DNA from: Planctomycetota bacterium
Lineage (GTDB): Bacteria; Planctomycetota; UBA1135; GCA-002686595
Length of the DNA stretch: 64,000 nucleotides
Assembly (NCBI GenBank): GCA_002862085.1
Contig: PKCK01000081.1
Coordinates: forward strand, 1-64,000
Reading direction: 5' to 3'
A program made the translations under genes and the position numbers. The notes under the pieces were generated by a model. That model was not told the DNA's origin, ran no database searches, and saw only the letters and a list, made by a program, of their open reading frames with translations. Of this stretch, positions 1 to 64,000 are shown in pieces. Position 1 is the stretch's first letter. Each line of letters begins with the position of its first letter.

Positions 1-89
1 CAGGGAAGAGCTCCTCGGAGGGTCCAGCGTGCCGCACACGCGCTGGGCCCTCCATCCTCTCGCCCGTGCCCGGGCGCGAACCGCCGGAG

Positions 90-2612
90 TCAGGCGAGCG
101 TCCGCCTCGCTGCCTCGATGCCCTGGAGCCCCGCCGCTCGCGCGCGCGCGGCGAAGGTCGACGGGTCCCAACCCATGAGGCGTGCGGCGCCGGCCGCGTT
201 CCGACGACCCCGTGACGTCCGCGCCGTCCAGGCGGCAGCCGCCAAATCACGGACGGTCGCCTCGCGCGGCGGAATCCGCTCGCGCCATTCGAGGTCGAGC
301 TCCCTCGCAGCCGCTCCGAGACTCTGCGCGGTGATCGGACCTGCGGCCGCGGCGGACCGCAAGAGACCGGCGAGGCCACGAACGCCTCGCCCCCATCGCT
401 GACGCCAGAGCGCGGCGAGCGCCGCCTCCGGAAGAGGCGGCGTGACGTGACGCCCTTCGATCGCGCGCGTCATGGCCCGCGCCACCGAGGGGATCCAGTG
501 GCGACGCCCCTCCAGCGCCGGCAGGTCCCAGCGAGCATTGGCTCGCGGGCTGCCCTCCTCTTCCGCCTCCCCCCTCGGCCGCGTGATCAGGACGAGCGCG
601 GTGTTCTGCTTCGCTGCTCCGCTCCGCCATCGCTCCGCGACCCCGCGCTCGAGCGTCGAGCGCCCTTCCAGCTCGGAGACGACCACGGTCGCGCCAGGCC
701 GCGTCGCCCGGCCGATGGCACGCCCCAGCGCGGACATGCATGGGTGCGGCGCCACGAGCGTCAGCGGACCACGAGCCCCGAACCAGACGCGCGCCTCGTG
801 CAACGCCGCCGCCGCTGTCATCCTGCCCGCCCCGGGCGGCCCGGCGATCTCGAACACCTGCGCCCCGCTCGCGACGCCTGCCCGCGCCAGCCATTCGACG
901 AACGCCCTTCCGTCCGGCGCTTCGACGTCGACCCCGAATCCGCCGCGCCTGCGGAGCTGCTCGTCGAGCGCCGCCGCGAAGACCTCGTGCGCGGCGCGGC
1001 CGAGGCCTCGCTCCCAGCGCTCCACGTTCTCCGGCCGCGCGTCCCCGCGGCGGGTCGACTCGACGACCACCGCCGCGACGGGCACCGCCCCGACCCGGAG
1101 CGGGATCGCCGCGCCGGACGAGGATCGCTCGAACAGCGTGTCCGCGCCGCGGTCCGAAGGCTGCCGGTGAGCGCGCGACCGCAGCACCGGTCCGTAGCGA
1201 ACGGGAGTCCCCTCCCGCAGCGCGCGACTCGCGGGCCACGCCTCACGGTCCCGAAGCCCACCCAGCGCGCCCGCGCCGCCGCTCGAGGCGGGCGCACCGC
1301 GCGGCGCGCCACTCGGCGTGAGCAGGGCCCAGCGACGCCTGGCGAGCTTCCCGAGCGCTGACTCGATGGAGCTCCCCCACGCCCGTGCGTCACGGCCCCG
1401 CTGCCGGGCGAGGGCCGCCTCCGCGGCGACCGCGAGGGAGGCGATCTGGCACGGCGGCGGCAGCAGGCGATGGTCGAACTCGACCCAGAGCCACCCCCCG
1501 ATCCCGCCGGCTCCCGGGAGAGGGACGCAGAGAATCGCGCGCGCCGCGGAGGCGGCGCCGCCCAGACAGCTCGCCTCGATGGCGATTCCGTCGCGAGGCC
1601 GCATCGCGCCGCGTACGAGAACCGCCGCCTGCGCGCCCGGTCGCGCCCTTCGCAGCGGCCCGGAGACGTCGAGGTGCGCGTCGCGCGCCCGGGCGCTCCA
1701 CGGCTGAAGAGCCTCCGCGAGTCCAGGAGCGACGTCCGCGCTGATGATGCGTCCCCCGCGCTCCTCGAGCGCGGCGAGCACCACGGCGCGCGCGCCGACG
1801 CGCGCGCGCTCGAGCCCCTCCGCGGCGGCCGCGCCATCGAGATCCAGCTCCACCAGGAGCGGAGCTTTGGGTTCACCGCGGAGCGCGCGACCCGCCCAGT
1901 CGCCGGGGTCGGCGTCTCCGATCCGGTGGGCGGCCTCGTCGTCGCCGGCTGCCCACCGGAGGAGCGCCCCCGTCGGACCGTCGTGCTCCGGACGTTCCGC
2001 GAGGAGCTCCCGCGCGCTGCGCCGATCGCCGCGGTCGAGCGCGAGGGCGAGCCGCTCCTCGAAGGCCGCCGCCGCCAGCCAGACCCCGGGAGGGTCCGTG
2101 CGGCGAGCGGCGCCCGCCTCGAGCTCGTCGAGCGCGCGGCGCGCTGCGCTCCAGGCCCCCGACCAGCGCGCGAGACGCGCGGTCCAAAGGTGCCAGCGCT
2201 GCTCCGCCAGAGGCCCCGTGTCCTCTGCTCCGCGGCGCGCCGAGGCGATGAGGAGACCAAGGGCGCGCTGCGCCTTCTCGTCGGGCACGGCGCGCGGCGA
2301 CACGTGGGCCGGCGAGGGAAGGGCGCCGTGAGCGGTCCGAGGCCGAGCGCGTCGCGCGAGGTGCAAGGCGACCTCCTCGAGCCCCGACGCCCCGTCGAGC
2401 GCGCGGGCCGGCTCGGGCTCCACGCCGCGCATCACAGCGGAGGACGGCGACCGCGCGCCCATCAGGTCCGCGTCCAGGAGCCGTGCCGCGTGGGCGAGGC
2501 CCCGGGCGGTCTCCGCGCGCTCTGGACTCCAGCCGCCGAGGAGCGCTTCGAGAGCGTCTCGGGCGGACGTTCCGTGGCTCGAGTCAACCACGCGCCGCCC
2601 CCGCGTCCGCAC
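90..2612 (-). CDS. Regulator-like protein: TPR-like region, GAF-like regions, degenerate P-loop, Fis-type HTH
   Basis: This 840-residue protein has the layout of a sigma-54 activator but lacks its key parts. Residues about 140-245 are helical and TPR-like. Residues about 260-400 and 470-560 look like GAF sensory domains. A P-loop-like segment near residue 590 reads GPPGAGRM, with Arg in place of the Walker A Lys, and no GAFTGA loop is visible. The C-terminus (about 790-840) carries a Fis-like helix-turn-helix (AAGAARLMGWDPSTFAARA). ATP hydrolysis and sigma-54 contact are therefore doubtful; a DNA-binding sensor role is inferred. The start at 2612 lies inside the end of the upstream gene (29-base overlap), which suggests coupled translation. 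Confidence 0.72.
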   Translation of the reverse strand: MRTRGRRVVDSSHGTSARDALEALLGGWSPERAETARGLAHAARLLDADLMGARSPSSAVMRGVEPEPARALDGASGLEEVALHLARRARPRTAHGALPSPAHVSPRAVPDEKAQRALGLLIASARRGAEDTGPLAEQRWHLWTARLARWSGAWSAARRALDELEAGAARRTDPPGVWLAAAAFEERLALALDRGDRRSARELLAERPEHDGPTGALLRWAAGDDEAAHRIGDADPGDWAGRALRGEPKAPLLVELDLDGAAAAEGLERARVGARAVVLAALEERGGRIISADVAPGLAEALQPWSARARDAHLDVSGPLRRARPGAQAAVLVRGAMRPRDGIAIEASCLGGAASAARAILCVPLPGAGGIGGWLWVEFDHRLLPPPCQIASLAVAAEAALARQRGRDARAWGSSIESALGKLARRRWALLTPSGAPRGAPASSGGAGALGGLRDREAWPASRALREGTPVRYGPVLRSRAHRQPSDRGADTLFERSSSGAAIPLRVGAVPVAAVVVESTRRGDARPENVERWERGLGRAAHEVFAAALDEQLRRRGGFGVDVEAPDGRAFVEWLARAGVASGAQVFEIAGPPGAGRMTAAAALHEARVWFGARGPLTLVAPHPCMSALGRAIGRATRPGATVVVSELEGRSTLERGVAERWRSGAAKQNTALVLITRPRGEAEEEGSPRANARWDLPALEGRRHWIPSVARAMTRAIEGRHVTPPLPEAALAALWRQRWGRGVRGLAGLLRSAAAAGPITAQSLGAAARELDLEWRERIPPREATVRDLAAAAWTARTSRGRRNAAGAARLMGWDPSTFAARARAAGLQGIEAARRTLA

Positions 2613-3210
2613 CAGCGAGCCCCTCGAGGGCGCGTCGCGCGCGGGCGGCGAAGATCAGCGCACTCACCCCCTCACGCGCCGCCGCGCTCTCGAGCGTGCA
2701 CCCACCTCGCAGCAGCGCGAGGTACGCGCGGCGATCGCTCTCCGCGGCGCGGTTGAACCGCGCGCATCCCTCGCGCAGCAGGGAAGCGTCCAACCCGAGC
2801 GGCGCGCCGAGGAGCGCGAAGACATCACGCGCCGCGGGATCCGACCGCTCCTCCCGCCGCTCCACGGCCTCGTCCACGATCTCGTCGGTCAGCGCACGGA
2901 GCCAGACCTCCACCGCGTGCGTGCTGCCCGGCATGGGGATCGACGGCGACGGACTGCCGTCCGCCGCGAGGGCGCGCGCGAGGCGGAGGATCAGGCGCCG
3001 CTGGAGGTCGTCGAGGTCGAGGAGGAACGAGCGCGCGACGGCGCGCTCGCCACAGAGAGCGCGCAGCCCCAGGGGGTCGGCCTCCGCGAACGCCCGGGCG
3101 AGCGCGTCCCTCTCGCGGGTCGCGACGTGCGTCTGCCATCCGGCGGGCAGCGACCAGGCGGCCGGATCGCTGCGGGGGCGCGCGTGGAGGCATCGGGGTT
3201 CTCGATCCAT
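2584..3210 (-). CDS. Uncharacterised helical protein with sigma region-4-like C-terminus
   Basis: A 208-residue protein I do not recognise. The frame is open further upstream, but the arginine- and proline-rich extension looks non-coding, so I place the start at the ATG at 3210. The last 60 residues (SDRRAYLALLRGGCTLESAA, then REGVSALIFAARARRALEGL) resemble the helix-turn-helix of sigma factor region 4. The middle has acidic helices and no visible region 2 or region 3. It overlaps the start of the GAF/HTH gene by 29 bases, so the two are probably co-expressed. A sigma-like or anti-sigma-like partner is possible but not shown. Confidence 0.6.
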   Translation of the reverse strand: MDREPRCLHARPRSDPAAWSLPAGWQTHVATRERDALARAFAEADPLGLRALCGERAVARSFLLDLDDLQRRLILRLARALAADGSPSPSIPMPGSTHAVEVWLRALTDEIVDEAVERREERSDPAARDVFALLGAPLGLDASLLREGCARFNRAAESDRRAYLALLRGGCTLESAAAREGVSALIFAARARRALEGLAGADAGAARG

Positions 3211-3514
3211 GGGCCGTGCTCGTCGATGGAGGAGCCTCGCCGACCCTAGGCGCTCACGATGGATCTCGCTGCACCTCGCCCCGGGCGCGCCTTCGTGCCG
3301 CGGCGCACTCACGCGGAACTCAGAATTCCCCTGATCCGCGAACGGTGTCACGACGCGGCGATGTGGAGAACCCCTGGCCTCGCGACCCCGTACGGCTGGC
3401 CAACCATGCAAATGACCGAGAGGCGGCCGAACCCGACCCGTTCGTGGGGCCCGAGTCACTACTCTCTTCGGCTCGACTCCCGCTCCCCGATGCACCCGCG
3501 GGCTCGACCGCATC
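3211..3514. other. Divergent intergenic region
   Basis: These 304 bases separate the minus-strand HTH gene from fabI on the plus strand and must hold both promoters. I see no convincing -35/-10 pair, no strong inverted repeat and no Shine-Dalgarno site before the fabI ATG. Confidence 0.5.
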
Positions 3515-4309
3515 ATGACCCAAGACCCCAACCCCAACCCTCGTCTGCTCGAAGGCAAGACCGGCGTCATCCTCGGCGTCGCCAACAAGCGCTCCATCGC
3601 CTGGGGCTGCGCCCGCTCCCTCGCCGACGCGGGGATGCGACTCGCGTTCACCTACGCCGGTGAGCGCCTCGAGAGCGCGGTCAAGAAGCTCAGCGAGGAG
3701 TGCGAGGGCTCGATCTGTCTTCCCTGCGACGTCACGAAGAAGGAGGAGATCGAGGACACCTTCGCCGCGATCGGCGAGGAGTTCGGCGGCCTCGACTCGC
3801 TCGTCCACGCGATCGCCTACGCGAAGCGTGAGGAGCTGCAGGGTGACTTCTTCAACACGTCGAAGGAGGGCTACATGATCGCCCACGAGGTCTCCGCGTA
3901 CTCGCTCACCGCGGTGACACGCGCAGCCCTGCCGCTGATGGAGGACCGTGAGGGCTCGATCGTGACCCTCAGCTACATCGGAGCCGAGCGCGTCGTGCCC
4001 AACTACAACGTGATGGGCATCGCCAAGGCAGCCCTCGAGGCCTCCGTGCGCTACCTCGCCAACGACGTCGGCCCGCGTGGGATCCGCGTCAACGCGATCA
4101 GCGCCGGCCCGATCCGCACCCTCTCCGCAGCCGGCATCCGGGACTTCAACTCGATCCTCGATCAGATCGCCGAGAAGTCCCCCCTGCGCCGGAACGTCAC
4201 GGCCGAGGAGGTCGGCGACGCCTGTCTCTTCCTCGTGGGGCCCCACTCCCGAGGGATCACGGGTACGACCCTCCACGTGGACGGCGGCTACCACATGATG
4301 GGCGTCTGA
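3515..4309 (+). CDS. fabI: Enoyl-[acyl-carrier-protein] reductase (NADH)
   Basis: FabI performs the last step of each fatty-acid elongation cycle, reducing trans-2-enoyl-ACP with NAD(P)H in the cytoplasm. The 264-residue length matches the family. The divergent-SDR cofactor site is at residues 20-28 (LGVANKRSI). The FabI signature Tyr154 and the catalytic Tyr164-x6-Lys171 are present (YNVMGIAK). The C-terminus has the usual TLHVDGGYHMMG ending. The gene stands alone, 93 bases ahead of the FKBP gene. No strong ribosome binding site is visible; the ATG at 3515 immediately precedes the family-typical N-terminus. Confidence 0.95.
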   Translation: MTQDPNPNPRLLEGKTGVILGVANKRSIAWGCARSLADAGMRLAFTYAGERLESAVKKLSEECEGSICLPCDVTKKEEIEDTFAAIGEEFGGLDSLVHAIAYAKREELQGDFFNTSKEGYMIAHEVSAYSLTAVTRAALPLMEDREGSIVTLSYIGAERVVPNYNVMGIAKAALEASVRYLANDVGPRGIRVNAISAGPIRTLSAAGIRDFNSILDQIAEKSPLRRNVTAEEVGDACLFLVGPHSRGITGTTLHVDGGYHMMGV

Positions 4310-4312
4310 CCT

Positions 4313-4328
4313 CCGGGTCGGAACCCGG
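4313..4328 (+). terminator. Weak hairpin after fabI
   Basis: A six-base-pair perfect stem (CCGGGT/ACCCGG) with a four-base loop starts three bases after the fabI stop. No T-run follows, so intrinsic termination here is doubtful. Confidence 0.3.
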
Positions 4329-4402
4329 CGAGACCACCCCTTGCATCCGATCCTCACCCGTCGAGGAACCCGGGGCCCCTTACCCTCTGCGGCCGCCCGT
4401 CC

Positions 4403-5707
4403 ATGAGCGCAGCAAGCCAACAGAACTCCAGACCGATGCTCTCCTTCCTCCTCGCGCCCCTCCTGGCCGCCCCTCTCTCCGCCGCCTGCAGCGAGGCGGA
4501 GCCCGTTGATCCGACCGCCGGCTTCGTACCCGCACAGCAAGGCGAGGACCCCGAGATCCCCGAGTGCGACGGCGAGGAGTTCAACACGCCCTCCGGCCTG
4601 AAGTACTGCTACCTCGCGCGCGGCAACGGCGAGGACCACCCCGGCATGGGCGACACCGTGCGCGTCGACTACACGGGCTGGACCCTCGATGGGAAGAGCT
4701 TCGACTCCTCGCGCATCCCGCGGTTCCCGGGCCGGAAGGTGGAGCCCGCCGAGTTCCAGCTCGGCATGCTCATCGACGGCTGGAACGAGATGCTCACGCT
4801 GATGGTCCCCGGCGACCGCGTGCTCGTCACGATCCCCTCCGACCTCGCCTACGGCGAAAAGGGCAGCCCCCCCAACATCGGTCCGAACGCGGCCCTCGTG
4901 TTCGACATGGAGCTCCACGCCGTGCTCGACAGCGCGCCCTCCTTCGTCGCGTGGCCCGCGGCGGAGTCCGAGGAGGCGGCGAGCATCGAGAAGCTCGACG
5001 CCGGCGTCGAGCTGCGCGTCCTCGAGGCCGGGACCGGCGAGCCGGTCTCGGACGAGCGCGTGGCGATGATGAAGAGCTCTTGCTGGACCGAATCCGGCAA
5101 GTTCGCCTTCGTCCACAGCTTCGTCCAGCAGCCGCAGATGGTGGCCACTTGGCGCACGCTCGGCGCCACGGGGCAGCCCCTGCCCTTCATGCGCAGCCTC
5201 CTCCCCTATGCGAAGGCCGGCGCTCGCCTCCAGGTGCGCGTGCCCTCCAGCCTCGGGCTCAAGTCACGCTTCCCGATCGACACGATCCCCGACGGCGCGA
5301 ACGAGATCTGGATGATCGAGTTCCCCACAGTCGACGCCTATCCGATGCCCGAGTTCCGCATCCCGGCCGACGAGGAGCTCACCACCACCGCGAGCGGTCT
5401 CAAGTACGCCGTGGTCCGCGAGGGCAGCGGCCGCGCCCCGAAGGCGTCCAACACCGTCCTCGCCCATTACAGCGGCTGGCTCACGGACGGCCGCAGCTTC
5501 GACAGCTCCCACAAGCGCGGGGCGCCCGCGGCGTTCCCCTTGAGGCGCGTCGTGCCCGGCTGGACCGAGGGTCTGCAGCTCCTGAAGGAGGGCGGCGCCG
5601 CCATCTTCGTGATCCCGGCCGAGCTGGGCTACGGCAACCGCAGCACGGGCATCATCACGCCCGGCTCGACCCTCGTGTTCTACGTCGACCTGCTCGCGGT
5701 CCAGTGA
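4403..5707 (+). CDS. Secreted FKBP-type peptidyl-prolyl isomerase with two FKBP domains and a degenerate middle copy
   Basis: The 434-residue protein begins with a hydrophobic signal ending in LSAAC, an imperfect lipobox, so it is probably an envelope lipoprotein. Residues about 65-170 form one FKBP domain (VRVDYTGWTLDGKSFDSS, later LAYGEKGSPPNIGPNA). Residues about 330-434 form a second (HYSGWLTDGRSFDSS, ELGYGNRSTGIITPGSTL). Between them, residues about 195-315 keep the FKBP spacing (VELRVLEAGTGEPVSDERV, PSSLGLKSRF) but lose the conserved aromatic residues, so a third, decayed FKBP fold is likely. It should help fold proteins in the periplasm. An in-frame ATG at 4436 would give a shorter, more usual signal peptide. 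Confidence 0.88.
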   Translation: MSAASQQNSRPMLSFLLAPLLAAPLSAACSEAEPVDPTAGFVPAQQGEDPEIPECDGEEFNTPSGLKYCYLARGNGEDHPGMGDTVRVDYTGWTLDGKSFDSSRIPRFPGRKVEPAEFQLGMLIDGWNEMLTLMVPGDRVLVTIPSDLAYGEKGSPPNIGPNAALVFDMELHAVLDSAPSFVAWPAAESEEAASIEKLDAGVELRVLEAGTGEPVSDERVAMMKSSCWTESGKFAFVHSFVQQPQMVATWRTLGATGQPLPFMRSLLPYAKAGARLQVRVPSSLGLKSRFPIDTIPDGANEIWMIEFPTVDAYPMPEFRIPADEELTTTASGLKYAVVREGSGRAPKASNTVLAHYSGWLTDGRSFDSSHKRGAPAAFPLRRVVPGWTEGLQLLKEGGAAIFVIPAELGYGNRSTGIITPGSTLVFYVDLLAVQ

Positions 5708-5716
5708 GCCTCTCCG

Positions 5717-6778
5717 GTGGGAGCCACGCCCGCTGACGACGGGGGAGCGCGACGGGTCCAGCCCGCGCGCTTCCCCCTCGACGACAAGCGCGTCTACGAC
5801 GCCTACGTGGCGGGCCGCCAGTCCGCAGCCATGTGCGTCGCGGTGCGCGCGGGCCTGTTCGACTGGCTCGCGAGCGAGGGAGCCGGGGCGAGCCTCGAGG
5901 CCGTCGCCGCGCGGACCGGCTGGAGCGAGCGCGGAACGCGCTCCATGGTCTCCGCGCTGTGCGCCATGGGGCTCATCGTGCGCGGCGACGACGGCCTGCG
6001 CGTGAGCGCGGACGCGGCCGCCTACCTCACCCGAGGGACCCCGGGCTCCCTCTGGGGCCTCGTGGACATGGAGGTCGACCACTTCCTGTCGCCCCGCGCC
6101 CTCATGGACGCCCTGGAGAAGGACGACTCGAGCGTCTACGGCGAGGCCGACCCGTGGGAAGCGCACGACGAGGACCCCAAGCGGGCGCGGGCGTTTACCG
6201 CGGCCATGCACAGCGTCTCGGAGCGGCCCGCCGCGGGCGTCGCCGAGTTCGTGGACCTCGGCGACGTGAAGAGCCTGCTCGACGTCGGCGGGGGGAGCGG
6301 TGCGCTCTCCATCGCGCTCTGCGGCGCGAACCCGGCGCTGCGCGCGACCATCTTCGACATCGCGGCGGTCGAGCCCCTCGCCCGCGAGTACATCGAAGAC
6401 GCCGGCCTCTCCGATCGGATCGGCGTCGAGGTCGGGGACATGTTCGGCCCGCCCCTTCCGCGGGGATACGACGCGGTCCTCTACTCCCAGATCCTCCACG
6501 ACTGGGGCTTCGAGAGGGGCGCCGAGCTGCTCGCGCGCGCCTTCGCCGCGCTCCCCCCCGGCGGCCAGGTCCTCCTCCACGAGAAGCTCGTGGAGGACGA
6601 CGCCGATGCGCCCCTGGCGAACGCCCTCGTCCACCTGGACATGCTCGTGTGGACCGAGGGTCAGCAGTACCGACTCCTGGAGCTGGCCGAGCTCTTGACC
6701 GCGGCTGGCTTCGAGGGCGTCGAGCGCGTCCGGACCGCCGGCTACTGGAGCCTCGTCAGGGCCCGGCGACCGCGCTGA
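5717..6778 (+). CDS. SAM-dependent O-methyltransferase, HIOMT-like with N-terminal dimerisation domain
   Basis: A 353-residue class I methyltransferase. Residues about 20-110 form a winged-helix dimerisation domain typical of plant and bacterial small-molecule O-methyltransferases. The SAM site is the glycine-rich LLDVGGGSGALS near residue 190, followed by the acidic EVGDMFGPPLP and the YSQILHDWG motif that carries the catalytic-type His-Asp. The substrate cannot be named from sequence. It starts with GTG nine bases after the FKBP gene, so the two probably share a transcript. No other biosynthetic genes lie nearby. Confidence 0.85.
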   Translation: MGATPADDGGARRVQPARFPLDDKRVYDAYVAGRQSAAMCVAVRAGLFDWLASEGAGASLEAVAARTGWSERGTRSMVSALCAMGLIVRGDDGLRVSADAAAYLTRGTPGSLWGLVDMEVDHFLSPRALMDALEKDDSSVYGEADPWEAHDEDPKRARAFTAAMHSVSERPAAGVAEFVDLGDVKSLLDVGGGSGALSIALCGANPALRATIFDIAAVEPLAREYIEDAGLSDRIGVEVGDMFGPPLPRGYDAVLYSQILHDWGFERGAELLARAFAALPPGGQVLLHEKLVEDDADAPLANALVHLDMLVWTEGQQYRLLELAELLTAAGFEGVERVRTAGYWSLVRARRPR

Positions 6779-6791
6779 CCCCGGGCCGTCG

Positions 6792-7370
6792 TCAGGAGCA
6801 CCAGGCGAGCGCCGCGGCGTCCCGGAAGCGCAGGGGCAGCTCCGCGCTCTTCGTGATCCCGATCCGGGGTCCGACCTCGACGGCTGAGGGCGCGGCGGAC
6901 CGGTCGATCAGCTGGATCCGCCCGCCGGCGAGGAGCGCGCCGCCGTCGTCCTCCCGCTCGATGCCGAGGGCCTGAGCGAGGCGGCCGGGGCCGCGGCAAA
7001 GATCGCGGTCACCGACGCGATCGCCGCGGCGGCTCCGCATCGCCTCCAGCCCCTCGAGCGGCTCCAGCGCGCGGATCAGGACGGCCTCTCCCTCGCCCGC
7101 AGCGCCCGTCACCACGTTGAAGCACAGGTGCATGCCGTAGATCAGGTAGACGTAGCCCGCGCCCGCGGCCTCGAACATCGAGGCGTTGCGGCGCGTCGGC
7201 CCGCGCGCCGAGTGGGACGCCGCGTCGCCCTCCGCGAGGTACGCCTCGGTCTCGACGATGCGGCCACGCGCCAGCGCACCGCCGATGCGGGTCACCACCT
7301 CGACCCCGAGCAGACGCGGCGCTGCGGCCTGCGCTCCGCTCTTCAGGGCGTCGAGGAGCTCCGCGCTCAC
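6792..7370 (-). CDS. DNA-3-methyladenine glycosylase (AAG/MPG family)
   Basis: This 192-residue base-excision repair enzyme removes alkylated purines such as 3-methyladenine, and often hypoxanthine and ethenoadenine, from DNA. It matches the human AAG fold: RIVETEAYL supplies catalytic Glu42 and stacking Tyr44, His53 follows, then YVYLIYGMHLCFNVV and the CRGPGRLAQALGI motif. The GTG start at 7370 overlaps the TGA of the upstream DNA methyltransferase gene as GTGA, so translation is coupled. The pairing with a DNA methyltransferase is unusual (see findings). Confidence 0.92.
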   Translation of the reverse strand: MSAELLDALKSGAQAAAPRLLGVEVVTRIGGALARGRIVETEAYLAEGDAASHSARGPTRRNASMFEAAGAGYVYLIYGMHLCFNVVTGAAGEGEAVLIRALEPLEGLEAMRSRRGDRVGDRDLCRGPGRLAQALGIEREDDGGALLAGGRIQLIDRSAAPSAVEVGPRIGITKSAELPLRFRDAAALAWCS

Positions 7371-8125
7371 GCCTGCCCCTCGAGCTCCTTCTTGAAGATC
7401 ATGAGGTGCTGGAAACCGCGCAGGAAGAAGTTCCCCTCCGCCGCGGCCCGGTGGAACGCGGGCTTCTCCAGCTTGCGGTTCCCGCGGACGACGCTCACGT
7501 GATCGATGGGGCGCAGCCCGCGCCCGAGCAGATGCGCGCCGAGCTGGATACCGATGGGCGCGAAGCCCTTCTTCTTCTCGAAGCTGTCGCTGACGTAGAC
7601 CGCGAGATAGCGCCGATCCCCGAGGACACGGATCGCCTCGTCGAGGGCCGCGTACATCGCTTCGAAGTAGCCGCCGTCTCCGAACGCGCTCTGCTTGCCG
7701 ATGCAGCGCGGGTCGTCGGAGTACTCGATGTGCGTCGAGTACGGCGGATCCATGAACACGAAGTCCGCCTCGCCGTCCTGCAGGGGGAGATCCCGCGCGT
7801 CGGCGGCGTGTACGTCGTCGCGGAGGGGCCGCAGGTCGTAGCCGAGGGGGCGCCGCTTCAGGTCCCGCGCCACGTCCACCGTGGTCCCTCCCCCGCAGAA
7901 GGGATCGACGACGAGGTCGCCTTCGCGCGTGTAGCGCGTGAGCACGTTCCAGATGACCCACGCCGGGGTCCGCCCCTCGTAGCCGGGCGTCCCCATGGGA
8001 GTGTCCGTGTACTGCTGGGACGGGTAGTACCAGAGGGTCGTCGTCTGCAGCCTGATGGGCGGCCGCTGTGGCCGCCCGTACCCCCCGCGGCGGGGCGCGC
8101 CGCGCCTGGTTCCGCGCCTCGTCAT
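7367..8125 (-). CDS. DNA (amino) methyltransferase, DPPY class, without a restriction partner
   Basis: A 252-residue N6-adenine or N4-cytosine type methyltransferase. Motif I (VVDPFCGGGTT) lies near residue 65 and the catalytic motif IV (FMDPPYSTH) near residue 115, so the order is SAM site first. A basic N-terminus (TRRGTRRGAPRRGGYGRPQR) may contact nucleic acid. No target-recognition domain of usual size is visible between the motifs, and no restriction endonuclease lies nearby, so it may be an orphan methylase or, less likely, an RNA methyltransferase. I use the ATG at 8125; the frame is open upstream but overlaps the next gene's promoter. It is coupled to the downstream glycosylase. Confidence 0.82.
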   Translation of the reverse strand: MTRRGTRRGAPRRGGYGRPQRPPIRLQTTTLWYYPSQQYTDTPMGTPGYEGRTPAWVIWNVLTRYTREGDLVVDPFCGGGTTVDVARDLKRRPLGYDLRPLRDDVHAADARDLPLQDGEADFVFMDPPYSTHIEYSDDPRCIGKQSAFGDGGYFEAMYAALDEAIRVLGDRRYLAVYVSDSFEKKKGFAPIGIQLGAHLLGRGLRPIDHVSVVRGNRKLEKPAFHRAAAEGNFFLRGFQHLMIFKKELEGQA

Positions 8126-8229
8126 GGCGGGATGGTAGCCGCGGCGGCGCGGGACGCGGCAGAAGGCGAGAACTCCAGCTGGAGAAGCGCTCCTCGTGGA
8201 GGCCGCCCCTCGACCGCTACCATCGTCCC

Positions 8230-8928
8230 GTGAGCCAGAAGACCGAGCTTCGCCTCCCCGTCCCCCACCAGGGCGTGGAGCACGTCCACGCCGTCCTCGA
8301 CGCACCCGAGGAGGGCGCGCCGCGGGGGGCCTTCGTCCTCGCGCACGGATCCGGAGCGCCGCTCTGCTCCGACTTCCTCGAGGCTGTCGCGCCCGCCATC
8401 GCGGACTCCGCGGGACTCGCGGTGCTCCGCTTCAACTACGGCTACGCGGAGCTGATGATCCGCAGCGGCAAACCCCGCCCGCCGGAGCGGCGTCCTGCGC
8501 TCGAGGTCGTCCACCGCGCCGCCATCGCCCACGCCAGGAGCGTCCTTCCCGATCTCCCGGTGATCCTGGGGGGCAAGTCCCTCGGCGGTCGCATCGCCAG
8601 CCTCATGGTCGCCGAGGGCGAGCCGACCGCCGGCCTGTGCTTCCTCGGCTACCCGCTCCATCCTCCCGGGAAGAAGGATCGTCTGCGCACGGACCATTTC
8701 CCCGACCTCGACGTCCCCGCGCTGTTCGTCCAGGGCACCCGCGATCCGCTCTGTGACCTCACCCTCCTCGAAGCAGCGCTGCCGTCCTTCGCGGGCCGCC
8801 CGACGGTGTGCGTGATCGAGGACGGTGATCACTCGTTCAACGTGCTCAAGCGAAGCGGCCGCGCTCCCTCCGAGGTCATCGGGGAGATCGCAGCCGCTGT
8901 GGCCACCTGGGCCGACGGGGCGCTTTGA
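8230..8928 (+). CDS. Alpha/beta hydrolase, KANL3/Tex30-like
   Basis: A 232-residue alpha/beta hydrolase. The early HGSGAP loop can form the oxyanion hole. The nucleophile elbow is GGKSLGGR with Ser117, the acid is in VQGTRDPLC and the base is His in EDGDHSFNV. This arrangement matches the KANL3/Tex30 group of small cytosolic hydrolases, whose substrates are unknown. The start is the GTG at 8230. The frame is open upstream, but that part is basic and overlaps the divergent methyltransferase start. The gene is followed 12 bases later by a convergent small gene. Confidence 0.85.
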   Translation: MSQKTELRLPVPHQGVEHVHAVLDAPEEGAPRGAFVLAHGSGAPLCSDFLEAVAPAIADSAGLAVLRFNYGYAELMIRSGKPRPPERRPALEVVHRAAIAHARSVLPDLPVILGGKSLGGRIASLMVAEGEPTAGLCFLGYPLHPPGKKDRLRTDHFPDLDVPALFVQGTRDPLCDLTLLEAALPSFAGRPTVCVIEDGDHSFNVLKRSGRAPSEVIGEIAAAVATWADGAL

Positions 8929-8940
8929 AGCCCGCGGCCC

Positions 8941-9246
8941 TCAGCCCTCCGCGCTCGCGGGACGCAGCTCGCGGGGCGCGAGCGGAAGAGCGTCGCCCTC
9001 GCTGAGCTGGTGCCGCTCGGTCGCCAGGGTGAGCTCCAAGGGCTGCTCGGAGCAGGGCCCGGGCGCCGGGACCGCGTCGGTTCGGTGGGCTGCCTGATCG
9101 GGCCCGTTCCCCTCACCGCCCGTGCTCTGGACGAACGCCTGCACGGTGAACGCCGTCGCGCCGAGCACCATGCCCACGGCGGCGAGCAGGCGCCCTGCGG
9201 AGGGACTCTGGGATGCGGACCGGGCTTCTGTGGAGGCTGTCGTCAT
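8941..9246 (-). CDS. Small single-pass membrane protein, unknown
   Basis: A 101-residue frame from an ATG at 9246. Residues about 18-42 form one hydrophobic helix (GRLLAAVGMVLGATAF), and the rest is a polar, Gly/Pro-rich tail without recognisable motifs. It lies tail to tail with the hydrolase gene. About 214 bases upstream hold no other gene and could carry its promoter. I do not recognise a family; in this GC-rich DNA an unconstrained frame of this size could be fortuitous. Confidence 0.45.
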   Translation of the reverse strand: MTTASTEARSASQSPSAGRLLAAVGMVLGATAFTVQAFVQSTGGEGNGPDQAAHRTDAVPAPGPCSEQPLELTLATERHQLSEGDALPLAPRELRPASAEG

Positions 9247-9460
9247 GGATCTTCGGAGCGGGCCGGGCAGCAGACCATTCGTCGGGGAATGCGTCCTGGA
9301 GGACCCTCGCCCCTCTCCTTTCTTCCGTGACAAGGCAGCCGACCTTCCGCGGTTTCTCCGGGGGAGCCCCAAAAACCCCTCCTGAAGGCTCCGAAAGGAT
9401 CCGGGAGCCCAAAACGGGGCACTGGGTCGCACGCCTCCGTCGCACCGGGATTTCCGCGGA

Positions 9461-11383
9461 TCAGGCCCGCGCGAGCCAGGCTTCCCAGGCCTCGAAGGCC
9501 ACCGGGCGCCCCAGGAAATCCGCGGCCATGGCCTCGGCGTCCCGGGCGCCGCCAGGCGCGAGCACCGCCTCGCGATAGCGCCGCGCCCGCTCGGCGTCCA
9601 TGAGGTCGCCGTCGAAGGCCCCGAAGAAGTCCTTCGCGATGACCAGCGACCACATGTACGTGTAGTAGCTCGCGGAGTACCCGTGGAGATGGCCGAAGGC
9701 GCACTCCATCGCGGTCCCGGGCACGCGCTCGAAGAAGGTCATCTCCTTCTGCAGGCGCTCCAGGAGGTCGCCCGCCGAGATCGAGGACGGGTCGCGGTCG
9801 TAGAGCGACAGCGCGAACATCGCGTAGAGCATCTGCCCCATGACGCCGAGGCCCTTGCCGTACTCCTCGGCGGCCCGCAGCTGATCGACGAGCGCGTCCG
9901 GGATCGGCTCACCCGTCTCGTGATGCGTGGCGAAGCGCTGGAGCACGCCTGCGCTCCACGCCCACTCCTCGTAGAGCTGCGAGGGCACCTCGACGAAGTC
10001 CCACTCGCAGCCGATCCCTGCGAAGCGGCCCCAGGGCTGCACGGCGAAGAGGTGGTGCAGGAGGTGGCCGAACTCGTGGAAGATGGTCGTGACCTGATCG
10101 TGCAGGAGGAGCGCGGGGTCACCGTCCTTGGGCTCGGGGAAGTTGCAGACGAGCGCCGCCTGGGGCAGCGCCTCGCCGCGCACACCGCCGACGAGGTTGA
10201 ACATCGCCGCGTGCTTGTACTTGCCCTCGCGCGGGAACATGTCGAGGTAGAAGCGCGCCGTGAGCTCGCCGCTCTCGAACACGTCGTAGCACTCGACCGA
10301 CGCGTGCCAGACCGGCTCGCTCTCGTTGCGACGGACCTCGACGCCGTAGAGCGCCTCGGTCGTGGCGAGCACCCCCTCGATGACCTTGCGGTAGCCGAAG
10401 TAGGGGCGCACCGACTGGCTGTCGAACTGGAAGCGGCTCTTCTTGACCCGCTCCATCAGATGGCGCGACTGCCAGGGCTCGATCCGCTCCGCCTCGGGAT
10501 CCGTCGTGCGGAGCTCCGCCAGCAGCTCTGCGAGCTCCTTCTCCCCGAAAGGCCGCGCCCGCTTCGCCACCGACTCGATGAACTCCCGCGCCGCGTCGGC
10601 GGTGCGGATCATCTTGTCCTCGCAGACCCAGTGGGCCCAGTGCTCGTAGCCGAGCTTGACCGCCAGCTCGTGCCGCGTCGCGAGCAGGTCCGCGAGGACC
10701 TCCTGGTTCTCCGGGTAGGCGCGCGTGTGGAACTCCATGAAGAGATCCCGCCGCACGTCGTCGCGCTGGGCGTAGAGAAGGACGGGGAGGAAGTCCGTGG
10801 GGTCGGTCGAGAGGGTGACAGAGCCGTCCTCGTCCTCGGGGTGGGCGTCGAGGAAGTCCTGGGGCAGCCCGGAGAGCGCCGCGTGGCCCTCCTCGAGGCG
10901 CAGGCTCCGGCCGCCCGCCATGATGTTGCGATCGAAGGCCTGGCCCACCAGGGTCAGCTTCTCCTGGAGCGCCTTGATCTCGGCGCGTCCGGCCTCGTCC
11001 TGGTCGACGCCGCTGCGCCGGAAGTCCCGCAGGGTGTGCTCGACGAAGCGCGCGAGCCCCTCGTCGGCGCCGGCGGGGAGCTCGAGGCGCGCGAAGGCCT
11101 CGTAGGCCTCGCGATCGAGGCCGAGGGTCGTGGAGAACGTGGAGATGGCCTGGCTCACTTCCTCTGCGCAGGAGCGCACGGCCTTGTCAGGGTGCACCGC
11201 CATGAAGAGCTCGGAGAAGCCATGGACGTCGCCGAGGGCACGGCCGATGGCGTCGTAGGTGCGAGCCACGGTCTCGGGCGCCGCCGCGACGGGAAGACCA
11301 TGGAGCTCGTCCAGCTTCGCCTTCGCCTCGGCGAGCTGGCAGTCGAGGAGCTGGCGGAGCGAGTCGGCGGTGTGATTGGTCAT
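9461..11383 (-). CDS. M3 family zinc metallopeptidase (oligopeptidase A/thimet-like)
   Basis: A 640-residue cytosolic oligopeptidase that trims short peptides. The zinc site is HEFGH at residues 436-440, with the third ligand Glu465 in DFVEVPSQLYEEW, exactly as in family M3. The C-terminal HGYSASYYTYMWS supplies the substrate-contacting His and Tyr residues. Length and an all-helical N-terminus fit M3A enzymes. The ATG at 11383 is chosen because the open frame upstream is arginine-rich and overlaps the next gene's leader. No signal peptide is visible. It lies 86 bases downstream of the inositol phosphate synthase gene on the same strand. Confidence 0.93.
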   Translation of the reverse strand: MTNHTADSLRQLLDCQLAEAKAKLDELHGLPVAAAPETVARTYDAIGRALGDVHGFSELFMAVHPDKAVRSCAEEVSQAISTFSTTLGLDREAYEAFARLELPAGADEGLARFVEHTLRDFRRSGVDQDEAGRAEIKALQEKLTLVGQAFDRNIMAGGRSLRLEEGHAALSGLPQDFLDAHPEDEDGSVTLSTDPTDFLPVLLYAQRDDVRRDLFMEFHTRAYPENQEVLADLLATRHELAVKLGYEHWAHWVCEDKMIRTADAAREFIESVAKRARPFGEKELAELLAELRTTDPEAERIEPWQSRHLMERVKKSRFQFDSQSVRPYFGYRKVIEGVLATTEALYGVEVRRNESEPVWHASVECYDVFESGELTARFYLDMFPREGKYKHAAMFNLVGGVRGEALPQAALVCNFPEPKDGDPALLLHDQVTTIFHEFGHLLHHLFAVQPWGRFAGIGCEWDFVEVPSQLYEEWAWSAGVLQRFATHHETGEPIPDALVDQLRAAEEYGKGLGVMGQMLYAMFALSLYDRDPSSISAGDLLERLQKEMTFFERVPGTAMECAFGHLHGYSASYYTYMWSLVIAKDFFGAFDGDLMDAERARRYREAVLAPGGARDAEAMAADFLGRPVAFEAWEAWLARA

Positions 11384-11469
11384 GGCGATTGTGCGGGCAC
11401 GAGGCCCGCGAGCGAGTCCGCGCGGTCGGCGGGACCTGCGGTGGAGAGTCCGGGCGCCCCCGGAGCCGA

Positions 11470-12717
11470 TCAGCGCCTCGAGCGCTCGACGTAGCGCACG
11501 ACGCGCTCGTGCTGGCGGTGGAAGTCGTGCTCCACGTCCCCCATCGGAGCCTTGAAGTAGCAGGCGAGGTGCTCGAGCACCCCCGCCTCTCCGCGGCGCG
11601 CGGCGTGATCCGCCAGCCGCGCCAGGTCGATCACGAGGGGCGCGGCCAGGGCCGAGTCGCACCCCGACCACGTGAACTGCATGGACATCTTGGCGCCGAG
11701 GAAACCCTCGAAGTGGATGAAGTCCCAGGCCGTCTTCCAGTCCCCCAGCGACGGCACGTAGTCGATCCCGACCTTCGTGTGCAGCTCGCCGGAGTCGTCG
11801 CCGAGGAGCGAGCGCAACGCATCGTCCTTCGTCCGCAGCTTGCCCGACTTGTGCGCGGGGTCACGAAGGACCTCGCCGTCACGGTTCCCGAGCATGTTGT
11901 AGCCCTGCCAGGCGAGGACCCGCAGGGCGCGTGCGCGGAACATCGGCGCGAGGACCGTCTTCACCAGGGTCTCGCCCGTCTTCCCGTCGTTGCCGGCCAC
12001 CGGGACGCCGCGTGCCTCCGCCAGCTCCAGCAGCGCCGGCACCGAGGCGCCGAGGCTCGGCGTGAAGTTCACGAAGGGCCGTCCGCTCGCGATGGCGGCG
12101 TAGGCGTACAGCAGCGAAGCGGGCTGCGACGTCCCCGCGTCGAGGGCGGCCTCGAAGGCCGCCGCGCTGTCCCAGGCCTCCTGGCGAGTGATCTCCCCCT
12201 CGACGCTCGCGACGAACACGACCACCACCCGTGCCAGCCCGTTGCGCTCCTGGAAGTCGTCGAGGTCCCGGGCGATCGCCGCGATCTGCTCTCGCGGCGA
12301 CCGGCTGCCGCGGTCGGCGGCGCGCGGGTCGAGGTCGGCGAAGCCCGTCTCGGGAGCGTCGAGGATCCCCGGGCGCAGCTCGGCCTCGTAGCGCGCGGCG
12401 TCGTCGCTCACCGCCGCCACGAGGTCGGCCGGCAGGATGCCCGCCGCCACCAGCTCGCCCGCGGAGGTCGAGAGGTCGCGCGTGCAGATGTCGTGGCCGC
12501 CGAGCACGATGTCCTCGGGCTCCACGAGGTCCAGCTCCGACAGGGGCGGCGCCGCGCTCGGCAGCCCGACGGGCGGGACGAGGCCGCGACGCAGGCCGGC
12601 GACGCCGTAGGCCACGCACGTGGCGATGGCGCCGCGGGCGCCGACGAGCCAGAGACCGGTCCGCTCACGCCCCTCCTGGGGGGCGGCTCCGTTGCTTGTC
12701 TGAGGGGGCGTTTCCAA
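11470..12717 (-). CDS. myo-Inositol-1-phosphate synthase
   Basis: This enzyme converts glucose 6-phosphate to myo-inositol 3-phosphate (L-myo-inositol 1-phosphate) with bound NAD, the entry to inositol lipids and solutes. The N-terminal Rossmann motif is LVGARGAIATCVAYG. The family catalytic core follows: GNDGKTGETLVKTVL near residue 240, then NMLGNRDGEVL, then the long segment ending MSMQFTWSGCDSALAAPLVIDL. No ATG lies where the family would start. The likeliest start is TTG at 12717 (415 residues), but a start a few codons away is possible. It lies 106 bases downstream of a membrane-protein gene. Confidence 0.9.
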   Translation of the reverse strand: METPPQTSNGAAPQEGRERTGLWLVGARGAIATCVAYGVAGLRRGLVPPVGLPSAAPPLSELDLVEPEDIVLGGHDICTRDLSTSAGELVAAGILPADLVAAVSDDAARYEAELRPGILDAPETGFADLDPRAADRGSRSPREQIAAIARDLDDFQERNGLARVVVVFVASVEGEITRQEAWDSAAAFEAALDAGTSQPASLLYAYAAIASGRPFVNFTPSLGASVPALLELAEARGVPVAGNDGKTGETLVKTVLAPMFRARALRVLAWQGYNMLGNRDGEVLRDPAHKSGKLRTKDDALRSLLGDDSGELHTKVGIDYVPSLGDWKTAWDFIHFEGFLGAKMSMQFTWSGCDSALAAPLVIDLARLADHAARRGEAGVLEHLACYFKAPMGDVEHDFHRQHERVVRYVERSRR

Positions 12718-12823
12718 AACGAGGGGCAGGATTGTGGGCGAGCGATCTGGGGCTGGAAGCAAAATCCCGCGCGGGCGGGGCCAGGAGCCCCGCGATGATC
12801 GGTCTGGAGGCTCTGACCGGTCC

Positions 12824-13945
12824 TCAGCGGCCATCCACGGGACCGCGCGCGAGCCAGCGGCGCACGAGGCCATCGTCGCGATCGGTCCACCAGCGGGCGC
12901 TGGCAGCGCTGCGCGGGGGCGGCGGAGCGACCGGCGGGATCTCGCCTGCGACGGGCTCCATCGCAGCGCCAGGACTGCCAGGGGCCGCGTCCACTCCGGC
13001 GATCGCCTCCGAGCCCTGGCGGGTCTCCCCGCTCGCCCCGGAACCGTCTCCCGTCCCCCGATCAGGGCTCGACTGCGCTCCGCCGGGACCGCCAGCTCCC
13101 TCCTCGGGCGCGGGCCCGGCGCTCCCCCTCTCCACCGCCGCTTCCGGGTCCGACGGCGACCGACCGTCGGAGGCGGAGTCCGCGGCCGATCCGACGCCGA
13201 GGACCTCGGCGCGGAGAGCGAGTTCGCGCAGCTCGCGGGCCGCGTCGGAGCCGGCCGGCAGCTCCGCCGCGAGGTCCTCGAGGGTCTCCGAGACGACGTC
13301 CATCGCATCGCCTGCGCCGCCACCGTCCGACGACGCGTCGCGCGCCGTCGCGAGGGCCGCGCCGAGGGCTGCGAGCTCCTCCTCACCGAGCGCGCCGACG
13401 TGGGCGGAGAGCGCACGCTCCACGCCGCTCGCCACGCCGCGCACCCGGCGAAGCTCCAGGTCCGCGCGCACGCCGCGGGCGTCCGCTGCCGCCACGGTCT
13501 GCAACAGCGCCACCGCCGCGATCAGCGGGACCGCGAGGAAACCAGCGTAGTGCGGAACGACCACCTGCTTCGCGAGGCTCCAGCACTCTCTGTCGACGAT
13601 CCGCTCCGCCCCCAGCTCCGCCATCGGATTCTCCGGCCTCGCGGCGTTCTCGTAGGCCGCGAGCAGAGCGCCCTCGAGATCGAGCCCGCGATCGAGACGG
13701 CGCGCGATGCTCGCCTCCTCGACGCGCACCGCCGCGATCCAGGCCGCGCCCGCGAGCGTCCCGACGAGCGCAGCGAGCGCGACGCCCTCCAGATCTCGAA
13801 GCCCGTGACCGGCGCCGATCACCAGCGCCAGCGTCACGAGCGACGCCCCGAGCCCGCAGCACACCGCCCGGGCCTGGACCGCCTGTCGCGCGGCCCTCGC
13901 CAGCGCGCGCACCCGTCCACGCACTCTACGCGTCGCTCGCTCCAC
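12824..13945 (-). CDS. Uncharacterised membrane protein with disordered C-terminus
   Basis: A 373-residue protein with three predicted membrane helices (about 26-46, 54-73 and 133-153). The segment RRLDRGLDLEGALLAAYE follows the second helix; this pattern occurs in DUF4175-like membrane proteins near MoxR/VWA genes, but no such genes are here. Residues about 215-345 are Ser/Gly/Pro/Glu-rich and probably disordered. The end (SARWWTDRDDGLVRRWLARG) is compact again. It starts 11 bases after the YdjY-domain gene ends, so the two are probably one operon. No function can be assigned. Confidence 0.68.
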   Translation of the reverse strand: MERATRRVRGRVRALARAARQAVQARAVCCGLGASLVTLALVIGAGHGLRDLEGVALAALVGTLAGAAWIAAVRVEEASIARRLDRGLDLEGALLAAYENAARPENPMAELGAERIVDRECWSLAKQVVVPHYAGFLAVPLIAAVALLQTVAAADARGVRADLELRRVRGVASGVERALSAHVGALGEEELAALGAALATARDASSDGGGAGDAMDVVSETLEDLAAELPAGSDAARELRELALRAEVLGVGSAADSASDGRSPSDPEAAVERGSAGPAPEEGAGGPGGAQSSPDRGTGDGSGASGETRQGSEAIAGVDAAPGSPGAAMEPVAGEIPPVAPPPPRSAASARWWTDRDDGLVRRWLARGPVDGR

Positions 13946-13956
13946 GACGTGCGGTC

Positions 13957-14877
13957 TCAGCGCCCCTCGGCCGGCTGGCGCGCGGGTTCGGGAGCGAGGG
14001 GGAGGGCGTCACGCAGGGAGTCGGGAACACGCTCGAGCGGCGAGGCGCTCGCGATCAGCAGGACAGGCGCCCCGGGCTCCGGCATGAGCCAGCCGTTGGG
14101 GATCCACGCCGTCTGCGAGACACACTCGGGGATCGCCGTCGTCAGGAGCGTGTCGCCCTGGGAGAAGAAAGACACGCACATGAGGTTACCGGTGGCCTTC
14201 GCCGCGAAGCGCTCGGGCCCGCCTTCGTGCTCGGACTCGACCATCCGCGAGCCGAGCCAGACGAGGCCGTGACGACGCATCGTGCGATCGCGCTCGAGAT
14301 CGATCACCAGATCCTCGAGACGGTGGAAGTGAACGGACTCCGCCGGGAAAGCTGCGGTCTTCTCGTCGAACGCGCCGGCCGCCTCCCGCCAGGCCGCGTG
14401 GAGGTAGACCGGCTTGCCGGAAGGGATCTCGACGTCGTGGGTCGGCGCGCCGGCCCGCACCTCCTCGCGGGAGGGAGGGGGGTCGATCGCCTCGAAGGTC
14501 ACGTTCTCGCCAGGCTCAGCGCCCGCGGCGAGGAAGGCAGCGCTCAGCACCTCGGCGTCGGTCTCCGTCACGAAGAGCGCCTCGTGCACGGCGCCGTGCG
14601 GATTGACGAGCAGGTACTCGAGGGCGTCGTGCCGGACCTCGACGCGGGCGGGGAAGGCCAAGAGGCCGGCGTCTCGCTCGACGAGGACCCCGGCGCGAGC
14701 GAATGCCGCGGTCAGAGCCGCCTCGGCCTCGTCCTGGATGACGGCCGAGCGCTCCACCGGTACGGGACCGGCGAGGGCGAGGGTCGCCGCGGCGGCTCCT
14801 GCGAGGACGGTCACGAGGACGCCGGTGGCGCCGAGGCGGCACCTCGTGGCGATCTGGTTCTGGCTGGCACGGTCCAT
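13957..14877 (-). CDS. Secreted or membrane-anchored YdjY-domain protein
   Basis: The 306-residue protein starts at an ATG at 14877 and has an N-terminal hydrophobic helix (residues about 15-40) that acts as signal or anchor. Residues about 65-150 (RVEVRHDALEYLLVNPHG, then HEALFVTETDAEVLSAAFLA) match the YdjY-like domain that recurs in secreted Planctomycetota proteins. The remainder is beta-rich. The function of the domain is not known. The gene is first in a likely operon with the membrane protein behind it and is divergent from the cardiolipin synthase gene with a 70-base gap. Confidence 0.72.
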   Translation of the reverse strand: MDRASQNQIATRCRLGATGVLVTVLAGAAAATLALAGPVPVERSAVIQDEAEAALTAAFARAGVLVERDAGLLAFPARVEVRHDALEYLLVNPHGAVHEALFVTETDAEVLSAAFLAAGAEPGENVTFEAIDPPPSREEVRAGAPTHDVEIPSGKPVYLHAAWREAAGAFDEKTAAFPAESVHFHRLEDLVIDLERDRTMRRHGLVWLGSRMVESEHEGGPERFAAKATGNLMCVSFFSQGDTLLTTAIPECVSQTAWIPNGWLMPEPGAPVLLIASASPLERVPDSLRDALPLAPEPARQPAEGR

Positions 14878-14947
14878 GGACCGTGAAACGTAGCCGACGT
14901 GGCCCCGGTTCACACAGAATGCACCGTCCGGCTCCGCCGCGCCCTCG

Positions 14948-16387
14948 ATGCTCGACCACTGGACCCTCGCTCTGCTGCTCATCGCCTTGGAGACCGCGGG
15001 AGTGGTCTCGGTGCTCCACGTGCTGATGCGCGGTCCCACGCCCCAGGGCGTGCTCGCGTGGTCCTTCTTCCTGCTGGTGCTCCCGATCTTCGCGGTCCCC
15101 CTCTACTGGATCTTCGGGCCGCACAAGTACGACGGGTACATCGACGCTCGACGCACCACGGCCGCGCCGTTCCACGGCGTGGTCGAGACCCTGCGCGAGG
15201 AGGCGGTGCCGATGATCGTGGAGCGAGACGAGGAGGCGCCGCTCATCGTCGCCCTCGAGCGGCTCGTCCGGCTGCCACTGACCAGCGGCAACCGCGCCGA
15301 GCTGCTCGTCGACGGCGAGGCCACGCGCGCCGCGATCTTCGAGGCCATCGACGCCGCGCGGCAGACCGTCCTGCTGCAGTTCTTCATCGTCCGCGACGAC
15401 GGCTTCGGCCAGGGCCTCAGCGCCCGGCTTGAGGCCGCGCGCGCGCGCGGCGTCCGCGTGTGCTTCATCTACGACGAGATCGGAAGCCACGGCCTGACAC
15501 GGCGCTTCATCCGCCGCCTGCGGAGCGCGGGCGTCCAGATCCAGCCCTTCGGCGCCTCGCGTCGCTCTCATCGCTTCCAGCTCAACTTCCGCAATCACCG
15601 CAAGGTCGTGGTCATCGACGGGGCGCTCGGCTTCGTGGGCGGCCTGAACATCGGCGACGAGTATCTCGGCCTCGATCCCGAGCTCTCTCCCTGGCGCGAC
15701 ACCTTCGTGCGCGTGCGCGGCCCGGTCGTGGCCGCGCTCCAGCTCTCCTTCCTGGAGGACTGGCACTGGGCGACCGACCAGGTCCCCGACTGGCCCTGGC
15801 CCGTTCTCGCCGCGCCGGACGCGACGGAGGACGGCCGCGCGGGCCACGCCATCGCGCTCCCCACCGGTCCCGCCGACCCCTTCGAGACCTGCAGCCTCGC
15901 CTTCGTCGCCCTCATCGACGCCGCCGAGGATCGGCTCTGGATCGCGACGCCCTACTTCGTCTTCGACGCGCAGATCATGGCGGCCTTGCAGCTCGCCGCG
16001 CTGCGAGGCGTGGACGTGCGCGTGCTGGTGCCCGAGCGCGCGGATCACGCCATGGCGTACTACGCGGGATGGTCCTACCACAGCCGCGTCCTCGAGTCGG
16101 GGTGCCGGATCTTCCGCTACACGAACGGCTTCATGCACCAGAAGGTGCTGCTGGTGGACGACCGGTGGGCGATGGTCGGGACGAAGAACCTCGACAACCG
16201 CTCGATGCGGCTGAACTTCGAGATCTCGCTGCTGGTCGAGTGCCCGGTCTTCGCCGGCGAGGTGGAGGACATGCTCCAGCGGGACTTCGAGGCATCGGGA
16301 GAGGTCACACGCGAGCGCCTGGCGGGGCTGAGCCCGTGGTTCCGCCTCAAGGCCCGCGCAGCGCGCCTGTTCGCACCGATCCTGTAA
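14948..16387 (+). CDS. cls: Cardiolipin synthase (phospholipase D family)
   Basis: A 479-residue bacterial cardiolipin synthase that joins two phosphatidylglycerol molecules. Two N-terminal membrane helices (about 5-25 and 35-58) are followed by the usual IFGPHKYDGY turn. Two HKD motifs are complete: His217-x-Lys219-x4-Asp224 (NHRKVVVIDG) and His397-x-Lys399-x4-Asp404 (MHQKVLLVDD), each with the downstream GGLNIGDEY or GTKNLDNRS segment. Length and order match ClsA-type enzymes. It stands alone between a divergent gene and the peptidase gene 74 bases downstream. Confidence 0.94.
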   Translation: MLDHWTLALLLIALETAGVVSVLHVLMRGPTPQGVLAWSFFLLVLPIFAVPLYWIFGPHKYDGYIDARRTTAAPFHGVVETLREEAVPMIVERDEEAPLIVALERLVRLPLTSGNRAELLVDGEATRAAIFEAIDAARQTVLLQFFIVRDDGFGQGLSARLEAARARGVRVCFIYDEIGSHGLTRRFIRRLRSAGVQIQPFGASRRSHRFQLNFRNHRKVVVIDGALGFVGGLNIGDEYLGLDPELSPWRDTFVRVRGPVVAALQLSFLEDWHWATDQVPDWPWPVLAAPDATEDGRAGHAIALPTGPADPFETCSLAFVALIDAAEDRLWIATPYFVFDAQIMAALQLAALRGVDVRVLVPERADHAMAYYAGWSYHSRVLESGCRIFRYTNGFMHQKVLLVDDRWAMVGTKNLDNRSMRLNFEISLLVECPVFAGEVEDMLQRDFEASGEVTRERLAGLSPWFRLKARAARLFAPIL

Positions 16388-16461
16388 GCCGAGAACGGAG
16401 TGAGACGTGGGCGGGGTGCGGCCCGGGCGGCGCCGCGTATCCTGCGCGGACCGCCTCAGCC

Positions 16462-18309
16462 ATGAAGAAGCTCCTCCTCCACACCCTCGCCCTGCTCTCC
16501 GCCCCGGGAGCCCTCGCCCAGGACGCCGCCCCGGCGGCGCTGCCCGACGACCTCCCGCCCGGCCTCGTCATCGAGGACGGCGCCGCCCAGCCGGCGAGCG
16601 CCTTCAGCGGGCGCCGCAACAGGATCCAGGAGGCGCTCTGGGTCGAGACCGAGTTCGACTCCGACGGCGACGGCTCCAGGGACCGCGTGTACGTCGACGT
16701 CACCCGCCCGAAGGTCACGGAGGGCGGCGCGGTCAAGGTCGCCGCGATCTACGAGACCAGCCCGTACTACTGGGGCGTCGCCGGCTTCGGCACGGACTTC
16801 TTCTGGGACCCGCGCCACGAGCTGGGCGGCCAGCCCCCCGAGCGCCCCGACGCGCCGAACATCGGCCCGCAGAAGGAGCGCATGCTCAACTCGTCGAGCT
16901 ACATCGGCACGTTCGTGCGCCGCGGTTTCGCGGTGGTCCACTCCGCGTCGCCCGGCACCGGACCAAGCCAGGGCTGCCCCACCATCGGCGGCCAGAACGA
17001 GTCCCTCGCGCCCAAGGCCGTGATCGACTGGATGTGCGGCCGCGCGAAGGGCTTCGACGCGCCGGTCGGCGGCGAAGAGGTCGTCTGCGACTGGTGCAAC
17101 GGCAAGATCGGGATGATCGGTACGTCCTACAACGGCACCCTCCCCGTCGCCGCTGCGACGACGGGCGTGGAGGGCCTCGAGACGATCGTCCCCGTCGCGC
17201 CGAACACGTCCTACTACCACTACTACCGCTCCAACGGCCTCGTCCGTCACCCCGGTGGCTACATGGGCGAGGACATCGACGTGCTCTACGACTTCGTGCA
17301 TTCCGGCGCCGAGGACCGCCGGCCGTGGTGCAACGAGAACGTGCGCGAGAAGATCCTCGAGGCGAACCTCGACCGCGTGACCGGTGACTACAGCGATTGG
17401 TGGGCGGCGCGTGACTACGTCAACCAGCTGGAGAAGGTCCGTTGCTCGGTCTTGATGGCCCATGGCTTCAACGACTGGAACGTGATGCCGGAGCACAGCG
17501 TCCGCGTGCGGGAGGCGCTCAAGGCCAAGGGGATCGAGACGATCTGCTACTACCACCAGGGCGGCCACGGCGGCGATCCGCCCATGGACCTCCTGGTCCG
17601 CTGGTTCACGCGCTACCTCTACGGCGTCGAGAACGGCGTGGAGGACGGGCCGCGCGCTTACATCGTGCGCGAGGGCGACAAGCGGTCGGCCCCCACCGCT
17701 TACGCGGACTGGCCCAACCCCGCGGCTGCGGACGTGACGCTCTTCCCCGCGGGCCCCGGCAATCAGGTCGGCCAGCTCGTCGAGGCGGGTCCCGTGAGCG
17801 GCCGCCAGCCGGTCATCGACGACGTGTCCATCACCGGCGCCGCGCTCGCTTCCGCTGGCGCCAGCGACCACCGCCTGCTCTTCGCGACCCCCGAACTCCA
17901 GGCCCCGGTGCACCTCTCGGGGACCTACCGGGTCACCCTGCGCTTGGCCGCCGACAAACCGGCGGCCAACCTGAGCGTCTGGCTCGTGTCCCTCCCCTGG
18001 ATCGACGGCGCGACGATCAACGAGAACATCATCAGCCGCGGCTGGGCCGACCCGCAGAACGCCGAGTCGATCCGAACGTCGAAGCCCCTCGAGCCGAACG
18101 GCTTCGTCGACCTCGCCTTCGACCTCCAGCCCGACGATCAGGTGATCCCCGTCGGCGCCCGGATCGGCCTGATGGTCTTCTCCAGCGACGCCGACTTCAC
18201 CCTCAAGCCGGAGAAGGGGACCCGCCTCCTGTTCGACCTCGAGGGGTGCTCGATCACCCTCCCGGTCGTCGGCGGCGCGCTCGCCTGGCGCGCCGCCACG
18301 GAGCTCTGA
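16462..18309 (+). CDS. Secreted X-Pro dipeptidyl-peptidase/CocE-family hydrolase (S15)
   Basis: The 615-residue protein begins with a clear signal peptide (KKLLLHTLALLSAPGALAQ). It has the S15 alpha/beta hydrolase core. The nucleophile is Ser222 in GTSYNG, the acid Asp lies in AHGFNDWNV and the base His in YHQGGHGG. The PepX-like insert WMCGRAKGFD(A)PVGG precedes the nucleophile. The last 200 residues form the jelly-roll X-Pro dipeptidyl-peptidase C-terminal domain. It should cleave Xaa-Pro dipeptides or related amides/esters in the periplasm or outside. The start is the ATG at 16462; a strong hairpin 40 bases after the stop ends the transcript. Confidence 0.9.
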   Translation: MKKLLLHTLALLSAPGALAQDAAPAALPDDLPPGLVIEDGAAQPASAFSGRRNRIQEALWVETEFDSDGDGSRDRVYVDVTRPKVTEGGAVKVAAIYETSPYYWGVAGFGTDFFWDPRHELGGQPPERPDAPNIGPQKERMLNSSSYIGTFVRRGFAVVHSASPGTGPSQGCPTIGGQNESLAPKAVIDWMCGRAKGFDAPVGGEEVVCDWCNGKIGMIGTSYNGTLPVAAATTGVEGLETIVPVAPNTSYYHYYRSNGLVRHPGGYMGEDIDVLYDFVHSGAEDRRPWCNENVREKILEANLDRVTGDYSDWWAARDYVNQLEKVRCSVLMAHGFNDWNVMPEHSVRVREALKAKGIETICYYHQGGHGGDPPMDLLVRWFTRYLYGVENGVEDGPRAYIVREGDKRSAPTAYADWPNPAAADVTLFPAGPGNQVGQLVEAGPVSGRQPVIDDVSITGAALASAGASDHRLLFATPELQAPVHLSGTYRVTLRLAADKPAANLSVWLVSLPWIDGATINENIISRGWADPQNAESIRTSKPLEPNGFVDLAFDLQPDDQVIPVGARIGLMVFSSDADFTLKPEKGTRLLFDLEGCSITLPVVGGALAWRAATEL

Positions 18310-18348
18310 GGAGCGGAGAGCTCCGCTCGTTCGAGGGCGCGGATCGAG

Positions 18349-18394
18349 GCCGGCCCGGCGCCACCTTCGAAGGTGGAGCCGGGCCGGCTTCTTC
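18349..18394 (+). terminator. Strong bidirectional hairpin after the X-Pro peptidase gene
   Basis: Arms GCCGGCCCGGC (18349-18359) and GCCGGGCCGGC (18378-18388) pair perfectly, with an inner CCACC/GGTGG stem and a TTCGA loop, followed by TTCTTC. It lies between convergent genes and can serve both strands. Confidence 0.75.
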
Positions 18395-18438
18395 ATCGCG
18401 GCCGCTGCGAGGCGCGGCGCCGCTGCGGGATGCGGAGC

Positions 18439-19512
18439 TCAGCGCTTCGTCGCGCGGGGCTCCTTCGCCTCGAGGCGGAGCAGCTCCACCATCGCCCCGC
18501 CCATGGCGAGGCCGACGTCCATGTAGGTCCGCGCGTCTCCGCCGTAGTGGCCGTTCGACGCGCCGCCCTGGCTGAGGGGGTGGGTGTAGACCGCGCGCAC
18601 GTCGTCCTTCAGCGCGGGGTGCGCCTGGCTCCTCCCGTCGACGGCCAGCATCGCCGCGAGGATCTGCCCCTCCACGCCGTTCGCGCCTTCCTCGGTCTGG
18701 CCGAGGCTGGCGCACACGAACTTCGCCTCAGGCGCCTCGAAGTCGGCGCGCAGGGCCTCGATCAAGCGCAGGAGGTTCCGCTCGTACATGGCGGCGTGCC
18801 CGCGGTCGTAGCGGTCCTTGTCACCCTGCCACCAGAAGAAGCCGGCGACCTCGAAGCGCGTCGCGCCCGGGTAGTAGGTGGAGAGCTCCTCGAGGACCTT
18901 CTTCGCGTTCGCCACGTCGTCGTCGTACTGCTTGCCCGCGTACCAGCCGATCTTCTTCGGCTCCGTTCCCTTCTCCCAGCGGTGCGGCGATTCACCGGAG
19001 CCCGCGTAGACCCAGGTCTTGCCGCCGTCCTCGAACTCGTAGCCGGGGCTCCCCGGCGGGAGCAGGTCCCAGCCGAGGCTGCGGTTCCCGATGCAGCTCT
19101 TCAGGATCAGCACGGGCTCCTCGAGCGCGTGGCCGAGCTGGTGGCCGATGCCCACCTCGGGCCCGATCTTCTTGCCCTCGACCGTGAGCCAGTCGTTGGC
19201 GTGCACGCGCATCCCGCCGCCGCGGGCCACCATCACGCGGACGTTGCGCACGTCCTTGCGCGTGGTCCAGGCCCCTTCGTCGTCCACGAGGAAGGGATAG
19301 CGCGACTGCTCACGCACCGCGTGCTCCAGGGTCCCGGGCTTCTCGCCGGCGACCTTGCCGAAGCCGAGCATGTTCGACTGCCCGAGGAGCACGAACACCT
19401 TGACCGGCTTCCCCATGTCAGCGGGCCGGCCATCGGGATCGGGGAGCTCGCCGCCCGGCGGGCGGACGAACGACGCGGCGAGGAGGAGCGAGGTGGCGAG
19501 GGTGCAGGTCAT
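18439..19512 (-). CDS. Secreted SGNH carbohydrate esterase (sialate O-acetylesterase-like)
   Basis: A 357-residue protein with a short signal peptide from the ATG at 19512 (TCTLATSLLLAASF). The SGNH nucleophile is Ser46 in LLGQSNMLG; the oxyanion residues follow in SCIGNRSLGWDLLPPG and FFWWQGDKD; the catalytic His is in SNGHYGGDA near the end. This matches the SASA/DUF303 acetylesterase family, which removes O-acetyl groups from sugars. Planctomycete relatives often act on algal polysaccharides, but the substrate here is not shown. The gene is preceded by 277 bases without a gene. Confidence 0.85.
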   Translation of the reverse strand: MTCTLATSLLLAASFVRPPGGELPDPDGRPADMGKPVKVFVLLGQSNMLGFGKVAGEKPGTLEHAVREQSRYPFLVDDEGAWTTRKDVRNVRVMVARGGGMRVHANDWLTVEGKKIGPEVGIGHQLGHALEEPVLILKSCIGNRSLGWDLLPPGSPGYEFEDGGKTWVYAGSGESPHRWEKGTEPKKIGWYAGKQYDDDVANAKKVLEELSTYYPGATRFEVAGFFWWQGDKDRYDRGHAAMYERNLLRLIEALRADFEAPEAKFVCASLGQTEEGANGVEGQILAAMLAVDGRSQAHPALKDDVRAVYTHPLSQGGASNGHYGGDARTYMDVGLAMGGAMVELLRLEAKEPRATKR

Positions 19513-19789
19513 GGGGTGCCGATCGGGGTCCGGGCACGGCGGGGATCCGCTCGCAGCAGCTAGGCCAGCGGGCGGTGAACGCGGCGAGCACGCGGTCGAA
19601 GGCAGGCTCGAAGCGCCCGCGGTCGGCCTCGGGTCACGTCCCCGGGGTCCTCGTCCGGCGCGCCGAGGGAGCACTCCGACGCGTCGCGCAGCGTCTCCCA
19701 CCGCGGGAGGGCGTACGCATCACCGTCAGCGGCTCGCAAACGCCGGTGGGAGTGACCCTCTTCGAGCGCTCCTTCGAGCGCCTCCACCA

Positions 19790-20572
19790 TCAGAGTTCGA
19801 ACGTGACGCCGACGCGCTCGAGGTCGTCCTTGACGAGCTCGGCGATCGCGCGCGCGAAGGCGCGGATCTCGTACTGCGCGTCGGGCTTGAGCCGCTGGTC
19901 CAGGAAGTGGAGCACTCCCTGGAGCGAAACCGTCCAGTAGGCCTGACTGTAGAGGCTCTGGGGCAGGATCATCCGCGCGATCTCCTTGGCGACGCCTCGC
20001 TCGATGCGCGCCTCGTAGCGCTCGAAGGCCTCGCGGCACTCCGCCAGCATCACGTCGCGCTCGCCCTCGTGATCGAAGTCCGGCGGCAGGTCGAAGGAGG
20101 CCTGCTTGTTGCCGTGGGGCGGGTTCGCACGCATCACGCTGGGGACGTAGAACTCCGGCGTCCACTTGACGTAGCGACCCGAGACCTCGTTCCAGGAGCA
20201 GCCCTTGTCGGTGTCGAACATCATGTCGAACACCTCGAGCGAGACCTCCTCACCCTCGACCTCGTAGGTGCGCCAGCCGCTCCCCACCTGGTACTTGAAG
20301 GCCTGGCGGAAGACGAACAGCGGAGCCTTCCAGTGGAAGGTGTAGAAGCTGTGCCGGTACGGCGAGGTGTGGCCGTGCTCCCACAGGAACGAGCAGAGCT
20401 TCTTGTCGCGCTCGTCGAAGCCCTCCTTCTGCTTGTCGTAGGAGATCCGCGCGCTGTTGACGACTTTCAGCGCGGGGTCCTGCGCCATCCGGTCCACCAG
20501 CGCGACGAAACCGATGTTGTCCCCCAGGGCGTCGATGGCGCCCTCCGGTTGATCGATCGCTGTCACGGCCAT
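19790..20572 (-). CDS. thyX: FAD-dependent thymidylate synthase with divergent, interrupted signature
   Basis: ThyX makes dTMP from dUMP using methylene-tetrahydrofolate, NADPH and FAD. The 260-residue protein keeps FRQ (88-90), SWNEVSGRY (126-134) and the C-terminal LPQSLYSQAYWTVSLQGVLH and AQYEIR segments. The family signature RHR-x2-S-x-N-E-x-S-x-R-Y is broken: RHR is replaced by Lys93-Tyr94-Gln95, and about 28 extra residues separate it from Ser126. The usual Glu of the upstream EH pair is Arg72 (SPYRHSFY). No thyA is in the window. The enzyme may be active with an altered dUMP/FAD site. The ATG at 20572 is the natural start. Confidence 0.9.
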   Translation of the reverse strand: MAVTAIDQPEGAIDALGDNIGFVALVDRMAQDPALKVVNSARISYDKQKEGFDERDKKLCSFLWEHGHTSPYRHSFYTFHWKAPLFVFRQAFKYQVGSGWRTYEVEGEEVSLEVFDMMFDTDKGCSWNEVSGRYVKWTPEFYVPSVMRANPPHGNKQASFDLPPDFDHEGERDVMLAECREAFERYEARIERGVAKEIARMILPQSLYSQAYWTVSLQGVLHFLDQRLKPDAQYEIRAFARAIAELVKDDLERVGVTFEL

Positions 20573-20658
20573 CGAGGCATTCTAGCGACCAGGAAGCCCG
20601 GACCCTCCGCCTGCGCCCCGGTTCCGTGGGCGGCTCCTGAGCACACCCCTCGATGCTC

Positions 20659-23463
20659 TCAGGGGCGCGTCGGCAGAGCGCGCAGCCAGATCGCCCGCTC
20701 CGCGGCGAAGCCCGGCCGTCCCTGGAGCGCCGCCGCCGTGACCCGGACCAGCACGGGCCCCGCCTCCGCCGTCTCGCCCTCGAGGGCGCCGACGACCTGC
20801 TGTCGCACCCGCCCCGTCCAGAGATCCAGGCAGAGCCCTCGCGCCGCCCGCCAGCGCTCGGCCTCCGGGAGCTCGCCGGCCAGCGCCAGCCAACCGGCGG
20901 CGCGCGCGCGTTCCCACCCGCGCCCCGGTCGCTCGCCTCCGAGTCCGAAGAGCCCGACCTCGATCAGCGTCGGCGCCACCGCTGCCCCCCTGGCTCCGCG
21001 ACCGAGGGAGACGAGGACGCGCCCGTCGATGCCGGACCACCCCGGCGTCGCCTCGAGCACCGCAGGGCCGAGGCCGACCGCGGCGAGGGTCGTGAAGGCC
21101 TCCACCTCCGCAGCCCACCGGAAATCCACGCGCAGGAGTTCACGGCCCTCGAGCCGCGCCGCGAGATCCCCGCGCGCCGCGGCCAGCGGGCGCGCGAGAA
21201 CGGCGACGAGTACGGCGCGGCCAGCGGGCCCCACCCGACGCTCGGACTCCTGACCGGCGCCGGTCCGACGAAGGTCCGCCGCGAGCCCGCGCGCGCACGA
21301 CTGCAGCAGCCCCCCGCGCAGCGCCACCAGCGCCTCGCGGAGGTCCGGCGCCGGGGCGGCGGCGATACGGCCGTCGCAGCGAACGAGGAACTGCGCCCCC
21401 ACCTCGAGGGCCTCCGCGCCGTCGTCCGCGCGGCGCACCGCCACCTCGCGGGCGAGCTCGAAGACCTCCTCGTCCGCGGCGGGGCGGTCGATCGCCATGC
21501 GGAGGATCGAATCCAACGGACGCCAGCGCCCTCTCGCCGCCGCGAGTTCGATGGCGGCCCGGGCCTCGGGCGTCGCGCCCGTGCGCAGCTGGGCGGCGAT
21601 CAACCCGTCGAGCCCGGGCACGAGACGGCCGGCCGGCACCAGCGAGAGCGCGCGCAGGATCCGCAGGCGCAGCGTGCCGTCGACGCCGCTGAAGTCCCGG
21701 AGCAGTGCCTCCCCCGCCGCCGTCGCCAGCTCGGGCTCCGCCCCGTGGGCGAGGATCTGCAGGCCGGCCTCGACGCGCACCCGCCGTGGAACACCGGCGT
21801 CGAGCAGGTCCGCCATCTCCTCGCTGCTGACGCGCGCCAGCTCGAGCACGGCGCGCTTGGGGAACTTGGGCCGCGCGTCGCCGCGCGCCTCGTCCCCGTG
21901 CAAAAGGTCCATCGTGCGGCGCAGTCCGTCGGCGAGGAGCTCGACGGTGGCCCCGTCCGGCGACCGCCCGAGCGCTCGCGCGAGCTGCGACGCCACGCCG
22001 TCGTGGGCCAGCGCCTCCGGATAGCTCGGCGCCGTCACCAGCGCGTCGAGCGCGCGGGACAGGACCCCACGGAGCGCGGCCTGGACCTCCGCATCGTCCT
22101 CGAACAGCCCGCACAGTTCGATCACCGACGGATCGGGCGCGCGGCTCGCCAGCAGGAGCTCGAGCAGGTCGTCCCTGAAGAGCGGTGACCGACGCTCCCG
22201 CGTCAGCCTCCTCAGGAGGTCGAGCTGGCGCCGCTCCCCGACGTCCGCTGCCGCGCGCCAGGAGTCGAGCAACGCACCGTCGGCCTCCGGGGCGTGCGTG
22301 GAGATCCAGTCGAAGGCCCGCGGGACCAGATCATCGTCCCCGCTCGCCAGCGCGCGCAGCACGACGCCGAGGAGCTCGCGCTCATCCCCGTACGCGAAGC
22401 GCCGACCGGCGATGTAGAGCGCCGTCATCGCGAGGTCCTCGTCGCCACGCTCGACGCAGGCCAGGAGTCCCGCTGGCGGGAGCGGCGATGCCGTCCCGTC
22501 GACGGCCTCCAACGCGTCCACCCGCTCCGGCTCCTCGGCCGAGAGGACCGCGGCGAGCCCCTCCAGGGGGTCGAGCATCCGCAGCCCTGCCCCGGACGCG
22601 GGCGAGGTGAGCAGCGCGCGCGCCACCTCGTCGATGGCCTCCGCCGAGCCGAGGGCGCGCGACGCGCGGCGCGCCTGCAGCTCCTCCGCCGCGATGCGGA
22701 CGAGCTCCACCTGATCCTCGTCGAGCTCGGGGGCCAGCCGCGCCCAGGCGGGAGCCGCGACGGCGATCCGCGGCTCGGCGCGGGCCGCGCCCACCAGCTG
22801 CATCAACGCGGAAGGGAGGCCGTACGAGCCGACAGCGCCGATCGCCTCCCGGTCGAAGGGCAGCGGGAGCACCGCGGGCATCCACTCCTCCCAGGACGCA
22901 TCGAGCGTGCTTCCCCCCAGCGTCCGCAGCCGCTCCAGGGCCGCGGCCGTTCCGCCGTGCAGCCCGATGCGCGTCAAGAGTTCGACGAGAGCGCTCGCAG
23001 CGATGGGCGGGCGCTCGAGCTCGAGGACACGGCGTGCGAACACGCCGCGGAACGCGGGGTCATCGAGGAGTGCGCGGGCGAGACGGTCGAGCGCGGCTTC
23101 ACGCCACGCGAGGTGAGGCGCGTCGAGGGCGGCGAGGAGCCTCTCGGTGAGGCGGCCCGGATCGGGCTCGACGAGGATCCGAAGGGCGGGCCCGCCCACC
23201 TCGCGGCGCGCAGGGCTGAACCCGTCGCCGTGCAGGCCGCCTGCGCGATACACCGCGTCCAGCGCAGCGAACTCCCGGGCCCAGTCGGGACCGCCGATCG
23301 AGAGGAGAGCGCCCTCCGCAGCCGCGGTCGTGACGCCCTCGAGCCCGCGCTCCGCGGCCAGGGCGCGCAGCGCGAGCTCGCGGTCCACGGCGAGCTCCTG
23401 AGCAGCGATCGCGGCCGGCGCAGCGATCGCGCCGACGAGGAGGGTCAGCAGGAGCCGCTTCAC
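20659..23463 (-). CDS. Large secreted HEAT-repeat-like protein
   Basis: The 934-residue protein begins at GTG 23463 with a signal peptide (KRLLLTLLVGAIAAPAAIA). The whole mature part is alpha-helical, built of repeated 35-45-residue helical pairs with leucine, alanine and acidic spacing typical of HEAT/ARM repeats (for example LERPPIAASALVELLTRIGL). There are no catalytic motifs. It is likely an extracytoplasmic scaffold or binding protein. Its GTG start overlaps the TGA of the asparaginase gene as GTGA, so the two are translated together, although I know no functional link. Confidence 0.75.
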   Translation of the reverse strand: MKRLLLTLLVGAIAAPAAIAAQELAVDRELALRALAAERGLEGVTTAAAEGALLSIGGPDWAREFAALDAVYRAGGLHGDGFSPARREVGGPALRILVEPDPGRLTERLLAALDAPHLAWREAALDRLARALLDDPAFRGVFARRVLELERPPIAASALVELLTRIGLHGGTAAALERLRTLGGSTLDASWEEWMPAVLPLPFDREAIGAVGSYGLPSALMQLVGAARAEPRIAVAAPAWARLAPELDEDQVELVRIAAEELQARRASRALGSAEAIDEVARALLTSPASGAGLRMLDPLEGLAAVLSAEEPERVDALEAVDGTASPLPPAGLLACVERGDEDLAMTALYIAGRRFAYGDERELLGVVLRALASGDDDLVPRAFDWISTHAPEADGALLDSWRAAADVGERRQLDLLRRLTRERRSPLFRDDLLELLLASRAPDPSVIELCGLFEDDAEVQAALRGVLSRALDALVTAPSYPEALAHDGVASQLARALGRSPDGATVELLADGLRRTMDLLHGDEARGDARPKFPKRAVLELARVSSEEMADLLDAGVPRRVRVEAGLQILAHGAEPELATAAGEALLRDFSGVDGTLRLRILRALSLVPAGRLVPGLDGLIAAQLRTGATPEARAAIELAAARGRWRPLDSILRMAIDRPAADEEVFELAREVAVRRADDGAEALEVGAQFLVRCDGRIAAAPAPDLREALVALRGGLLQSCARGLAADLRRTGAGQESERRVGPAGRAVLVAVLARPLAAARGDLAARLEGRELLRVDFRWAAEVEAFTTLAAVGLGPAVLEATPGWSGIDGRVLVSLGRGARGAAVAPTLIEVGLFGLGGERPGRGWERARAAGWLALAGELPEAERWRAARGLCLDLWTGRVRQQVVGALEGETAEAGPVLVRVTAAALQGRPGFAAERAIWLRALPTRP

Positions 23464-24491
23464 AGGACCTCGACCCGCCCCACCTCGATCCCCGCCCAGT
23501 TGCGCAGCACCGACGCGCGGAAGCGCTCGAGGGCTCTCGCACCCGCGTCGTCGATGAGTTCGAAGCGCCGGAGGAGCTCGACGACGACGGCGTGGAGCCC
23601 GCGCAGCCCGCCGTCGTCCATCTTCACGGCGAGGGCCACGTCCTCGCCCGGCACGCCGACGGCGTAGATCGCCTCCGCGCCGATCTTCGGGAAGAGCCGC
23701 CCCCCGGAGGCGCGCACGATGGCGGTGCAGAGGCGCCTGTGCTCTCCCGCGAGGAGGACGGGGTGCGCCGCGACGGCCCGCTGGATCCGCTCCGCAGCAG
23801 TCCGGCGCTCGGGCGCCAGGCCGTCCGGATTCGTGACGCGCGCGAAGCCGAGGGCCAGCGCGCTGAGGGGCGTGCGGAAGGTCGGCGCGGAGCAGCCGTC
23901 GACGGCGACCCCGAGCTCCTCCGGCGTGCGGTCCGTCATGTCCGCCACGGCCGCCCTGACGAGCGTCTGACCGGGAGAGTCGAACTCGAGGTAGCTCGCG
24001 GGATCCGCGCCGAGGAAGCGGGTGAGGGCCAGGAACCCCGCGTGCTTGCCCGAGCAGTTGTTGTGGATCCGACCCGGCTCGTGACCGCTCTCCTGGAGCG
24101 CGCGGCGCGCGGCCGGGTCGCCCGGCGGCTGTGGCCCGCATCCCAGGTGCTCCTCGGCCAGTTCGAGCCGGCCGAGCAGGCCTCGGGCCGTGCGGACGTG
24201 GGCGTCCTCGGCGTTGTGGCTCGAGACGGCGAGGCAGAGCTCCTCGTCGGTCAGGCCGATCCTGTCGGCGGCGCCGGTCTCGAGCAGGGGGAGCACCTGG
24301 AGGCACTTGACCGAGCTCCGCGCGAAGAAGGGGTGATCCACGGCGCCCGCGGACTCCAGCACGTTCCCCGCCGTGTCGACGAGGCAGAAGGCACCGCGGT
24401 GGACGGACTCCACGCCGTCCCCGCGCCAGGCCCGGACCAGGACGGGGTTGTCGGGGTAGGCGCTGCCGCTCGCCTCGGGAGGAGCCGTCAT
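23460..24491 (-). CDS. L-asparaginase, Rhizobium etli (ReAV, class 3) type
   Basis: A 343-residue asparaginase that hydrolyses asparagine to aspartate and ammonia. The serine-beta-lactamase-like SxxK pair is Ser59-x-x-Lys62 (ARSSVKCL). The second Ser is in VSSHNAED. The two Cys of the zinc site are Cys146 (HNNCSGKHAG) and Cys200 (DGCSAPTF), and the conserved FPKIGAEA Lys follows. All these features match the inducible R. etli enzyme, not the E. coli types. The ATG at 24491 is used. It is the first gene of a two-gene unit with the secreted HEAT protein. Confidence 0.92.
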   Translation of the reverse strand: MTAPPEASGSAYPDNPVLVRAWRGDGVESVHRGAFCLVDTAGNVLESAGAVDHPFFARSSVKCLQVLPLLETGAADRIGLTDEELCLAVSSHNAEDAHVRTARGLLGRLELAEEHLGCGPQPPGDPAARRALQESGHEPGRIHNNCSGKHAGFLALTRFLGADPASYLEFDSPGQTLVRAAVADMTDRTPEELGVAVDGCSAPTFRTPLSALALGFARVTNPDGLAPERRTAAERIQRAVAAHPVLLAGEHRRLCTAIVRASGGRLFPKIGAEAIYAVGVPGEDVALAVKMDDGGLRGLHAVVVELLRRFELIDDAGARALERFRASVLRNWAGIEVGRVEVL

Positions 24492-24594
24492 CGAAGAGAT
24501 TCTAGGGAGCGCGCGGGGCGTCGCTGCAGGGGTCCCGGCGGTCCGCACCGCTCGCCGTGAACGCCGGGGCCCCTGGCGCGGTACCCTTCCCGCG

Positions 24595-25149
24595 ATGTCC
24601 GCACCCGAGACACGACCGGAGGTGCAGCTGCGCGTGGCCCGCGTGGTCCTGCGCGAGCGCTCGCCCCAGCAGTGGGTCTTCCTCCAGGAGGCTCACCCGC
24701 GCGAGGGCGCCGAGCCCCGCGGCTTCCCGATCGTGATCGGCTCCGGGGAGGCCTTCGAGATCCATCGGGTCCTCCACAGCGAGGACACGCCCCGGCCCCT
24801 CACCCACGAGCTCGCCGGACATCTCGTGGACGCCCTCGGCTCGCGGTTGGTCGGCGTCGACATCGTCGACCTGCGCTCGAACACCTTCTACGCGCAGCTC
24901 CGGCTGGAGGCCCCCCGTACAGCGGCGGGCGACACCAACGACCCGACCGGCGCGGAGGAGATCCTCGTGGACGCGCGCCCGAGCGACGCCCTCGCCCTCG
25001 CCTTGCGTGTGGGCGCTCCGATCCGCGTCCCGGAGGCGCTCCTCGAGGAGGTGCGCACCGACGACGCCACCGACCCGCTCCCCGGAACGGACGGCGACGC
25101 GGACGAGGGCGAGACCTTCGGGCCCGAGGACCCCTTCCCCGACCTTTGA
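24595..25149 (+). CDS. Bifunctional nuclease family protein (BFN, DUF151)
   Basis: A 184-residue protein of the BFN family. Diagnostic segments are PIVIGSGEAFEIHRVL near residue 45, the RSNTFYAQLRL strand and VDARPSDALALALRVGAPI near residue 125, followed by an acidic tail. Plant homologues cleave RNA and single-stranded DNA; in bacteria the role is not settled. The ATG at 24595 is divergent from the asparaginase gene (103-base gap). The downstream membrane-protein gene starts inside its stop codon. Confidence 0.88.
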   Translation: MSAPETRPEVQLRVARVVLRERSPQQWVFLQEAHPREGAEPRGFPIVIGSGEAFEIHRVLHSEDTPRPLTHELAGHLVDALGSRLVGVDIVDLRSNTFYAQLRLEAPRTAAGDTNDPTGAEEILVDARPSDALALALRVGAPIRVPEALLEEVRTDDATDPLPGTDGDADEGETFGPEDPFPDL

Positions 25150-27002
25150 CGGACGAGGGAACGAACGCGGGCCGGGCGCGGATCCGGGCGGCGGCCCTGC
25201 TGCTCCTCATCGTGGTCCCGGGCTTCCTGCGCCTGTGGCCCGTGGGACACGGCGCGCCCCGGACGGAGTACGTGCCGGACACGCACGTCGTTCGCAACGC
25301 GCTCCACATGGCGAAGGACCGCGACCTGGTCCCGCCCGGCGGCGCCTACTCGACCTATCCCTACCTGCTGGCCTACACCCTCGTGCCCGTCTACGCGGCG
25401 GACTTCGTCGCGGGCAAGGTCACCGGCGAGTGGAGCGACGGCGCCGGCTACGGCGATCATCTGCGCGAACGCCCGTGGCGCGCGCACCGGCTGGCGCGGA
25501 TCGTCTTCGCGATCATCGCCTCCCTCACGCCGCTCCTCGTCTTCCTCGCGGCGCGGGCAGCGGGCCTCGGCGCCGGGGCCTGGGTCGCCGGATGGCTGAC
25601 GGCGACCTGCTTGCTCCACGTCCAGCTCTCCGTCCAGGAGCGGCCATGGGGTCCGATGATGGCCCCCCTCGCGGCGAGCCTGTGGGCGGCGATCGTGCAC
25701 GTCCGCACGGGTCGGCGCCGCGCGCTCGTCCTCTCGGGCGTGGCCGCCGGCGTGGCGGGCGCGATGCACCAGGGCGGCATGCCCTTCCTCGGCCTCGCCG
25801 GGCTCGCGTGGGCCCTCGCCCCGCGGGACCTCGTCGGGCCGCTCACCGCGCGCATCGTCGGCGGCGTGCTCACCGTCGCCGCGTTCGCCGCCGTGGTCCT
25901 CCTCCTCGGCCATCCCTACGTGCTGGTCCACGGCCGTCCGGAGACCGCCGCCGCGGGCGCGGAGTTCGTGAAGCAGGGAATGACGACCATCCAGATCGGC
26001 AACCAGCAGCTCCAGCTCTGGATCCGCTGGGCGTCCTTCCCGGCGCTCGCGCGCGCCTTCGCGGGATACGACCCCGTGATCCTCGCCCTCGGTCTCGTGG
26101 GCGCCGCGGCCGCGTTCCGCCAGCGCGTCATGATCCCCGCGCTCGTCTTCGTCCTCGGTTGGGGCGCGTTCTTCATGACGAACGGGGGCGAGCACACGCG
26201 CTACCTCCTTCCCATGGCCGTCCTGCTCGCGCTCCCGGCGGGCTTCGCCGTCGAGCGCTTCGCCACCTCGACGCCGCTCCGGATCGCCGCGGGTGTGCTC
26301 CTGCTCCTCCCCCTCGTCCAGGCGCTGCGCCTCGGAACGATCCTGCGCCAGCCCGACACCCGCGCCGCGGCGGAGGAGCTGCTCGCCGAGCTGCCCGAGG
26401 GCGCCCGGGTGGCCATCGACGTCTACGGCCCGATCGTCGAGCAGACGCGTGCGGGGCTCGAGACGACGGACCGCCTGCGCGACCTCTACGCACGCGAGGC
26501 CTTCCGCGCCGGCCAGCTCTTGGCGGGAACGGCCCGGACCCCGGGCGTCGACGCCTTCCGCATCGAGGACGCGATGCTCTTCGATCCCCGCCACCGCGGC
26601 TCCGAGGTGCGCCAGCTGCCCCCGCGCCTCGACGGGAGCGCGCGCCCCCCGCTGCCCGAGACCCAGGACGCCGGCGAGGTCCTCGCCGCCCTCGGCGCGA
26701 CCCACGTCCTGCTCGTGGATCGCACGCCGGACGACGGCCGGCCGCCGCTCCTGATCGATCCCGAGCCCTCGCTCCCGAACGAGTTCGACGGCCCCGGCGC
26801 GCCGCCCGTCCCGAAGCTCGGCCCCCTCGCGGTGGGCCCGGCCCTCTGGCGCCTGCACCCGGCCTGGTCCGACCCGGCGACGCCCGACGCCGCCGCGGCC
26901 CGCGACGGCCACCTCCCGGCGACCCTGGCCTTCCCGCTGGTCGACCTGTGGCGCGTCCAGCGACCCGGCCCCGCGCTCTCGCTGCACGCGCTCAGTCGCT
27001 AA
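25146..27002 (+). CDS. Polytopic membrane glycosyltransferase-like protein (PMT/GT-C type)
   Basis: A 618-residue protein with about ten membrane helices in the first 420 residues and a soluble C-terminal domain. The first periplasmic loop has an acidic PDTHVVRNAL segment and a later GGEHTRYLLPM, the layout of GT-C lipid-linked-sugar transferases (PMT/ArnT). No invariant motif proves the activity. The start is TTG at 25146, which overlaps the BFN stop codon as TTGA. The donor, acceptor and partner genes are unknown. Confidence 0.78.
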   Translation: MTDEGTNAGRARIRAAALLLLIVVPGFLRLWPVGHGAPRTEYVPDTHVVRNALHMAKDRDLVPPGGAYSTYPYLLAYTLVPVYAADFVAGKVTGEWSDGAGYGDHLRERPWRAHRLARIVFAIIASLTPLLVFLAARAAGLGAGAWVAGWLTATCLLHVQLSVQERPWGPMMAPLAASLWAAIVHVRTGRRRALVLSGVAAGVAGAMHQGGMPFLGLAGLAWALAPRDLVGPLTARIVGGVLTVAAFAAVVLLLGHPYVLVHGRPETAAAGAEFVKQGMTTIQIGNQQLQLWIRWASFPALARAFAGYDPVILALGLVGAAAAFRQRVMIPALVFVLGWGAFFMTNGGEHTRYLLPMAVLLALPAGFAVERFATSTPLRIAAGVLLLLPLVQALRLGTILRQPDTRAAAEELLAELPEGARVAIDVYGPIVEQTRAGLETTDRLRDLYAREAFRAGQLLAGTARTPGVDAFRIEDAMLFDPRHRGSEVRQLPPRLDGSARPPLPETQDAGEVLAALGATHVLLVDRTPDDGRPPLLIDPEPSLPNEFDGPGAPPVPKLGPLAVGPALWRLHPAWSDPATPDAAAARDGHLPATLAFPLVDLWRVQRPGPALSLHALSR

Positions 27003-27036
27003 CATCCGCCCACGCGCCCACCGGACGGCGCGCCGC

Positions 27037-27126
27037 GGAGGTGTGGCAGAGTCTGGCTGAATGCACCGGTTTTGAAAACCGACGTGGGGCAACCCACCGG
27101 GGGTTCGAATCCCTCCGCCTCCGCCA
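27037..27126 (+). tRNA. tRNA-Ser(UGA)
   Basis: Class II tRNA with acceptor GGAGGTG (27037-27043) pairing CGCCTCC (27116-27122), anticodon loop TTTGAAA with anticodon TGA, a long variable arm (GTGGGGCAACCCAC) and T loop TTCGAAT. The CCA end is encoded (27124-27126). It closely matches E. coli tRNA-Ser(UGA). Confidence 0.96.
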
Positions 27127-27150
27127 CTCCCTCTTCGGAGAGCGCGACCC

Positions 27151-30100
27151 TCAGTCGACGTCGAGGAGCTGGACCGCTCCGGAGGGCGTGACCGCCACGA
27201 CCTGCGCGGTCACGCGGTCCGGCTCGAGCCCGAGGAGTGATTCGACGGCGCTGCGGTAGGCGCCGAGCTGCTGGCGCGAGCGCGCGACGAGGGCGGCGGC
27301 GTCGAGCTCCTCGACGACCTTGAAGTCGAGGATCGTGGCGGCGACGGCGCGCCCCTCCTCCAACCGGAGGACGAGGCGGTCGATCGCGCCGCGCATGCGG
27401 CGCGGGCCGCCGTCGAGGTCGGTCATCTCCACGTCGAAGGCGCGCTCGCGCTCGAGGCGCCAGTCGCCCGGCGGCCGGGTGAGGAGCGAGCGCATGACGT
27501 CCGTCTCGAGGGCGGCGCGGTGGATCGCGATGGCCTCGGCCGTGGGCGCGTCCGGGCGGCCGTCCACGCGCGCGCAGGCGGCGCGCAGCTGATCGTCGGA
27601 GCGGGGATCCCCCGCCGCCGCGTCCGCCAGCCACTCGATCCCCTCGAGAAGCGCATGGACGAGGCTCCCGCGGCGCGTCCTCCGATCCTCGGAGGCGCCC
27701 GGGCCGGTGGGCCGGAGGTGCTGGACCGGGGGCGGGCCGGGCTCGAGGGAGAGGGGGCGCTCCTCCACGACCTCGTCGCTCTTCTCCCGCGCGGCGGCGT
27801 TCCCGAAGTCGCCGGTGGAGTCCGGGTGCTCCCAGGCGAGAAGGGGTTCGGAGCCGTCGCCGAGATCGGTCCCGTCCGCGAGCTCGACCGCGAAGAGGCG
27901 CGCGAAGCTGAAGGCGTCGCCGCTCATCTGCTCGAAGGGAACGATCATCTCGAGGCCGTGCACCGCGCGGGTCAGGGCCACGTAGAGCGTCGAGAGCGCA
28001 TCGGTCATCGACCGCTCCTTGGCCCCCTCGAAGAGATCACGGAGCTGGGGATGGTGCTCGCAGAGATCCTTCTTCGGCGTGACCGAGAGCACGTGGGGCG
28101 GCGCGGTCTCGTCGGCGCTCTCGCGCAGGATGCCCTTGGGGGTGAGCTCGATCCTCCGGCCGAGGTCCGGGAGCACGACGATGTCGTACTCGAGGCCCTT
28201 GGAGGCGTGGATCGTCATCACCTTGACCCGCGCCGCGGACGGGTCGGCGATCGCCTTCGAGCGCACCAGATCGGCGAAGTCCTTGGGCCGGCCGGCGGCG
28301 CCGCTCGCCTCCGTGGCCTGCGCCAGCTCGACGAGCTGGTCGAGGCGTCGCGAGTCCCACGCGGCGAGGCCCGGGGCGATGCGCTCCGCCCAGGTCCGGA
28401 CGAAGGCGCCGAGCCCGCCGTGGGTCAGCTCGGCACGCAGCCGCCGCCCCGCGACCTCCGCGGCGCGCGCGGCCTCCTCGCCCTCGACGTCCAGCTCGGA
28501 CGCGGAGAGGCCGAGCTCCTCCGCCACCGGTGAGCGCGCCACCTGGAGCCGCGCCACGCCGTCCTCGGGGTGATCCGCGAGGTGGAGGAGCGCGAGCACC
28601 CAGGTCACCGCGGCCGTGTCGGTGAGGGGCTTGCCGCCCTCGTCGCTCGCCTCGATCCTCCGCGCGCCGAGGGCGAAGCGCAGGGCCGCGAGCTCCTTCT
28701 TCGTGCGCAGGAGCACCCCGATCGACGCCTCGGGGTGCTCGTGGTACAGCTCCTCGATGCGGTCGACCGCGAAGCGCACCGCGCTGTCGAGGTCGCGGTC
28801 GCCGTCGCGCTTGCGCGGCGCCAGCCAGAGCCGCGCCGCGCCGGGGAGGTCCGTGAGCGCGGACTCGTGGGGGGCGAAGGACGAGACCCACTCCTCCGTG
28901 GCCCGGTGCGCCGCCTCGCGCCCCGCCGAGGTGAACACCACGCGGCGCTCCATCCCGTCGAAGACGCGGTTGACCGCGTCGAGCACGACCGGCGAGGAGC
29001 GGTAGCTGCGCTGCAGCGGCTCGCTGACGAGGCCGGGATGCCGCTCCCCCATCCGCCCGAGGAGCCGCGGCTCGCCGCCGCGCCAGCCGTAGATCGACTG
29101 CTTGACGTCCCCGACGCAGAAGAAGGTCCGCAGCTCGTCGCCGCCGGCGAGGATCTCCTCGGCGAGGGGCAGGAGCAGCCGCCACTGGCCGGGCGCGGTG
29201 TCCTGGAACTCGTCGAGCAGGAGGTGGTCGATACGACCGTCGAGCCGGAAGGTGACGTCGCGCAGCCAGGTGGCGCGCTCGCCGCGCGCCGGGCCGTCGA
29301 GGAGCGCGCCCTGGAAGTCGCTGAAGCGCCACGCCGAGAGCTCCGTGCGGAGGGCGCGCTCGGCGCTGTGGTAGCCGGTGAGGAGCCGGCCCGTGGCCGC
29401 GTTGCGCTCGCGCAGGTCCTCGACCCGCACCGACGCCAGGAGCTGGTGGAGGATCAGGAGCGCGTCGACGAGGTCGTCGGGGAGCGGCGCCTTGTAGTAC
29501 TCCGGAACCGGGTCGAGGGCCTTCACGGCGAAGCCCTTGCCCATCGCCTCCTCGAGCGCCGCGCGGTCGAGGTCGAGGTCGAAGCTCTCGAGGGGGTCTT
29601 TCAGGGTCTGATGGGCCTTGGCCCAGCGCGAGTCCGGCTTGCCCTTGCTCGTGGTGGGCACCTGGAAGTCCAGCACGGCGCGGATCGCCTCCGAGAGCGC
29701 GACGTCGGCCGGCCGCTCGAGCGGAGCGATCCTCCCCCACGCCCCGTCGACGGCCTGCCGGGCCAGCTCGTCGGCGTCCTCGACGACCGTCGCCATCGAA
29801 GCCGCCGCGCTCCGCTCGGCCCCGCCGCGGGCGATGCCGCGCAGGAGCTCGAGCTGCTCGTCGTCCTCGGCGACCTCCAGGAGACGCGCGATGGCCTCGA
29901 GGGTGAGCGCCTTCTCCTCCACCTCGCTCGTGATCCGCCAGCCCGGCGCGATCTCGAGCTGGTCCCCGAAGAGGCCCGCGAGCCGCACGAAGAAGGCGTC
30001 GAGGGTGCGGACCTGGAAGCGGCCGATGCCCCGCAGGAGCCGCGCGAGGACGCCGCGGCAGTGCGCGGTGTTCACGATCTCCGCGCCGCCGGGCACGAGG

Positions 30101-30393
30101 TCCTCGGCGATGTCGCGGATCTGCGCCCGCGCCTCCTCGCCCGCCTCGCTCTCCTCGGCGGCGTCCGCCACGCGCGCCAGCACGCGGTCGAGGATCTCCC
30201 CCGCCGCTTTGCGGGTGAAGGTCGTCGCGAGGACGCGCTCCGGGGGCACGCCGAGCACCAGCAGCGTCGCGAACTGGCCGGCGAGGGCGTAGGTCTTCCC
30301 CGTGCCCGCGGAGGCCAAGAGCAGCTTGCGCGCGGCGGGGCCGCCGACCTCGGCGGGCGGCTCCTCGTCGAAGAGTCCAGGGCCGTCGATCAC
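27151..30393 (-). CDS. AddA-like UvrD/Rep helicase-nuclease
   Basis: A 1080-residue double-strand-break end-processing enzyme. All superfamily 1 motifs are present in order: Walker A ASAGTGKT, Ia TTFTRKAA, II LLDEFQDT, III CVGDVKQSIYGWRGG, IV SYRSSP, V TIHASKGLEYD and VI YVALTRAVHG. The C-terminal PD-(D/E)XK nuclease has GAIDRL, ILDFKVVEE and the QQLGAY motif. It should unwind 3'-5' and cut one strand, loading recombinase with its AddB partner. The GTG start at 30393 overlaps the TGA of the AddB-like gene. It is the last gene of a long minus-strand operon and ends 24 bases from the tRNA. Confidence 0.92.
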   Translation of the reverse strand: MIDGPGLFDEEPPAEVGGPAARKLLLASAGTGKTYALAGQFATLLVLGVPPERVLATTFTRKAAGEILDRVLARVADAAEESEAGEEARAQIRDIAEDLVPGGAEIVNTAHCRGVLARLLRGIGRFQVRTLDAFFVRLAGLFGDQLEIAPGWRITSEVEEKALTLEAIARLLEVAEDDEQLELLRGIARGGAERSAAASMATVVEDADELARQAVDGAWGRIAPLERPADVALSEAIRAVLDFQVPTTSKGKPDSRWAKAHQTLKDPLESFDLDLDRAALEEAMGKGFAVKALDPVPEYYKAPLPDDLVDALLILHQLLASVRVEDLRERNAATGRLLTGYHSAERALRTELSAWRFSDFQGALLDGPARGERATWLRDVTFRLDGRIDHLLLDEFQDTAPGQWRLLLPLAEEILAGGDELRTFFCVGDVKQSIYGWRGGEPRLLGRMGERHPGLVSEPLQRSYRSSPVVLDAVNRVFDGMERRVVFTSAGREAAHRATEEWVSSFAPHESALTDLPGAARLWLAPRKRDGDRDLDSAVRFAVDRIEELYHEHPEASIGVLLRTKKELAALRFALGARRIEASDEGGKPLTDTAAVTWVLALLHLADHPEDGVARLQVARSPVAEELGLSASELDVEGEEAARAAEVAGRRLRAELTHGGLGAFVRTWAERIAPGLAAWDSRRLDQLVELAQATEASGAAGRPKDFADLVRSKAIADPSAARVKVMTIHASKGLEYDIVVLPDLGRRIELTPKGILRESADETAPPHVLSVTPKKDLCEHHPQLRDLFEGAKERSMTDALSTLYVALTRAVHGLEMIVPFEQMSGDAFSFARLFAVELADGTDLGDGSEPLLAWEHPDSTGDFGNAAAREKSDEVVEERPLSLEPGPPPVQHLRPTGPGASEDRRTRRGSLVHALLEGIEWLADAAAGDPRSDDQLRAACARVDGRPDAPTAEAIAIHRAALETDVMRSLLTRPPGDWRLERERAFDVEMTDLDGGPRRMRGAIDRLVLRLEEGRAVAATILDFKVVEELDAAALVARSRQQLGAYRSAVESLLGLEPDRVTAQVVAVTPSGAVQLLDVD

Positions 30394-33281
30394 GCGCCCT
30401 CCTCCTCGTCGTCGTCCGTGCTCGGCGCCACCACGAGGCCGACGCCGAGCAGCTCCTCCTCGAGGGCTGGCAGCCTGCGCAGCTTGCCGTGTTCAGAGAG
30501 CTCGCCCGCGCGCACCGCCCGCACGACGTCCCGCGCCGCGTCGAGCGCCCGGTCGAGCTCGTCGAGGTGCCACCAGGAGCCGCTCAGGACCTCCAGCCCC
30601 GCCCGGGTCCCGTCCCCCGGGAGGTTGACGTAGCCGAGCTCCGGGAGCGCCCCGCCAGTGAGTTCCTGGACGAGCAGCGCGTAGAGCGGGAGCTGGAGAT
30701 CCCTCCAGGCCCCGTCCCTGGTCCGCACGTCCTTCGGCTTCTTCGCCTTGTGGCCGGTCTTGTAGTCGATGACCGACCAGGACCCGTTCGTGTGCCGCTC
30801 GATGCGGTCGATCTTGCCCTTGATCCAGACGGGCGCCTCGTCCGCGCCCATGTCCAGCCGCACCATCCCCCGTCGCCGGCCGTCGATCTCCTCGCCCTCG
30901 GGCACGTCGAGTCCCGGCGACCACTCCACCGCCTCGATGCTCCACCCTTCTCGCGCGCGACGCGCCTGGAAGGCCGCGAACTCCTGGAAGCGGCGCTCGA
31001 GCTGGCGCATCTGGAGCGGGACGGACGCGAGCACGCTGGCGGGGAACCGCTCGGCGCGCGCCCGGTGGAGCCGGTCGACGAGGAAGCCCTCGATCGCCTC
31101 CGCGTCGGGCGACGCCTTGAGCGCGCTCCGGCCGAACGCCTCGAGCACGTCGTGGGCGAGGTTGCCGAAGCCCAGCGGGTCCAGCTCCGCGGCCCGGTCG
31201 TCCACCGTCTCGAGGCGCAGCTGGCGCCGGAGGTGGAAGAGGATCGGCGACTCCAGGTGCTGCGAGAAGGACGTGACGGTGAAGACCTCGGGCGCCTCCC
31301 GCGGCTGGACCACCGGCGGCAGCGTCACGGGCCCCGCGTCCTCGCGCTCGGTCGGCGCGAAGCGCGCCTCCCTCTGGGCGTGACGGACGCGCTCCACGGC
31401 CTCCGCCTCGGGCGCCGCGAAGGCGAGGCGGCTCGGGAAGAGCGGGTCGCCGTCGCGCGTGCGCCGTCCGCTGACGAAGTGCACGTCCTTCCCCGACGCG
31501 AGCAGACCCGCGAGCAGGTGATGGTCCCGGGCCTGACGCCGCTCGTCGCAGGGGAGCCCGAGCCGCGCGCGGAGCGAGTCCGGCAGGAGCGAGTCCGTGT
31601 CCGAGGACTCCGGCACGCGGCCCTCGTTGAAGCCCGTGACGACCGCGAAGGGCGCGTCGTCGAGCAGCAGCTCGAGCCACCCGAGGAGCTCGACCGTCGG
31701 CTCGTCCGCGCCGGACGGCGCCGGCGGCACGTCGCCGTCGGCCGCCGCCGCGCGGCGCACGAGGTCGCAGCAGGCCGCCGCCGTGACGCGCCCCGCGAGA
31801 CGCGGCGGGAGCTCGGGCAGCGCGCGCAGGGCGCCGCGCACCGCGGCCCAGCTGGCGCGCAGGGCCCGGGCGTGCTCGGCGCGCTCCCCCTCGAAGGAGG
31901 CGTCGGGGTCCAGCAGCGGGTGCTCGCCGTAGACGCGCTCGAGGAAGGCCGCGAGCTGCTCGACCTGACGCGGGAGCTCGAGGGCCTCCGTCGGCCCGGA
32001 GGCCACCAGCCCGCCGAGCAGGCCCCCCAGCGCCTCGAGCAGCTCGCGCGGGTCCGCGCGACGCCGCACCCGCGGCGGGACGTCGGCCGGCCCCTCGACC
32101 ACGCGGCGCGGCAGCGCGGCGGCGCGGTAGGCGTCGAGGCGCGCGACGGGGTCGTGGTCGAGCTGCGCCGCGAGGACGCGATCGAGGTCCGCATGGCGCA
32201 GGAGCGCGGCGAGGTCCTCGAAGGAGCGCGTCCGCAGGAACGCCTCGAGCAGGCTGATCAGCCGCGCGGGCGCGGTCCGGTCGAAGGGGGTGCCCGCCGC
32301 GTCGCGCGCCCGGATGCCCGTGGCGGCGAGGCGGCGCTCGAGGTACGGGATCACCTCGTCGTCCGGCACGCCGACGACCAGTTCGTCCGCGCGGGTGGGG
32401 CCGCCCTCCCGCGCAGCCAGCGACACAGCGCGCCGCGCCTGCTCGTCCGGGCCGCCCGCGACGTGCCAGCGTTCGAGAGGCAGCGGCACGTCGCGCCGCG
32501 CCCACGCCTCGGGGAGCAGCGCGCCCGCGCCGTCGAAGAGAGAGGCCTCGCTCTCCTCCGCGAACACGAGGGCACGCGCCGGCTCACGCAGGGCCGAGAG
32601 GGCGGCCCGCAGCATGTCCCCCACCTCGACGACCCCCACCGTCACGACGCGCGCGTCGCGTCGGACAGCGCCCGAGTCGACGGCGGCGCGCCGGCCCTCG
32701 TGGGGATCGAGCAGGCCGCACTCGTCGAGGGACACGCGCCACGCGTCCTGCACCTCGGCCAGGGCGCGCCAGCGGCGCACCTCGCTGCCGCTCGCGCCCT
32801 CGGCCTCGAGCTGGGCCGCGACGCCCGCGAAGTCGCGGGCCTCCACGGCGAGCTCTGCGTGCACCGATCGGACCTGCTCGGCGAGGCGCCACCACCCGCT
32901 CGCGTCGGTGGCGGCGGGCGGGTGGGCCGCGATCGGGCCGAGGGTCGACCAGGGCGCGCCGCGCAGGGCGCGCTCCCAGGCCAGCGTACGCGTCACCCGA
33001 TCAGCGACGGGGAGGTCGAGCTCCACCAGCTCGTCGACCAGCCGGCCCTGGGTCAGCACCCGCGGCGGGAAGAACCCGGTCCATCCGCGCGCGGCCATGG
33101 CGTGAGCGAGGTGCCCGAGCAGCGCACGACCGGCGCGCGCACCGGGCACCGCGACGAGAACATCGCCGAGGTCGAGGGGCCCATCGAGGTCCTCCACCAG
33201 GTGCGCCGCCGCGCGAGCCAGCAGCGACCCCCCCGGAGCGGAGCGGCCGAGGAACTCGACGCGGCAGATCGGGGCAGGCAT
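30390..33281 (-). CDS. AddB-like nuclease subunit without Fe-S cysteines
   Basis: A 963-residue partner of AddA. The N-terminal helicase-like part is degenerate: the P-loop position reads VPGARAGRA. The middle carries an AddB-like VVTGFNEGRVPES. The C-terminal PD-(D/E)XK nuclease is intact: KGKIDRIE, SVIDYKTG, LQLPLYA. The four cysteines that bind the Fe-S staple in classical AddB are absent: no cysteine lies in or after the nuclease domain. A RecC/AddB hybrid-like role, with one motor and two nucleases in the complex, is inferred. The ATG at 33281 follows the STT3-like gene by 53 bases. Confidence 0.88.
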   Translation of the reverse strand: MPAPICRVEFLGRSAPGGSLLARAAAHLVEDLDGPLDLGDVLVAVPGARAGRALLGHLAHAMAARGWTGFFPPRVLTQGRLVDELVELDLPVADRVTRTLAWERALRGAPWSTLGPIAAHPPAATDASGWWRLAEQVRSVHAELAVEARDFAGVAAQLEAEGASGSEVRRWRALAEVQDAWRVSLDECGLLDPHEGRRAAVDSGAVRRDARVVTVGVVEVGDMLRAALSALREPARALVFAEESEASLFDGAGALLPEAWARRDVPLPLERWHVAGGPDEQARRAVSLAAREGGPTRADELVVGVPDDEVIPYLERRLAATGIRARDAAGTPFDRTAPARLISLLEAFLRTRSFEDLAALLRHADLDRVLAAQLDHDPVARLDAYRAAALPRRVVEGPADVPPRVRRRADPRELLEALGGLLGGLVASGPTEALELPRQVEQLAAFLERVYGEHPLLDPDASFEGERAEHARALRASWAAVRGALRALPELPPRLAGRVTAAACCDLVRRAAAADGDVPPAPSGADEPTVELLGWLELLLDDAPFAVVTGFNEGRVPESSDTDSLLPDSLRARLGLPCDERRQARDHHLLAGLLASGKDVHFVSGRRTRDGDPLFPSRLAFAAPEAEAVERVRHAQREARFAPTEREDAGPVTLPPVVQPREAPEVFTVTSFSQHLESPILFHLRRQLRLETVDDRAAELDPLGFGNLAHDVLEAFGRSALKASPDAEAIEGFLVDRLHRARAERFPASVLASVPLQMRQLERRFQEFAAFQARRAREGWSIEAVEWSPGLDVPEGEEIDGRRRGMVRLDMGADEAPVWIKGKIDRIERHTNGSWSVIDYKTGHKAKKPKDVRTRDGAWRDLQLPLYALLVQELTGGALPELGYVNLPGDGTRAGLEVLSGSWWHLDELDRALDAARDVVRAVRAGELSEHGKLRRLPALEEELLGVGLVVAPSTDDDEEEGA

Positions 33282-33334
33282 GGACGCGATGGTAGCGACA
33301 CGAGGCTCGAACTCAGCGCGCCGGCTGGCGCCGC

Positions 33335-35104
33335 TCAGCGCTCGAGACGTCCGACCTGGAAGGGGTACCGCGAGGCGCCGCCCGCGGGGAGCTCGAGGGT
33401 CCAGCCGTAGCCTGCGCGGAGGGCGCGCTCCACGAGCACGTCACGCGGCTCCTCGAGGTCGGAGCCGTCGCGCACGAGCGTGCCGGCGCCGAGGCCCACG
33501 CTCGACGGCGCGACGTCGGAGCGCCAGAGCAGGAGCGGGCCGAGCGAGGGGTCGTTCAGGGCGGCGCGCGGGGAGTCCCGGCCCTCGACCGCGACGATGA
33601 AGGTCTCGAGGGCCGACGGGTCGAGGGAGCGGTCCGCCGCGGCCTCGGGCGGGTCGGGCGCGAGCGTGCCGGGGTGCGCCGATGCGAGCACCATGCACAG
33701 GCCGAGGGCCGCCGCGACGGCCCACGCGGGAGCGCCCCTCGACCGCCGCAGGACGAGCGGCACGAGCAGCGCCGCGAGCAGCATCGCCGCTGGCGGTACG
33801 GCCCAAGCGGCCTCGACGCCTCCGAAGCCCGAGAGCAGGGTCAGGCCGAGGCCGACGAAGAGCACGGGCGCGAGTTCGGGCCGGCGCACGGCGGCCCCCC
33901 CGCCGAGCAGGAGCGCCGCCGGGAGCGCGACGAGCCAGGAGAGCGCGAGGGGGCTCGACCACTGCGCCGCGCCCAGGAGGGACGCGACCCGCGCGGGGGC
34001 GGCCGTCCCGAAGAGGACAGCGCCCGCGAGGAGCGCGGCCGGGATCAGCGCCATGACAGGACGCCGTCCGACGAGGCGCGGCACGAGCGCGAAGGGCGCG
34101 AAGGCGAGCCAGCCCGCGCCGAGGAGTGCCAGCGGGAGCCAGGTCACGCCGACCATGCCCATGGGATCCCTCGTCACGAACGGATTCTCCACGGTCGCGG
34201 GGAGGAGCACGAGCAGCGCGACCTTGTGGAACGAGGTCACGAACACGGGGAACGAACGCGCGGGGACCGCGCGGCCCTCGGCGTCGCGGAAGGGCAGGAG
34301 GAGGCGGGCGAGGAAGGCGAGCTGGAGCAGCGCCACCGGGAGCAGCGCCGCCGCGTCCGAGGCCACCGCCAGCCCCGCCAGGAGCCCGGCGACCCCTCCA
34401 CGCACGGAGCTCCAGAAGGGCTGGTTGATGCGAGGCTGCATCCAGCCCCGGACGGTCACGAGGAGAGCGCCCGTGAGGAGCAGCGCGACCCAGCCCGCGG
34501 CGCTGCCGCTGCCGCGCGCGCTGGCCTCGACGTGGGTCGTCGCGAAGGCCACTCCGAGCCCGGCGACCGCAGCGGCGGCGGAGGCACCGGCGCCCGGCGT
34601 CACGAGCGCGGCGAGCAGCGCCGCGAGCAGGGCGGTCAGCGCCGCGAGGAGCGGCGGAGCCGCTGCGACCCAGCGCTCGATACGCGCGCGCTCCTCCGCG
34701 CCGGGCGGTGCGGCGGGTACGCGGGCCGACTCGTCGGCGAGGAGGTGCGCGAGGGAGGGCGACGCGCGGCGGTGGACAGCGGTGAGGAAGAGGTCGTATC
34801 CGGGGGCCCAGGGGATCGGCGCGCCCAGGTCCTCGTCGGCCGGGGGCGCCCCCTCGGCGAGCAGCGCGGGACCCAGCCCGTCCTCCCGCGCGGCCACCCA
34901 ACCGTGCCCCTCCACGGCCCGCGCCACGCGAACGGCTCGGTAGAGCGCGTCGGGCTCGACGAGGACCGCCGCCGCGCTCCCGCCGGGGGCCCCGGAAGGA
35001 TCCGCCACCCTCGCGATCCCCGGGCGGCCCCTGACCACGAACGCGGCCACGGCCGCGGTGGTCGCGATGGCGAGGAGGACGATGCGTGCCTTCGGCCCGT
35101 TCAT
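33335..35104 (-). CDS. Polytopic membrane protein, STT3-like GT-C candidate
   Basis: A 589-residue protein with about eleven membrane helices and a short soluble C-terminus. After the first helix, EPDALYRAVRVARAVEG and, 40 residues on, GAPIPWAPGYDLFLTAV resemble the first loop of STT3/PglB oligosaccharyltransferases (D-x-Y-x4-R). The large periplasmic WWDYG domain of STT3 is missing; the C-terminal domain is only about 110 residues. It may be a GT-C glycosyltransferase of other specificity. It lies 37 bases after the sulfatase gene, in the same operon. Confidence 0.7.
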   Translation of the reverse strand: MNGPKARIVLLAIATTAAVAAFVVRGRPGIARVADPSGAPGGSAAAVLVEPDALYRAVRVARAVEGHGWVAAREDGLGPALLAEGAPPADEDLGAPIPWAPGYDLFLTAVHRRASPSLAHLLADESARVPAAPPGAEERARIERWVAAAPPLLAALTALLAALLAALVTPGAGASAAAAVAGLGVAFATTHVEASARGSGSAAGWVALLLTGALLVTVRGWMQPRINQPFWSSVRGGVAGLLAGLAVASDAAALLPVALLQLAFLARLLLPFRDAEGRAVPARSFPVFVTSFHKVALLVLLPATVENPFVTRDPMGMVGVTWLPLALLGAGWLAFAPFALVPRLVGRRPVMALIPAALLAGAVLFGTAAPARVASLLGAAQWSSPLALSWLVALPAALLLGGGAAVRRPELAPVLFVGLGLTLLSGFGGVEAAWAVPPAAMLLAALLVPLVLRRSRGAPAWAVAAALGLCMVLASAHPGTLAPDPPEAAADRSLDPSALETFIVAVEGRDSPRAALNDPSLGPLLLWRSDVAPSSVGLGAGTLVRDGSDLEEPRDVLVERALRAGYGWTLELPAGGASRYPFQVGRLER

Positions 35105-35141
35105 GGGCGCGCCATGCTACGGAGGCCCGCTGGCCGTCGGG

Positions 35142-37133
35142 TCAGCGTGTACGCAGGAAGCGCTGGCACTCCTCGGCCATGCGCTCGAGCGCCGCGCGTT
35201 CCGCGCGGCATCGCTCCCCCACGTCGGGCAGGGGGCGCCACTGGCGGTCGTAGCACTCGACCTCGTCGCCGAAACCGGCGAGGGCCGGAGCCGAGAGCGG
35301 CAGGTCGAAGATCCCGGCGTCGGTCCAGAGCCCGATGTCACTCCAGCCGGCCATCACTCGCTCGCGACTCGCCGGTGGGTCGAAGAGGTCCTCGCCCAGG
35401 CTGTAGCCCGGGCGCGCGGCCGGGTCCGCGCCGAGCAGCTCGAGGAGCGTGTTCGAGATGTCGAGGTGCGAGGTCGGCCGCGTCTCGTGCCGGGCATCGA
35501 CCCCCGGTGCGCGCATGATGAATGGAACCTCGACCTGCTCGGGCGAGAAGTTCGAGGTGTGGCCCCAGAAGCCGCACTCGAAGAACTCCTCGCCGTGGTC
35601 GCCGGTGACGATGACGATCGTCTCCTCGTCGACGCCCGCGGCCTCGAGCGCGCGCAGGAAGCGCGCCGCGGTGAGGTCGGCGTGGTGGACCGAGTTGCGG
35701 TAGGCGTTCTTCACCCGGAGCTGGAGGTCCCCGAGGGCGGGGCCCTCCGTGGTCCGACCGAGCTCGATGTAGTCGAGGGAGTCGATCGCCGGCGCGTAGG
35801 GCCCACCGGGGTTGTGGTAGGGCTGGTGCGGCGCATCGATCAGGACGAAGGAGAAGAACGGGCGCGCATCGCGCTCTCGACGGCGACTCGCGAGCCACCC
35901 GTCGTAGGCGTCCGCCAGCATCTCGTCCTTCTCGAAGGACACGAGATCGGGCGGGAAGGTGTCGAGGATCGCCTCGTCGGGGATCCCGGCCCAGGCCGTG
36001 TCCCTGAACTCGGGGAAGTTCATCGATGCGCTGGAGAACACGCGGATGTCGTAGTCCGCCTCCTGGAGCGCGTCCACCAGCACGGGGGTCGTGCGCTTCT
36101 CGAGGGCGGGGAACCAGTACGACCCGTGCAGGCCGTACAGCATCGTGAAGAGCCCATAGCGGGTGCCGTTGCCGCCGGAGAGGTGATCCTCGAAGACCGC
36201 CGCGTCTTCCGAGAAGCGGTGGATGTTCGGCGTCAACTCGGGCGTGAACATGTCGCGTCGCCAGGAGTCGAGCACGAGGATCAACACGTTCGGCCGTGGC
36301 CCGCCCGCCGGAAGCGTGGGCCGCGTACGCGGCCAGTCGAGTTCCACGTTGTTCGGCAGCAGATCCATCGCGGGCGGCCGCGGGTCGTCACCCTCGATGA
36401 GCTGGCCGAGGCGGACCCGCGGGACCGCGGGGATCGGCTGGATGGCCCGCAGCGCCTCACGATTCTGCGCGACGTCCGCGGCGGCGCTCACCGACTGGCT
36501 GAACAGGAGCGAGGGGAGGAAGCCGACCAGCGCGACCGTGCGCGGCTGCAGCATCCAGTGGAGTCGCTCGCCCGCGTCGAGCAGGCGCTGGGTCCTGAGC
36601 GTGGACCAGACCGCGAAGAGCAGCTGGACGAGCGTCACCGCGCCGATCACCGCCGCGGCGGTGGTCCAGACGTAGGGGCCGAGGATGATCGAGTCGCCGC
36701 TGCCCTCGGTGAGCGCGACGTTGAGGACCGCCGTGTCGAAGAAGTGATAGCGCAGCAGGCGGTAGACGATCGTGTCCGTGTAGAGCACCGCGAGGAAGAA
36801 GGCGCCGACGAAGCCGCAGGCCAGCGCGGCGAGCCACCAGCGCCTCACCCAGCGCTCGATCGCGAAGAACATCACCCCCGGCACGAGGGCCAGGACCGCC
36901 ACGGACGAGACGAGCGCCAGGGACACGTAGGCCCGGATCCAGGGGGCGCGGTCGGCGGGGGCGTCGAAGAACCACAGAGAACCCACCAGGGTCCCCGCCA
37001 GCACGTTCAGGAGCCACAGGCGGAACAGACCTTCCCGCAGCGCCCTGCGGGAGGGGCTCCAGCGGGATCCTCGCCCCCCCGATCGCACCTGCTCCGTCGT
37101 ACCCATCGTTCCCACCGACGTCGTTGGGAGCAC
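35142..37133 (-). CDS. Inner-membrane sulfatase-superfamily protein, YejM/PbgA-like
   Basis: The 663-residue protein has five N-terminal membrane helices (residues about 35-230) and a periplasmic alkaline-phosphatase-fold domain (about 275-640). The segment GGNGTRYGLFTMLYGL is the family hallmark of YejM (PbgA) proteins; LILVLDSWRRDM and VTGDHGEEFFE hold metal-site residues. E. coli YejM controls LPS synthesis through LapB and has weak hydrolase activity. Whether this homologue does so cannot be told. The first ATG at 37133 or the in-frame ATG at 37106 may be used. It heads the operon with the membrane protein and the AddB/AddA-like genes. Confidence 0.84.
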   Translation of the reverse strand: MLPTTSVGTMGTTEQVRSGGRGSRWSPSRRALREGLFRLWLLNVLAGTLVGSLWFFDAPADRAPWIRAYVSLALVSSVAVLALVPGVMFFAIERWVRRWWLAALACGFVGAFFLAVLYTDTIVYRLLRYHFFDTAVLNVALTEGSGDSIILGPYVWTTAAAVIGAVTLVQLLFAVWSTLRTQRLLDAGERLHWMLQPRTVALVGFLPSLLFSQSVSAAADVAQNREALRAIQPIPAVPRVRLGQLIEGDDPRPPAMDLLPNNVELDWPRTRPTLPAGGPRPNVLILVLDSWRRDMFTPELTPNIHRFSEDAAVFEDHLSGGNGTRYGLFTMLYGLHGSYWFPALEKRTTPVLVDALQEADYDIRVFSSASMNFPEFRDTAWAGIPDEAILDTFPPDLVSFEKDEMLADAYDGWLASRRRERDARPFFSFVLIDAPHQPYHNPGGPYAPAIDSLDYIELGRTTEGPALGDLQLRVKNAYRNSVHHADLTAARFLRALEAAGVDEETIVIVTGDHGEEFFECGFWGHTSNFSPEQVEVPFIMRAPGVDARHETRPTSHLDISNTLLELLGADPAARPGYSLGEDLFDPPASRERVMAGWSDIGLWTDAGIFDLPLSAPALAGFGDEVECYDRQWRPLPDVGERCRAERAALERMAEECQRFLRTR

Positions 37134-37392
37134 CGCCCTCGACCTTGCCGGATTGACGCAAGATTGTGCCGGATCGAAGGCGAACCTGACGAACGCTCGA
37201 TCCGGAGAAGCCGGAGGGGGGGCGCCAGGGGGATTTCAGGGCCTGACGGATCTCGAATGTGGAGGCCCTCCTGACGCCGATTTCCCTGTCGCACCCTCTG
37301 GCGACCCGGATGGGGCCGCAGCTATGCTCCTCGCCCTCCCAACCGGGAGACAGCACCCGTCCGGCGCCCACGCGTCGGGCGCGGAACCGCGC

Positions 37393-37485
37393 GGAGAGAT
37401 GGCAGAGTGGCCGAATGCGCGGCATTGCTAATGCCGTGGGCCCACTATTCGGGTCCCGAGGGTTCGAATCCCTCTCTCTCCGCCA
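37393..37485 (+). tRNA. tRNA-Ser(GCU)
   Basis: Class II tRNA with acceptor GGAGAGA (37393-37399) pairing TCTCTCC (37475-37481), anticodon loop TTGCTAA with anticodon GCT, a long variable arm and T stem GAGGG/CCCTC around TTCGAAT. CCA is encoded at 37483-37485. The 3' part is very like the tRNA-Ser at 27.1 kb. Confidence 0.96.
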
Positions 37486-37650
37486 CCCCCGCCCCCTCGG
37501 CCGAGTCCGGTCCTGGCATCGGCGTGCCGGCAGCGCATCGGACGCGCGCTGCCCCCGCTGGCGTGGCTGGAACGCGCCCGCCGGATCCGAGCGATCTCAC
37601 GCGCCCGTGGCCGCTGGTATCCGCTGCGGGTGTCGCGCACACTCGGGCCG

Positions 37651-38145
37651 ATGGATGAGAGCGCAGATCCTGTGGACCGGGGGCGACGCGTCCTCGGCGC
37701 GCTCGCGCTGATGGCCTCGGCGCTCGGAGCGTCCTCGTGCATGGGCGATCGCATCCTGCGCATCGAGTCCGACCCGCCCGGAGCCACCGTGCGGCTCGAC
37801 GATCGGGTCATCGGCGTGACCCCGCTCGACGTCGAGTTCCTGCACTACGGCCAGCGGCGGCTCGCCCTCTACCGAACAGGGTACCGCACCTACTCGGAAC
37901 CCCTCGCGCTGGACGCACCTTGGTTCGCCCGCTGGCCGATGGACATGCTCACCGAGGTGATCCTGCCCCTCGGGCTGGACGACGTCCGCACGATGCGGAT
38001 CGACCTCGTCGAGGACACGGGGTCCGAGGCCGCCGTCGCGATCCAGGAGTTCCACGACCACGCCGAGCGCGCCCGCGATGGCGAATCCCTCAAGGGCGTC
38101 CCCATCGCTGGCGAGGACGAACCCCACGAGCCCCCGGAGCATTGA
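37651..38145 (+). CDS. PEGA-domain lipoprotein
   Basis: A 164-residue protein with an N-terminal hydrophobic helix ending GASSC, a plausible lipobox with Cys30. Residues about 33-75 form a PEGA domain (RIESDPPGATVRLDDRVIGV, then TPLDVEFLHYGQ). PEGA domains are carbohydrate- or surface-associated beta domains common in planctomycetes. The tail is acidic. GTG at 37630 is an alternative in-frame start. Its stop overlaps the TTG start of murD, so the two are coupled. Confidence 0.8.
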   Translation: MDESADPVDRGRRVLGALALMASALGASSCMGDRILRIESDPPGATVRLDDRVIGVTPLDVEFLHYGQRRLALYRTGYRTYSEPLALDAPWFARWPMDMLTEVILPLGLDDVRTMRIDLVEDTGSEAAVAIQEFHDHAERARDGESLKGVPIAGEDEPHEPPEH

Positions 38146-39611
38146 CCTCGTCCGAAGAGCTCGCGGGGAAACGGGTCGTCGTGCTGGGGCTCGGACTGTT
38201 CGGCGGCGGCGCCGGGGCGACTCGCTGGGTCCTCGCCCGCGGAGCCGACGTGACGGTCACCGACCTGCGCGGCGGGGAGGTCCTCGGAGAGCAGGCCGCG
38301 GCCCTCGCGGCGTGGGCCGAGGCGAGAGGCGCGGGGGGGAGGCTGCGCTTCGTCCTCGGTCGGCACGAGCGATCCGACGTGGAGGCCGCTGACCTGCTCG
38401 TCGTCAACCCAGGGATCCCGCCGCGGGCCGAGATGCTCGAGGTGGCGCGAGCGGCCGCGATCCCACGGACCACGGCGATCTCGCTCCTCCTGGACGCGCT
38501 TCCCTGCGCAGCAGCCGGCGTGACGGGCACCAACGGCAAGTCCTCGACGGTGACCTTCCTCGACCAGGCCCTGCGCGCCTCCGGGCGGCGCACCCACCTC
38601 GGCGGGAACATCGGCGGCTCACTCCTCGACGGGGCGGAGTCGATGGACGCCGGCGACGACGTGGTCCTGGAGCTCTCCTCGTTCCAGCTCGAGCACATGG
38701 CGGCCGGGACACGAGCGGCCTTGCGCGTGGCGGCCATCACGAACATCGAGCGCGATCACCTCGCCTGGCACGGCTCGGTCGACGCCTACCGCATCGCCAA
38801 GATGCGAATCCTGGATCTGCTCGAGACCGGAGGGACCGCGATCGTGCCGGCGGGTCCCCTCGCCACGGCCGCGCGCGAGCTGCGGCCCGACGTGACGATC
38901 GTCGATCACGGTCGTGGCGGCGCGCTCGAGGTCGAGGACGACGGGCGCGTCTGGCTGAACGGAGAGCAACTCGGCGATCTTCGACACCTCACCGCGCTCG
39001 GTGCTTTCCAGCGCGAGAACGCCGCCGTCGCCCTCGCGGCGGCGAGGCGACTCGGGGTGACGGCAGAGGAGGCCGCGTCGTCCGTCGCCCGCTTCCGGGG
39101 CCTGCCCCATCGCCTCGAGCCCCTGGGGGTGCGCGACATCGGGCGCGGGCGCATGGATCTCGTCGACAACGGCGTCTCGACGACTCCCGAGTCGACCGTC
39201 GCGGCCCTGGAGGCGCTCTCGGGCCGCGCTGCCGCGACGGACCAGCGATTCTTGCTCTGCGGCGGAGCACCGAAGCAGGGTCTCGGCTTCGAAGGCCTCG
39301 CGGCGGCTGCTGCGGCCTCGAAGTGGGCCCTGGTCCCTTTCGGCGAAGCCGCCGAAGCGCTGTCCCGGGCCGGGCGGGACGCAGGCGCAGAGGTGGTCCC
39401 CGTGGACCCCTGCCCCCCCCATCACGAGGCCGTGGCGGACGCTCTGCGGGGGTCTCTCGGCTCCGCGGCGGGGGCACCCCGGCCGGCCCTCGTGCTCCTC
39501 TCTCCCGCCTGCGCGAGCTTCGACGGGTACCCCAACTTCCAGGCGCGAGCCCGGGCCTTCCGCGAGGCTCTGGGGGAGAACGACGCCGAAGGCTCTCTTT
39601 CACAGGATTGA
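38142..39611 (+). CDS. murD: UDP-N-acetylmuramoyl-L-alanine-D-glutamate ligase
   Basis: MurD adds D-glutamate to UDP-MurNAc-L-Ala in peptidoglycan synthesis, with ATP, in the cytoplasm. The N-terminal Rossmann motif VVVLGLGLFGGG is followed by the ATP site GVTGTNGKSST (residues 126-136), the ERDHLAWHGS segment and QRENAAVALAAAR, and then the C-terminal domain with FLLCGGAPKQ. The 489-residue length is slightly longer than usual. The TTG start at 38142 overlaps the preceding stop as TTGA. No other mur genes are adjacent, unlike the dcw cluster of most bacteria. Its presence indicates a peptidoglycan wall. Confidence 0.92.
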   Translation: MTSSEELAGKRVVVLGLGLFGGGAGATRWVLARGADVTVTDLRGGEVLGEQAAALAAWAEARGAGGRLRFVLGRHERSDVEAADLLVVNPGIPPRAEMLEVARAAAIPRTTAISLLLDALPCAAAGVTGTNGKSSTVTFLDQALRASGRRTHLGGNIGGSLLDGAESMDAGDDVVLELSSFQLEHMAAGTRAALRVAAITNIERDHLAWHGSVDAYRIAKMRILDLLETGGTAIVPAGPLATAARELRPDVTIVDHGRGGALEVEDDGRVWLNGEQLGDLRHLTALGAFQRENAAVALAAARRLGVTAEEAASSVARFRGLPHRLEPLGVRDIGRGRMDLVDNGVSTTPESTVAALEALSGRAAATDQRFLLCGGAPKQGLGFEGLAAAAAASKWALVPFGEAAEALSRAGRDAGAEVVPVDPCPPHHEAVADALRGSLGSAAGAPRPALVLLSPACASFDGYPNFQARARAFREALGENDAEGSLSQD

Positions 39612-39667
39612 CCGAGGTCCGACCTGCGCCTAAGACAGGGACGCGGCGACGCGCCCTTCCCTCTCCA

Positions 39668-40237
39668 ATGATCTGTCAGCACTGCAAAAAAGCTCCTGCG
39701 ACCGTCCGCGTGGACGACGTGAAGGCCTTCGAGCACCACGGCGCGGAGGGGAACGAGGTCGAACAGCACCTCCTCTGCGAAGCCTGCGCCCAGTCGCTCC
39801 AGCTACCGACCCTGGGGGTGCCCCAGCACGCCAAGGACGAGGTCTGGAAGCTCCTCCAGAAATCCGCGGCCAGCGCGCGGGAGCGGAAGAGCACCAAGCC
39901 GGTCCCCACCTGCGGCGGGTGCGGAATGACGCTGGAGCAGCTCAGGCGCAAGGGCCGCATCGGCTGTGAGGAGTGCTACAGCTCCTTCTCGCAGTACCTC
40001 GAGGGCCTGCTCGAGCGCATGCACGGCTCCAGCGAACACCGCGGGCGCACCCCCGGCGTCGACCCGGCCGAGGCCCGGCGAAAACGCGAGATCGAGGAGG
40101 CCCGAGTGGCCCTCGAGGAGGCCGTGGCCGCCGAGGAGTTCGAGCGAGCGGCCGAGCTTCGAGACCGCCTTTCGGACCTCTTCGACGACGGCGGCGAGCC
40201 TCGCACGCCGGAGGATGGAGGCGCGCAGCTCGCCTGA
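39668..40237 (+). CDS. McsA-like zinc/UVR-domain protein
   Basis: The 189-residue protein has four CxxC zinc knuckles (CQHC, CEAC, CGGC, CEEC) and a C-terminal UVR helix pair (residues about 140-172, LEEAVAAEEFERAAELRDRL) as in McsA. In Firmicutes McsA activates the arginine kinase McsB and links it to ClpC. Here clpC follows after 302 bases, but no mcsB lies between or nearby. It may instead act as a direct ClpC adaptor. The ATG at 39668 is preceded by 56 bases after murD. Confidence 0.87.
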   Translation: MICQHCKKAPATVRVDDVKAFEHHGAEGNEVEQHLLCEACAQSLQLPTLGVPQHAKDEVWKLLQKSAASARERKSTKPVPTCGGCGMTLEQLRRKGRIGCEECYSSFSQYLEGLLERMHGSSEHRGRTPGVDPAEARRKREIEEARVALEEAVAAEEFERAAELRDRLSDLFDDGGEPRTPEDGGAQLA

Positions 40238-40539
40238 TCGGTCGCCCGCACCGCATATGGCCCTTTTGCGATTTCCTTCGCAAATGTCGCAGGGGCCACC
40301 GGCCCTCCCCCCGCTGAGGGACCCAGGGAGGCCTCCCGCTCACGTCCTATTGCTCCCCGGTCAACTCATCGCCCTTGAAGGCCGATGAGTAGGATCCGAA
40401 GAGCAGGTGCGCTCTTCACCGACCGTCCCGGACCCTTTTCAACCGCACGCACTCCTTCGGGAGCGCCGCTTCGCCTCTGGCAGGCGCCCCCGACTCCCGG
40501 CCCCGCTCTTTCGCGGGACCCATACGGAACCGATTCCAC
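40238..40539 (+). other. mcsA-clpC intergenic leader
   Basis: A 302-base gap which probably carries the clpC promoter. It holds the inverted repeat described separately. I see no CIRCE element (TTAGCACTC-N9-GAGTGCTAA) and no CtsR heptad repeats. It is locally AT-richer around 40255-40290, the expected sign of a promoter. Confidence 0.45.
40265..40284. promoter_or_regulatory. Inverted repeat upstream of clpC
   Basis: TTTGCGA (40265-40271) and TCGCAAA (40278-40284) are a perfect 7-base inverted repeat with a six-base spacer, in the only AT-rich stretch of this leader. It is a candidate operator of a dimeric regulator acting on clpC. Confidence 0.4.
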
Positions 40540-43080
40540 ATGTTCGATCGCTTCACGGATCGCGCCAAGAAGGTGATGAACCTCGCCCGCCAGGAGGCGC
40601 AGAGGTTCAACCACGAATACCTCGGGACCGAGCACATCCTGCTCGGGCTCGTTCAGGAGGGCAGTGGCGTCGCCGCCAACGTCCTCAAGAACATGGGGAT
40701 CGACCTGAACAAGATCCGCATGGAGGTGGAGAAGATCGTGAAGACCGGTCCCTCCATGGTGACCATGGGGCAGCTGCCCTTCACCCCGCGCGCGAAGAAG
40801 GTCCTCGAGCTCTCCATGGAGGAGGCCGGGAATCTCGGGCACAACTACATCGGGACCGAGCACCTCCTGCTGGGCCTGATCAAGGAGAACGAGGGCATCG
40901 CCGCCCAGGTGCTCCTGAACCTCGGCGTCAAGCTCGAGGACGTGCGCGAGGAGGTCCTCGACTTCCTCGGCGCGGACACGAGCGACGAGGAGGACGAGGA
41001 AGTCGGCGGCGGCGAGGAAGGCTCTGCCGGTCAGGCCTCCAACTCGAAGTCCAAGACCCCGGCCCTCGACAGCTTCGGCCGCGACCTGACCGAGCTCGCC
41101 TCCGAGGGCAAGCTCGACGTCGTCATCGGCCGCGAGCACGAGATCGAGCGCGTGGTCCAGATCCTCTCGCGCCGCACCAAGAACAACCCCGTGCTCCTCG
41201 GCGAGCCGGGCGTCGGCAAGACGGCCATCGTCGAGGGCCTCGCCCAGCAGATCATCGACGGCACCGTTCCCGAGATCCTGCGCGGCAAGCGCATCGTCGT
41301 CCTCGACCTCGCTCTGATGGTCGCGGGTACGAAGTACCGCGGCCAGTTCGAGGAGCGCATCAAGGCGGTCATGACGGAAGTGCGTCGCGTGAAGGACGTC
41401 GTGCTGTTCATCGACGAGCTCCACACGCTGGTCGGCGCGGGGGGCGCGGAGGGTGCGATCGACGCGTCGAACGTGCTGAAGCCGGCGCTCTCCCGCGGCG
41501 AGATCCAGTGCATCGGCGCCACGACCCTCGACGAGTACCGCAAGCACATCGAGAAGGACGGCGCGCTGGAGCGTCGCTTCCAGTCGGTGAACGTCGACCC
41601 GCCGAGCCCCGAGCAAGCCGTCGCGATCCTCAAGGGCCTCCGCGACCGCTACGAGGCGCACCACCGCGTCAACTACACGGACACGGCGCTGGAGACCGCG
41701 GTCGAGCTGTCGACTCGCTACATCAACAACCGCTTCCTCCCGGACAAGGCCATCGACGTGATGGACGAGGCCGGCGCCCGCGTCCGCATCAAGTCCATGG
41801 TGCCCCCGCCGGACCTCCGCGAGATCACCGTCGAGATCGAGAAGCTCGACCTCGAGAAGGACGAGGCCGTGGCCTCCCAGGACTTCGAGCGTGCGGCCCA
41901 GCTGCGCGACCAGGCCTACCAGCTCAAGAAGAGGAAGGAGCAGGTCCAGGACGACTGGCGCTCCGAGCAGGAGGAGAAGGAGTCCATCGGCGAGGTGGAC
42001 GTCGACGTCATCCAGGAGACGGTCTCCAAGATGACCGGCATCCCGCTCACGCGTCTCGAGAAGGCGGAGGCCGAGCGCCTCCTCCAGATGGAGAACGAGC
42101 TCGGCAGCGTGGTCATCAACCAGAACGACGCGATCAAGGCGATCGCCCGCTCGGTGCGCCGTAGCCGCTCCGGCCTGAAGGACCCGCGCCGGCCCATGGG
42201 GACGTTCCTGTTCCTCGGCCCCTCCGGCGTCGGCAAGACCTACCTCTGCAAGCAGCTCGCGAAGTTCATGTTCGGCGACGAGGACGCCGTCATCACCATG
42301 GACATGAGCGAGTACATGGAGAAGCACAACGCCTCACGACTCGTCGGCGCGCCTCCGGGCTACGTCGGCTACGAGGAGGGCGGCCAGCTCACCGAGAAGG
42401 TGCGCCGCCGGCCCTACAGCGTCGTGCTCCTCGACGAGATCGAGAAGGCACACCCCGACGTCTTCAACATGCTCCTCCAGATCATGGAGGAGGGCCGCCT
42501 GACCGACTCCTTCGGTCGCCACGTCGACTTCAAGAACGTCATCCTGATCATGACGAGCAACCTGGGCAGCCACACCATGAAGGCGGGCGCGCAGCTCGGC
42601 TTCGGCCGCTTCGACCAGGCCTCGTCGGATCTCGGTGATCGCAAGAAGCGCATGCGCGCCGACGTCATGGTCGAGGTCGAGCGCCACTTCCGTCCCGAGT
42701 TCCTCAACCGGGTCGACGAGTGCGTCGTCTTCAACCCGCTGACGAACGACGATCTCAAGCGCATCGTCCACCTCCAGCTGGACGAGGTCCGCGCGCGCCT
42801 GGCCGAGCACGAGATCATCGTCGAGCTCACGCACGCCGCGACGGACTTCCTGATCACCAAGGGCTTCCACGAGGACTACGGCGCGCGCCCGCTCCGTCGA
42901 GCGATCGAGCGTCACATCGAGGACCCGCTCGCCGAGGAGCTGCTCCGCGGGAAGTTCGAGGACAAGGCCAAGGTCTGGATCGACCGCAGCGAGCATCCCG
43001 AGGGCGACGAGGACGCCACGCTCGTCTTCCTCGACGAGGCCCCCATCGTCCGAGAGGCGATGAAGGCAGCCAACGACTGA
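40540..43080 (+). CDS. clpC: ATP-dependent Clp protease ATP-binding subunit ClpC
   Basis: A class I Clp/Hsp100 unfoldase of 846 residues. A double Clp-N repeat covers residues 1-145. D1 has Walker A GEPGVGKT at 221-228. The UVR middle domain is near residues 430-465. D2 has GPSGVGKT at 560-567, and the D2-small domain ends in [10 protein letters not shown]. It unfolds substrates for ClpP. The usual adaptor gene mcsA lies upstream. A strong terminator follows. The ATG at 40540 gives the family-typical [13 protein letters not shown] start. Confidence 0.97.
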
Positions 43081-43103
43081 GTCTCCGCCTGGAGGCACCG
43101 CTC

Positions 43104-43148
43104 GCGCGCCCGCGCCGCTCACCGAAGCGGCGCGGGCGCGCTGTTTTA
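43104..43148 (+). terminator. Strong rho-independent terminator after clpC
   Basis: A perfect 16-base-pair stem (arms 43104-43119 and 43126-43141) with a six-base loop, followed by TGTTTTA. It starts 24 bases after the clpC stop. Confidence 0.88.
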
Positions 43149-43407
43149 CGGCCGAATCCGCCACGCAGGTGGCCCTCCGAGCAGGACTCCGGAGGGCACG
43201 TCCTCGCATCAGGATGCTCCCCGGAGGCCCGCTGCTCGGGAACTCCTGTCGCTGCTCCGGCGCTCTCGGGCGGCTCGAAGTCGAGGGAAGTTGGGATTCC
43301 TCACCCAGCATCGAGAGCGGCATGCCCTAACCTCGTGGCGCGAGAGCGTCCCTCGGCCGCCCCCTGTGGCCCGTCCTCTCGAACTTCGAACCCCTGTATC
43401 CGACTCC
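43149..43407 (+). other. Long leader before the RRM gene
   Basis: Together with the terminator this fills 327 gene-free bases between clpC and the RRM gene. A second hairpin (GCCCTCCG/CGGAGGGC, 43172-43197, ten-base loop) follows the terminator. The rest is featureless apart from the expected promoter, which I cannot place. Confidence 0.4.
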
Positions 43408-43671
43408 ATGGGCAAGCGCCTCTTCGTGGGAAACCTCTCCTACGACACCGATCAACAGACCATCCGCGACGCGTTCAGCGCCGGCGGCCGCACCGTGACC
43501 GACGTCCACGTGATGATCGACCGTGACACCGGTCGTCCGCGCGGCTTCGGCTTCGTCGAACTCTCCACCGACGAGGAGGCCCAGGCCGCCATCGAGGACC
43601 TCGACGGCACCGACCTGGACGGCCGCACCATCAACGTCAACGAGGCCAAGGAGCGCAAGCCCCGCCGTTGA
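43408..43671 (+). CDS. Small RRM RNA-binding protein
   Basis: The 87-residue protein is a single RNA recognition motif: RNP2 is LFVGNL (5-10) and RNP1 is RGFGFVEL (45-52), with a basic tail (ERKPRR). Such small glycine-poor RRM proteins occur in cyanobacteria and planctomycetes and bind single-stranded RNA; cold or salt induction is known for cyanobacterial Rbp proteins. The ATG at 43408 is chosen because it immediately precedes the RRM. A hairpin follows the stop. Confidence 0.93.
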   Translation: MGKRLFVGNLSYDTDQQTIRDAFSAGGRTVTDVHVMIDRDTGRPRGFGFVELSTDEEAQAAIEDLDGTDLDGRTINVNEAKERKPRR

Positions 43672-43684
43672 CCATCGGTCCAGG

Positions 43685-43714
43685 GGAGCAGCGCGCCTCG
43701 AGACGCGCTGCTCC
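43685..43714 (+). terminator. Hairpin after the RRM gene
   Basis: A perfect 11-base stem GGAGCAGCGCG/CGCGCTGCTCC around an eight-base loop, beginning 14 bases after the stop. No T-run follows, so it may be a terminator or a protective 3' structure. Confidence 0.5.
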
Positions 43715-44002
43715 AGGACCAGCTCGCACGGACCCCGGCGACGGCGCGTCCGCGAGTTCGGGCTCGATCGAGCCCGACATCGACAGCGGTGATCGCCGCT
43801 GCGGCCTCGAGCACGAGGCCACCCCCAGCGTTCCTCGATCGTCCGGACGTGGTGGCTCCCCATGGGGTCGCTTCACGTGGACCGATGGCGCCGGCTGTGC
43901 GCCCCCACTCCGGAGCGGCTCCTGTGGAGCTCCGCTCTCTCGCGGGGGGCGACGAGTTCGTGGAGGAACTCCCGAGAGCCTCCACGGTCCATGGGTCGGC
44001 GC
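43715..44002. other. Gene-free region
   Basis: The space between the RRM gene and the convergent CFI-box gene. Short frames exist on both strands but none has recognisable motifs or a plausible codon pattern. Nothing else is seen. Confidence 0.4.
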
Positions 44003-45145
44003 TCAGCTGCGGCGCCTTCCCTCGTCCCAGCCCGGCAGCGCGACCGCCAGCGCGAGCCGCACGAGCGCGGCGGCCGGGGACAGGAGCACGTGGGCGATGT
44101 CCGCGCGCCAGGGTCCGGTGAGCAGACGCGCAGCAGCCGGTCCCGAACGGTCGTAGACCCGGCGGAGCGCGCGGTGCCACGCGGGGCGCATCGCCCTGAG
44201 CGCGAGCTCTCCGGCCTTGAAGGTCGCGAGCTGGCGCGTGAGCGAGCCCGATCGCTCCCCCACGAGTTCGCGGTGCCCGCGCGAAGCCGCCGTGGCGACG
44301 AAGCAGTCCCCCTCGCTCGGCGGGAGCGCGGCGTAGTCGGCCAGCCCCCGCCGGACGGAGAGAAGGACCCAAACCGGGAAAGCGGTCGCCGCCGTCGCGG
44401 AGAGGCCGAGGCTTCCGTCCCTCAGCGCGCGGCCGTGTTCGCGTCCGATGCGCCGCAGGACCGTTGCGCAGCAGAGGGCCAGCATCGCCGGCGACCCCGC
44501 GAAGGCCGCGTAGACGGGCCAGAGGAGCAGCATCTGGATCTCCTCTCCGCGGACCATCGCGACGAGGCCCGTGACACCGAGGGAGCCGAGGGCCGCCGCG
44601 CGGATCGGCACCACTCCTCGATCCCCGAGGTGCTCCTTCGCGAAGGGCAGGGCGAAGACCGCGAGCGAGGCGCCGAGGGCGGCGAAGCCCCACCACCGCT
44701 CCGAGGCGAAGACCACGAGCTGGAACCAGACCCCGCACGCCACGCCGATCCCGAGCGCCGCGCGGAACCAGGGCGAGGGGCGAGTGACAGCCGGCTCCTT
44801 TCTCGCGAAGTCCCGCAGGACCGCGGAGAGCCCGATCACGATCAGCGGGAGCATCACGAGGAACGGAGGCCCGCCGAGGAGCATCTGTGCGAGCTCAGGG
44901 AACTCGTCGCGCCGGGAGAACGGCTGGAGGCCGCCGCTGATCCCGATCAGCACCGTGAGCCAGGGCGCGACCACTCCCCAGAGGAAGAACCAGCCCCGCG
45001 CGGTGCGCGGCGGCTCGTCGTGACCCTCGAAGCTCCCCCCGGGCAGAGGGTCGAAGGAGATCTCCGGATCCGAGGCGTCGGCCCGCTCCGACCCGGCCGG
45101 CCCTGCGGCGCCGCCCTGCGATCCGTGGTGGCCGGACGTCTCCAT
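44003..45145 (-). CDS. Polytopic membrane protein with C-terminal CFI-box-like domain
   Basis: The 380-residue protein has about six membrane helices (residues 50-270) after a disordered N-terminus. From Cys281 it carries CFVATAASRGH and then LRAMRPAWHRALRRVYDRSG, which matches the CFI-box C-terminal domain (CFIATAAYG..., R-x-FRD-x-L-L, YY-x-x-SPP-x-A). That domain sits at the C-termini of diverse bacterial secreted or membrane proteins; its function is unknown. The gene is 68 bases behind the FAH-family gene on the same strand and may be read through from it, or have its own promoter. Confidence 0.72.
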   Translation of the reverse strand: METSGHHGSQGGAAGPAGSERADASDPEISFDPLPGGSFEGHDEPPRTARGWFFLWGVVAPWLTVLIGISGGLQPFSRRDEFPELAQMLLGGPPFLVMLPLIVIGLSAVLRDFARKEPAVTRPSPWFRAALGIGVACGVWFQLVVFASERWWGFAALGASLAVFALPFAKEHLGDRGVVPIRAAALGSLGVTGLVAMVRGEEIQMLLLWPVYAAFAGSPAMLALCCATVLRRIGREHGRALRDGSLGLSATAATAFPVWVLLSVRRGLADYAALPPSEGDCFVATAASRGHRELVGERSGSLTRQLATFKAGELALRAMRPAWHRALRRVYDRSGPAAARLLTGPWRADIAHVLLSPAAALVRLALAVALPGWDEGRRRS

Positions 45146-45213
45146 GAGCGGAGCAGATCACACCTCCGCTGGCGCGACAACGGAGAGCCTTCAGGGCGCC
45201 GGCGGAGCCAGCC

Positions 45214-46122
45214 TCAGGCGACGGGATTCGCCAGCACGCCGAGCCCCTCGACCTCGACCTCCATCCGGTCGCCGCTCCGCAGGTACACCGGCGGCTTGCG
45301 CGCGAACCCCACGCCGGGGGGCGTGCCCGTGGAGATCAGGTCTCCGGGCTCGAGGGTCACGAAGCTCGAGAGATGAGCGATGAGCTGGGGGACGTTGAAG
45401 ATGAGCTGGTCGGTGCTCGAGTCCTGGAGCGTCTCGCCGTTCATGCGGAAGGAGATCCGCAGGGCGTGGGGATCGCCGATCTCGTCCCGCGTCGCGATGA
45501 AGGGCCCGGCGGGGCAGAAGGTGTCGCAGGACTTGCCGCGCTGCCACTGGCCGTCCTTGAACTGGAAGCCCCGCGCGCTGACGTCGTTGACGTTGCAGTA
45601 ACCGAGCACGTGCTCCATGGCGCGCTCCTGGGAGACGTGGGTCGCCTCGCGTCCGATCACGACGCCGAGCTCCGCCTCGTAGTCGATCTCGTCGTCCCCC
45701 GGCGGCAGGACCACGGGCACGCCCGGGCCGACGACGCAGCTGGAGAACTTGCTGAACACGAGGGGCCACTCGGGCACGTCGAGGCCGCTCTCCTCGGCGT
45801 GGTCGCGGTAGTTCAGCCCGATGCAGATGACCTTCCCCGGGCGAGGGATGGGGGCGAGCAGCTCGACCTCGACGGCCGGCACGACCGCGCCTTGGTCCGC
45901 CAGCGTCCCGACGCGCTCGGCGTCGAGCTCCGCCACGAGGCGCGCAGCCGCGTGGAAGGGCTCGGCACCGGTGTCGGCCCAGTCGAGGGGCCCTGCGGCG
46001 ACCGGCAGCCCGGAGCCGCCGTCGTCGAAGTCGAGGATCAGATCGCCCTCGGGAGCGAGTGCGCCGGTGAGCAGCGCCCCGGTGTGAACCGCGTCGTCGC
46101 GGACGAAGGTGACGAACTTCAT
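45214..46122 (-). CDS. FAH-family hydrolase (candidate 2,4-diketo-3-deoxy-sugar-acid hydrolase)
   Basis: The 302-residue protein is a fumarylacetoacetate hydrolase family member. Diagnostic segments are KVICIGLNYRDHAEESG near residue 97, IDYEAELGVVIG with metal-binding Glu residues, the NDVSARGFQFKDGQW segment and ISTGTPPGVGFARKPP. The His in NYRDHAEE is the family general base. This layout fits enzymes that split 2,4-diketo-3-deoxy-L-fuconate or -rhamnonate to pyruvate (or lactate) and an acid. Context (dehydratase, lactonase, ABC sugar importer) supports that, but the substrate is inferred. It ends the operon with the dehydratase and SDR genes. Confidence 0.88.
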   Translation of the reverse strand: MKFVTFVRDDAVHTGALLTGALAPEGDLILDFDDGGSGLPVAAGPLDWADTGAEPFHAAARLVAELDAERVGTLADQGAVVPAVEVELLAPIPRPGKVICIGLNYRDHAEESGLDVPEWPLVFSKFSSCVVGPGVPVVLPPGDDEIDYEAELGVVIGREATHVSQERAMEHVLGYCNVNDVSARGFQFKDGQWQRGKSCDTFCPAGPFIATRDEIGDPHALRISFRMNGETLQDSSTDQLIFNVPQLIAHLSSFVTLEPGDLISTGTPPGVGFARKPPVYLRSGDRMEVEVEGLGVLANPVA

Positions 46123-46138
46123 CGGTCGATGTCCGGTC

Positions 46139-47257
46139 TCAGTGAGCGAGGGAGGAGGTGTGGACGGTGTACTTGGAGAGAGTCTCCTCGTTCAGCTCGA
46201 GCCCGACACCGGGCTCCTGGGGCAGCTGGTAGTGGCCGTCGATCACGTCGATGGGCTCGACCCAGATGCCCTTGATGGACTCGTAGCAGTTCTCGAGCAT
46301 CGGGCAGTGGGGAGTCGCCGCCGCGAGCTGGGCGTGGAGCTTCTGCTGCACGTTGGTGTGCGGGACGATCGGCAGATCGTGCGCTCCGGCGAGCGCGGCG
46401 ACCTCGAGCCACTCGTCGATCCCCAGGAGCTTCGTCGCGTCCGCCTGGACGATGCCCACGGCCCCCTGTTCGATGTAGTCCCGGAAGGCGTACTTCGTGA
46501 AGATCGTCTCCCCCACCGCGACCGGGATCGAGATGGAGCGCTGGAGCTCGGCGTGGGCCTTCACGTTCTCTGGCACCAGCGGCTCCTCGAGCCAGTACAC
46601 GTCGAAGTCAGCGAGCTTCCCGCCCCAGAAGCGCGCCTGGTTGAGGGTCCACGCGCAGTTCACGTCGGTCATGATCCGGATCTTCGGGCCGACGGCCTCG
46701 CGCACCGCGCCGATGCGGTCGTAGTCCTCGCGCGGGTCCTCGCGGCCGAGCTTGATCTTGACCGCGTGGAAGCCGCGATCGACCAGCGCCGTCGCGTCGC
46801 GCACGAGATCCTCGACGCTCCAGTCGAGCCAGCCGCCGTCGGTGCTGTAGGCGAGGACCTTGTCACGCGCGGCGCCGAGGTAGTGCCACAGGGGCATGCC
46901 GGCGCGCTTGCACTGGACGTCCCAGAGCGCGAACTCGACGGCGGCGATGCCCACGCGCGAGGCGCCCACCCGGCCGACGAAGTGGTTCGTCAGGAAGAGC
47001 TCACGGACGACGTCCTTGCGCATCGTCGTGTCCTTGCCGATCAGGACGGGCGCGTAGTTCTCCTCGACCATCACCTGCGCCGCGCGAAGGCCCGGGGTGT
47101 AGCTCCAGTTGGTGCCGACGCCGACGATGCCCGCGTCCGTGTGGAGCCGGACCGTCAGGAACTCGACCGCCTCGACGCGGGTCTGGGAGTCGTTGATCTG
47201 ACGCTGTCCGAGGGGCACGCGCAGGAACGCGGTCTCGACCTTGGTGATGCGGGGCAT
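46139..47257 (-). CDS. Enolase-superfamily acid-sugar dehydratase (mandelate racemase subgroup)
   Basis: The 372-residue protein has the MR/MLE fold: capping domain to about residue 125, then a barrel with Lys167-x-Lys169 (VKIKLG), metal ligands Asp198 (TDVNCAWT), Glu224 (WLEEPL) and Glu250 (VGETIF), and the His300 base in PHTNVQQ. These are the acid-base residues of sugar-acid dehydratases, which make 2-keto-3-deoxy acids. L-fuconate, L-rhamnonate or galactonate are possible; length and context do not decide. An AAGGA Shine-Dalgarno-like site lies four bases before the ATG at 47257. It sits between the SDR and FAH genes. Confidence 0.9.
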   Translation of the reverse strand: MPRITKVETAFLRVPLGQRQINDSQTRVEAVEFLTVRLHTDAGIVGVGTNWSYTPGLRAAQVMVEENYAPVLIGKDTTMRKDVVRELFLTNHFVGRVGASRVGIAAVEFALWDVQCKRAGMPLWHYLGAARDKVLAYSTDGGWLDWSVEDLVRDATALVDRGFHAVKIKLGREDPREDYDRIGAVREAVGPKIRIMTDVNCAWTLNQARFWGGKLADFDVYWLEEPLVPENVKAHAELQRSISIPVAVGETIFTKYAFRDYIEQGAVGIVQADATKLLGIDEWLEVAALAGAHDLPIVPHTNVQQKLHAQLAAATPHCPMLENCYESIKGIWVEPIDVIDGHYQLPQEPGVGLELNEETLSKYTVHTSSLAH

Positions 47258-47295
47258 GGTCCTTCGATGCTGCTGGGAAGAGAGGGTGTGCTCGA

Positions 47296-48279
47296 TCAGG
47301 CGTCGAGGTCGGCGACGTGGAGCTCGCTCGCCCCGTGGAGCGCCCGGAAGCGCTCGAAGGTTCGAGCGATGCCGTCGGAGAGGGGCGTGTGCGTGAGTCC
47401 GTCGATCGCCCCGCCGAGGGCGTCGCCGTCGATGGCGCCGGGGACGGGCAGCTCGGGCCCTTCGACCGAGACGAGCTCGGCGGCCTCGGGGCACTGGCGC
47501 ACGAGCTCCTCGCGGAAGGCGGAGACCTCCAGGGACTCGCCCGCGATGTTGAAGACGTGGGCGCCCTCGGGCCCCCCCTCGGCGGCCGCGATGAACGCCT
47601 CGGCGCAGTCCGCCGCGTAGAGGAAGTCCGTCCGCCCGCTGAACCCGATGGTGTACGGACGGCCGACGACGGCGGCCTTGATCGCCTTGGTCGGGCCGCT
47701 GGTCATTCCCTGGTCCCGGCCGACGCCGTAGACGGTGAGCGGGCGCAACCCGATGCTCGAGGTGCCGTGCTCGAGGAAGGAGACCCGCGCCGTGCCCTCG
47801 TTGCAGAGCTTGTAGACCCCGTAGTGGGTGTTCGGGTGCGGCGCCTGCTCCTCGCCCGGCGCCCGTCCGGCCCGGACCTCGTCGTCGCGCTCGTAGACCG
47901 CCGCGCTCGAGGCGTAGGCGACGCGGCCGATCCCGCGCCTCGCCGCCTGTTCGAAGACGTTGACCGTGCCGAGCACGTTGACGGTCGCCCCCGCCATGGG
48001 ATCGGCGCGGCAGAAGGGCACCTGGAGTCCGGCGAGGTGCACCACGTGCTGGACGCTGTGCTCGTCCATGCAGCGCCCGAGCTCGGTGGGATCGGCGATG
48101 TCGCCCTGGAAGAAGCCCACGCGCTGGAGGCCCTCGTCCCCCACCAGGTCCCGGATCCGACGGGGCTCGCTGCCGAGGTCGAAGACCACCGGGCGGTCGC
48201 CGCGGGCCAGCAGGCGCTCGACGACCCAGGCTCCGATGCAGCCGAGGGCGCCGGTGACGAGGAAGGTGCGGTCGCTCAT
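47296..48279 (-). CDS. Extended SDR, NAD-dependent epimerase/dehydratase-type sugar enzyme
   Basis: A 327-residue extended short-chain dehydrogenase. The cofactor motif is TGALGCIGAWV near the start. The catalytic Ser is in SSAAVYE and the Tyr-Lys pair is YGVYKLCNE. In this neighbourhood it may be a sugar 1-dehydrogenase (as uronate dehydrogenases, which share the fold) that makes the lactone for the nearby lactonase, or a 4-keto-acid oxidoreductase or epimerase. The ATG at 48279 heads the SDR-dehydratase-FAH operon, divergent from the PhyH gene with 113 bases between. Confidence 0.86.
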   Translation of the reverse strand: MSDRTFLVTGALGCIGAWVVERLLARGDRPVVFDLGSEPRRIRDLVGDEGLQRVGFFQGDIADPTELGRCMDEHSVQHVVHLAGLQVPFCRADPMAGATVNVLGTVNVFEQAARRGIGRVAYASSAAVYERDDEVRAGRAPGEEQAPHPNTHYGVYKLCNEGTARVSFLEHGTSSIGLRPLTVYGVGRDQGMTSGPTKAIKAAVVGRPYTIGFSGRTDFLYAADCAEAFIAAAEGGPEGAHVFNIAGESLEVSAFREELVRQCPEAAELVSVEGPELPVPGAIDGDALGGAIDGLTHTPLSDGIARTFERFRALHGASELHVADLDA

Positions 48280-48392
48280 GGGTGCGCAAGCTAACCGCTC
48301 CGAACACGCGGCGCAGGGTCGGGAGGACATCGAGCGGCGACGCGCGCCCGATTCGCCTCGCCGGGGTGCGGCCCGGCATTACGATCGTCGGT

Positions 48393-49316
48393 GTGAAGGA
48401 CCTCGGCCCGATCCACCACCCCGTCTCGGGGCTGATCGACCTCCCGTCGACCCCCGAGGAGTGGGCGCCCCACGTCCTCTCCGCCGCGCAGGTCGAGGCC
48501 TTCGAGCGGGACGGATTCCTGCTCGGGGTCCGCGTGCTCTCGGACGCGCAGCTCGAAGCCCTCGACGCGGAGCTCGAAGAGCTCATGACGCCCGGGCACG
48601 CGGGCCAGGAGCACTTCTACGAGTACCACTCGAACGAGTCCGAGGACCCCGAACGCGTGCTCTTCCACGCCCTCGGAGCATGGCGCGTCCGGCCGGCCTT
48701 CCACGACGTGCTCTGGAGCCCGGCGCTGCGCATGGCGGCTTACCAGCTGCTCGGCGCGTCGCCGCGCTTCTTCCACGACCAGCTCTTCGCCAAGCCGGCG
48801 CGCACCGGCGGAGTGGTCGCGTGGCACCAGGACTACGCCTACTGGACCTGGACCGCGCCGATGGCCCACCTGACCTGCTGGATGGCGCTCGACGACGTGG
48901 ACGAGGAGAACGGGTGCCTGCGCTACGTGCGCGGGAGCCATCGCTGGGGACTCCTCGAGCGGCCCGCCCTCGGCGGGGACATGGCCGCGCTCGCGGAGCA
49001 GCTCGCCGGTGAGCAGAAGGCCGAGCTCGGCCGCAGCGTGCCCGTCCGGCTGCGCCGGGGCGAGGCGAGCTTCCACCACCCGCTGGTCGTCCACGGGAGC
49101 CACGAGAACCGCTCGGGGAGATCGCGGCGCGCGACCCTGGTGAACCTCTTCGCCGACGGGGTGAAGTCGAACATGACCGAGCGCGACTTCCCCGGCACGA
49201 CGTCGTACCCCCGCGTCGCCCTCGGCGAACCCATGGGCGGCGAGGGCTACCCGCTGCTCCTGGACGAGGGCGCCCTCGGACCGTGGCTGCGCGAGCTGCC
49301 GCGCGTCAGCGGCTGA
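48393..49316 (+). CDS. Phytanoyl-CoA dioxygenase family (Fe(II)/2-oxoglutarate) oxygenase
   Basis: The 307-residue protein has the PhyH iron site His145-x-Asp147 (AWHQDYAYWT) and His234 (VVHGSHENRSG), with downstream basic residues RSRRA for 2-oxoglutarate. These enzymes hydroxylate diverse substrates; several sit in sugar or solute catabolic loci and could remove a methyl or other substituent by hydroxylation. GTG at 48393 is the likely start, because the upstream extension lacks conserved features. It is divergently placed from the SDR gene and convergent with the lactonase gene. The substrate is unknown. Confidence 0.87.
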   Translation: MKDLGPIHHPVSGLIDLPSTPEEWAPHVLSAAQVEAFERDGFLLGVRVLSDAQLEALDAELEELMTPGHAGQEHFYEYHSNESEDPERVLFHALGAWRVRPAFHDVLWSPALRMAAYQLLGASPRFFHDQLFAKPARTGGVVAWHQDYAYWTWTAPMAHLTCWMALDDVDEENGCLRYVRGSHRWGLLERPALGGDMAALAEQLAGEQKAELGRSVPVRLRRGEASFHHPLVVHGSHENRSGRSRRATLVNLFADGVKSNMTERDFPGTTSYPRVALGEPMGGEGYPLLLDEGALGPWLRELPRVSG

Positions 49317-49400
49317 GCCGCCCCGGGAGCCGAGCCTCCCTGGCCGGCCTTGGAGCCAGCAGGGAGCAAACCCGCCGCGGCGCCGGAGCCTCTCGCGCTC

Positions 49401-50231
49401 TCACGCTCCCAGGTAGATCTTCGCCGCCGTCCCGCCGAAGAGGGCCGCGCGCTCGTCCTCCGAGAGCCCGCTCGCCCAGCGCTCCACCACCCCGTGCACG
49501 CGGTCGTAGCTCGCCGCGAGGGTGCACACGGGCCAGTCGCTCCCGAACATGACGCGTCCCGGGCCGAAGGCCTCGAGCGCCGCGTCGAGCACGGGGACGA
49601 GGTCGGCCTCGGTCCATCCTCCCCGGTCCGCCTCGGTCACGAGTCCGGAGAGCTTCACCGTGACGTGGTCCATCGCGCCGAGCGCCGCGAGGGCCTTCCC
49701 CCACGCCTCCATCCCGGCGCCGCCGGCGATGTCGGGCTTGCCCACGTGATCGAGGACGAGGCGCTGGCCTTCGAGAGCAGCGCAGAGCTCGGCCGCCTCC
49801 CGCATCTGGCGACCGAGGATCAGCACGTCGTAGACGAGGCCCGCCGCGCCCACCGCCCGAACGCCGTCTCGGAACTCCTGTCCCTCCATGAACCCGTCCG
49901 CCTCGTCCTGCACGACGTGCCGGATCCCCACGAGCCGGGGGTGGGCGAGAGCCGCGATCCGTTCGGCGCGATCCGGCGAGCGCAGGTCGGTCCAGCCCAC
50001 GACGCCGCGGATCCAGTCGTGATCGTCGGCGAGCCCGAGGAGCCAGCGCGTCTCCTCCTCTCTCTGCTGCGCCTGCACGGCGACGGTGCCGTCGATGCCG
50101 TGCGCATCGAGCAGCGGCCGCAGATCGCCGGGGAGGAAGTCGCGCTCCAGCGCGGTCAGACCGTTGTCGACGATCCAGCCGTAGTGCTCCGCCGAGTAGC
50201 TCCAGAAGTGCTGGTGGGCATCGATCCGCAT
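49401..50231 (-). CDS. Amidohydrolase-family sugar lactonase (COG3618, L-fuconolactonase-like)
   Basis: The 276-residue protein has the metal-site DAHQHFW at the N-terminus, HVVQDEADG, LDHVGKPD and GSDWPVC, all diagnostic of the COG3618 amidohydrolase group that includes L-fucono-1,5-lactonase and L-rhamnono-1,4-lactonase. It should open the sugar lactone before dehydration. It is encoded opposite the ABC importer, with 43 bases between their start codons, so both may be controlled from one site. The ATG at 50231 is the natural start. Confidence 0.9.
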   Translation of the reverse strand: MRIDAHQHFWSYSAEHYGWIVDNGLTALERDFLPGDLRPLLDAHGIDGTVAVQAQQREEETRWLLGLADDHDWIRGVVGWTDLRSPDRAERIAALAHPRLVGIRHVVQDEADGFMEGQEFRDGVRAVGAAGLVYDVLILGRQMREAAELCAALEGQRLVLDHVGKPDIAGGAGMEAWGKALAALGAMDHVTVKLSGLVTEADRGGWTEADLVPVLDAALEAFGPGRVMFGSDWPVCTLAASYDRVHGVVERWASGLSEDERAALFGGTAAKIYLGA

Positions 50232-50241
50232 GGCGGGAAGG

Positions 50242-50264
50242 TAGCAGCCTGCGGCGAGTTGCTA
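50242..50264. promoter_or_regulatory. Candidate operator between lactonase and ABC importer genes
   Basis: TAGCA (50242-50246) and TGCTA (50260-50264) form an inverted repeat within the 43-base divergent gap. It could bind a dimeric regulator acting on both directions. The half-sites are short, so chance cannot be excluded. Confidence 0.28.
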
Positions 50265-50274
50265 GCCTCCTGGC

Positions 50275-51258
50275 ATGCGCATCCACCGATCCGCCCGCGT
50301 CTCGGCCGCCCTCGCAGCTCTGCTCCTCCCCGCCCTCGGCGGCTGCTCGGGCGCGGCCGACGACGGCACCCTGGAGATCGCGGTCGTGCCGAAGGGAACG
50401 ACGAACGAGTACTGGAAGGCGCTCCACGCCGGGGCCGAGGCCGCCGCGCAGGAACTGGGCGTCCGCATCGTGTGGAAGGGCCCGCTCCAGGAGAACGACC
50501 GCGAGGCCCAGCAGAAGGTCGTCGAGGACCTCGTCGTGCGCGGCGTCGACGGCCTCGTGCTCGTCCCCCTCGACAGCAAGGCCCTCGTCCCGCCGGTCAA
50601 GGAGGCCGACGGCCGCGGGATCCCCGTCGTCGTCGCGGACAGTGACCTCGAGTGGGACGGCCGCGCCAGCTACGTGGCCACCGACAACCGCCGCGGCGGC
50701 GAGCTCGCCGCGGAGGCGCTCGCCGACATGCTCGGCGGGATGGGCAAGATCCTCGTCCTGCGTCACATGGAGGGCTCCGCCAGCACCCACGCCCGTGAGG
50801 AGGGGTTCCTCGCGAAGATCGCCGAGTCCAGCGGCATCGAGGTGCTCTCCTCGAACCAGTACGCGGGCCCCCAGCCCGAGGGCGCCTACCAGGCGGCCGA
50901 GAACCTCCTGAACAGCTTCGCCGAGGTCGACGGCGTCTTCTGCCCCTCCGAACCCAGCGTCTTCGGGATGCTCCGAGCGCTCCAGGACGCCGGGCGCGCC
51001 GACGGCCTGCACTTCGTGGGCTTCGACTCCAACGACAAGCTGGTCGAGGCCCTGCGCGAGGGCGAGATCGACGCGCTCGTCCTGCAGAGTCCCGTCCGCA
51101 TGGGGGAGCTCGCGGTGCGGGCCTGCGTCGAGGCGGCCCGCGGCGGCACGCCCGACGAGGTCATCGACACGGGCGTCACCGTGGTGCGCAGCGCCGAGGT
51201 CGACGACCCGGCGGTCCAGGCGCTCCTGAGGCCGGACCTCTCGATCCTCGGACAGTGA
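50275..51258 (+). CDS. Ribose/LacI-type sugar-binding lipoprotein of an ABC importer
   Basis: The 327-residue protein has a lipoprotein signal with lipobox LGGC (Cys24) and a Peripla_BP_4-type two-lobed fold. It keeps the family segments VVPKGTTNEYWKALHAGAE, GLVLVPLDSKALVPPV, VGFDSNDKLVEALREGEI and DALVLQSPVRMGELAV. It should capture a monosaccharide for the RbsA/RbsC-like proteins encoded behind it. Its TGA overlaps the GTG start of the ATPase gene. The ligand is unknown; context suggests a deoxy or modified hexose. Confidence 0.93.
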   Translation: MRIHRSARVSAALAALLLPALGGCSGAADDGTLEIAVVPKGTTNEYWKALHAGAEAAAQELGVRIVWKGPLQENDREAQQKVVEDLVVRGVDGLVLVPLDSKALVPPVKEADGRGIPVVVADSDLEWDGRASYVATDNRRGGELAAEALADMLGGMGKILVLRHMEGSASTHAREEGFLAKIAESSGIEVLSSNQYAGPQPEGAYQAAENLLNSFAEVDGVFCPSEPSVFGMLRALQDAGRADGLHFVGFDSNDKLVEALREGEIDALVLQSPVRMGELAVRACVEAARGGTPDEVIDTGVTVVRSAEVDDPAVQALLRPDLSILGQ

Positions 51259-52748
51259 CCGCGCCGCGCCTGACCATCGCCGGGGCGAGGAAGCGCTTCG
51301 GCGGCGTGCGCGCGCTCCGCGGCGTCGACCTCGAGGTGGCCGCCGGGGAGGTCCACGCCCTGCTCGGCGAGAACGGCGCGGGGAAGAGCACGCTGATGAA
51401 GGTGCTGAGCGGCGCGGTCCGTCCGGACGAGGGACGCATGACCCTCGACGGCGCGCCCTTCGCGCCCACCGGCCCCCGCGACGCCCGGCGGAGCGGCGTC
51501 GCCATGATCTACCAGGAGCTGAACCTCTGCGCCGACCTCACGGTGCTCGAGAACGTGACGCTCGGGGAGGAGACGGCCCGCGCGGGAGTCGTGCAGAGCG
51601 CGGGACAGCGCGCGAGGCTCTCCGAGGTGCTCGCGGGCCTCGGCGTCGCGGAGTTCGGCCCGGACACGCCGGTGCGCGACCTGGGGCCGGGCGACCGCCA
51701 GCTCGTGGAGATCGCGCGCGCGCTGATGGCCGACGCGCGCGTCGTGGTCTTCGACGAGCCCACGAGCAGCCTCTCCCCCCCCGAGGTGGAGCGCCTGTTC
51801 GGCGTGGTCCGGGACCTCGCGTCGCGAGGTGTCACCGCGATATGGATCAGCCACTTCCTGAACGAGGTCGAGGCCGTCTGCGATCGCTTCACGATCCTGC
51901 GCGACGGTGAGTCCGTGGGCGGCGGCGCGGTCGCGGAGAGCACTCCCGAGGAGTGGGTCGCGCTCATGTCGCGCCGCGCCGGAGCCGCCCAGGCTGCGCG
52001 GGCCCCGCGCTCCTCCGCTGGCCCCGCCGCTCTGGAGCTCGAAGAGCTCTCGGGACCGGACGGGGTCCCCGACCGGGTGACGCTCGGCCTCCACGAGGGA
52101 GAGGTCCTCGGCCTCTTCGGGCTCGTCGGCGCGGGCCGGACCGAGCTCCTCCGGGCGATCTTCGGGCTCGACCCGGTCCGCTCCGGCGCGGTCCGTCACC
52201 TCGACCACCACGGCCCGCCCCTCTCCCCGCGCCGGTGGCTCGCGCGCGGCGTCGGCCTCCTGAGCGAGGACCGCGCCCTCGAGGGGCTCCACCTCGACCT
52301 CTCGCTCGCGGAGAACGTCACCGCCTCCTCCCCGCGCCCCATCGGCCGCCGGGGCGAGGCCTTCGAGCGCTGGCGCGTGGAGCTGGGCGTGCGCGCAGGG
52401 GCGTCGAGCGACGCGGCGCGCACCCTCTCGGGCGGCAACCAGCAGAAGCTCGCCATCGCGCGCCTCCTCCACCACGACGTCCGCGTCCTCCTCCTCGACG
52501 AGCCGACCCGTGGGATCGACGTCGGCGCGAAGGAGGAGATCTACGCGCTCCTCGACCGTCTCCGCGGCGAGGGCCGCGCCGTCCTCGTGGTCTCCAGCTA
52601 CGTCCCCGAGCTCCTGCGTGTCTGCGACCGGGTGGGCGTGATGCACCGCGGCCGTCTCGCCGAGATCCGACCCACCGCCGCGTGGGACGAGGAGTCCCTC
52701 ATCGCCGCCGCGAGCGGCGCGACCCCCGCGGAGGTTCTCCATGGATGA
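51255..52748 (+). CDS. Sugar ABC importer ATPase with two nucleotide-binding domains (RbsA-like)
   Basis: The 497-residue protein has two fused ABC domains. The first has Walker A GENGAGKST (38-46), Walker B VVVFDEPTSSL and a divergent signature LGPGDRQLVE. The second has a degenerate P-loop GLVGAGRTEL, signature LSGGNQQKLAIA and Walker B LLLDEPTRGID. This asymmetry is normal for RbsA/XylG/MglA. It powers uptake with the permease encoded next. It starts with GTG overlapping the binding-protein stop and overlaps the permease start by eight bases. Confidence 0.95.
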   Translation: MTAPRLTIAGARKRFGGVRALRGVDLEVAAGEVHALLGENGAGKSTLMKVLSGAVRPDEGRMTLDGAPFAPTGPRDARRSGVAMIYQELNLCADLTVLENVTLGEETARAGVVQSAGQRARLSEVLAGLGVAEFGPDTPVRDLGPGDRQLVEIARALMADARVVVFDEPTSSLSPPEVERLFGVVRDLASRGVTAIWISHFLNEVEAVCDRFTILRDGESVGGGAVAESTPEEWVALMSRRAGAAQAARAPRSSAGPAALELEELSGPDGVPDRVTLGLHEGEVLGLFGLVGAGRTELLRAIFGLDPVRSGAVRHLDHHGPPLSPRRWLARGVGLLSEDRALEGLHLDLSLAENVTASSPRPIGRRGEAFERWRVELGVRAGASSDAARTLSGGNQQKLAIARLLHHDVRVLLLDEPTRGIDVGAKEEIYALLDRLRGEGRAVLVVSSYVPELLRVCDRVGVMHRGRLAEIRPTAAWDEESLIAAASGATPAEVLHG

Positions 52749-53709
52749 CAACGGCTCAGGTCGCCTGGCACGCCTCTTCGACCGCTTCGGCCCCTTCCTG
52801 GGGCTCCTCGTCGTCGCCGGCCTCTTCGCCGCCGTCGCCCCGTCGGGCTTCGCCTCGGTCTACAACGCGAAGACGATCCTGACGCAGTCGGTCATCGTCG
52901 GCGTCTGCGCCCTCGGCATGACCTTCGTGATCCGCTCCGGCGGCATCGACCTCTCGGTCGGCTCGGCGATCGCCTTCGCGTCGGTGGTGACGGCCCTGAC
53001 CATGAAGGCCACCAGCTCGGCGGCCGTCGCGACGCTCGCGGGCGTCGCGGCCGGCGCCGCCGTGGGCGCGATCAACGGCGGCCTGATCGCGGGGCTGGCC
53101 CTGCCCCCCTTCATCGTCACGCTCGGCACCCTGGGCGCGGCCCGCGGCGCGGCCAAGTGGATCGCCGGTGAGCAGAAGGTCGACGCGCCGAGCGGCTGGT
53201 TCGAGCAGGCCATGTCGAAGAGCTCGGACGCTCCCCTCGGCCTCGCCCCCGGCATCTGGCTGATGCTCCTGGGCGCCGTCGCGGCGGCCTTCGTCCTGCG
53301 TCGCACGGTCTTCGGCGTCTGGACCACCGCCATCGGCTCGAACGAGCGCGCGGCGCTGCTCTGCGGCGTCCCGGTGCGCCGGACGAAGGTCTGGATCTAC
53401 GTCCTCATGGGAGCGGCCGCCGGCCTCGCGGGCGTCCTCCAGTTCGGCCGGCTCACCGTCGGCGACCCCACGACCGCGACCGGCAAGGAGCTCGACGTGA
53501 TCGCCGCCGTCGTGATCGGCGGCGCCTCCCTCTCGGGCGGCTCGGGGACGATCCCGGGCACGCTCGTGGGCGCGCTGCTCATGGCGACCCTCGCGAACGG
53601 CTGCAACCTCAGCGGCGTCCCGAACTACGTGCAGGAGATCCTCATCGGCGGGATCATCGTCACCGCGGTGGCCCTCGACCGCCTGCGCAAGGGCGGGGCT
53701 CGTGGCTAG
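52741..53709 (+). CDS. Sugar ABC importer permease (RbsC-like)
   Basis: The 322-residue permease has about ten hydrophobic segments and the family signatures [17 protein letters not shown] near residue 60, [15 protein letters not shown], and [22 protein letters not shown] near the C-terminus. It forms the membrane channel, as a homodimer, of the ribose-type importer. It overlaps the ATPase gene by eight bases and ends the three-gene transport operon. The following MsrB gene starts 136 bases later. Confidence 0.94.
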
Positions 53710-53845
53710 GGCCGCGACCCGGTGCCGCGACCAGCCCGTGCGTCGGCCCGGGCAGCGCCAGCGAACAACTTCACGGCCAGGAGACGTCTTCCCGTCCCGA
53801 AGAACACTCAAGCGCGTACGTACTGGCACCAGGATTCAGGCACCG

Positions 53846-54532
53846 ATGACGACCATGAAGACGATCCGAGCCGCTCTCCCCCTCCTCCTCCTCGCCGCTT
53901 GCAGCACGGCGGCGGAGACCGACGCCGGCGACCCCGCCGGCCCCGGCCTCGCCCGGGCCGTCAGCGACGCACCGGCACCCGGCGACGCACCGGCCGCGCC
54001 AGCGGACCTCGCTCCCGTCGAGGCGGCGGCGCCGGCCCCTGCCAGTGCCCCGATCGCCACCGCCGACGAAGAGCCCCCCACGACCCCGACCGCCCCCGAG
54101 ACCAAGGACCACGTCGCCATGCAGACCTCCAAGAACGTCGGCGCCTACAACGCCCTCAACAAGGACGAGAAGCGCATCATCCTGAAGAAGGGGACGGAGT
54201 GGCGCGGCACCGGCGCGCTCCTGAACAACAAGGCCGAGGGCACGTACATCTGCCGCCAGTGCAACGCGGCGCTGTACCGCTCGACCGACAAGTTCGAGAG
54301 CCACTGCGGCTGGCCGAGCTTCGACGACGAGATCGAGGGCGCGGTGCGCCGCGAGACGGACGCGGACGGTCGGCGCACCGAGATCCTCTGCATGAACTGC
54401 GGCGGCCACCTCGGTCACGTCTTCCTCGGCGAGCGCTTCACGGAGAAGAACACGCGGCACTGCGTGAACTCGGTGTCGATGGCCTTCGTCCCGGCGGACG
54501 AGGAGCTCCCGCCGCGGCTCGTGAAGGAGTGA
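53846..54532 (+). CDS. msrB: Peptide-methionine (R)-S-oxide reductase (MsrB) lipoprotein
   Basis: MsrB reduces methionine-R-sulfoxide in proteins. The 228-residue protein is probably anchored to a membrane: the signal ends LLLLAAC with lipobox Cys19, followed by a 70-residue Ala/Pro/Glu linker and then the MsrB domain (about 95-225). Zinc Cys pairs are 136/139 (CRQC) and 182/185 (CMNC); the catalytic Cys is 206 (RHCVNSVSM). Cys154 (SHCGWPSF) could be the resolving cysteine. The ATG at 53846 or 53855 may be used. It thus works outside the cytoplasm. Confidence 0.93.
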
Positions 54533-54562
54533 GCTCACGGGCCACGCCCCCGCGCTTCACCT

Positions 54563-54606
54563 CGGGGCCCGTTGCCGGCGAACGCCGGCAACGGGCCCCG
54601 TTCGTT
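54563..54606 (+). terminator. Strong terminator after msrB
   Basis: A perfect 17-base-pair stem (arms 54563-54579 and 54584-54600) with loop GAAC, then TTCGTT. It lies between convergent genes and can stop transcription from both sides. Confidence 0.85.
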
Positions 54607-55985
54607 CACGAGGCGGCTTCCCGCACCGCCGCGAGGGTCCGCGCGACGTCGTCCTCGGACGTACGGAAGTTCACGACGCTGACCCGGATGGCGCGCACAC
54701 CCCTCCAGACCGTCCCGCTGAAGTACGCCTCCCCGCTCGCGTTGATCCGCTCCATCAGCTCGTGGGTGCGCCGGTCGAGGTCCCCCTCGCCGGCGGCGCG
54801 GAACACGAACTGGTTCATGACCGGCTCGACGAGCACCTCGACGCCCTCGATCTCCCCCAGCCCGCGAGCGAGCGCGGCGGCTCGCTCGCAGCTGCGATCG
54901 AGCATCGCCGCGACGCCCTCGCGGCCGAGCTCGCGCAGGGCCGCGTAGAGGGGGACCGCGCGGGCGCGCCGCGACCACTCGGTGTTCCAGTCGATCTGGT
55001 CTCGGACCTCCTCGGACGAGGCCACGTAGGCCCCGCCGCCGGTCATGGCTGCCCGGTGCGCCGCTCGATCCCGCACGAACGCCAGCCCGCAGTCGAAGGG
55101 GACGTTGAGCCACTTGTGGGCGTCGCTCGCCCAGCTGTCCGCGCCGTCCACCCCTTCGAGCAGATGGGCGCAGGAGCGGCCCGCCCTCGCGATCAGCCCG
55201 AAGGCTCCGTCCACGTGGACCCACGCGCCGCGCTCCTTCGCGATCGGGACGAGCCGCTCGAAGTCGTCGCAGGCGCCCGTGTTGATCTCCCCGGCCGCGA
55301 GCACGACGACCGCCGGGCCGCCGCGGTCGAGGGCGGCGCGGAGAGCGGCCGCGTCGAGCCGCCCGTGATCGTCCCCGTCGACGACCTCGATCGCGCGCCG
55401 GCCGAGCCCGAGCAGGCGCACCGCGCGGTCGACGGAGCCGTGACGCGCCGCGCTCGTGAGCACGCGCAGCCGCGGCGCGCCCGCGAGCCCGTCCTCCTCC
55501 ACGTCCCAGTCCTCCCCCGAGAGGAGTGCCCCTCGCGCCGCGGCCAGGCAGGTCGCGTGGGCCATCTGACAGCCGGTCGTGAGCGCGAAGGAGGCGTCCC
55601 GCGGCAGGTCGAGGAGCTCGAGGAGCCAGCCCCCGACGACCTCCTCGACCGCCGCGGCGAAGGGACTCGTGACGGCCAGCGCAGCGTTCTGATCCCAGGC
55701 CGACACCAGCCAGTCCGCGGCGACCGAGGACTCGACCGCGCCGCCGATGACCCAGGCGAAGAAGCGACCGGTCCCGGAGCCCATCAGCCCGCCCTCCGCC
55801 GCCCGCGCGAGCTCGTCCACGACCGCGGCCGCGTCGGTGCCCCGCTCCGGCAGCGCGCGCCCGAGACGCTCGATGAGCGCGGCGCCCCCCACCGTCGGCG
55901 CGACGCCGCGAAGGTCCATGCCCGCGAGGTGGCGCTGGGCGTGCGCGGCCGCCCTTCGCAGGGCCTCCGATCCGTCGTTGGTCAT
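54606..55985 (-). CDS. PLP-dependent group II decarboxylase-like aminoacyl enzyme
   Basis: The 459-residue protein belongs to the PLP-dependent decarboxylase family related to aromatic L-amino acid and glutamate decarboxylases. The PLP lysine is in SDAHKWLNVPFDCG. The upstream acidic Asp of the cofactor site is in HVDGAFGLIA, and the N-terminal PTVGGAALIERLG and GRFFAWVIGG segments fit. The substrate is uncertain. The ATG at 55985 is used. It lies 68 bases downstream of the DEAD-box gene. Confidence 0.88.
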   Translation of the reverse strand: MTNDGSEALRRAAAHAQRHLAGMDLRGVAPTVGGAALIERLGRALPERGTDAAAVVDELARAAEGGLMGSGTGRFFAWVIGGAVESSVAADWLVSAWDQNAALAVTSPFAAAVEEVVGGWLLELLDLPRDASFALTTGCQMAHATCLAAARGALLSGEDWDVEEDGLAGAPRLRVLTSAARHGSVDRAVRLLGLGRRAIEVVDGDDHGRLDAAALRAALDRGGPAVVVLAAGEINTGACDDFERLVPIAKERGAWVHVDGAFGLIARAGRSCAHLLEGVDGADSWASDAHKWLNVPFDCGLAFVRDRAAHRAAMTGGGAYVASSEEVRDQIDWNTEWSRRARAVPLYAALRELGREGVAAMLDRSCERAAALARGLGEIEGVEVLVEPVMNQFVFRAAGEGDLDRRTHELMERINASGEAYFSGTVWRGVRAIRVSVVNFRTSEDDVARTLAAVREAAS

Positions 55986-56053
55986 CGTCTTCGGTCTCGC
56001 CGCCCGGTCGGCGGCCGTCAGGGAGGGGCGCGCGCCGCGCGCCTCGGAGGACG

Positions 56054-57286
56054 TCAACGCCGGCGGCGGCGGCCGCCGCGGCGGGGCGCGCGTCCGCCGC
56101 TGAGCTCCTCGACGTCGAGCGCGGCGAAGCCGGGGATCTCGATGCGCTGGATCCGCTCGCCGATGCGGTGCTCGATGGCGCGCAGCTCCGGCAGGTCGCC
56201 GGGCGCGACGAAGGTGAACGCCACGCCGGCGCGCTCCGCGCGGCCCGTGCGCCCGATGCGGTGGACGTAGGTGTCCGGGTCGGTCGGCACGTCGTAGTTG
56301 AGCACGCGCCCCACGCCCTCCACGTCGAGGCCCCGGGAGGCGAGGTCGGTGGCGACGAGCACCGCCGCCTCGCCGCTTCGGAAGCGATCGAGCGCGCGCG
56401 TCCGCGCCCCCTGCTTCTTGTCGCCGTGGAGCAGCTCGACCTCGAGCCCGCGCTTCTGCAGGCCGTACGAGACCGACTTGGCGCGCTGCTTGGTCCGCAC
56501 GAAGACGAGGACGCTCTGGCCCTCGGCCTCGTCGAGCAGCGCGCGCAGGAGCTTGGGCTTCGCTGACTCGCGGACGGTGACCACGACGTGATCGATGGTC
56601 TCGGCGGGCATCGTGTGACCGAGGTCGATGATCTCCGGTTCCCGGAGCCGGCGCTGCGCGAGAGCCTGGACGCTCTCGGGCATCGTCGCCGAGAACATCA
56701 TCGTCTGGCGCTCCGCCGGGAGCCGATCGAGGACGCGCTGGACGTCGGGCAGGAACCCCATGTCGACCATGCGGTCCGCCTCGTCGAGGACGAGCGTCTC
56801 CACGTCGTCCAGGGAGAGCGCGCCCGATCGAAGGTGGTCGAGGAGGCGTCCGACCGTCGCGACCACGACGTCGGCGCCCGCAGCGAGGCGCGCCTCCTGG
56901 GCCGCTGACTTCACGCCGCCGATCAAGAGCGTCACGCGCGGAGCCAGCGCGCTGCCGAGACGCTCGCACTCGGCGGCGATCTGGGTCGCGAGTTCGCGCG
57001 TCGGAGCGAGGACGAGGGCCACCGGTGCGGGCCCGGGCTCGCGGCGCCCGACCGCCTCGAGGAGCGGGAGGGCGAAGGCGGCCGTCTTGCCCGTCCCCGT
57101 GCGCGCCAGCCCCAGCACGTCGCGGCCGGCGAGAGCGGCGGGGAGCGCGCGGGCCTGGATGGGCCGCGGCGCGGCGAAACCAGCCGCGCGGACGCCTGCG
57201 AGGACGGGCGCGGAGAGGCCCAGGGCCTCGAAGCCCTGCTCCGCGGGCCCTCCGGCCCCGGCGACGTCTCGCGCGTGTTCGCTCAT
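56054..57286 (-). CDS. DEAD-box RNA helicase (RhlE-like)
   Basis: The 410-residue protein has all DEAD-box motifs in order: Q motif region (PIQARALP), Walker A ARTGTGKTAAF, PTRELA, GG, DEAD (LDEADRM), SAT, VFVRTK, TDLASRGLDVEGV and HRIGRTGRAERAG. The tail is short and basic (RAPRRGGRRRRR), as in RhlE. It remodels RNA in the cytoplasm. It is divergent from the SEC-C gene with 95 bases between. Confidence 0.95.
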   Translation of the reverse strand: MSEHARDVAGAGGPAEQGFEALGLSAPVLAGVRAAGFAAPRPIQARALPAALAGRDVLGLARTGTGKTAAFALPLLEAVGRREPGPAPVALVLAPTRELATQIAAECERLGSALAPRVTLLIGGVKSAAQEARLAAGADVVVATVGRLLDHLRSGALSLDDVETLVLDEADRMVDMGFLPDVQRVLDRLPAERQTMMFSATMPESVQALAQRRLREPEIIDLGHTMPAETIDHVVVTVRESAKPKLLRALLDEAEGQSVLVFVRTKQRAKSVSYGLQKRGLEVELLHGDKKQGARTRALDRFRSGEAAVLVATDLASRGLDVEGVGRVLNYDVPTDPDTYVHRIGRTGRAERAGVAFTFVAPGDLPELRAIEHRIGERIQRIEIPGFAALDVEELSGGRAPRRGGRRRRR

Positions 57287-57381
57287 CGGCGCGTGACGAT
57301 GCCCGCCAGGCGGCCCTGCGGAAAGGGGGAAGCGCCGAAGAGCGCGCCGCCCGGGCCCTCGGGGCGCGCTACCCTCCCCCC

Positions 57382-57870
57382 ATGGCTCCGTCCAAACAGG
57401 TCACCCTGGCCCTCGCGGCCTTCATGGACAGCCCCGAGCGGGCCGCCCTGGATCGACCCGGTGAGGACGTCCGCGAGATCGTCAGCCGCTTCCTGGGCGT
57501 GTGCTACGACGATCTCGGGATCGAGCCGAAGCGGCTCGACGGGCACCACGTCGAAGCGGCCCTGACGCAGCTCCTGCCAGGTCGTTTCAAGCGCGGCGAG
57601 GAGCTCGCGGAGGTGGCTCCGGACGTTTTGCGAGCATTCCTCGCACACGTGGAGGCCACGGAGGTCGTGGCGAACTCCTTCGAGGTGCGCAACGGCTTCG
57701 AGACGGGCGTCGACGACTTCCTGCGCACGGTCCGCGAGGGCAGCGCACCCCAGGGGCACGGACGGCGTGCCCCGCAGGACACCTTCCAGCACAAGGCGAA
57801 CAAGACCGGCCGCAACGACCCGTGCATCTGCGGGAGCGGCAAGAAGTTCAAGAAGTGCTGCGGCAAGTGA
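57382..57870 (+). CDS. Small protein with C-terminal SEC-C zinc motif
   Basis: The 162-residue protein has an alpha-helical N-terminal region of unknown kind and a C-terminal SEC-C motif (GRNDPCICGSGKKFKKCCGK) that binds zinc, as at the SecA tail. It is not SecA. Such standalone SEC-C proteins may bind proteins or the ribosome/SecB; function here is unknown. Its stop codon overlaps the start of the KdsB-like gene by one base (TGATG), so the two are coupled. Confidence 0.85.
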   Translation: MAPSKQVTLALAAFMDSPERAALDRPGEDVREIVSRFLGVCYDDLGIEPKRLDGHHVEAALTQLLPGRFKRGEELAEVAPDVLRAFLAHVEATEVVANSFEVRNGFETGVDDFLRTVREGSAPQGHGRRAPQDTFQHKANKTGRNDPCICGSGKKFKKCCGK

Positions 57871-58673
57871 TGAGCAACGACGGAAAGACAGTCTGCGTGA
57901 TCCCGTCGCGATACGGATCGACGCGCTTCCCCGGGAAGCCCCTCGCCGACGTGGCCGGGCGCTCACTGGTTCAGCGCGTCTTCGAGATCGGTCGCGCGGC
58001 GCAGGGCGTCGACGAGGTGATCGTCGCGACCGACGACGCGCGCATCGCCGAGCACGTGGAGGGCTTCGGGGGCCGCGTGGCCATGACCGATCCCGCCTGC
58101 CGCAACGGCACGGAGCGCGTGCACGCCGCGGTCCAGGCCCTGGATGTGGCGCCCGCGCGCGTGATCAACCTCCAGGGCGACGCTGCGCTCACGCCGCCCT
58201 GGGTGCTCGAGGCGGTCGTCGAGGAGATGAAGGCTCACCCCGAGCTGCCGATCGTCACGCCCGCAGCGCGCCTCGACGAGGGCTCCCTCGCGCTCCTGCG
58301 GGAGGCCAAGGCCGCCGGCGAGGTGGGCGGCACCTCGGTGGTCTTCGACGCGAACGGGGACGCGCTCTACTTCTCGAAGGCCCTGATCCCCTTCGTGCGC
58401 GACGCGCAGGGCGGCGCGCCGACCTTCCGGCACATCGGACTCTACGGCTACTCGACGGCTGGGCTCGCGAGGTTCATGGACCTGCCGCCGAGCCCTCTGG
58501 AGCTGACCGAGGGGCTCGAGCAGCTCCGCGCCCTCGAGAACGGCATGGGGATCCGCGTCGTCGAGGTCGACTACCGCGGCCGGCGCCACCTGGCGATCGA
58601 CAGCCCGGAGGACCTGAGGCGCGTCGAGGCGCTGCTCGCCGAGGACGGAGAGCTCACGGAGCCGATCCGATGA
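57870..58673 (+). CDS. 3-deoxy-manno-octulosonate cytidylyltransferase-like protein (KdsB family)
   Basis: The 267-residue protein activates a Kdo-type sugar with CTP. N-terminal IPSRYGSTRFPGKPL, SPLELTEGLEQLRALENG and the IDSPEDLRRVE ending match KdsB. Some canonical residues differ: the usual HxSGTDR is CRNGTER (77-83), QGDEPL is QGDAAL (102-107), and the HIGIYxYR Arg is Ser. A divergent subfamily or a different 3-deoxy sugar (for example 8-amino-Kdo) is possible. The ATG overlaps the SEC-C gene stop and the gene end overlaps the phosphatase gene start by four bases. Confidence 0.85.
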   Translation: MSNDGKTVCVIPSRYGSTRFPGKPLADVAGRSLVQRVFEIGRAAQGVDEVIVATDDARIAEHVEGFGGRVAMTDPACRNGTERVHAAVQALDVAPARVINLQGDAALTPPWVLEAVVEEMKAHPELPIVTPAARLDEGSLALLREAKAAGEVGGTSVVFDANGDALYFSKALIPFVRDAQGGAPTFRHIGLYGYSTAGLARFMDLPPSPLELTEGLEQLRALENGMGIRVVEVDYRGRRHLAIDSPEDLRRVEALLAEDGELTEPIR

Positions 58674-59332
58674 GCGGCGCGCGCATCGAGCTCCTCCTCG
58701 TCCGCCACGGCAACACCTTCGGCCCCGGCGATCGGGTCTCGTGGGTCGGGCGCGGCGAGGACCTGCCGCTGGTCGAGAGCGGCCGCGCGCAGGCCAGCGC
58801 CCTGGGCGCGACCCTGAAGGCCGCCGGCTGGTCCCCCACGGCCGCGGTCTCGGGCGCCCTCGCCCGGCAGACCGAGCACCTCTCCATCGCCACCGGCGGG
58901 ATCCCTGCCCCGCGAGTGGACGAACGCCTCGACGAGGTGGACTACGGGGCGTGGGGCGGACTGACGACCGCCGAGATCGAGGAGCGCTTCGGCGCCGAGA
59001 GCGTCGCGGCGTGGAACGAGCGCAGCGAGATCCCCACGGACGCGGGGTGGCCCGAGGATCGCCGCGACCTGGAGGCGCGCGCGTCGGCGTTCGCCGCGGA
59101 CGTGGCCTCCGGAGCCCTCGGAGAGCGGGTGCTGGCCTGCTCGAGCAACGGGCTCCTGCGCTGGTTCCTCGGGCTGATGGACGGAGCCCTCGAGCGCGCC
59201 ATCGCGGAGGGAGGCTTCAAGGTCCGCACGGGCCACTACGGAGTGCTCCTCTTCGAACCCGGGCGAGACAGCTGGCGCCTCGCCGCGTGGAACCTCCCAC
59301 CCTCCGAGGCCCTCTCCGCGGCCTTGCAGTAG
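58670..59332 (+). CDS. Histidine phosphatase family protein
   Basis: The 220-residue protein begins with the RHG motif LLLVRHGNTF (catalytic His), and carries YGAWGGLTTAEI and RTGHYGVLLF (second His). The family includes phosphoglycerate mutases and various sugar phosphatases. It overlaps the KdsB-like gene by ATGA, so a role in the same sugar pathway is attractive, but the usual Kdo-8-phosphate phosphatase belongs to the HAD superfamily. The substrate is unknown. Confidence 0.88.
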   Translation: MSGARIELLLVRHGNTFGPGDRVSWVGRGEDLPLVESGRAQASALGATLKAAGWSPTAAVSGALARQTEHLSIATGGIPAPRVDERLDEVDYGAWGGLTTAEIEERFGAESVAAWNERSEIPTDAGWPEDRRDLEARASAFAADVASGALGERVLACSSNGLLRWFLGLMDGALERAIAEGGFKVRTGHYGVLLFEPGRDSWRLAAWNLPPSEALSAALQ

Positions 59333-59341
59333 CCTCTCACC

Positions 59342-60154
59342 ATGCCCGTCCGCGCCCTCATCACGCTCCTCCTCGCCGCCGCGGTCTCGCCGGCGCCCGC
59401 GGCCGCGCCCGTCCCGCGTCCGGTCGCGGACGAGACCGAGGCCGAGGCTGCGGCGCGGGCCGCCCTCGAGGCGCGGGCGAAGGAAGCCGTGAAGGCCCTG
59501 TCGACGGGGCTCCGCGCCGAGGATCCGAACGAGCGCCGCGCCGTCCTCACCGACGCCTCGGAGGTCGTGCATCCGAAGGTCGTGAAGGCGATGGCCCGGG
59601 CGCTCGACGATCGTGACGCGGGCGTCTCGACGCACACGGTCGTGCTGCTGGGGCTCATGGACCTCCCCGAGTCCGTCTCGGCCCTCCGCAAGTACGCGCG
59701 GCGCGCGAAGAGAGCCCTCTCCCTGGACCCCGGGCGCCACGTGGCCGTGCTGCGCTCCATCGGGCTGCACGAGGACCAGGACCAGGTCCGCTGGCTCCTC
59801 GACGGGGTCTTCGTCGAGAAGGAGCGCAGCGTGCGCCGCGCGCGGATCTTCTCGGCGGCGCGAACCCGCACGGTCGAGACCCTGGAGGCGATCTTCGACG
59901 CCCTGGGGAAACAGGATCTCCGCCGGACCGACGCGTCGCGCGAGGACCTGCGAACGGCCCTCGTCCACCTGACCGGAACGGACCAGGGCGAGAGCATGCG
60001 CTCGTGGCTCCGGTGGTGGCGCGAGAACCGCAAGGGGTTCGAGCTGCCGGAGAAGGCCCCCACCCTCTCGGGGCAGATGCTCGAGGCGTGGAGCAGGTTC
60101 TGGGGCGAGGACCGCGAGCGGCCCCGCCAGCGGCGCCGCGGCGACCGGGGCTGA
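59342..60154 (+). CDS. Secreted helical (HEAT-like) protein
   Basis: A 270-residue protein with a signal peptide (VRALITLLLAAAVSPAPAAA) and an all-helical mature part resembling HEAT repeats (VVKAMARALDDRDAGVSTHT, then VVLLGLMDLPESVSALRKYA). The basic tail ends RRRGDRG. It follows the phosphatase gene by nine bases and probably is in its operon. No enzymatic motif. A binding or scaffold role is inferred. Confidence 0.8.
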   Translation: MPVRALITLLLAAAVSPAPAAAPVPRPVADETEAEAAARAALEARAKEAVKALSTGLRAEDPNERRAVLTDASEVVHPKVVKAMARALDDRDAGVSTHTVVLLGLMDLPESVSALRKYARRAKRALSLDPGRHVAVLRSIGLHEDQDQVRWLLDGVFVEKERSVRRARIFSAARTRTVETLEAIFDALGKQDLRRTDASREDLRTALVHLTGTDQGESMRSWLRWWRENRKGFELPEKAPTLSGQMLEAWSRFWGEDRERPRQRRRGDRG

Positions 60155-60248
60155 GCGCGCCGCGCATCCATCCGAACGGGCCGGTCGGCGACCCCCGGGC
60201 CCGGGGAAGGATCGCGCTCGACCTCCGTCACCTCCGCGCGCCTCCCGC

Positions 60249-61136
60249 GTGTCGGATCTCGTGGACGACGAGACGGAGAGGAACGGGGACACGACCAGGA
60301 TCCCGCGGGGTTCGGCGAGCTGGCCGGAGGGCTTCACCTCCCTCGAGCTGGAGCCGCAGTCGCTGTGGGCGAGGGGCCGGGTGGAGCTGCTGCGGCCGCG
60401 GCCACGGATCGCCGTCGTCGGGAGCCGCGCCCCGACCCACTACGGTGAGACCCAGGCGCGCCGCTTCGGGTACGAGCTCGCCGCGCGCGGCATCACCGTC
60501 GTCAGCGGTCTCGCGCGAGGCGTCGACGCCGCTGCACACGAGGGCGCGCTCGCCGCGGGAGGACCGACGATCGCGGTCCTCGGCTCGGGCGTCGACCGCC
60601 CCTGGCCCGAGGGTCCGCTCGCCGCCTGCATGGGGGTCCAGGGGTTGCTCCTCTCCGAGTTCGAGCCCGGGACCCGCCCGCGTCGACACCACTTCCCGCT
60701 GCGGAACCGGCTGATCGCGGCGCTCGCCGACGCGGTGCTCGTGATCGAGGCAGCTGAGTCCTCGGGATCCCTGATCACCGCGCGCTGGGCCGCGGATCAG
60801 GGTCAGGACGTCTTCGCTCTCCCCGGCCGGGTCGATCACCCCATGGCGCTCGGGATCCTCCGGGTGATCCGGGAGGGGGCGACCCCCGTCGGCGGTCCCG
60901 GCATGCTCGTGGAGGACGTCTACGGGCCGGGCGCGGACCCTGCCGAGACGTGTGCGGACTCCCTCCCCGACGAGGAGCGCGCACTGCTGGTGGCTCTGCG
61001 CGGCGAGACCCTCGGCGCGGCGGAGCTCGCGGACAGGCTCGGGCTCGGGGTGGGCGAGGTCCTCGCGGAGCTCACGACCCTCGAGCTCGACGGGCGCGTG
61101 GTGCGACGTCCGGGGGGCCTCTACGGGCTGCCCTGA
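60249..61136 (+). CDS. dprA: DNA processing protein DprA/Smf
   Basis: DprA binds incoming single-stranded DNA and loads RecA during transformation. The 295-residue protein has the Rossmann core: AVVGSRAPTHYG, SGLARGVDAAAHEGAL, VLGSGVDRPWP, RRHHFPLRNRLIAALADAVLVIEA and SGSLITARWAADQGQDVFALPG. The last 60 residues form a winged helix (AAELADRLGLGVGEVLAELT). The N-terminal SAM domain is missing. It begins at GTG 60249, 94 bases after the HEAT-like gene. It suggests natural competence or phage-defence-related DNA handling. Confidence 0.93.
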   Translation: MSDLVDDETERNGDTTRIPRGSASWPEGFTSLELEPQSLWARGRVELLRPRPRIAVVGSRAPTHYGETQARRFGYELAARGITVVSGLARGVDAAAHEGALAAGGPTIAVLGSGVDRPWPEGPLAACMGVQGLLLSEFEPGTRPRRHHFPLRNRLIAALADAVLVIEAAESSGSLITARWAADQGQDVFALPGRVDHPMALGILRVIREGATPVGGPGMLVEDVYGPGADPAETCADSLPDEERALLVALRGETLGAAELADRLGLGVGEVLAELTTLELDGRVVRRPGGLYGLP

Positions 61137-61140
61137 AGGC

Positions 61141-61341
61141 TCAGCTCACCGAGGCGAAGGTGTGCTCGGCGACGAGCATGACCGCGACGACCACGGCCGA
61201 GATCACCACGAACGTCGCGTACCGTCTCGGGAACAGACGAAGGGCGCGCGCGTCGTCCGCCTCGGTGAACATGCAGCTCACGGCGACGACGACCGCGGTG
61301 ACGAGCAGGAACAGCCCGATGTGGAGTCCGAGATCGTTCAT
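61141..61341 (-). CDS. Small two-helix membrane protein
   Basis: A 66-residue protein with two membrane helices (about 8-24 and 42-61) and a basic loop between (ARALRLFPRRY). Its ATG at 61341 overlaps the upstream gene's TGA as ATGA, so it is co-translated with the membrane protein there. No family is recognised. The tight coupling and hydrophobicity support a real gene. Confidence 0.72.
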   Translation of the reverse strand: MNDLGLHIGLFLLVTAVVVAVSCMFTEADDARALRLFPRRYATFVVISAVVVAVMLVAEHTFASVS

Positions 61342-62186
61342 CGCGCGGCCTCCCCCGCCCCGCCGCGTGATCCCTCGTTGAACAGCGGACGGCCGAAGAG
61401 CTTGGCGTCGCTGAAACCGTACACGTCGAGGAGGAGCATCACGTTGAGCATCCCGGCGACGGAGGCGAGCATGACGCCCGCGTCCGCGTACTCGGGGCGC
61501 TCGGTCATCATCGCGTGGCCGTTCGCGAGCTCCGCGCCGAAGGCGATGGGCCCGAGGAAGGCCTGGCCTGCCCAGTAGTAGAAGTGGCGGGTGCGGTCGA
61601 GGTTGGTGCCCTCGGCGAGCGCCGTTCCCAGGCCGAAGAGCCCGACGATCAGCACGAAGGCGACGAGACCGCGGGCCACGCGGCCCTGTAGCAGGTGGCC
61701 GAGGCCGGGGACGAGCCAGCCGAGGAGCACGCACGTGCCGGGATGACGAGCCGCGCCTTCGATCACGGCGCCGCTCCGCGCGCGGGCGTCGAAGTGAGCG
61801 CGCGCCGCGAGGAGCAGGTTCAGGATGCCAGCCGTCGAGGTGAGGATCATCCCGACGTGAAGCCCTTCAGGGAACGGACGCGGAACGCCGTTGCCGAACC
61901 CGACCTGGCGTCCCTGGAGAAGAAGCGCGCCGAGGTTGCCGGCCTCGGGCGTGAGAGCGCCGGCGAAGCGGCCGCGCATCTCCGGCGGCAGGACCTGGAG
62001 GAACATGCCGTCGGAGAGCATCACTCCGGCGAGGTACAGGCCCTGGATGAGCAGGAAGCCGATCAGCGCCGTCCTGCGATCCCCGAGCATGAAGTGACCC
62101 GCTCCTGGTACGAGCCAGGTGGCCAGGGCGCAGGCGTTCGCGCTGGGCGGCGCCCCGGGGGCGGTCTGTGAGGCTGCGGAGGCCAT
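61338..62186 (-). CDS. Polytopic membrane protein (DUF6677-like)
   Basis: The 282-residue protein has about six membrane helices. Two similar openings, LATWLVPGAGHFMLGDRRTA and LLGWLVPGLGHLLQGRVARG, suggest an internal duplication of a TM2-like hairpin. It is like the planctomycete DUF6677 family, as far as I can tell; function is unknown. It is coupled by ATGA to a small membrane protein downstream. The ATG at 62186 starts just before the first helix. Confidence 0.72.
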   Translation of the reverse strand: MASAASQTAPGAPPSANACALATWLVPGAGHFMLGDRRTALIGFLLIQGLYLAGVMLSDGMFLQVLPPEMRGRFAGALTPEAGNLGALLLQGRQVGFGNGVPRPFPEGLHVGMILTSTAGILNLLLAARAHFDARARSGAVIEGAARHPGTCVLLGWLVPGLGHLLQGRVARGLVAFVLIVGLFGLGTALAEGTNLDRTRHFYYWAGQAFLGPIAFGAELANGHAMMTERPEYADAGVMLASVAGMLNVMLLLDVYGFSDAKLFGRPLFNEGSRGGAGEAAR

Positions 62187-62277
62187 CGGGCCGGAGGTTC
62201 TAACAGAGCCGCGAGGTCGAATCGGCCATTTTCCCCGGGGGCGTGGGGCCTGGAAGGGCGACGATCCCGCGCCGTCC

Positions 62278-62748
62278 ATGAGTGCCACCCCCACCCCCGA
62301 GGATCCGGCCCGGAGCCGGGACGACGCGCCGCCCCGCTACGCCCACGAGGTCATGGTCCGCTACGCCGAGACCGACCAGATGGGCGTGTGCCACCACGCC
62401 AGCTTCCTCCTCTACCTGGAGGACGCGCGCACGGCGATGCTGCGCGCCCACGGGCTGCCCTACGGCGAGCTGGAACGGCGCGGGGTCGCCCTTCCCGTCC
62501 GGCGGGTCGACCTCAGGTACCTCACCCCCGCCTTCTACGAGGACGTCCTGCTCGTCCACGTGTGGATCGAGAGGCACCGCTCCGCGTCGATGACCTTCGG
62601 CTACGCGATCGAGCGGGAGAACGAGGGCGGCGGCGCGGACACCGTCGCGCGGGCGACCGTCGAGCTGGCCTGCATCGACCTCGCCTCCCGTCGACCCCAG
62701 GTCTTCCCCTACGAGCTGCAGGAGTTCCTGCGCGCTCACGGCGGCTGA
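62278..62748 (+). CDS. Acyl-CoA thioesterase, YbgC/4-HBT hotdog family
   Basis: The 156-residue hotdog enzyme has the family motif VRYAETDQMGVCHHASFLLY with the catalytic Asp, and RYLTPAFYEDVLLVHVWIE. It hydrolyses acyl-CoA. In proteobacteria YbgC lies with tol-pal genes; here it does not. The ATG at 62278 is used. The next gene follows after seven bases. Confidence 0.92.
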   Translation: MSATPTPEDPARSRDDAPPRYAHEVMVRYAETDQMGVCHHASFLLYLEDARTAMLRAHGLPYGELERRGVALPVRRVDLRYLTPAFYEDVLLVHVWIERHRSASMTFGYAIERENEGGGADTVARATVELACIDLASRRPQVFPYELQEFLRAHGG

Positions 62749-62755
62749 TCTGGCC

Positions 62756-63100
62756 ATGGCCTTCTACCTCTTCATCCGCCCCGAAGGTCGAGGCGCCGCC
62801 ACCGAGCACGACGCGTGGATCGACCACGATGAAGAGTGGTTCCTCGACGTCGTGGCTCGCTCGGGGCTGCGTTGCCCCGTGCTCCAGCGCATCCACGGCC
62901 AGTACTACCGAAGCCCTCGGATCCACCCCGAAGATTGCGCCCGCGCCCTGGCCGAACTCGAGCGTGCGGACCCACTGCTGCGCGATCACCGGGCGGCGGG
63001 CATCGATCCGGAATCCTGGCCGCGCGTCCAGGGGCGCCTCCGGATTCTCTTCGAGACCGCCGTTCGCCTCGGTCGAAGGGTCGATACGCACAGTGATTGA
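62756..63100 (+). CDS. Hypothetical protein, 114 residues
   Basis: I do not recognise this protein. It is polar with His/Asp clusters (EHDAWIDHDEEWFLDV) and a helical C-terminal half. It starts seven bases after the thioesterase gene and is probably in the same transcript. No signal peptide, membrane helix or metal motif can be assigned. Confidence 0.62.
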   Translation: MAFYLFIRPEGRGAATEHDAWIDHDEEWFLDVVARSGLRCPVLQRIHGQYYRSPRIHPEDCARALAELERADPLLRDHRAAGIDPESWPRVQGRLRILFETAVRLGRRVDTHSD

Positions 63101-63197
63101 CTCCGAACGTGAAGCCGGAAGTCCTCCGCCGCCTACGCTGCGGTGCCGGCAGGCGTAGCCAGCTCCTCCCCGGATCCGTCGCCGGTCGCGCGGCGGC

Positions 63198-64000
63198 TCA
63201 GCGCTTCCGCGCGCCCGCGCGATCCCAGCGCGCGAAGAAGGGCGAAGCCCACGCTCGCTCGCCGTCCTCGAAGCGCACCACGACCGAGCACCATCCGAAG
63301 GTGTCCTCGGGCGCGCCGGGCCACTCCCATGCGGCGCGGCCCTCCGCGGGCCGCTCGACAGCATGGGCCAGCGCGCCGTTCGCCCAGAACTCGACGCGCG
63401 CGACCGGCGCGTCGCCGCGGGCTTCCACGGAGATCGGGAAGGGACCGTCACCCTCGAGCTCCTCCCCCATCCAGGCGTCCGCCGACCGCGCAGCGACCAC
63501 GACCTTCGCCGTCGCGCCGAACGTTCGACGCGCACGCAGGCCCTCGAAGATGGGCTCGCGGTCGATGGCCGCTGCGCCGTCACCTTTCGCCCAGACGGAG
63601 GCGTAGGCCGCCGAGGTCGAGAGGTGGTCGGAGCTCGCGATGAAGCCGAGGGGATGGCCAGCCGCGTGGGCCTTCTCGGTCACCTCGACGAAGGACTCGA
63701 CGTCCCGGAAGGACTGATAGACCTCCGCGAGCATCCGCCGGTCGTCGTCGCGCTTCGTCCACACGTTCCCGCAGAAGCGCGCGCCGGCGCTGTGGCTCGT
63801 CGCGTGCGGGATCGTGATGACGCGGTCCCCCGGGTACGCCTCCCAGAAGGTGCGCAGGGGCGGCTGGTGCGGGCGGAGCACGTCCGCGTCGAGGGAGATG
63901 ACGTTGTGATCGGTGTCTCCCTGACTGCGCTCGTAGGAGTAGAACGCGGCGAAGCGGCCGGGCTCGTGGTGGCGGTCGGCCGCGCGCACGGAGAGGTCCC
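63198..64000 (-). CDS. DUF3604-like protein, cut by the window end
   Basis: The C-terminal 267 residues of a larger protein; the frame is still open at 64000, so the start lies outside. Segments such as GDTDHNVISL, GFIASSDHLST and EPIFEGLRARRTFGATAKV fit the PHP-like DUF3604 family, whose members are larger secreted proteins of unknown function. The last 90 residues form a beta domain (ARVEFWANGALAHAVERP). Confidence 0.75.
   Translation of the reverse strand, partial: DLSVRAADRHHEPGRFAAFYSYERSQGDTDHNVISLDADVLRPHQPPLRTFWEAYPGDRVITIPHATSHSAGARFCGNVWTKRDDDRRMLAEVYQSFRDVESFVEVTEKAHAAGHPLGFIASSDHLSTSAAYASVWAKGDGAAAIDREPIFEGLRARRTFGATAKVVVAARSADAWMGEELEGDGPFPISVEARGDAPVARVEFWANGALAHAVERPAEGRAAWEWPGAPEDTFGWCSVVVRFEDGERAWASPFFARWDRAGARKR

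Follow-up and report, generated by a model that had tools for sequence, protein, structure and literature searches.

The window, i.e., the whole 64,000-nucleotide stretch of planctomycete DNA that was analysed, codes on its minus strand for a 260-residue ThyX, in an open reading frame that runs from an ATG at 20572 to a TGA at 19790. Its neighbors in the region 13957-27002 code for a PLD-family protein (14948-16387, plus strand), an S15 peptidase (ending at 18309, plus), a SASA esterase (18439-19701, minus), an asparaginase II (23460-24548, minus), and a bifunctional nuclease (24595-25149, plus); none of the neighbors scanned is a gene of a nucleoside-antibiotic, base-modification, or secondary-metabolite cluster. 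The features discussed below, with residues of the T. maritima enzyme marked Tm, are:

19790..20572, minus strand: thyX, gene for a 260-residue phage-type flavin-dependent thymidylate synthase (Pfam Thy1, TIGR02170, AF2 model matching T. maritima ThyX structures)
20288..20296, minus strand: KYQ triad, residues 93-95, replacing RHR (Tm 78-80); by alignment, invariant in all family sequences
20198..20281, minus strand: 28-residue insert, residues 98-125 (SGWRTYEVEGEEVSLEVFDMMFDTDKGC), adjoining the active-site loop; placed by alignment, with a low-confidence β-hairpin predicted by the AF2 model
20171..20197, minus strand: intact second half of the signature, residues 126-134 (SWNEVSGRY), equivalent to Tm S83-Y91; by alignment
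20354..20356, minus strand: R73, which by alignment replaces Tm E58 and so brings an extra positive charge close to the FAD site
19919..19921, minus strand: Q218, which replaces Tm R165; by alignment, the MtbFDTS counterpart of R165 is the Arg with which the partner subunit binds the FAD phosphate (PMC6514825)

The protein matches the Pfam Thy1 profile (PF02511) with 133.8 bits (cut-off 24.8) and the NCBIfam thyX equivalog TIGR02170 with 131.4 bits (cut-off 87.9). Its AF2 model (mean pLDDT 81), a monomer, whereas the ThyX active site lies between subunits, has the ThyX fold when compared with the PDB, matching T. maritima ThyX with E 3e-16 and a TM-score of up to 0.8 by target length. The SxNExSxRY half of the ThyX signature is present together with the dUMP-contacting and catalytic residues, namely H68, R89, Q90, E129, S131, R133, Y134, R200, and R227 (respectively Tm H53, R74, Q75, E86, S88, R90, Y91, R147, and R174). 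The RHR half is absent: K93, Y94, and Q95 align with Tm R78, H79, and R80, and every family member has KYQ here. Further, G97 aligns with Tm A82 and S126 with Tm S83, leaving residues 98-125 as the insert. These alignments bear out an earlier note made from the letters alone, which had seen Lys93-Tyr94-Gln95 in place of RHR, an insert of about 28 residues after it (exactly 28), and an intact SxNExSxRY half (S126-Y134). By fold, profile, and catalytic residues the protein is a ThyX that lacks RHR, and the RHR half does not define the whole ThyX family because K-[H/Y]-x takes its place across a large class of phage-type proteins that carry the ThyX annotation.

The literature presents RHR as a highly conserved ThyX signature and FAD anchor that holds FAD by its ribityl and phosphate groups, the first Arg sitting on the flavin (isoalloxazine) ring (PMC6514825). 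R78 lies opposite N1 and C2=O when the flavin is reduced (PMC11940539); Arg78 and Arg80 are also listed as dUMP contacts (PMC3498832). The proposal that the triad contacts FAD and dUMP alike therefore stands mainly for FAD, with its dUMP part holding for these two arginines. The other changes around the FAD site relative to T. maritima ThyX are E58R, N163S, R165Q, N169H, and L173Q. In our alignment Tm R165 appears to correspond to MtbFDTS Arg190, through which the partner subunit contacts the FAD phosphate (PMC6514825). The comparison predicts that the FAD-side contacts of H79, R80, and R165 are lost, that R78K is conservative, and that E58R adds a positive charge; what had been proposed as a changed nucleotide site probably reflects a change on the FAD side of the active site rather than a shift in nucleotide specificity.

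The K-[H/Y]-x class and its phage members

We define the phage-type K-Y-x class by K78 and Y79 together with four or more inserted residues between Tm 82 and 83; the window ThyX, with KYQ and an insert of 28, falls within it. In a census of 256 non-redundant ThyX sequences chosen around the K-[H/Y]-x class, an insert is present in 145/145 K-Y, 1/98 K-H, and 1/11 R-H forms, and the K78 type with R58 accounts for 175 of the 256. The alignments place the window ThyX among the K-[H/Y]-x forms, a large class found mostly in phages, wherein Tyr79 goes with an insert of 6-47 residues and His79 generally with none. This association of K-Y with the insert rests on about three to four changes across the tree, too few independent changes for statistical proof of coevolution. 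We found no earlier description of a K-H/Y-x ThyX class in the open literature, which is weak evidence as the older motif papers lay outside that coverage.

Cultured phages and plasmids have a looser K-Y-[I/V/A/L/R] form with inserts of 6-47 residues. In the ThyX of Bacillus phage SP-15 (L215) the triad is KYR and the insert at this site is 47 residues long; this phage is known for its hypermodified thymine. Acidithiobacillus-type ThyX proteins (L063-L065, L067, L068) have KHR and no insert, a natural single R78K in cellular enzymes. A scan of IMG/VR recovered the KYQ form with the 28-residue insert in about 50 contigs (52-67% identity to the window ThyX), KYQ with a 15-residue insert in two contigs, and many KHQ forms without an insert. 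In the nearest viral group, L136/L391 (99.9-kb contig; L136 is IMGVR_UViG_3300035670_000086), thyX is surrounded by genes for tail sheath, tail tube, replicative helicase, SSB, RNR, SbcC/D-like proteins, and dNMP kinase, with pieces of a DNA polymerase also encoded nearby; this gene content points to a contractile-tailed, T4-like phage. In the KYQ phages (L391, L136, L181, and relatives) the DNA polymerase is split over two to three genes, in some cases with the dNMP kinase gene between the pieces.

Fixation and thymidylate supply in one planctomycete family

The nearest relatives of the window ThyX come from planctomycete genomes of one family, the relatives of Saltatorellus, including the complete genome of Planctomycetes bacterium Poly30 (CP036434.1), which we take to be Saltatorellus ferox. 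KYQ and the 28-residue insert are invariant in 39/39 distinct full-length family sequences aligned (49 sequences in a second alignment), and 11 of the 28 insert residues are invariant among the 39, viz., S98, W100, R101, Y103, G107, F115, D116, D120, D122, G124, and C125; the R101 position is basic (R or K) in almost every form with the 28-residue insert. The gene is present in all 37 family genomes searched, its own included, at 70-100% identity. A phylum-wide draw of 392 genomes gave KYQ thyX in 22, every one from the Saltatorellus-related family, and none in the roughly 370 other planctomycete genomes. With dN/dS values of 0.12-0.35 for the family genes against that of the window, the gene is under purifying selection.

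The occurrence of KYQ and insert without exception in the 39 sequences rules out a sequencing or assembly artefact, and the open frame, the invariance, and the dN/dS values likewise rule out a pseudogene or frameshift. An intein or intron in the signature is rejected, as either would be much longer than 28 residues and all relatives have the insert in frame. Nor is the insert a common property of the ordinary ThyX of the same order, where families f4, f5, and f8 have other ThyX proteins. Elsewhere among planctomycetes, one ThyX of 752 residues (L108, G188) has an apparent intein before the TTPFE block, and several other families, f6 and f7 of the same order among them, have proteins of about 550 residues with two tandem ThyX-like domains and degenerate motifs (L123-L131, L114, L115; G041, G046, G049, G055, and others). 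Another planctomycete ThyX (L107, G233) retains RHR and has 21 inserted residues of unrelated sequence there, indicating that the site tolerates insertions without the K-Y change.

The genome of the window has one ThyX only, and a search for ThyA (PF00303) found none in it; the genome does encode dTMP kinase and dCTP deaminase, and dUTPase (PF00692) was not found. ThyA is absent from 80/81 family genomes, DHFR (PF00186) from 40/41, and thymidine kinase from 39/41, the two exceptions to the last being the window's own genome and one congener. The sole ThyA match (L132; G036:C115:57451-58395) lies in a genome that also has a KYQ ThyX, and transfer or contamination is possible. Most family genomes are drafts of 64-93% completeness, so that single absences mean little, while the pattern over 81 genomes does count. 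Given that ThyA is lacking and thymidine kinase mostly so, the lineage must make dTMP, for which thyX is the only candidate known, and this argues against a different pyrimidine substrate; the KYQ ThyX very probably provides the family's dTMP by itself and is not an enzyme for another pyrimidine, with salvage being possible in the window's genome and one congener, which have the kinase. It is in all likelihood the working thymidylate synthase of the family, and in most relatives the only one: a phage-type ThyX with Lys-Tyr-x for Arg-His-Arg and a loop insert. The functional subfamily raised in the earlier note thus gains support from fixation across the family, purifying selection, a probable role as sole thymidylate synthase, and membership in a large phage-type class. 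The alignment that it had proposed as a check finds the 28-residue form invariant in the family and also in viral contigs, and the separate canonical thymidylate synthase that, along with failed complementation, it had named as telling against its reading did not turn up in the genome search for ThyA.

The second suggestion of that note, a ThyX-fold enzyme whose main substrate is UMP or another pyrimidine nucleotide, has a precedent in PolB, which shows that enzymes of this fold can use UMP (PMC5003785), and the alteration of the triad and several FAD-pocket residues would be in keeping with it. We nevertheless regard it as very improbable, since the equivalents of the uracil- and phosphate-holding residues of PolB and T. 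maritima ThyX, and those that activate dUMP, are all kept, the genome has no other thymidylate synthase (with ThyA in 1/81 and little thymidine kinase in the family), the scanned neighbors are not nucleoside-antibiotic or base-modification genes, and the phage copies lie in DNA-replication modules beside dNMP kinase or RNR. A degenerate or FAD-weakened ThyX, surviving only through thymidine salvage, would account for the three lost FAD-side contacts (H79, R80, R165) and could draw on the thymidine kinase of the window's own genome; however, purifying selection, the invariance of K, Y, Q, and the 11 insert residues, the 39/41 family genomes without that kinase, and the retention of the form with KYQ and 28-residue insert in diverse phages leave this explanation with little credence. 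A functional thymidylate synthase is the reading we retain, and the alternative that bears on its history is taken up with the trees.

Origin of the bacterial gene

Two trees were built, one of them without the triad and insert columns. In both, the bacterial family forms one clade (100/98) nested within the viral KYQ clade, with the viral L135/L139/L143 as its sister (99/93-95), short-insert viral forms as basal branches, and next-outward clades (KHQ, KYx) consisting entirely of phage, IMG/VR, or plasmid sequences, in a sampling where outgroup bacterial chromosomes are thin and bacteria other than Planctomycetota are covered non-exhaustively. This nesting of bacterial genes among viral ones suggests, as the best reading, an ancient acquisition of thyX from a T4-like phage before the family radiated. 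The opposite direction, whereby the same enzyme arose in the bacterial lineage and was then captured by phages, is compatible with the AU test, under which a single clade of all viral KYQ sequences is not rejected (p 0.356), and with the facts that only one bacterial lineage is known with the KYQ form and that phages do capture host genes. We consider it unlikely, as viral forms, those with short inserts among them, diverge before the bacterial clade, the clades further out are again of phage, IMG/VR, or plasmid origin, and the family is a single tight clade nested at 99/93-95.

Acquisition from a phage would have been an old event, which fits the GC3 of 0.94 of the window thyX, the same as that of its neighbors (the chromosome window is 73% GC), despite the 35-41% GC of the KYQ viral contigs. 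The asparaginase II, bifunctional nuclease, S15 peptidase, and PLD neighbors are syntenic in part of the family, and thyX is therefore an old chromosomal resident; these chromosomal neighbors and the shared GC3 give no support to residence in a prophage.

A possible rebuilt FAD anchor and comparison with known systems

Sequence searches of the PDB found no solved structure of any K-Y type ThyX. In the AF2 model the insert forms a low-confidence hairpin (residues 98-105 and 108-115, pLDDT about 44-66) between the triad helix and the active-site loop, and its conserved aromatic-basic pair W100-R101 and DxDKGC end would come just ahead of that loop. We propose that the enzyme follows the normal ThyX pathway, using CH2-THF and NAD(P)H to turn dUMP into dTMP, with K93 standing in for R78 opposite N1 and C2=O of the flavin. 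R73 (from E58) and the insert might make up for the missing FAD-phosphate contacts of H79, R80, and R165, with R101, the conserved basic residue of the insert, sharing this part with R73, and Y94 might pack against the insert. The broader idea, that the family swapped its thymidylate synthase for a phage enzyme with the FAD-anchoring triad rebuilt around a loop insert, as a second way to hold and tune the flavin with a possible change in oxygen sensitivity or reductant use, is put forward tentatively, at slightly under even chances.

A natural ThyX class without RHR is common in phages, and one bacterial lineage seems to depend on it for all its thymidylate, which makes it a possible example of a phage enzyme that became essential to a cell. 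The K-[H/Y]-x class offers a direct comparative test of the roles of R78, H79, and R80, and the KYQ ThyX is a warning for motif-based annotation and for the design of ThyX inhibitors.

Set against known systems, the window protein resembles T. maritima ThyX (TM0449, PDB 1O27, 8REN) in fold, going by the AF2 model, and in the nine kept dUMP and catalytic residues, and differs from it by KYQ, the 28 residues between Tm A82 and S83, and the five substitutions E58R, N163S, R165Q, N169H, and L173Q. As in ThyX generally (PF02511, TIGR02170), it is the only thymidylate synthase of its genome, occurring without ThyA and DHFR. With the phage-type ThyX of PHROG 85 (Bacillus and Geobacillus phages, Bacillus plasmid thyX, SP-15; about 40% identity) it shares K78, Y79, the place of the insert, R58, and mostly S/Q/H/Q at 163/165/169/173, but their inserts are of 6-15 or 47 residues and different sequence, their third triad residue is mostly V/I/A, and they have SRRY where the window protein has SGRY. 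The viral KYQ ThyX proteins from IMG/VR (e.g., L136) are alike in KYQ, the 28-residue insert, its GS-x-[W/F]-[R/K] start, and its DKGC end, their carriers being low-GC, contractile-tailed phage contigs in contrast to the GC-rich chromosome of the window. Finally, PolB, the UMP/dUMP methylase of polyoxin biosynthesis (PDB 4P5A), appears to share the ThyX fold, FAD, and the equivalents of the dUMP-contact residues (PMC5003785); it takes UMP in a secondary-metabolite pathway, whereas the window ThyX is the only candidate thymidylate synthase of its cell.
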